NCBI GenBank assembly: GCA_040757115.1
Contig: JBFLYA010000057.1
Location: 1-19,449 of the forward strand
Reading direction: 5' to 3'
DNA length: 19,449 nt
Source of the DNA: a bacterium
GTDB lineage: Bacteria; UBA9089; CG2-30-40-21; SBAY01
Below, piece by piece: positions 1 through 19,449 of the stretch. The translations under genes and the position numbers were made by a program. The notes beneath the pieces are model-generated. The model worked only from the letters and a program-made list of their open reading frames with translations, was not told where the DNA came from and did not search any database. Every line of letters starts with the position of its first letter. Positions within the stretch are counted from its first letter, which is position 1.

Positions 1-125
1 TGTGGAAAACAACAAATTTCCATAAATTTCTATTAGTTTCTATTAATTTCAATTTTTTTAATAATATCTCCCTATCTCCTTAATCTCCACATCTCCTTTT
101 GTTACACCACCTGAACGCTTACAAA
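1..125. repeat. Family A hairpin element, copy A1 (partial at window edge)
   Basis: By eye, bases 1-125 are the exact reverse complement of 4034-4158. The right end carries the family terminus CCTGAACGCTTAC at 110-122. Copy A2 continues for about another 118 bp to its second terminus, so A1 is presumably cut by the window edge. The next 130 bases up to the aminopeptidase gene are AT-rich with no gene. Confidence 0.85.
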
Positions 126-257
126 AACCACTAAGGCACTATAAAAACATCAAGAAACTTTAAGGAAATAACTATAGAAATACAATAATAAAAAATTAAT
201 TTTAATCCTGTTCATCTGCGAAAATCTGCGTCCCATAACCTATTTTCAGGGGAAAAA

Positions 258-1313
258 ATGATTTTAGCGATTGATAAGATTTATAAGGTAAATTTAGGAG
301 TAAAAAAGAAGGAGAGAATTTTAGTCTTTACGGATGGGTTACAAGAATTGGAAGAATGTGCCAGACTGGTTAGTGAGCGTGGGAAATTTCTTGGATTTGA
401 TGTTTCGTTTTTAGTTTTTGAACCAACTGGTGGACATGGAATTGAGCCGCCAATTGAAGTCTGGGAAACCGCATTTGGTAAAAACATTGTCAACCACTTA
501 AAAAAAGAAAGATTACTTGAGAAATTATTAAAAAAAGAGGTTTTGCCAGAGGATTGGCATTTCCCTCAACAAATAGTTGCAGATAAAAAAGGCGAGGTCG
601 TAGATGTCATCATTGCCTTATCCTACTATTCGACTTCACATACGAATTTTAGAAAATTACTAACCCTCAATGCCGGCACTCGATATGCCAGCCTACCTCT
701 TTTTAACCCGGATATGTTTTTAGGAGCAATGGATGTAAATTGGAAAGAAGTGGAGAAAACTACACTCGCATTAAAAGAAATAATTTCTACGGCGATTATG
801 GCTGAAATCTCTGCTCCTAACGGGACATCATTAAAACTTAATTTAGAAGGAAGACAGCCGTTTGCCGATACAGGAATATTGACTAAAAAAGGCTCTTTTG
901 GTAATTTGCCGGCGGGTGAGGTTTTTATCGCTCCTGTTGAGGGAAAAACAGAAGGTAAATTGGTTGCTGAAGGGATTGTTTTTGAGATAAAAAATGGTCA
1001 GGTAGAGAAATTTTACGGAGAGAAAAAAACGAGATTTGAGGAAATTTTCAGTAAAAATGAATTGAATAGAAATATCGCTGAGTTAGGCATTGGCACCAAC
1101 CCAAAGGCAAAAGACCCAACCAATGTTTTGGAGGCTGAAAAAATCTCAGGCACAGTCCATATTGCCCTGGGTGATAATAGTGGTTTTGGAGGTAAAATCT
1201 CTACACCATTTCATGAAGATTTTGTGGTATTTTCTCCAACGCTAAATTTAGTCTCAAAACAGGATAAAATTACAACGATTTTAGCCAATGGTAAATATTT
1301 ACCCTTGACATAA
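258..1313 (+). CDS. M29-family (thermophilic type) metal-dependent aminopeptidase
   Basis: This 351-residue protein resembles the M29/aminopeptidase T family, cytosolic metal-dependent enzymes that remove N-terminal residues from peptides. The C-terminal part has the family-like run GTVHIALGDNSGFGGK followed by FHEDFVVF, whose His, Asp and Glu side chains are typical metal ligands there. An NLPAGEVFIAP stretch in the middle (about residues 215-225) is also characteristic. The ATG at 258 follows GGGG by about six bases, an acceptable ribosome binding site. No signal peptide or membrane segment is visible. The gene stands alone, and the strong promoter for dnaG overlaps its last codons. The family call is from motif memory; substrate range cannot be read from sequence. 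Confidence 0.8.
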   Translation: MILAIDKIYKVNLGVKKKERILVFTDGLQELEECARLVSERGKFLGFDVSFLVFEPTGGHGIEPPIEVWETAFGKNIVNHLKKERLLEKLLKKEVLPEDWHFPQQIVADKKGEVVDVIIALSYYSTSHTNFRKLLTLNAGTRYASLPLFNPDMFLGAMDVNWKEVEKTTLALKEIISTAIMAEISAPNGTSLKLNLEGRQPFADTGILTKKGSFGNLPAGEVFIAPVEGKTEGKLVAEGIVFEIKNGQVEKFYGEKKTRFEEIFSKNELNRNIAELGIGTNPKAKDPTNVLEAEKISGTVHIALGDNSGFGGKISTPFHEDFVVFSPTLNLVSKQDKITTILANGKYLPLT

Positions 1314-1333
1314 TGAAAATATGCGTGTATAAT
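1305..1333 (+). promoter_or_regulatory. Consensus sigma70 promoter for dnaG
   Basis: TTGACA at 1305-1310, a 17-bp spacer, and TATAAT at 1328-1333 match the bacterial consensus exactly. The -35 box lies inside the last codons of the upstream aminopeptidase gene. Transcription would start near 1340, leaving a leader of roughly 190 bases before dnaG. Confidence 0.8.
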
Positions 1334-1360
1334 ATATACAGAAGACAGCGAAGAGTGATA

Positions 1361-1474
1361 ATTCACAATTCACAATTGACAATTCACCATTCACCATTTT
1401 AAGGAGAGTTAAGGAAGAAATTGTGAATAGTGAATTGTGAATGAAAGTTAAGGATGCGAATTGTGAATGAATGT
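1361..1474. repeat. Short-tandem-repeat palindrome in the dnaG leader
   Basis: Degenerate copies of ATTCACAATTCACAATTG (1361-1398) are followed by their inverted form, AATTGTGAATAGTGAATTGTG and variants (about 1418-1470). The RNA could fold into a long imperfect stem between the promoter and the start codon. It lacks the G/C-rich stem and U-tract of an intrinsic terminator. Whether it affects dnaG expression is unknown. Confidence 0.6.
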
Positions 1475-1531
1475 AACATTGTCCAGTAAAACTTATGGGT
1501 AAAGATAAGGATATAACTGGGGGGATGTAGC

Positions 1532-3265
1532 TTGGCTGGATTTATTCCAGATGAAATAATTGAAGAAGTTAGAAATCGAACTGATTTGGTTGATGTCATT
1601 TCTGATTATGTACTTTTGAAGAAAAGTGGCGAAAATTATAAGGGATTGTGCCCTTTTCATAGTGAAAAGACGCCATCTTTTACCGTCAATCCTCGTAAAG
1701 GAATATTCCATTGCTTTGGCTGTGGTGTAGGAGGAAATATTTATTCCTTTCTAATGAAGATGGAGAAGATGGAATTTGTCGATGCCGTTAAACATTTAGC
1801 CGCTCGATGTGGTGTGGCAATACCACAATTTCAACCTTCTAAACAAATTCAAGAAATAGATACCCTGTATAAAATTAATGAGTTAGCCTCTAAATTCTAT
1901 GAACAACTTTTATGGTTACCAGAAGGGCAAAGGGCTTTAGATTATTTAAAAAAAAGGAAACTGACTCCACAGACAATAAAGAAATTTAAGTTAGGATATG
2001 CACCTGATTCCTGGGATAGACTATTGAATACCTTAAAAGGTTATCCACAAGACAAGATTTGTCAGGTAGGGTTAATATTACCCCGCGAAGGAGGAGGATA
2101 TTACGATAGATTTAGAAATAGAATTACATTTCCCATTATAAATTCCTTTAATAAAATAGTTGGTTTTGGGGCACGGGTTTTAGATGATTCCTTACCTAAA
2201 TATGTCAATTCGCCAGAATCACCTATTTATTATAAAAGTAAGATATTATATGGGTTAAATTTTGCAAAAGAACCTATTCGCAAAGCGAATGCGGCAATTA
2301 TTGTTGAAGGATATATGGATGCCATTTTGTTATCCCAGGCAGGATTTGAGAATGTAGTGGCAGTGGCAGGAACAGCTTTTACTCAAGACCAGGTTGGATT
2401 ATTAAAAAAATTTGGTGAGAAAGCATTTGTGTTATTTGACCCGGATATCGCTGGCATTCAAGCAACATTACGCGGGTTAGATTTATTAATCGAACAGGAA
2501 ATAGAGGTAAAGGTAATTTCTTTACCGCCAAAATTAGACCCCGCAGATTTTATCAGCCAGTTTAGCACACAAGAATTCTCAAAATGCCTCCAAAACGCTG
2601 AGAATTTGTTAGATTATCAATTTAAACAACATATTGCCACTGCGGATATTAATATTGCGGCATCTAAAATAAAGGCTTTAGAAAATATTCTACCAACTAT
2701 TTCAAAAATAACTAATCTCATTCAAAAACGAGATTTTATCAAAAAAGTTGCTGAAGGACTTAGAATAGATGAAGAAATAATCTTATCTGAACTTAAAAAA
2801 GGACAGAAAAAAGCACCTGTCTCAACTTCAGAATATATTACCAAACAAGAAGAAGGAGTGGTATTAGCCGAAAAAGGGTTAATTAAATCTATGTTAGAAA
2901 ATGAGGTATGGGCTAAACAAATATCCATCGAACTTAATCCTGATGATTTCTCAAATACTCAATGTCAACAGATAATTAAGATAATCGTTGAACTCCTTAA
3001 TCAAAAAAAGGCAATTAGTCCACCGCAAATAATTGATTTAGTAAATGAAAAAGCAAAAGATTTAATTACTTACCTTTTACTTCAAAAAGACTTTGGCGTA
3101 GAAAAAGAAAAACTAATTAATGAATATATTAAAAAGATAAAAGAAAATAATCTAAGAAAAAAGAAACTTGAAATCCAAAAAGCAATTGCCCAATTAAAAG
3201 AAGATAACGAGGAATTGTTACGGCAGTATCAGGAGTTAGATTCTCAGATTAGAAGTTTAAAATAA
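1532..3265 (+). CDS. dnaG: DNA primase DnaG
   Basis: Replicative primase that synthesises RNA primers at the fork together with the DnaB helicase. The CHC2-type zinc-binding domain is at the N-terminus (C40, H43, C61, C64 in CPFHSEKTPSF...FHCFGCGVGG). The central catalytic core has the TOPRIM motifs VEGYMD (E259) and FDPDIAG (D303, D305); the usual glycine between the two aspartates is proline here. The C-terminal part (about 430-577) is helical and lysine-rich, as expected for the helicase-interacting domain. Length 577 aa is normal. The TTG at 1532 is chosen because GGGGGG lies just upstream and the nearby ATG at 1525 is followed at once by a stop. dnaG commonly sits next to rpoD; here about 1.1 kb of toxin-antitoxin and repeat DNA separates them. 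Confidence 0.96.
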   Translation: MAGFIPDEIIEEVRNRTDLVDVISDYVLLKKSGENYKGLCPFHSEKTPSFTVNPRKGIFHCFGCGVGGNIYSFLMKMEKMEFVDAVKHLAARCGVAIPQFQPSKQIQEIDTLYKINELASKFYEQLLWLPEGQRALDYLKKRKLTPQTIKKFKLGYAPDSWDRLLNTLKGYPQDKICQVGLILPREGGGYYDRFRNRITFPIINSFNKIVGFGARVLDDSLPKYVNSPESPIYYKSKILYGLNFAKEPIRKANAAIIVEGYMDAILLSQAGFENVVAVAGTAFTQDQVGLLKKFGEKAFVLFDPDIAGIQATLRGLDLLIEQEIEVKVISLPPKLDPADFISQFSTQEFSKCLQNAENLLDYQFKQHIATADINIAASKIKALENILPTISKITNLIQKRDFIKKVAEGLRIDEEIILSELKKGQKKAPVSTSEYITKQEEGVVLAEKGLIKSMLENEVWAKQISIELNPDDFSNTQCQQIIKIIVELLNQKKAISPPQIIDLVNEKAKDLITYLLLQKDFGVEKEKLINEYIKKIKENNLRKKKLEIQKAIAQLKEDNEELLRQYQELDSQIRSLK

Positions 3266-3298
3266 GGGAAGAAGGGAAGAAGGGGTAAGTTAACAAGT

Positions 3299-3331
3299 TA
3301 TAGCGGTTATTAACTGGAAGTTTACATAGGA
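3299..3331. repeat. Solo family B terminus (B4)
   Basis: TATAGCGGTTATTAACTGG closely resembles the ends of the family B elements at 6318, 8664 and 11516, and is preceded by AACAAGTTA as at 11516. No matching inverted end is seen within the 320 bp downstream, so this looks like a truncated or decayed copy. Confidence 0.45.
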
Positions 3332-3358
3332 TAATACCCATAAATAAGGCATGAGAAT

Positions 3359-3441
3359 AATCGTTCCGTTAGGAACATAATATCGGTAGGAATAGATAGA
3401 CAAATCAATCAGTTCCGTAGGAACGATATATTGGTAGAAAT
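3359..3441. repeat. Two direct copies of a GTTCC-palindrome unit
   Basis: GTTCCGTTAGGAAC (3363-3376) and GTTCCGTAGGAAC (3412-3424) are near-perfect palindromes. Each is followed by a similar tail (ATAATATCGGTAGGAATAG versus GATATATTGGTAGAAATT), so a unit of about 35-50 bp is repeated in direct orientation. This accounts for the middle of the 355-bp gap between dnaG and vapB. The remainder, 3442-3558, shows no recognisable gene. Confidence 0.55.
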
Positions 3442-3558
3442 TTGTTAGGCATTTATGATTTTGGAGGAGATAACATTATGTCCATCCGTTGCTTGTTCGC
3501 CAGTGGGGTGAACAGATAATAGGGCTTCACGAAATTATAAAGTAAGTAATCGGTTAAA

Positions 3559-3595
3559 TGGTAACTGGTAACTAATTACCATTCACCAGTTACCA
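3559..3595. repeat. Inverted repeat upstream of vapB
   Basis: TGGTAACTGGT (3559-3569) and ACCAGTTACCA (3585-3595) are perfect 11-bp inverted arms within a larger array of degenerate GGTAACT/ATTACC units that ends just before the vapB ribosome binding site. It could be an autoregulatory operator or simply one of the window's short-tandem-repeat hairpins. Confidence 0.55.
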
Positions 3596-3620
3596 ATTAC
3601 CAAAAATAAGGAGTCTGCTT

Positions 3621-3836
3621 ATGAAACTCAAAGAAAAAATTTATCACGCGATGACAATGATGAAAAGTGATGAATTATGGTTATTGTATGAGCAAATACA
3701 ACTCATTCAACATCTTAAGCAAATTTCACGACCACAAAAAAACCGGATGACGATTGATGATATTTTAACTATGACCAGTTCTTCACACGAATGTTGGTCT
3801 GAGGCGGTAAAAGAAGACCGAATGGAACGGATATGA
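3621..3836 (+). CDS. Probable VapB-type antitoxin
   Basis: A 71-residue basic, helical protein located directly before a PIN-domain toxin fragment. I do not recognise a specific DNA-binding fold in it. The antitoxin call rests on size, position and the four-base ATGA overlap with the next gene, which is the usual coupling in vapBC pairs. AAGGAG lies upstream of the ATG at 3621. In such pairs the antitoxin neutralises the toxin and represses the operon. With the toxin truncated, this gene is probably a relic. Confidence 0.55.
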   Translation: MKLKEKIYHAMTMMKSDELWLLYEQIQLIQHLKQISRPQKNRMTIDDILTMTSSSHECWSEAVKEDRMERI

Positions 3837-4057
3837 ATTATTATTTCGATACCTCAGCATTAGTAAAGATTTACCATCGTGAAGACGGAACAGACAGAGT
3901 ACTTGTTATCTATAAAGGTGATGAGCCAATTGCAATTTCTGAGTTAAGCCGTATCGAATTCATAGCCACCGTAATGCGAAAATATCGTGAGCAGGCAATT
4001 ACGCTCGACACACTTCAGTCGCTCCTAACAAAATTTGTAAGCGTTCAGGTGGTGTAA
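3833..4057 (+). pseudogene. Truncated VapC-like PIN-domain toxin, interrupted by repeat element A2
   Basis: The N-terminus MNYYFDTSALVKIYHRE carries the first PIN acidic residue (D6), and ISELSRIEF contains the second conserved acidic region. PIN toxins are metal-dependent RNases of about 130-140 residues with four acidic residues; this frame stops at 74, so the later acidic residues are missing. The last residues (VSVQVV) are encoded by the terminal repeat of hairpin element A2, which begins at about 4034. After the element ends near 4276 I could not find a convincing continuation of the toxin in any frame, so a deletion accompanied or followed the insertion. The protein is almost certainly inactive as an RNase. 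Confidence 0.8.
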
Positions 4058-4276
4058 CAAAAGGAGATGTGGAGATTAAGGAGATAGGGAGATATTATTA
4101 AAAAAATTGAAATTAATAGAAACTAATAGAAATTTATGGAAATTTGTTGTTTTCCACAATCAATTTCTACCTATTTCTATAAATTTCAATCTATTTCTAT
4201 TATCTTATCTCCATATCACTCTTATCTCCTTATCCCCTTTCTTACACTTTTGATATATAGCCTGAACGGTTACGAA
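4034..4276. mobile_element. Family A hairpin element, copy A2 (MITE-like)
   Basis: Termini TTTGTAAGCGTTCAGG (4034-4049) and CCTGAACGGTTACGAAA (4261-4277) are near-perfect inverted repeats. The interior is an imperfect palindrome in which GGAGATAGGGAGAT and AATAGAAATT runs pair with later TATTTCTATAAATT and TTATCTCC runs. The left 125 bp are repeated exactly but inverted at 1-125. There is no coding capacity for a transposase. The element has landed in a vapC-like gene, which supports past mobility. Confidence 0.75.
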
Positions 4277-4314
4277 AGTTTTGTAGTATCTCAAAAGGGT
4301 AATCGTGCAGACAA

Positions 4315-4347
4315 AGTTTAGTGGCAATTCTCCCCGCCGCCGCTGAA
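4315..4347. repeat. 33-bp segment repeated after element A3
   Basis: A GC-rich segment starting AGTTTAGTGGCAATTCTCC matches 8417-8449 at 30 of 33 positions by eye, also just outside the right end of a family A element. The rest of 4058-4389 is element A2 plus the short rpoD leader. No clear sigma70 promoter for rpoD is visible there. The rpoD ribosome binding site AAGGAGG lies at about 4375-4381. Confidence 0.6.
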
Positions 4348-4389
4348 CTCAGCGTTAACTTCTTTTCTTTATAAAGGAGGCGATAAGGA

Positions 4390-5958
4390 TTGAAAAAAAA
4401 TCAGTTTGTAGATGAAATTGAGCAGATTATTGAATCAGGTAGGGTAAAAGGAGAATTAACTTATGATGAGATAAATGAGATGCTTCCGGATGATATTAGT
4501 CCAGAACAAATGGAGAATCTTTTTTTTCAATTAGCCGAGCAAGGAATATCTATCGTAGATGAATTTTTGCCTGAAAAGGATGAAGAAGGCAAAAAACTAT
4601 CATTTGAACTTCCAGAAACAGAAGGATTTGTTGAAGACCCGGTGAAGGCTTATTTGCGAGATATAGGGAAAGTAAATTTACTTTCATCAGAAGAAGAAAT
4701 TAAAATGGCGATGAAAATGGAATTAGGATGGGAAAAACTAATAGCGGCGGTTTTAGATAGTAGTATAATTATACAGGAATTACGAAAAATTGCCATTCGA
4801 TTAGATAGGGGAGAAAGAAGAATTAGTGAGAATATTGAAGGTGGAGAGCAAGATGAATTATCTCCAGCAAAAAGAGCCCGTCTGGCAACACAAATTAAAA
4901 ATTTATTGAATAAGATAGATAAAGAAACTGATTTAAAAAGAAAAGAAAGAATTAAAAGTATTTTACAAAAGGCGAATCTTCATCGAAATTTAATTCAAGG
5001 AATTGCAAATAAGATAAAGAAGATAATACAAAATATTTCTGAGATTAAAGGGAAAATAGATGAATATGAAAATAGATTAAAGGATATATCTGATGAGAAA
5101 AAAATTGATGAAATAAAAACCCAGATTAAGAAGTACCATAGAAAACTGAAACAAATTGAAACTGAGATTATGGATGATTCCATTGAAAAATTAGTTGAGA
5201 TTGGTGAAAAGATTAAGGAAGGCGAAAAATTAATAGAAGAGGCTAAAGAAGAAATGGTAAGTGCAAATTTAAGATTAGTCGTGAGTATTGCTAAAAGATA
5301 TATTAATTGGGGATTATCTTTCCTTGATTTAATTCAAGAAGGGAATATGGGATTAATTAAGGCTGTGGAAAAATTTGAATATAAGAAAGGATATAGATTT
5401 TCTACTTATGCTACCTGGTGGATTAGGCAGGCAATTACACGAGCTATTGCCGACCAATCAAGAACTATTCGCATCCCGGTGCATATGGTTGAGCAGATAA
5501 ATAAGGTGGTTAAGGAATCAAGACGATTGATACAGAAATTAGGTCGCGAACCTCTACCAGAAGAAATATCAGAGGGATTAGATTGGCCAGCAAATAAAGT
5601 GCGGGGTATTTTACGAATTGCTCAAGACCCAATTTCTTTAGAAACACCAATTGGAGAGGAATCAGATAGTCATTTAGGTGATTTTATAGAAGATAAATCA
5701 GTTGAATCTCCTGTAATTGCAACTACTTTTGCCTTACTACAAGACCAATTAAGAAAGGTGTTAAAAACACTTTCTCTTCAGGAAGAAAGGGTTCTACGAT
5801 TACGATTTGGGTTAGAAGATGGTTCCCCGCGAACATTAGAAGAAGTCGGAGAAAGGTTTAATGTTACCCGGGAGAGAATTCGGCAGATAGAGGCAAAGGC
5901 ATTACGAAAACTCCGCCACCCAACTCGAAGTAGAAAATTAAAAGATTATTTAGAGTAA
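4390..5958 (+). CDS. rpoD: Primary RNA polymerase sigma factor RpoD
   Basis: Housekeeping sigma factor that directs RNA polymerase to TTGACA/TATAAT promoters, several of which occur in this window. Region 1.1-like sequence occupies residues 1-75, and region 1.2 is [17 protein letters not shown] (about 82-98). A lysine- and glutamate-rich, probably coiled-coil non-conserved region runs from about 130 to 285. Region 2 is [20 protein letters not shown] through [20 protein letters not shown] (about 290-360). Region 4 carries the helix-turn-helix [20 protein letters not shown] near the C-terminus. Length 522 aa is ordinary. The TTG start at 4390 is supported by AAGGAGG about eight bases upstream. 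The following gene is more than 500 bp away. Confidence 0.96.
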
Positions 5959-5960
5959 AA

Positions 5961-6130
5961 GTAACTATTCAGCCACTGATTAACACGGATTAGCACGGAT
6001 AAATAGCAGAGGGCAGAAGGCAGAGGACAACAGGAGAAAAACCCTTCAGCCTAATTACGGACATGGAAAACGGACACGATTCACGAATTTTCAGTGTTTC
6101 ATCCGTGTCTATCTGTGGCTGAATAATTAC
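5961..6130. mobile_element. Family A hairpin element, copy A5 (divergent)
   Basis: GTAACTATTCAGCCAC (5961-5976) and GTGGCTGAATAATTAC (6115-6130) match as inverted repeats at 15 of 16 positions and resemble the family A terminus. Just inside, ACACGGATTAGCACGGAT pairs with ATCCGTGTCTATCTG. The core is a degenerate palindrome with GCAGAGG/GCAGAAGG units. It begins two bases after the rpoD stop codon. Confidence 0.6.
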
Positions 6131-6135
6131 ACAGC

Positions 6136-6264
6136 AATTCTCGGTGAATTTTTAGAGACTGAATTCATCTATGTTGAGGAGAGATAGAGAAAAAAATTTT
6201 TCGTAAAGATTTTGAGAGGAAAATAAGGAATAATGAGTCTCTATCTAATTTTTCACCGAGAATT
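6136..6264. repeat. Second palindrome abutting A5
   Basis: AATTCTCGGTGAA (6136-6148) and TTCACCGAGAATT (6252-6264) are perfect 13-bp inverted arms. Inner AGAGAC/GTCTCT segments also pair, and similar TAATTACA-type sequence flanks both ends. With A5 it fills the region between rpoD and the tRNA promoter. No gene was seen. Confidence 0.6.
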
Positions 6265-6286
6265 TCTGGATAATTACAGAAATTAT

Positions 6287-6315
6287 TTGACAAAAATAAC
6301 TATGTATCGTATAAT
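6287..6315 (+). promoter_or_regulatory. Consensus sigma70 promoter for the tRNA pair
   Basis: TTGACA at 6287-6292, a 17-bp spacer and TATAAT at 6310-6315 match the consensus exactly. Initiation near 6322 would fall in the first bases of hairpin element B1, with the tRNA genes beginning at 6468. Transcription may continue into the zinc-ribbon gene at 6665. Confidence 0.8.
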
Positions 6316-6317
6316 TA

Positions 6318-6462
6318 TATAGTAACTATTAACCAAAAGTTCACATTAGTATTGTTGATAGTTGATGGTTGATAGTCTATGAAACTATAAACTATAAACT
6401 ATCAACCATCAACCCTGTTGCTATATCTGTTCTATGAGAAATTTTCGTTAATAACTACTATA
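6318..6462. mobile_element. Family B hairpin element, copy B1 (MITE-like)
   Basis: The ends TATAGTAACTATTAAC and GTTAATAACTACTATA are inverted repeats, and the core pairs GTTGATAGTTGATGGTTGAT with ATCAACCATCAAC. Element B2 at 8664-8808 is the same 145 bp in the opposite orientation with only two differences by eye. It lies between a perfect promoter and the tRNAs, starting three bases after the -10 box. Confidence 0.8.
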
Positions 6463-6467
6463 GATGT

Positions 6468-6543
6468 GGGCCCATAGCTCAGCGGTTAGAGCTCCGGACT
6501 CATAATCCGGGAGTCCAAGGTTCGAATCCTTGTGGGCCCACCA
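6468..6543 (+). tRNA. tRNA with CAU anticodon (elongator Met or Ile2)
   Basis: Full cloverleaf: acceptor GGGCCCA/TGGGCCC, D stem GCTC/GAGC, anticodon stem CCGGA/TCCGG with loop CTCATAA, T stem CAAGG/CCTTG, discriminator A and encoded CCA. The anticodon is CAU. The G1-C72 pair argues against a bacterial initiator. Elongator Met and lysidine-modified Ile2 cannot be separated with confidence; overall it looks rather like Ile2. The gene is first in a pair with tRNA-Val. Confidence 0.93.
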
Positions 6544-6563
6544 TTTACCAATTCCCAAAGATT

Positions 6564-6639
6564 GGGCGGTTAGCTCAATTGGGAGAGCGCATGCGTCACA
6601 TGCATGAGGTCACAGGTTCAACCCCTGTACCGCCCACCA
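6564..6639 (+). tRNA. tRNA-Val (CAC anticodon)
   Basis: Acceptor GGGCGGT/ACCGCCC, anticodon stem CATGC/GCATG with loop GTCACAT (anticodon CAC), T stem ACAGG/CCTGT, discriminator A and encoded CCA. It lies 20 bp after the CAU tRNA and 25 bp before the next protein gene, so it is probably cotranscribed with both. Confidence 0.93.
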
Positions 6640-6664
6640 GTTACCAATATTTAGGAGATAGAGA

Positions 6665-7369
6665 ATGAATGAGCAGATACAACTTTTAGTCAGCCTCCAA
6701 AATAAAGATACCGCTATTTTTGAATTAAATCAAATAATTAAAAATTTACCCACGAAGGTAGAACAATGGAAACAATCCTACCATGCCAGACAAAATGAAT
6801 TGAATCAAAAAAGAAAAGATAAAGAAAATGTAGAAAAAGAACTAAGAACCAAAGAAAGAAGATTACAAACCATAGAAGATGAATTGAAAAAATTTAGAGC
6901 AAGAATATACGAGGTAAAAACACAAAAAGAAATGGTTTCTTTAGATAGTGAGATAGAAAAAGCAGAGGAAGAAAAAGGTATAGTGGAGGAAGATATTCTC
7001 AAACTGTTTGATGCAAATGATAATTTAGCTAATAAAATTAGTTCTTTAACCATTGAATTAGAAAAGGAATTAGTTGAACTTAAAAAGGAAGAGCAAGAAA
7101 CTAATCGACAAATTGAATTAAATACCAATAAATTAAACTCTGTGACTAAAGATAGAGATGAGATATCTGAAAAGATAGCAAAAGAGACATTAGCACTTTA
7201 TGAAAAAATTCGGGCACATAAAAATAATTTAGCTGTAGTTCAGGTTAAAGATAATGCCTGCCAGGGATGTTTTATAAAACTGCCTCCACAGGTAATCAAT
7301 GAAGTAAAATCTGGTTCACATCTTGTTAGATGTGAAGGTTGTGTGAGAATCCTTTATTGGAAAGAATAA
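6665..7369 (+). CDS. Coiled-coil protein with C-terminal C4 zinc ribbon (COG1579 type)
   Basis: A 234-residue protein made of a long, charged, helical coiled coil (about residues 5-190) followed by a four-cysteine zinc ribbon: CQGC at 199-202 and CEGC at 223-226, ending RILYWKE. This arrangement is the widespread bacterial C4-type zinc-ribbon family, often annotated as possibly nucleic-acid binding; its role is not firmly established in most bacteria. GGAGAT precedes the ATG at 6665. It follows the two tRNA genes closely and precedes the HD-GYP gene by 70 bp. No signal peptide or membrane segment is present, so it is presumably cytoplasmic. Confidence 0.85.
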   Translation: MNEQIQLLVSLQNKDTAIFELNQIIKNLPTKVEQWKQSYHARQNELNQKRKDKENVEKELRTKERRLQTIEDELKKFRARIYEVKTQKEMVSLDSEIEKAEEEKGIVEEDILKLFDANDNLANKISSLTIELEKELVELKKEEQETNRQIELNTNKLNSVTKDRDEISEKIAKETLALYEKIRAHKNNLAVVQVKDNACQGCFIKLPPQVINEVKSGSHLVRCEGCVRILYWKE

Positions 7370-7381
7370 CAGAAAGTTTAG

Positions 7382-7409
7382 TTGATAAATTGGTAAGTCA
7401 ATTTATAAT
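7382..7409 (+). promoter_or_regulatory. Probable promoter for the HD-GYP gene
   Basis: TTGATA at 7382-7387, a 16-bp spacer and TATAAT at 7404-7409 lie in the short gap before the HD-GYP gene. The ribosome binding site GGAGG (about 7425-7429) follows. The -10 is perfect and the -35 differs at one position. Confidence 0.55.
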
Positions 7410-7439
7410 GAAGGAATGGCGTAATGGAGGTAAAATAGG

Positions 7440-8159
7440 ATGAAAAAAGAAAAGACAACTCCAGTTCCAGAATTGGTGGAAAGATTAAAGTCTTTTCATC
7501 AAGAAGCAGTGAATTATACTGAAGAATTAAAAAAAACTCATTCATTACACGAAAGTGAGCAGGAACACCTAAAAAAGTCATATCAGGATTTTGAAAAGAT
7601 TTATATCAATACTATTTGTACCTTAGCGGATGCTATTGATGCCAGGAGTAACTATACAAGAGGACATTCTTCAAGGGTAAGACATTATGTTGAAATGATG
7701 GGTAAAAAGTTAAATTTACCAGAAGATGAATTAAAAACACTTGGTATCGCCGCAACTTTACATGATATTGGTAGAATGGGAATTGATAATACTATCTGGG
7801 AGAAACCTGGTGGATTGACTAATGAAGAATATGAAGTGGTGAAACGCTATCCAGCTGAAAGTGCAGATGTCTTAGCCTCTGTTTCCTTTTTGGAGTTTGT
7901 TGCAAAAATAGTTCGGCATCATCGCGAAAATTATGATGGCACAGGTTATCCAGATAAACTTAAAGGAGAAGAAATACCACTTGGGGCTCGAATATTATCC
8001 GTTGCTGATGCCTTTGATGCAATGACATCAGAGCGTCCTTATCGTGAGCGAATTGACCCTGAAGTAGCCATAGATGAACTTAAAAATAAAGCAGGAACCC
8101 AGTTTGACCCAAAGGTGGTTGAAACCTTTATCTCTATCTGGGAACAGATGTATAGCTAA
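7440..8159 (+). CDS. HD-GYP domain phosphohydrolase, probable c-di-GMP phosphodiesterase
   Basis: Residues 1-55 are a helical linker with no recognisable sensory domain. The HD-GYP domain fills the rest. The metal-binding LHDIGRMGI has H108 and D109, and the signature HHRENYDGTGYP spans residues 160-171. ADAFDAMTSERPYR follows, all as in active family members, which hydrolyse the second messenger cyclic di-GMP. Length 239 aa makes it a compact, soluble stand-alone enzyme; partner response regulators are not in the window. GGAGG precedes the ATG. Activity is inferred from intact motifs, and some family members act on other cyclic dinucleotides. Confidence 0.92.
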   Translation: MKKEKTTPVPELVERLKSFHQEAVNYTEELKKTHSLHESEQEHLKKSYQDFEKIYINTICTLADAIDARSNYTRGHSSRVRHYVEMMGKKLNLPEDELKTLGIAATLHDIGRMGIDNTIWEKPGGLTNEEYEVVKRYPAESADVLASVSFLEFVAKIVRHHRENYDGTGYPDKLKGEEIPLGARILSVADAFDAMTSERPYRERIDPEVAIDELKNKAGTQFDPKVVETFISIWEQMYS

Positions 8160-8220
8160 ATAAGAAATAGCAGAAGCATATAGCAGAATCTAAGCTCGAC
8201 TGGACGAATTAGGGTCACTC

Positions 8221-8412
8221 GTAACTGTTCACCGCACAGACGCAGAGAAAAAAATTAAAATCTATGGACGCTGGCTTGCCTGCTGAACATTCAGCAAGCA
8301 GGTCATAAGTATTTCTATGTCTGCATCAATAATCTTTTATGTTATCTGATTTATTTCCATATCTTCTCTGTTCCTCTGCGTCTCTGCGGTAAAGGACTAC
8401 CTGAACGGTTAC
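8221..8412. mobile_element. Family A hairpin element, copy A3
   Basis: GTAACTGTTCACCGCA at the left and CTGAACGGTTAC (8401-8412) at the right are inverted family A ends. Inside, CAGACGCAGAGAA pairs with CTCTGCGTCTCTGCGG, and the centre holds a smaller hairpin, CCTGCTGAACATTCAGCA. It occupies most of the 336-bp gap between the HD-GYP gene and tRNA-Leu. No coding capacity is visible. Confidence 0.7.
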
Positions 8413-8416
8413 ATAG

Positions 8417-8449
8417 AGTTTAGTGGCAATCCTCGCCGCCGCTGCTGAA
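8417..8449. repeat. 33-bp segment shared with 4315-4347
   Basis: AGTTTAGTGGCAATCCTCG and following bases match 4315-4347 at 30 of 33 positions by eye. In both places the segment lies just outside the right end of a family A element, so it may be a longer form of the element or a preferred neighbour. Confidence 0.6.
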
Positions 8450-8495
8450 TTCTATCGGTGGACGCATGACTGATAACCGATTACCTTCCTATATT

Positions 8496-8582
8496 GCCGA
8501 AGTGGTGAAATTGGCAGACACGCCAGGTTCAGGGTCTGGTGGAGGTAACTCTGTGGGGGTTCGAATCCCCCCTTCGGCACCA
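8496..8582 (+). tRNA. tRNA-Leu (CAG anticodon)
   Basis: A class II tRNA with acceptor GCCGAAG/CTTCGGC, anticodon stem CCAGG/TCTGG with loop TTCAGGG (anticodon CAG), a long variable arm GTGGAGGTAACTCTGT, T stem GGGGG/CCCCC, discriminator A and encoded CCA. No good promoter is visible immediately upstream. Confidence 0.93.
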
Positions 8583-8663
8583 AAAATTTTAGCCTACTTC
8601 TAACAGAATAGACCGTGATAAATTATTTGAATAAAATTTAAACATTCACCTCATCCCGGCAGT

Positions 8664-8808
8664 TATAGTAGTTATTAACGAAAATTTCTCATAGAACAGA
8701 TATAGCAACAGGGTTGATGGTTGATAGTTTATAGTTGATAGTTTCATAGACTATCAACCATCAACTATCAACAATACTAATGTGAACTTTTGGTTAATAC
8801 TTACTATA
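8664..8808. mobile_element. Family B hairpin element, copy B2 (inverted relative to B1)
   Basis: The 145 bp from TATAGTAGTTATTAACG to GGTTAATACTTACTATA are the reverse complement of 6318-6462 with two differences by eye. It ends 39 bp before the -35 box of the porA promoter. The remaining 80 bp between tRNA-Leu and this element show no gene. Confidence 0.8.
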
Positions 8809-8847
8809 CGATGTGTCTGGGGTATTCTACACATATAAAAAAACTTC

Positions 8848-8876
8848 TTGCAAGATTTAAAATATTGTGCTATAAT
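8848..8876 (+). promoter_or_regulatory. Sigma70 promoter for porA
   Basis: TTGCAA at 8848-8853, a 17-bp spacer and a perfect TATAAT at 8871-8876 lie 45 bp before the porA ATG. The ribosome binding site AAAGGAGG (about 8904-8911) follows. Confidence 0.75.
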
Positions 8877-8920
8877 TAAACTGAAAAAACATAAAAGAGA
8901 AAAAAGGAGGAAGAAAGAAG

Positions 8921-10090
8921 ATGCGAGTAACAAAAACAGGTAACGAGGCAATGGCAGAGGCAATGCGTCAAATTAATCCAGATGTTGTCGCCGCATATCC
9001 AATTACACCCGCTACAGAAATAGTGCAGATATTTGCAAATTTTGTTGCGGATGGTCTGGTAGATACAGAATTTATTGCGGTTGAGAGTGAACATTCGGCA
9101 ATGAGTGCTTGTATTGGTGCCTGTGCCGTTGGAGCACGAACAATGACTTCCACAGCCTCACAAGGACTGGCATTAATGTGGGAAATGCTTTATATTGCCT
9201 CAGGATTAAGATTACCAATTGTTTTAGCCGAAGTAAATAGGTCACTTAGTAGCCCAATCAATATTCATTGTGACCATTCAGATACTATGGGTGCTCGGGA
9301 CGCGGGTTGGATTCAAATTTTTTGTGAAAATGCTCAAGAAGCCTATGATAGTCTTATCCAGGCCGTTCGGATTGCCGAAGAATCTCTATTACCAATAATG
9401 GTAACTACTGACGGATTTATTATCAGCCACGGGATGGAAACTATGGAATTGATTGAAGATAAAGAAGTAAAAACTTTTATTGGAGAGTATAAACCAAAAT
9501 ATACCGTCCTGGATATTGATAATCCGATAACTATGGGTGCGATAGACTTTACCGATTACTACTTTGAACATAAAAGACAAACCATTGAGGCGATGAGAAA
9601 CTCAAAAGAAATAATTGCTAAGGTTAATCAAGAATTTGGGGCAAAATTTGGCAGACACTACGAATTCTTTGAAGAATATAAATTGGAAGATGCAGATATA
9701 GCTATTGTTGTTTTGGGTTCTACGGCAGGAACTTCAAAGGTGGTGATAGATGAATTACGCCAGAAAGGAATAAAGGCGGGTTTATTAAAACTACGCGTAT
9801 TCAGACCATTTCCTGTTCAAGAAATAGCCCAGATTTTATCCAGAATACCTTGTGTGGCAGTGATGGACCGTTCCGACTCATTAAATGCCTCTGGAGGTCC
9901 TGTTTGGACTGAAATCCGCTCCGCTCTTTATGACTTCAATACCAGACCTAAAATGATTAATTACATTTATGGATTAGGTGGAAGAAACATTGGGTTAGAA
10001 ATGCTCAGGTCGGTATTTGAAGACCTGAAAAATATCCTGAAGACAGATAAAATCGATAAGCAAATTCGGTATTTGGGAGTGAGGGAATAG
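8921..10090 (+). CDS. porA: Pyruvate:ferredoxin oxidoreductase alpha subunit
   Basis: Alpha subunit of a 2-oxoacid:ferredoxin oxidoreductase, which oxidatively decarboxylates a 2-oxoacid to acyl-CoA and reduces ferredoxin. It begins with the typical GNEAMAEAMRQINPDVVAAY followed by PITPATEIVQ. VESEHSAMSACIGACAVGAR, TSTASQGLALMWEMLY and DSDSLNASGG-like sequence (MDRSDSLNASGG) follow in the order expected for PorA-type subunits. Length 389 aa is normal. The ATG at 8921 has AAAGGAGG upstream. porB starts 94 bp downstream, so the two are probably one transcript. Pyruvate is the likeliest substrate from overall resemblance, but the alpha subunit alone does not exclude another 2-oxoacid. Confidence 0.9.
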   Translation: MRVTKTGNEAMAEAMRQINPDVVAAYPITPATEIVQIFANFVADGLVDTEFIAVESEHSAMSACIGACAVGARTMTSTASQGLALMWEMLYIASGLRLPIVLAEVNRSLSSPINIHCDHSDTMGARDAGWIQIFCENAQEAYDSLIQAVRIAEESLLPIMVTTDGFIISHGMETMELIEDKEVKTFIGEYKPKYTVLDIDNPITMGAIDFTDYYFEHKRQTIEAMRNSKEIIAKVNQEFGAKFGRHYEFFEEYKLEDADIAIVVLGSTAGTSKVVIDELRQKGIKAGLLKLRVFRPFPVQEIAQILSRIPCVAVMDRSDSLNASGGPVWTEIRSALYDFNTRPKMINYIYGLGGRNIGLEMLRSVFEDLKNILKTDKIDKQIRYLGVRE

Positions 10091-10184
10091 AAATCTAAAA
10101 TGTAACTATTTAACCATCTGAAGTGAATAACAGGACTCAAATTTATCTGAGACTGTTGACCAAATAAGAGGAGGTTTAATACAA

Positions 10185-11120
10185 GTGGCAACTTTAAAAG
10201 AATTATCTCATAAGAAAGAACTTTTATCTGGTGGACATCGAGCGTGTGCTGGATGTACCGAACCAATAGCCGTCCGACAAATATTAATGGCAACAGACAC
10301 ACCAATAGTGGTGTGTTGTCCAACCGGGTGTCTTGAGGTGACGACAACTATTTTCCCTTATACTGCCTGGCGGATGCCATGGATACATTCTGCATTTGAA
10401 AACGCGGCGGCAACCATTAGTGGAGTAGAAACAGGGTATAAAGCCCTTAAAAAAAGGGGTAAAATTGACAAAGAGATTAAATTTATAGCGATAGGTGGTG
10501 ATGGTGGAACTTATGATATTGGTTTTCAATCACTATCTGGGGCAATGGAACGGGGACATAATATTCTCTATGTTTGCCTTGACAATGAAGCATATATGAA
10601 TACTGGTATTCAACGTTCAAGTGCCACACCAAAAGGTGCTCATACAACAACTTCACCTGCAGGTAAAGTTATCCCCGGGAAAAAGACATTTCGTAAAGAT
10701 TTAAGCGCGTGTATTGCCGCTCATAATGTTCCTTATGTGGCTCAATCTATTCCCAGTATGTGGAAAGATTTAACCAATAAGGTTCAAAAGGCATTAGCCG
10801 TGAACGGACCTACTTTTATCAATGTTCTGGTGCCTTGTAGATTAGGTTGGGGATTTCCACCTGAAAAGGCGATTGATATTGGTCGAGAAGCAGTTAATTC
10901 TTGCTTTTGGCCATTATATGAAGTAGAAAATGGCGAATGGAAATTAACTTATAAACCGAAAGAAAAAACCCCAGTAAAAGATTGGTTGAAATCTCAAGTA
11001 AGGTTCAAACACTTATTTAGACCGGAAAATGAGTCTATACTCCAGGAGATACAGACAGAAGTTGACCATAATTGGGAAAGACTTCAAAAATTATGTGAAT
11101 TTAGTGTCGGACTTGTCTAA
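10185..11120 (+). CDS. porB: Pyruvate:ferredoxin oxidoreductase beta subunit
   Basis: Thiamine-diphosphate-binding beta subunit, partner of PorA. The N-terminal HRACAGCTEPIAVRQ holds a CxxC of the iron-sulfur cluster site, and CCPTGCLEV follows. The thiamine-diphosphate/Mg motif is GGDGGTYDIGFQSLSGAMER to DNEAYMNTGIQRS (about residues 105-148). TPKGAHTTTSPAGK is typical of pyruvate-type PorB. A further conserved cysteine region is LVPCRLGWGFPP. Length 311 aa fits. The GTG at 10185 follows GAGGAGG by about ten bases. The gamma and delta (ferredoxin-like) subunits found in four-subunit PORs are not adjacent, so they are encoded elsewhere or absent. Confidence 0.92.
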   Translation: MATLKELSHKKELLSGGHRACAGCTEPIAVRQILMATDTPIVVCCPTGCLEVTTTIFPYTAWRMPWIHSAFENAAATISGVETGYKALKKRGKIDKEIKFIAIGGDGGTYDIGFQSLSGAMERGHNILYVCLDNEAYMNTGIQRSSATPKGAHTTTSPAGKVIPGKKTFRKDLSACIAAHNVPYVAQSIPSMWKDLTNKVQKALAVNGPTFINVLVPCRLGWGFPPEKAIDIGREAVNSCFWPLYEVENGEWKLTYKPKEKTPVKDWLKSQVRFKHLFRPENESILQEIQTEVDHNWERLQKLCEFSVGLV

Positions 11121-11158
11121 CTGATTAGGAAGGTAAAGAAGAGGGGGAGACAATTAAA

Positions 11159-11497
11159 ATGGAAGATGACAAATTTAAAAATAAATTGTTTTTCTCCATT
11201 GGTGAGGTAAGTCAATTAACCGATGTTAAATCTTACATTTTAAGATATTGGGAATCTGAGTTTGACTTATTGTCACCTGAAAAAACTGAAACAGGTCAAA
11301 GAAGGTATCGAAAAAAAGACATAGACTTGATTTTAAAAATAAAGGACTTATTATATAAAGAAGGCTATACAATTGCTGGTGCTAAACGATATTTAAAAAG
11401 AAAACAATTTAAAGAAGAAGGAAAATTTATTGAAATAGAAAAAGATTATTTAAAAAAAGAACTTATGGAGATGTTAAAGATAATGGAGAAGAAGTAA
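11159..11497 (+). CDS. MerR-family transcriptional regulator
   Basis: A 112-residue protein with an N-terminal winged helix-turn-helix of the MerR class: FFSIGEVSQLTDVKSYILRY, then WESEF, GQRRYRKKDIDLILKIKDLL and EGYTIAGAKRYL (about residues 10-80). The C-terminal tail is short, lysine- and glutamate-rich and probably a dimerising helix, with no effector-binding domain or metal-binding cysteines. Such compact MerR-like proteins are common next to housekeeping genes in anaerobic bacteria, and their targets are often unknown. It starts 38 bp after porB and is likely cotranscribed with porAB; AGAGGGGGAG precedes the ATG. Confidence 0.88.
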   Translation: MEDDKFKNKLFFSIGEVSQLTDVKSYILRYWESEFDLLSPEKTETGQRRYRKKDIDLILKIKDLLYKEGYTIAGAKRYLKRKQFKEEGKFIEIEKDYLKKELMEMLKIMEKK

Positions 11498-11515
11498 GGG
11501 AACAAGTTAATAAGT

Positions 11516-11747
11516 TATAGCACTTATTAATCGAAATTTGACATAGATATAGCTATGAAATTCCAAATCACAAATTCCAAATTCCATTTAGTGAATTAGT
11601 GAATTAAGCGAATTAGCGAATTAGTAAAATCTAATCTCTAATTCACTAATCTCTAATTCGCTTTTTGGTATGTGGAATTTGGTGCTTGGGATTTGGGATT
11701 TTTTTACTTATCCACTCTGAGTAAAGTTTTGACTAATAACTGCTATA
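11516..11747. mobile_element. Family B hairpin element, copy B3 (longer core)
   Basis: TATAGCACTTATTAATCG at the left and ACTAATAACTGCTATA at the right are family B-type inverted ends. The 232-bp core differs from B1/B2: it pairs AATTCCAAATCACAAATTCC with GGAATTTGGTGCTTGGGATT, and GAATTAGTGAATTAAGCG with CTAATTCACTAATCTC. These arms are arrays of short degenerate tandem repeats. Confidence 0.65.
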
Positions 11748-11757
11748 TGACTTTATT

Positions 11758-11845
11758 CTCCCCTCGCTTCGCTCGGGGAAAACAAGGCAATGGAGACGGA
11801 TGCTCCTTCGGGGCACCGCTCATCGCCGCATTAGGCACTTGAATT
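11758..11845. repeat. GC-rich hairpin region before hicB
   Basis: Between element B3 and hicB lies a stretch much richer in G and C than its surroundings. It contains CCCTCGCTTCGCTCGGGG and the stem-loop TGCTCCTTCGGGGCA (about 11800-11814). No open reading frame is convincing. It completes the 369-bp gap between the MerR gene and hicB. Function unknown; it could be imported with the toxin-antitoxin pair. Confidence 0.35.
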
Positions 11846-11866
11846 CGAGAAGAGGAGAAAAAAAGG

Positions 11867-12166
11867 ATGAGAAATAAATACACAGCAATAATTCGTAAAA
11901 GCAAATTTGAATATGTTGCTGTATGTTTAGAATTGAATGTTTCTGCCTGTGGAGAAGATCTTGCTGATGTAGAGAAAAACCTAAGAACGGCAATAGAATT
12001 GTATGAGGAAGATATAAGAAAATATCCAAAAACAGTTGTGTCTTCTATTTCTCCTGAGGAGTTGATAGAGTTTTTGAAAGATACAGAGCCTGAATGGTAT
12101 AAAGAGCCCAAGAAGGGTCTGATATTAAGACCTCTTGAGGTACATGAGGTTCCATCATATGCTTAA
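11867..12166 (+). CDS. hicB: HicB-family antitoxin
   Basis: A 99-residue protein with the HicB partial RNase H-like fold: YTAIIRKSKFEYVAVCLELN, VSACGEDLADVEKNLRTAIELY, then an acidic tail. HicB binds and neutralises the HicA mRNA interferase and usually represses its own operon. AGAGGAG precedes the ATG at 11867. It overlaps hicA by eight bases (ATG of hicA at 12159 inside the last hicB codons). The antitoxin gene comes first, the less common order for hicAB but well known. No separate C-terminal helix-turn-helix is evident. Confidence 0.85.
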   Translation: MRNKYTAIIRKSKFEYVAVCLELNVSACGEDLADVEKNLRTAIELYEEDIRKYPKTVVSSISPEELIEFLKDTEPEWYKEPKKGLILRPLEVHEVPSYA

Positions 12167-12326
12167 GATACCTGCTCTTTCCAGTAAAGAACTTGTCAGA
12201 TTATTGGAAAAAGGGGGAGTAGTATTTGTCAGACAGGGACCAACAGACCATGCTATATATTCAAGGATAGTTGAAGGAAGAAGATATTCTACTCCTGTCA
12301 GGCTCATTTTAAATCACGGGGCGTAG
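12159..12326 (+). pseudogene. hicA: HicA-type toxin, truncated at tRNA-Pro
   Basis: The frame from ATG 12159 gives 55 residues: MLKIPALSSKELVRLLEKGG, VVFVRQGPTDHAIYSR and EGRRYSTPV. This matches the start of the double-stranded-RNA-binding-like HicA fold with its conserved histidine (TDHAIY). Related proteins usually continue for about 20-25 residues with a helical C-terminus. Here the frame instead runs through LILNHGA and stops inside the 5' end of tRNA-Pro. The last ten bases overlap the tRNA. The simplest reading is that a rearrangement joined a broken toxin gene to the tRNA, leaving an inactive or altered toxin. A longer in-frame TTG start at 12135 exists but fits the family less well. 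Confidence 0.75.
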
Positions 12327-12395
12327 CGCAGCTTGGTTTAGCGCACCAGCATGGGGGGCTGGGGGTCAGCGGTTCGAATCCGCTCGCCCCGACCA
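12317..12395 (+). tRNA. tRNA-Pro (GGG anticodon)
   Basis: Acceptor CGGGGCG/CGCCCCG, D stem GCGC/GCGC, anticodon stem CCAGC/GCTGG with loop ATGGGGG (anticodon GGG), T stem AGCGG/CCGCT, discriminator A and encoded CCA. The D loop is slightly long (11 bases). Its first ten bases also serve as the end of the hicA frame. Confidence 0.93.
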
Positions 12396-12424
12396 GGTAA
12401 TTTATCAACTTATCCGGGCTGTAA

Positions 12425-13411
12425 CTATAGTTTGTTTAAAGTTTGAATAAAGGGTTGATAGGCAATACCTTTTTCCGTAATAATTGCTTTAATAAATTTA
12501 TTCGGGGTAACATCAAACGCGGGTGAATAAACATTTATTCCCTCAGGTGCAGTTCTTTTACCAAATCCATAAGTAATTTCGTCTGCTTCTCTTTCTTCTA
12601 TGGGAATTTGTGAGCCATCTTCTAATGACAAGTCAATTGTAGATGTAGGCGCAACAACATAAAAAGGAATATTATGTTCTTTGGCTAATACTGCCACGCC
12701 ATAGGTACCAATTTTATTAGCTGTATCGCCATTTTGGACGATTCTATCCGCACCAACGATAACGAGATTGATTTTCCCTTGTTTCATTACCATTGCGGCC
12801 ATATTATCACAGATTAATGTTACATCAATTCCTGCTTGCATTAATTCCCAGGTAGTTAATCTTGCACCTTGTAATAAAGGTCTTGTTTCATCTGCAAACA
12901 CCTTAATTTTCTTACCTTGTTTTTGGGCCGTGTATATAGCCGCAAGTGCCGTTCCTATGCCACCGGTGGCTAATGCCCCAGCATTACAATGAGTAAGAAT
13001 CGTATCACCATTTTTTATTAATGAGGCACCATATTCACCCATCTGGCGGCATTTTTCTCTATCATCCTCATGAATTGATTTAGCCTCTTTTAATAACGCC
13101 TCTTTTAATTCTGAGCCTTTATGATTTTTCGCACATTTCGCCATCCTTTGTAATGCCCAAAATAGATTAACTGCCGTTGGTCGAGTGCTCTCCAGAAGTT
13201 TAATACTCTGTTCTATTCTATTTACACCCAGGACAACGCCATAAGCCGCGGCAACACCAATAGCTGGTGCCCCTCGGACCCGTAATTTTTTTATTGCCTC
13301 GGCGACTTCATCCACAGTGCTACATTCTAAATAAACCAGTTCCTCTGGCAATTTCGTCTGGTCTATAATCTTTAATTTATCATCTTCCCATTTAATCGTT
13401 TCAACTATCAT
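12425..13411 (-). CDS. mtnA: S-methyl-5-thioribose-1-phosphate isomerase
   Basis: Isomerises methylthioribose-1-phosphate to methylthioribulose-1-phosphate in methionine salvage; related sugar-phosphate isomerases also act in nucleoside catabolism. Signature segments are RVRGAPAIGVAAAYG (about residues 44-58), THCNAGALATGGIGTAL with the catalytic cysteine C142, and VGADRIVQNGDTANKIGTYG with the catalytic aspartate D222. Counting from the chosen start the protein is 328 aa. An upstream ATG at 13429 would add six hydrophobic residues, but it lies between the -35 and -10 boxes of the apparent promoter and lacks a ribosome binding site, so the ATG at 13411 is preferred. No other methionine-salvage genes are adjacent. 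The gene faces the rest of the window. Confidence 0.93.
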   Translation of the reverse strand: MIVETIKWEDDKLKIIDQTKLPEELVYLECSTVDEVAEAIKKLRVRGAPAIGVAAAYGVVLGVNRIEQSIKLLESTRPTAVNLFWALQRMAKCAKNHKGSELKEALLKEAKSIHEDDREKCRQMGEYGASLIKNGDTILTHCNAGALATGGIGTALAAIYTAQKQGKKIKVFADETRPLLQGARLTTWELMQAGIDVTLICDNMAAMVMKQGKINLVIVGADRIVQNGDTANKIGTYGVAVLAKEHNIPFYVVAPTSTIDLSLEDGSQIPIEEREADEITYGFGKRTAPEGINVYSPAFDVTPNKFIKAIITEKGIAYQPFIQTLNKL

Positions 13412-13419
13412 AACCACGA

Positions 13420-13448
13420 ATATTAACATAAAAATTGGGATTTGTCAA
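13420..13448 (-). promoter_or_regulatory. Sigma70 promoter for mtnA
   Basis: On the minus strand, TTGACA (13448-13443), a 17-bp spacer and TAATAT (13425-13420) precede mtnA. Initiation about seven bases after the -10 would fall near 13413, practically at the preferred ATG at 13411, implying a leaderless or nearly leaderless transcript. Confidence 0.6.
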
Positions 13449-13461
13449 TTTTTTTATTCTG

Positions 13462-13479
13462 ACCGAAAAATAGACATAG
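13462..13479 (-). repeat. 18-bp inverted repeat, left arm, upstream of mtnA promoter
   Basis: ACCGAAAAATAGACATAG is the exact reverse complement of 13992-14009. It sits 13 bp upstream of the mtnA -35 box. The AT-rich spacers between arm and -35 box are also similar on both sides. Confidence 0.75.
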
Positions 13480-13503
13480 GATAGAAAAAAACGATAAAAC
13501 CCC

Positions 13504-13552
13504 TTGTATTTTGATGAGTTTTGTGATATAATTATTATAACCACAATGGTTA
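13504..13552 (+). promoter_or_regulatory. Orphan promoter with operator-like palindrome
   Basis: TTGTAT (13504-13509), a 17-bp spacer and TATAAT (13527-13532) form a good sigma70-like promoter. TAACCA-CAA-TGGTTA (13538-13552) is a perfect 6+6 palindrome at the expected transcription start, as for a repressor site. Downstream there is no credible gene: element A4 begins at 13561. Confidence 0.5.
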
Positions 13553-13560
13553 AAAAAACT

Positions 13561-13777
13561 GTAACCGTTCAGGTTCCTCCAAATATCAAAATGCAAAAAG
13601 CAAATATAAAAATTACATATCAAAATGTAAAATTATCTCTTTCAGCGTTAAAATACTTGAAGTCCTTTTTGAAATTTGATTTGTAATTTTGCATTTTGAT
13701 ATTTGATTTTTGATATTTATTTGTTGTTTCCCCCAAATCCTATTTTGCAGAATCCTATACACCAACTGAACAGTTAC
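13561..13777. mobile_element. Family A hairpin element, copy A4
   Basis: GTAACCGTTCAGGT (13561-13574) and CCAACTGAACAGTTAC (ending 13777) are inverted family A ends. The core pairs AATATCAAAATGCAAAAAGC with GCATTTTGATATTTGATTTT, a palindrome of degenerate short repeats unlike the cores of A2, A3 or A5. No transposase is encoded. Confidence 0.7.
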
Positions 13778-13991
13778 AAAAAACTGGTAATGGGGTAATG
13801 AGATAGAAAGAGAGAAGTTGTTTGAATTTGAGGGGATTGAGAGTGATTTAAGGGGGAGTCCGCTGTCTGCGTTGCTGAGGTAAGAGGCAAAAAGACAACC
13901 AAGCCCCAAAACAGGATATTTTTGTCAGTCGTACTATGTCAAACGGGTTAAAAAATGCCTTTATACAGGATAAAGAGGAGTATGACCATTT
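13778..13991 (+). other. Non-coding region with a possible gene-end remnant
   Basis: The frame 13791-13883 encodes a 30-residue stretch with no start codon, EKLFEFEGIESDLRGSPLSA near its end, that reads like the tail of a real small protein whose front is missing. The orphan promoter at 13504 and element A4 lie just upstream, so it may be the residue of a disrupted gene. The rest, to the 18-bp inverted repeat at 13992, shows nothing recognisable. Confidence 0.25.
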
Positions 13992-14009
13992 CTATGTCTA
14001 TTTTTCGGT
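13992..14009 (+). repeat. 18-bp inverted repeat, right arm, upstream of the cas promoter
   Basis: CTATGTCTATTTTTCGGT is the exact reverse complement of 13462-13479. It lies 15 bp upstream of the -35 box of the promoter at 14025, in the same relative position and orientation as the other arm has to the mtnA promoter. Confidence 0.75.
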
Positions 14010-14024
14010 TTCAAAAAATAATTG

Positions 14025-14053
14025 TTGACATTTGTTTAACACTATGGTATATA
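14025..14053 (+). promoter_or_regulatory. Sigma70 promoter for the nucleotidyltransferase-csm operon
   Basis: TTGACA (14025-14030), a 17-bp spacer and TATATA (14048-14053) precede the nucleotidyltransferase remnant and the csm genes. Initiation would be near 14060. No other good promoter was seen inside the operon. Confidence 0.7.
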
Positions 14054-14099
14054 TATCTCAAAACCCTATATCACCGGGCTATCGAGTCCCTATTAAAAA

Positions 14100-14408
14100 A
14101 TCTTAATTTGTGCCGTTGTTGAGTATAGATTCATTGATACATTAAAAAAAGAATTTCTCGATAAAGGAGATTTACTTTACGGTTCATTTGCCACTGGAGA
14201 AATTCACCAAGGAAGCGATATTGACATGGTCATTGTAGGTGAATTTAAGGGTAAGATATTTGAGCGGATAGAAAAGGTGCTAAAACTTACTGATTTACCT
14301 ATCGAGCCGCTTGTCTATTCTGAAAAGGAATTCCAGCAAATGAAGGAAGGCAATCCCTTCATAAAAGAGGTCATAAAGAGGGGGAAGATTTGCTATGCCA
14401 GAGAATGA
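14100..14408 (+). pseudogene. Minimal nucleotidyltransferase (MNT-type), start codon missing
   Basis: The open frame encodes about 100 residues with the polymerase-beta-type nucleotidyltransferase motif LYGSFATGEIHQGSDIDMVI, including the GS and paired acidic DxD residues. It then runs LPIEPLVYSEKEFQQM and ends KRGKICYARE. That is nearly a full MNT domain of the kind paired with HEPN proteins in toxin-antitoxin systems. No ATG, GTG or TTG occurs in frame between the upstream stop (14091-14093) and the motif; the first in-frame ATG (14226) lies after it. Either a rare start such as ATT at 14106 is used, or the 5' end is lost or frameshifted. Its stop overlaps the cas10 ATG by 14 bases, suggesting translational coupling. 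No HEPN partner is next to it. Confidence 0.7.
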
Positions 14409-14547
14409 AAAAAACCAATCAGACTACCAATCAATAATGTTAGCCGCACTTTTGCATGATATTGGCAAATTTATGCAAAGGGCAGAGGTTAAACTGAGTG
14501 CCCAGTCAGAAAGGATGAAGGAATACTTATGCCCTAAACATAAATAA
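14395..14547 (+). pseudogene. csm1: Cas10/Csm1 N-terminal fragment with HD motif
   Basis: ATG 14395 opens a 50-residue frame, with AALLHDIGKFMQRAE holding the HD nuclease motif (H21, D22) that begins Csm1-type Cas10 proteins. It continues SERMKEYLCPKHK and stops at 14545. The residues MKEYLCPKH recur at the start of the 812-residue downstream frame, because the DNA is duplicated there. Removing 73 bp between the two copies would fuse this fragment in frame to the rest, giving an 852-residue Cas10. The remaining HD-domain residues (SHKH, SSYHHKP, EADCLSAGVDR) are in the downstream frame, so the domain is split between two polypeptides, if both are made. Confidence 0.85.
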
Positions 14548-14614
14548 TGGATAGTGTGTAGTTTTCCCTCCCAGTCAGTCAGAAAGGATGAAGGAATACT
14601 TATGCCCTAAACAT
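14501..14614. repeat. Partial tandem duplication that splits cas10
   Basis: Copy 1 (14501-14541) and copy 2 (14570-14614) both read CCCAGTCAG...AAAGGATGAAGG through CCTAAACAT; copy 2 has four extra bases (TCAG). Between them are 28 bases with stop codons. The right edges are 73 bp apart, which is not a multiple of three. Confidence 0.9.
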
Positions 14615-17026
14615 CCACCAAAACATCCCAATGATGATGGTTATTCCCACAAACATACCCTCTGGACAAATGAATTCTTTGAACCTATAGTTTCAAACCT
14701 ACCTCCTGAAATCAATAAAACCGATGTAGTTAACCTATCAAGCTATCACCATAAGCCAGCCACAGATCTACAGACAATAATTCAAGAGGCTGATTGTTTA
14801 TCTGCTGGTGTAGATAGAACAACCAACGATGAAGAAGATGAGCAGTTTGGAAAAGATGCTTACAAAAAGAGAAGGTTACGAGCGATATTTGAACAGATTG
14901 AATTAAATTATCCTCTGAAACGAGACGAGAAAGGTAATCTAAAAAATATTTATCGTTACGAACTATTACCATTAAACTTACAAAAGCAAACTATCTTTCC
15001 TAAAAAACAGAGTAAACTTAGTCCACCTGAAGGTGAACTTTTAATAAATGAATATAATAACCTCTGGAAAGGGTTTATTAAAGAATTTAACCAGCTACCT
15101 GTTGACAACTTTGACCTCTTCTTTAACTCCCTTTATTATCTTCTACAAAAGTACACCTGGTGTATCCCTGCTTCAACTATTGACTTCCCAGATGTATCCT
15201 TATTTGACCACCTAAAGACTACTGCGGCTATCTCCGGATGTCTTTATAAATACCATTTACAAAATGAATCTTTTAATGAACAATCTATTAAAAATAGAGA
15301 TGTAGATAAGTACCTTTTGGTTTGTGGGGATATAAGCGGAATCCAGCAATTTATTTACAAGATTTCCTCCAAAGGAGCGGCAAAGGGATTAAAGGGAAGG
15401 TCATTCTACCTACAGATACTCCCAGATGCTATTGCTCACCATATCCTGCATAACACAGGGTATCATATAGTAAATCTGCTATATTCTGGTGGTGGTAAAT
15501 TCTATCTCTTGTTAGACCCCAACTCTGAAAACACCTTAAAGGATATTGGTAAAGAAGTTAACACCTATTTGTTGGAGCAATTTCAGGGAGGCGTATATCT
15601 TGCGTTAGGATGGTGTCATCTTAAAGGGAGTGATTTTGCTAAAAGGGAGAAGGTGGAAAGTGAATTTTATCTAAAATGGCAGGAATCTACCCGGGAGGCA
15701 AATAAGAAAAAAAGGCAGAAGTTCTCAGAATTTCTATATAATGAGGTTTTTGGTATTTTTGGTGAAGGAGCTGAAACGAAAACCTGCGAGATATGTAAAA
15801 ACGAAATAGTTGAGAATGAAACAAAATGTCCTGCTTGTGTCCTAAACGAAAAGATTGGGACAAGATTGGCAAAAGTAGGTAGAGGATTTATGTTAGAAAC
15901 CTATAACCAGGAAAAGGAAATTGATGAAGAGGGCTTTATTTTTGAACTATTAGGAATAAAATACTATCTTATCTCCAAAGATGAGATAAATAATATCAGA
16001 TCTGAACATGCAATGCTTTATACCATAAATACTACTGATATGTCCTTTATAAGGAAAGATATTACCTCTGGCTTCAAATTTATTGCTGGGAATTTCGCTC
16101 CTTCAGATAAAGAGGGAAATATTTTAACCTTTGGTGAATTAGCACAAAATTCCTCTGGTGGCTTAAAGAGATTAGGAATATTAAGAATGGATGTAGATAA
16201 TCTTGGTCAGATATTTATCAAAGGCTTGGGCAAGAAGGCTTCTATATCACGGGTAACTGAACTTAGTAGAAAATTGGAACTTTTCTTTGGGGGGTATCTG
16301 AATGAAATTGTCCAACAACAAAGTTATGACAATAAGGTTTATATCGTATATTCAGGTGGAGATGATCTCTTTATAGTAGGGGCATGGGATGTAATGCCTG
16401 AATTGGCAAGAGAGATACAGCAAGAATTTAAAACATTTACTTGCTCAAACCCTAATATTAGCTTATCTGGAGGTATTACCTTAATCCCTGGGAAATATCC
16501 CATCTATAAAGGTGCTGAATTAGCAGGGGAATCTGAAGAAGATGCAAAGAATTACAAAAGAAACGGAAAAGAAAAAGATGCGTTATCTTTCTTAAATACA
16601 GTAGTAAGCTGGAATGAATTTGAGGTAGCTTATGCAATTAAAGATATGCTGGTAAAATCTATAAAAGAAGGGAAAATAGATAATCTTTCCGGAGAAAATG
16701 TGTATCTAAAAAAGGGAATACTTGAACGATTGAGGCAAATTTATTTACTCTATCAGAAGAATAAAAATTTCTGGGAAACCAGGCAAACACAGATTAGTCA
16801 ACAAGAAATGCAAGAAAGAATTTACTACAACCAATGGTTATGGATGATGGTCTATTCCTTAGAAAGATATAGAGAACAGAATAAATTGTTTCAAGAGGAG
16901 GTGAGTCAGCTTATCCATGCTATCCTCGGTAAAGAATTTAACGGAATAAAGTCTGACCGCGAGGTCATTGATTTTATCAACTTACCTGCCCAGTGGGCAG
17001 AATTTTTAGTTAGAGAGGAGGGATAA
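14588..17026 (+). CDS. csm1: Cas10/Csm1, main part (type III-A CRISPR)
   Basis: Large subunit of the Csm interference complex, which makes cyclic oligoadenylate signals and, through an HD domain, cuts single-stranded DNA during target transcription. In order, this 812-residue frame has the rest of the HD domain (YSHKHTLWTNEFFE, SSYHHKP, EADCLSAGVDR). The first palm domain follows with GDISGIQQFIYKISSKGA and LKGRSFYLQ. Next come a four-cysteine zinc finger (CEICKN...CPACV, about 399-418), the second palm with LRMDVDNLGQIF, and the cyclase motif SGGDDLF (GGDD at 590-593). A helical C-terminal domain ends the protein. GGDD is intact, so signalling could survive. The first 40 residues, including the HD pair, are in a separate frame. 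Two bases separate its stop from the csm2 GTG. Confidence 0.93.
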   Translation: MKEYLCPKHPPKHPNDDGYSHKHTLWTNEFFEPIVSNLPPEINKTDVVNLSSYHHKPATDLQTIIQEADCLSAGVDRTTNDEEDEQFGKDAYKKRRLRAIFEQIELNYPLKRDEKGNLKNIYRYELLPLNLQKQTIFPKKQSKLSPPEGELLINEYNNLWKGFIKEFNQLPVDNFDLFFNSLYYLLQKYTWCIPASTIDFPDVSLFDHLKTTAAISGCLYKYHLQNESFNEQSIKNRDVDKYLLVCGDISGIQQFIYKISSKGAAKGLKGRSFYLQILPDAIAHHILHNTGYHIVNLLYSGGGKFYLLLDPNSENTLKDIGKEVNTYLLEQFQGGVYLALGWCHLKGSDFAKREKVESEFYLKWQESTREANKKKRQKFSEFLYNEVFGIFGEGAETKTCEICKNEIVENETKCPACVLNEKIGTRLAKVGRGFMLETYNQEKEIDEEGFIFELLGIKYYLISKDEINNIRSEHAMLYTINTTDMSFIRKDITSGFKFIAGNFAPSDKEGNILTFGELAQNSSGGLKRLGILRMDVDNLGQIFIKGLGKKASISRVTELSRKLELFFGGYLNEIVQQQSYDNKVYIVYSGGDDLFIVGAWDVMPELAREIQQEFKTFTCSNPNISLSGGITLIPGKYPIYKGAELAGESEEDAKNYKRNGKEKDALSFLNTVVSWNEFEVAYAIKDMLVKSIKEGKIDNLSGENVYLKKGILERLRQIYLLYQKNKNFWETRQTQISQQEMQERIYYNQWLWMMVYSLERYREQNKLFQEEVSQLIHAILGKEFNGIKSDREVIDFINLPAQWAEFLVREEG

Positions 17027-17028
17027 CC

Positions 17029-17439
17029 GTGCAAAATCAGGAAAGAATCTGGACAGAGCAACAGATTGAACAAATTATTAATGGTGACACAAAACAATTG
17101 GTGGCTACTGCAGAGAAGTTGGGTAAAGATTTGTGTGATAAGAAGGATGAGAGGGGTAATATTTTGTCTAAGGGAATGACCAAATCACAGATTAGGAATA
17201 TCTTTAATTCTGTTAAGCAGATGGAGATGAAAGGCTTCAATCCAAAAGATCTGTTATTGCTAAAGCCTAAACTGGCTTATGCTGCAGTTCGACCAGGAGC
17301 GACAAACGGAACCAGAGTGATTAAAGATATTCTTACTAAAGCAATTGATAAGGTAGGTGATGACGCTAAAAAATTTGATAATTTCTGCAACTTCTTTGAG
17401 GCTATCCTGGCTTATCACAGAGCCGCAGGCGGAAAATAA
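17029..17439 (+). CDS. csm2: Csm2, small subunit of the Csm complex
   Basis: The 136-residue helical protein occupies the standard csm2 position between csm1 and csm3. Segments such as MTKSQIRNIFNSVKQMEMKG and LLLLKPKLAYAAVRPG, followed by FCNFFEAILAYHRAAGGK, are typical of Csm2. It forms the inner belly of the complex and helps hold the RNA duplex, without catalytic function. The GTG at 17029 is preceded by GAGGAGGG at a good distance. Confidence 0.92.
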   Translation: MQNQERIWTEQQIEQIINGDTKQLVATAEKLGKDLCDKKDERGNILSKGMTKSQIRNIFNSVKQMEMKGFNPKDLLLLKPKLAYAAVRPGATNGTRVIKDILTKAIDKVGDDAKKFDNFCNFFEAILAYHRAAGGK

Positions 17440-17456
17440 AAGGAGGTGTTTTGAAG

Positions 17457-18209
17457 ATGGATAACGATTTTAAATTACTCAAGAAGATATTTATAACTGG
17501 CACAATAGAGGTAAAAACAGGGCTTTGTATCGGTGGAAGTAGTGTAGGATTAGAGATTGGAGGCGCAGATAAGGTTGTGGTAAGAAACCCCATCAATAAT
17601 CAACCCTATATCCCAGGCTCATCACTTAAAGGAAAGATGAGAAGTTTATTAGAAAGATTTGAGGGGAAAATGAGTATTAAAGAGAAAAAGGATGAAAAAG
17701 GCAACATCATTGGCGTGAGTGCTGAGCCTTGTGAATGTGGAACCTGTTTAATCTGCCAGATTTTTGGTCTTCCTGCAGAAAAAAAGGGAATGCCAGCCAG
17801 ACTGATTGTTCGAGATGGAATGTTACAAAATCCCGAATTGCTTGAAAAGAGTAAATTTACTGATATGCCCTATGCTGAGATTAAAGCAGAGGTGGTAATA
17901 GATAGGATTACTTCTGTCGCTACACCAAGAACCTTTGAACGGGTGCCAGCTGGTGCAAAGTTTAATCTTAACCTTGTATGTAATATCTATAACGGTGATA
18001 CAGAGTCAGATATCTTAAAGAAGATATTTGAATCACTTATCAAGGTTCAGGAGGATTATTTGGGAGGAAGTGGCACAAGGGGATATGGAGAGATAAAGAT
18101 TACAATCAATACGCCACTAAAATATAAAGACCAAACTGTCTATGAAGGGGATAATAATCCAAAAAGTATACAAAATAATAGCCTTATCCCTTCTCAGCTT
18201 CTTTCGTGA
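17457..18209 (+). CDS. csm3: Csm3, backbone RNase of the Csm complex
   Basis: A RAMP (Cas7-group) protein that polymerises along the crRNA and cleaves target RNA every six nucleotides. Near the N-terminus, GLCIGGSSVGLEIGGADKVV contains the conserved aspartate (D38 from the ATG), which corresponds to the catalytic Asp of characterised Csm3. PYIPGSSLKGKMRSLLE is the family signature, CECGTCLICQIFG the cysteine-rich zinc-site segment, and GGSGTRGYGEIKI the C-terminal glycine-rich loop. It is 250 aa from ATG 17457; a TTG six bases earlier is only four bases from AGGAGG, so the ATG is preferred. The stop overlaps an upstream in-frame GTG of csm4. Confidence 0.94.
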   Translation: MDNDFKLLKKIFITGTIEVKTGLCIGGSSVGLEIGGADKVVVRNPINNQPYIPGSSLKGKMRSLLERFEGKMSIKEKKDEKGNIIGVSAEPCECGTCLICQIFGLPAEKKGMPARLIVRDGMLQNPELLEKSKFTDMPYAEIKAEVVIDRITSVATPRTFERVPAGAKFNLNLVCNIYNGDTESDILKKIFESLIKVQEDYLGGSGTRGYGEIKITINTPLKYKDQTVYEGDNNPKSIQNNSLIPSQLLS

Positions 18210-18220
18210 GGAAATGGAAG

Positions 18221-19210
18221 ATGGAAGATATAACCGCATATAAACTTGAGTTTAAAACACCATTACATCTTGGTCAGGAAGGGATTGGATTAGAAAAGAC
18301 TGATATGATAATCCATTCAGATACCCTCTTTTCAGCTCTTCTCTCTTGTTGGAACCTATTTTATGCTGATGACTTGGAAAAGGAAATAATTAATAATCCA
18401 CCTTTTATCATCTCTTCTGCTTTCCCCTTTAGTAAAGATGACTATTTTCTTCCAAGACCTATGATAAGGATAACCCTGAACCAAGAGGTTCAATCTAAGC
18501 AGATAAAAAAGATTAGATTTATCTCAAAGGGGCTATTTGAAAGGATAATTATAGGTGAGGAGGTCTTGTTCACGGAAGAAAATACTCTACAAGGTGGTTT
18601 ATTCTGGACAGAAACACAAGACACATCTCAAGGAATATTTAAAAAGCGGGAGGTTCCCCGGGTAAGTATTGACCGACGAACAAATACCTCGGATATATTC
18701 TATTTTAATGAGCTGGTATTTACACAAGGTTGTGGTTTATTCTTTTTGGTTAAGTTCTTATCTCCCCAGATAAGACAAAAATTTGAAACGGTGCTAAACC
18801 TCATGGGAGATGAAGGAATAGGTGGTGATAAGCATCTGGGAAAGGGTGTATTTGATGTATTAAAGGATGAGCCGTTCAAATTAAACACACCATCACAAGC
18901 TAATCACTTTCTTACCCTCTCTCTGTTTCATCCTACAGAAGATGAGATAAAAAAAGGACTTCTTAATAATTCAAGCTATGAACTCATCCTTCGTAGGGGT
19001 TGGCTTCACTCTAAAGGTGCAATGAGCCTTAAGAGAAAAAGCATACGAATGTTTCTTGAAGGTTCTGTATTTAAAGAATTTGGCCAAAAGGGTTATGGCA
19101 ATATCCCAAATGTCCTGGAAAAAAATGAGGAACTAGGGACTAACCATAATGTCTATCGTTATGGAATAACCTTTAATATTCCTATCAAAGTGAGGGACAA
19201 TTATGAATAA
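18221..19210 (+). CDS. csm4: Csm4, crRNA 5'-handle-binding RAMP protein
   Basis: A Cas5-group RAMP protein that caps the Csm backbone at the crRNA 5' tag and contacts Cas10. ITAYKLEFKTPLHLGQEG and HSDTLFSALLSCW form the typical N-terminal region. EDYFLPRP-like sequence (KDDYFLPRPMIRI) follows, with VSIDRRTNTSDIFYF in the middle and the glycine-rich MGDEGIGGDKHLGKG loop near residues 200-210. From ATG 18221 it is 330 codons including the stop; a GTG at 18206 gives a version five residues longer, overlapping the csm3 stop. The ATG is favoured by GAGG about nine bases upstream. It overlaps the csm5 start by eight bases. Confidence 0.92.
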   Translation: MEDITAYKLEFKTPLHLGQEGIGLEKTDMIIHSDTLFSALLSCWNLFYADDLEKEIINNPPFIISSAFPFSKDDYFLPRPMIRITLNQEVQSKQIKKIRFISKGLFERIIIGEEVLFTEENTLQGGLFWTETQDTSQGIFKKREVPRVSIDRRTNTSDIFYFNELVFTQGCGLFFLVKFLSPQIRQKFETVLNLMGDEGIGGDKHLGKGVFDVLKDEPFKLNTPSQANHFLTLSLFHPTEDEIKKGLLNNSSYELILRRGWLHSKGAMSLKRKSIRMFLEGSVFKEFGQKGYGNIPNVLEKNEELGTNHNVYRYGITFNIPIKVRDNYE

Positions 19211-19349
19211 ATATAATATCTCTGTTTTAAGCCCAATTCATATTGGAAATGGAAATAAATTAAGCACGATAGATTTTGTCTATGACAATAATACCCTTTG
19301 GATTATTGACATTGAAAAGGTTATACTCGATGTTCAAGTTTTTGGATAG
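19203..19349 (+). pseudogene. csm5: Csm5 N-terminal fragment
   Basis: ATG 19203 overlaps the end of csm4 and opens a 48-residue frame: ISVLSPIHIGNGNKLSTIDF, VYDNNTLWIIDIEKVI, then LDVQVFG and a stop. The first 40 residues match the beginning of Csm5, a Cas7-group RAMP subunit at the crRNA 3' end that helps recruit trimming nucleases. Csm5 normally has roughly 350 or more residues. The next 100 bases to the window edge have stops in the continuing frame, so the gene is broken by a deletion or insertion here. The rest could lie beyond the window if something has been inserted. Confidence 0.8.
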
Positions 19350-19449
19350 GACTCAATATGATAGAAGTTTTTGGCACGAATTAGCTAAATAAAGAAAGGT
19401 CTTTTGCCGATAGTAGAAATAGTGTGAAGACACGAAATTTACTATTCGG
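19336..19449. other. Junction sequence after the csm5 break
   Basis: AAGTTTTTGG occurs at 19336-19345 and again at 19365-19374, a direct repeat spanning the csm5 stop. Further on, CCGATAGTAGAAAT (19407-19420) and ATTTACTATTCGG (19437-19449) form an imperfect stem-loop at the window edge. This could be the end of an inserted element. No coding sequence was recognised. Confidence 0.35.

Follow-up and report, generated by a model that had tools for sequence, protein, structure and literature searches.

A split cas10 gene carrying a 73-bp insertion with the geometry of CRISPR spacer integration

A Cas10 divided between two frames

What divided the cas10/csm1 gene of a type III-A CRISPR locus into two reading frames, and what has the division left of the protein? 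The window, a stretch of 19,449 nucleotides, is the entire contig C57 of a 4.3-Mb genome bin of 462 contigs. It carries a type III-A operon at 14395-19349, in which cas10/csm1 is followed on the forward strand by csm2 (17029-17439; PF03750 and TIGR01870), csm3 (17451-18209; TIGR02582), csm4 (18206-19210; TIGR01903) and the start of csm5 (19203-19349). On the same strand, a nucleotidyltransferase frame of the MNT/Pol-beta-like kind (14097-14408) overlaps the start of cas10 by 14 nt; it shows no ATG, GTG or TTG near its 5' end and is probably 5'-truncated.

A type III-A Cas10/Csm1 is expected as one protein, but here the HD domain, the zinc finger and the GGDD palm, although all present, are spread across two frames of the forward strand. 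The first (14395-14547) encodes 50 residues, which contain LAALLHDIGKFMQR and the HD motif LLHDIGKF, and ends with a TAA at 14545-14547. The second (14588-17026) encodes 812 residues with the HD residues YSHKH and YHH, the zinc-finger cysteines and the GGDD cyclase. The two fragments match positions 3-35 and 25-753, respectively, of the NCBIfam Csm1 model TIGR02578 (753 positions), which, together with the open reading frames, confirms the partition described in an earlier note on this DNA. The break falls in the variable link between the helix of the HD motif and the YSHKH stretch. An addition of 73 bp shifts the frame by +1 (73 mod 3 = 1) and the inserted DNA also brings a stop, while frame arithmetic gives 852 codons for the insertion-free gene; this agrees with the earlier proposal that a duplication causes both the stop and the frameshift and that removal of 73 bp restores 852 residues.

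One reading of this arrangement is a natural two-part Cas10 whose polypeptides assemble, or else a reversible switch between the split and the whole gene through the 39-bp direct repeats that bound the insertion. Both fragments are open, the second has its own copy of MKEYLCPKH with an ATG, and direct repeats of 39 bp favor precise loss by slippage. However, the stop of frame 1 lies at 14545 and that of frame 2 at 14552, beyond it, with frame 2 opening only after 14552; hence no single frameshift joins the frames, and these stop positions rule out a programmed frameshift or readthrough. The native ATG at 14395 is preceded by GAGGGGG at a normal distance; the ATG at 14588 sits 40 nt past the TAA and has AGAAAGG abutting it directly, at zero spacing. 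Furthermore, the two copies of the repeat are 100% identical, which indicates that the split state is recent, and in relatives the HD motif stands in a continuous Cas10 frame. A functional two-part Cas10, which the earlier note had offered, is thus not supported, and we consider it, or a split-whole switch, quite improbable.

Judging from the sequence, the cell is expected to lack the HD nuclease half and to make the cyclase part poorly. Exact reversion by slippage between the 39-bp direct repeats is possible, and phase variation through them, also raised previously, is mechanistically possible. The comparison with related genomes suggested at that time did yield a continuous cas10 frame, but not an empty site, the best cas10 relatives being only 36-38% identical. 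In a distant relative (G088, contig C22) cas10 also occupies two frames, of 246 and 526 aa, but there the interruption is another one and follows about 220 residues.

Anatomy and authenticity of the 73-bp insertion

The insertion is bounded by two identical 39-bp copies, at 14503-14541 and 14576-14614, with a period of 73 bp and a chance expectation of about 1e-16 for such a repeat pair. The strictly unique piece between them measures 34 bp (14542-14575), and the whole copy-insert-copy structure spans 112 bp. The duplication noted earlier is hence real, but its lengths had been given as 41-45 bp around a 28-bp spacer, a figure that counted CC plus a 4-nt AGTC offset upstream of the second copy. 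If the duplication is set at 37 bp, the copies occupy 14505-14541 and 14578-14614 and the insert becomes a 36-bp, single-copy, spacer-like piece at 14542-14577, for which no source was found. The 3' end of the insert, CCCAGT, repeats the beginning of the next copy (AGTC AGTC).

The best local match of the insert to its flanks scores 17, against a mean of 18.4 for shuffled letters, and it is therefore part of neither flank. Likewise, no template for the 34-bp piece rises above shuffled letters on either strand of the surrounding kilobases, which rules out local or inverted templating, and no further copy was found in the assembled 4.3-Mb genome within 3 mismatches. Since the piece is duplicated nowhere and is without a genomic source, the structure is not a plain tandem duplication, and its lack of likeness to the neighborhood points to a piece of other origin inserted along with a target duplication of about 37 bp. 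The label of a partial tandem duplication accordingly does not apply in its usual sense, the piece between the copies being absent from both flanks. The further suggestion of a recent inactivating slip holds for the inactivating split but is weakened for the slip, because a slip copies neighboring sequence. When we scanned 2.51 Mb of this repeat-rich genome, with CRISPR arrays and protein repeats set apart, no second isolated pair of exact copies, each 32 bp or longer, was seen to enclose an unrelated piece of 25-60 bp.

Two familiar kinds of element were also considered. A transposon or MITE is at odds with a 34-bp piece present in single copy and a duplication that, at 39 bp, is not short. 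A canonical CRISPR array is at odds with a single unit whose duplicated sequence is cas10 coding sequence, identical at 16 of 37 positions to the repeat of the array on contig C42 (see below).

Could the contig instead join pieces that were never together in one cell, through misassembly or a mixture of strains? The bin is fragmented into 462 contigs, an N gap interrupts the array on C42 between duplicated flanks, and C57 ends in a fork that it has in common with C42. Against this, the longest overlaps between contig termini measure exactly 127 bases, which is also the most frequent distance of forks from the contig ends, indicating an assembly graph with k=127. As this exceeds the 112 bp of the structure, the structure with its flanks should occur in single reads, an argument that is not absolute given that multi-k assemblers may carry over paths from shorter k. 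An assembly error, which the earlier note had named as possible, is thus unlikely, and we hold artefacts of either kind to be highly improbable as the explanation. A strain mixture is possible in itself, and the inserted form would then be the one preferred by the assembler.

Adaptation modules and the case for spacer integration

The genome carries three cas1 genes, and intact cas1 and cas2 frames lie on contigs C42 and C301. The array on C42 has 37-bp repeats and spacers of 35-42 bp (mode 37), giving a period of 72-79; related repeats occur on C7, and another family of 37-bp repeats on C301 and C110. On C42 the order is the C-terminus of a csm6-like gene, a fusion of reverse transcriptase, TPR and primase-polymerase (RT-TPR-PrimPol; CAPP type A1), cas1, cas2 and the array. 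The fusion protein (C42 659-3523) comprises 954 residues and is encoded directly 5' of cas1. Within the array, an N gap at 6295-6394 has the identical two repeat-spacer units on either side, representing a scaffolding duplication. A second Csm1/Cas10 on C7 (L026, 6524-8854) aligns with the Csm1 model from position 92 onward only and hence seems to be without an HD domain; next to it come a CARF protein and then a small array whose repeat is of the C42 type.

Bases 1-120 of C42 are the reverse complement of 19324-19443 of the window, so that C57, coming from csm5, and C42, coming from csm6, run into one sequence. Judging by this shared terminal stretch, C42 is probably a neighbor of C57 within one type III-A locus, in which case the integrase would be part of the locus that it damaged. 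In the window, csm5 breaks off after 48 residues where, at the end of the contig, it is joined to csm6-region sequence in inverted orientation. A 15-bp inverted repeat (TACTCGATGTTCAAG) marks the beginning of the common stretch, which suggests that part of the population carries a csm5-csm6 segment in inverted orientation, or else that the join is chimeric. With csm5 also cut in the assembled contig, the locus may be inactive for two reasons.

Spacer addition to an array duplicates the whole repeat around an insert of spacer length, while target duplications made by transposases as a rule fall well short of CRISPR-repeat length (PMC4940900). The insertion in cas10 fits the proportions of spacer addition: a duplication of 39 bp at most (35-39 bp by register) compares with the 37-bp repeats of C42, C301 and C110, and an insert of 34-38 bp by register compares with spacers of 35-42 bp on C42 and 35-40 bp on C15, with 73 = 37 + 36. 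Spacer integration, which was absent from the options of the earlier note, is thus the best-supported reading of the insertion geometry, and we infer that the cell's own Cas1-Cas2 probably made the insertion in an off-target event. The adaptation module on C15, with 29-bp repeats, was rejected as the agent, the duplication being too long; the module on C301 matches in repeat length but not at the leader-repeat junction.

In such an event, the Cas1-Cas2 integrase would insert a spacer into cas10 rather than into a CRISPR array, attacking the two strands of the 37-bp target (first copy 14505-14541) at both ends, so that a prespacer of about 36 bp would become joined between the target ends. Gap repair would then duplicate the target on either side, just as the repeat is duplicated upon spacer addition to an array. 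The site would probably have been chosen through the likeness of CCCA/GTCAGAAA to the leader-repeat junction of the array, CGCA/GTAGGAAA. The resulting +73 insertion would split Cas10 between the HD motif and the rest, and slippage that removed exactly one copy together with the insert would make the gene whole again.

With a duplication of 37 bp, three registers, each on either strand, can be compared with this junction. In the forward-strand register that starts with GTCAG, the target agrees with the C42 junction at 5 of 6 positions from -4 to +2 (0.2% of genome positions are as good), 12 of 19 from -5 to +14 (0.08%) and 20 of 47 from -10 to +37 (0.9%); the match is far weaker for the other registers and strand and for the C301 leader. 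The windows were picked after seeing the sequence, with about 20 combinations of register, strand and leader for each of several window lengths, which brings the corrected significance to only about 0.02-0.1, and the likeness hence supports spacer integration but does not prove it. The position that would have been attacked on the top strand of the target is a guanine.

No protospacer was returned by three 20-22-mers of the insert searched against viral contigs, by one searched against genome contigs, or by blastn against phages and plasmids. This could be counted against spacer integration, but two genuine C42 spacers used as controls are also without a match in viral contigs, and no inference can be drawn from the missing protospacer. 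Spacer integration further leaves the CCCAGT and AGTC AGTC at the second junction as a coincidence, which a slippage model explains, and it concerns one event in one genome.

It is at this junction that its main rival, template switching, does better. A polymerase would have copied the 39 bp, jumped to another template or added about 34 bp of filler, and returned to the start of the stretch; duplications with filler do occur in bacteria. Template switching explains the CCCAGTCAGTCAG overlap as a slipped re-entry and better accounts for AGTCAGTC at the second junction. However, a template for the filler is absent from the 4.3 Mb and from the neighborhood on both strands, the scan of 2.5 Mb revealed no further such event, and the two lengths that match CRISPR repeat and spacer, together with a target that matches a leader-repeat junction, would all have to be coincidences. 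We accordingly view template switching as a serious but rather unlikely account.

There are precedents for integration by Cas1-Cas2 outside arrays. Off-target sites of the purified type II-A Cas1-Cas2 of S. thermophilus resemble the leader-repeat junction over about 5 bp on each side, with a preference for guanine where the strand is attacked (PMC6895254); the cas10 target has such a guanine on its top strand and a suggestive likeness to the C42 junction. Those in vitro events were likely half-site reactions on plasmids, whereas the event in cas10 would be a completed, two-ended one with full duplication of the target. In E. coli, Cas1-Cas2 places spacers in the genome outside the array (Nivala, Shipman and Church 2018, as summarized in PMC11788318 and PMC9456107), and the piece in cas10 similarly is spacer-like and lies outside an array. 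The E. coli case, as these summaries present it, involved overexpressed Cas1-Cas2, whereas the present one concerns a natural genome, a type III-A system, an RT-PrimPol module and a hit in the cell's own effector. CAPP-associated Cas1-Cas2 integrates prespacers, and without IHF does so inefficiently at the right place, according to the excerpted text of PMC8211822. The RT-TPR-PrimPol gene followed by cas1, cas2 and array on C42 is of the CAPP_A/CAPP-RT kind treated there; the window itself lacks these genes, and off-target integration is not described in that excerpted text. Finally, insertion sequences naturally inactivate cas genes with duplication of the target (PMC10359306), as happened in cas10, but those inserts are transposons with short duplications (9 bp being typical for IS1), whereas cas10 received a spacer-sized piece without a transposase and a duplication of repeat length.

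Implications for type III systems

If spacer integration is indeed the cause, it may be asked whether hitting its own effector serves the cell as a natural, reversible off-switch for type III immunity, undone by slippage and possibly favored when the locus harms the host; we regard this extension as improbable. Off-target integration by Cas1-Cas2 has been observed with purified or overexpressed enzymes, and natural scars of it are easily missed because they contain no CRISPR repeat. Were the cas10 insertion such a scar, repeat-length duplications around spacer-length inserts would provide a signature that can be searched for, and spacer adaptation would have a mutational cost visible in genomes. 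It would also mean that a type III system equipped with an RT-PrimPol module is able to harm the genes of its own effector.

Follow-up and report, generated by a model that had tools for sequence, protein, structure and literature searches.

A nucleotidyltransferase frame overlapping cas10 of a type III-A csm operon is probably the remnant of an MNT-HEPN toxin-antitoxin module

The DNA analyzed here, called the window below, is the 19,449-nucleotide contig JBFLYA010000057.1 of the bacterial assembly GCA_040757115.1; the features of its MNT-csm region all lie on the forward strand. Directly upstream of a type III-A csm operon, the stop-to-stop frame 14097-14408 encodes a minimal nucleotidyltransferase (MNT) domain, which scored 36.2 bits with PF01909 and 36.3 bits with PF18765 and exceeded the curated cut-offs of both (21 and 26.9, respectively). 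The catalytic motif GSX10DXD is complete (GSFATGEIHQGSDID), and an alignment with relatives showed the DxD residues to be intact, confirming the MNT domain with a GS...DID motif that a sequence-only reading of this DNA had recognized. The nearest solved structures are those of a Legionella MNT antitoxin (8xeo and 8xeh; E value of 7e-5 for 8xeo). With the NCBIfam model MntA_antitoxin (NF047752) the frame reached 21.8 bits and stayed below the 60-bit threshold, and matches to the PADLOC models PDC-M05A and PDC-S09 were attributed to the shared NTase domain only. MNT genes are common in this genome, as PF01909 has 29 matches in its 4.3 Mb.

No ATG, GTG, or TTG is present in the frame 14097-14408 ahead of the conserved domain, in agreement with the sequence-only reading, and no Shine-Dalgarno site is left for it; translation of a full-length MNT protein could conceivably begin at an ATT at 14106. 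DNA searches of the genome identified positions 14004-14127 as a copy of a dispersed repeat with the 3′ border ...TCTTAATTTGTGCCGTTGTTGAGTATA, which includes a TTGACA site and the first ~10 codons of the frame (14097-14127); these codons are the repeat end and not MNT sequence. When the upstream region was searched, 14009-14103 proved to be dispersed, with some copies extending to 14127. Copies were found on contigs C191, C230, C8, C166, and C203 (two copies) of the source genome (G000) and on contig C424 of a sister species of the same genus (G001), and the 3′ 27-38 bp of the repeat also occur on C45, C116, C150, C285, and C302 of the source genome and on G001:C152. The 3′ part, ...AAAATCTTAATTT[GA]TGCCGTTG[TG]TGAGTATA, recurs at roughly twelve further places in the genome and once in the sister species. 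In copies that reach the border, the shared sequence stops at GAGTATA and is followed by unrelated sequence. The copy on C302, for example, encodes KILIYAVVEY and then unrelated codons, and the MNT frame starts with KILICAVVEY. Because the copies share sequence only up to this GAGTATA border, the native MNT part begins at 14128. The native start codon and ribosome-binding site of the MNT gene are, as judged from these comparisons, lost and replaced by the repeat, which ends sharply at 14127.

The remaining native part (14128-14408) is a 5′-truncated MNT remnant, identified as such by PF01909 and PF18765, the alignment of relatives, the match to 8xeo, and the missing start codon. It comprises 93 open codons, and its catalytic residues and C-terminal half are intact. 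In 11 MNT relatives, 18 to 36 residues precede the LFGS motif, compared with 15 or 16 native residues in the MNT frame. Relatives therefore have a longer gene with a start where this one has neither, which is largely what the sequence-only reading had expected to see if the front had been deleted. The same reading had placed the gene behind a good promoter. The promoter-like TTGACA, however, is part of the dispersed repeat, and a promoter scan did not list it because its −10 partner is weak. Positions 13430-14127 as a whole are pieced together from several dispersed repeats. At 13575-13763, an AT-rich palindromic MITE-like element was observed that has dozens of copies in the genome and in the sister species. 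On C302 (locus L166, 1501-1949), a copy of the repeat border adjoins a HEPN gene fragment.

The 3′ end of the MNT frame has the organization of an MNT-HEPN gene pair. The partners of the MNT relatives are HEPN proteins of PF05168, and in 16 of 26 MNT-then-HEPN pairs, according to a scripted count over the fetched loci, the ATG of the HEPN gene lies on the +1 position of the C-terminal Tyr codon of the MNT gene. An apparent Tyr+1 HEPN start was also seen at two loci outside the scripted scoring (L014 and L007). The MNT frame ends in the tail KRGKICYARE, and the ATG at 14395-14397 is located on +1 of its Tyr codon, with an offset of −11 that is identical to that of six of the 16 Tyr+1 pairs. Based on this geometry, the Shine-Dalgarno-like stretch AGAGGGGGAAG together with this ATG (14376-14397) is regarded as a former HEPN initiation site. 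Counted from the ATG at 14395 to the end of the MNT stop codon (14406-14408), the overlap is 14 bases, in agreement with the sequence-only reading. The codons TAT GCC automatically create an ATG at Tyr+1 (TAT followed by a codon that begins with G), and the presence of the ATG at 14395 is therefore inherited from the MNT gene.

No HEPN gene adjoins the MNT frame in the window, as noted previously; csm1 follows instead. The csm1 gene of the sister species (G001:C9) aligns from its own ATG at window position 14405 onward, the window having one base fewer, so that csm1 homology starts 10 bases past the ATG at 14395. Because homology to the csm1 of the same genus begins at 14405, this position, and not 14395, was probably the inherited csm1 start. 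The N terminus of cas10 is now in frame with the HEPN-type ATG because of the one-base difference; the chance that such a frame match is fortuitous is 1 in 3. The alignments place csm1 at the presumptive former position of HEPN, with the junction a few bases past the HEPN start; this former start would now drive the translation of cas10. Two candidates for further traces of the ancestral arrangement were rejected. HEPN fragments on C30 and C302, examined as remnants of the lost partner, could not be linked to the csm locus. The homology of the window to the sister-species orthologue of the neighboring mtnA gene stops near 13461, and the mtnA-side locus of the sister species, considered as a version predating the insertion, has neither a csm locus nor an MNT gene beside it.

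The csm operon itself is damaged. A 5′ fragment of cas10/csm1 with the HD motif LLHDIGKF (14395-14547), which matches the first positions of the TIGR02578 profile, ends at a premature stop codon, a break that the sequence-only reading had not mentioned. A 39-bp direct duplication (14503-14541 and 14576-14614, within 14503-14614), with 34 bp of single-copy DNA in between, gives a net gain of 73 bp that shifts the frame starting at 14395, so that it stops at 14547; no other copy of the 34-bp spacer was found in the genome. Because of this 73-bp insertion, the HD motif is separated from the palm domains, which are encoded together with the GGDD motif, and without an HD motif, by the rest of csm1/cas10 (14588-17026; 666 bits with TIGR02578, plus PF22335 and PF18211). 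The following genes csm2 (17029-17439; PF03750 and TIGR01870), csm3 (17451-18209; TIGR02582), and csm4 (18206-19210; TIGR01903) look intact, and the sequence of the 5′ part of csm5 (19203-19449) is apparently frameshifted and cut by the contig end. The second csm1 gene of the genome, on C7, has lost the HD motif as well. Rfam models gave no match above the gathering score over 13400-19449.

The csm1 loci on G000:C7 and G001:C9 have the orthologous order cas6-MNT-csm1. Their MNT frames, at 6133-6432 of locus L047 (C7) and 10746-11055 of locus L048 (C9), each contain one single-base frameshift, at different places. Like the frame in the window, they precede a csm1 gene of this genus; unlike it, they belong by sequence to another subfamily and do not overlap csm1. 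We take them to be of the HI0073-like type. The two csm1 genes (L047, 6512-8851; L048, 11324-13921) have nearly identical first ~17 codons and the same cas6-MNT upstream region, and their bodies look divergent, which suggests apparent recombination within csm1. The occurrence of an MNT gene before csm1 at two independent positions in the genus is above the expectation from MNT density alone and would fit mobile toxin-antitoxin modules gathering in defense loci.

Outside the genus, the arrangement did not recur. With an MNT-protein profile applied to the csm1 flanks in a survey of 386 genomes, mostly of different families and 46 of them with a Csm1 match, no MNT gene was found outside this genus. 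A further sample of 80 csm1 loci, taken from public genomes and including 70 with an upstream stretch of more than 600 bases, contained one unrelated, nonoverlapping NTase gene ~0.6 kb upstream of csm1 (Brocadia, L264). Neither collection thus revealed a recurrent MNT-csm association across lineages, an outcome that the sequence-only reading had named as evidence against its own proposal. We found no literature report of an MNT protein as a type III accessory, and MNT goes unmentioned in the 2025 CRISPR classification. The type III-A operon of Thermodesulfovibrio sp. SKYB4 (L282, 4886-5576), one of the 80 additional loci, resembles the window in harboring an MNT gene with the same junction geometry, but there MNT and HEPN are both intact and the pair occupies another operon position, between csm3 and csm4.

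We consider it likely (probability of about 0.8) that the MNT frame is the antitoxin remnant of an MNT-HEPN (type VII) module in which the csm operon replaced HEPN and a repeat removed the start. With such modules it shares the fold family, the GSX10DXD motif, the size, the C-terminal Tyr codon with the overlapping +1 ATG, and the Shine-Dalgarno stretch for the next gene; it differs from them in that its start and first residues are dispersed repeat and that csm1 replaces HEPN. Features of the DNA itself are the repeat border, the lack of a start codon, the HEPN-like placement of the ATG, the missing HEPN gene, and homology to csm1 from 14405; the order of events is what we infer from them. 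An ancestral MNT-HEPN module would have lost HEPN, with the csm operon now in its position and joined within a few bases of its start. Separately, the dispersed repeat would have been placed at 14127/14128, removing the start codon and ribosome-binding site of the MNT gene. The frame would then be untranslated, as we presume, or marginally translated, and have no adjacent partner to nucleotidylate. MNT antitoxins act by nucleotidylating their HEPN partner, for which the role of the GSX10DXD motif was shown (PMC11586414); such activity is unlikely here, as the frame lacks both a start codon and a partner next to it. The MNT 3′ end would now serve as a csm leader, its old HEPN Shine-Dalgarno stretch and ATG being in frame with the cas10 N terminus, and a function as csm operon leader and ribosome-binding site is probably the residual, passive role of the segment. 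Decay is widespread: cas10 is split, csm5 is shifted, and both other csm1-adjacent MNT frames of the genus are frameshifted. The frame is thus, most likely, a genomic relic of an ordinary kind rather than a novel CRISPR component. Of the two possibilities left by the sequence-only reading, the relic gained support from the repeat at the gene front, the missing HEPN partner, and the lack of recurrence outside the genus, whereas an unusual type III-A accessory gene did not, as no comparable MNT-csm1 pairing exists outside the genus in the loci surveyed; nor does a frame without an evident start allow any claim of translational coupling to cas10. Against a remnant speak the 93 open native codons and the intact catalytic residues; the frame may be young or under selection. 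The ATT at 14106, the two MNT positions before csm1 in the genus, the automatic origin of the Tyr+1 ATG, the possibly fortuitous frame match with cas10, and possible indel errors in the assembly also count against it.

A more far-reaching scenario, which we regard as unlikely, is that CRISPR operons recycle remnants of toxin-antitoxin modules as expression signals; the csm operon would have been captured at the HEPN start and the MNT 3′ end reused as its ribosome-binding site, with the MNT fragment possibly expressed. Less probable is that the missing start and the broken cas10 and csm5 genes are assembly errors and that the MNT-csm operon is intact in the true locus. The assembly is fragmented into 462 contigs, csm5 lies at a contig end, and both a 39-bp duplication and indels of single bases are of the kind that assemblies typically get wrong, so that some of the indels may indeed be errors. 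The repeat-MNT junction, however, is a clean switch between real sequences and not a homopolymer slip, even if a chimeric join at the repeat is possible, and in either version csm1 would still have no HEPN gene in front of it. It is very improbable that the MNT is a functional accessory enzyme of the type III-A system, initiated at the ATT at 14106 and nucleotidylating a Csm protein, tRNA, or a distant HEPN effector. The intact GSX10DXD motif and C-terminal half would fit such an enzyme, as would the MNT genes of some kind that precede csm1 at two independent places in the genus. Arguments against it are the frame's lack of both start codon and Shine-Dalgarno site and its repeat-derived front, the restriction of the MNT-csm1 pairing to the genus in the loci surveyed, the different subfamily and the frameshifts of the C7 and C9 MNT genes, and the broken state of cas10 and csm5 themselves. 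We assign the lowest probability to an orphan MNT that still neutralizes the HEPN toxin of another locus in the genome. The approximately two dozen HEPN matches of this genome and the frequency of solo antitoxins (PMC2701414) count in its favor, but the frame has no start codon, its native N-terminal helix is shortened, and several of the resident HEPN genes adjoin an MNT gene of their own.

The remnant interpretation mainly advises caution with gene overlaps in defense operons, as such an overlap may be a scar left by toxin-antitoxin turnover instead of a sign of functional coupling, and a Tyr codon overlapped by an ATG helps to recognize MNT genes that lack their former HEPN partner. Other toxin-antitoxin traces were observed in the window. 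At 3621-4057, a truncated 74-amino-acid PIN-domain frame behind a 71-amino-acid frame with no Pfam match is a possible VapBC-type remnant, and at 11867-12326 there is a HicAB-like pair whose HicA match lies under the Pfam cut-off.
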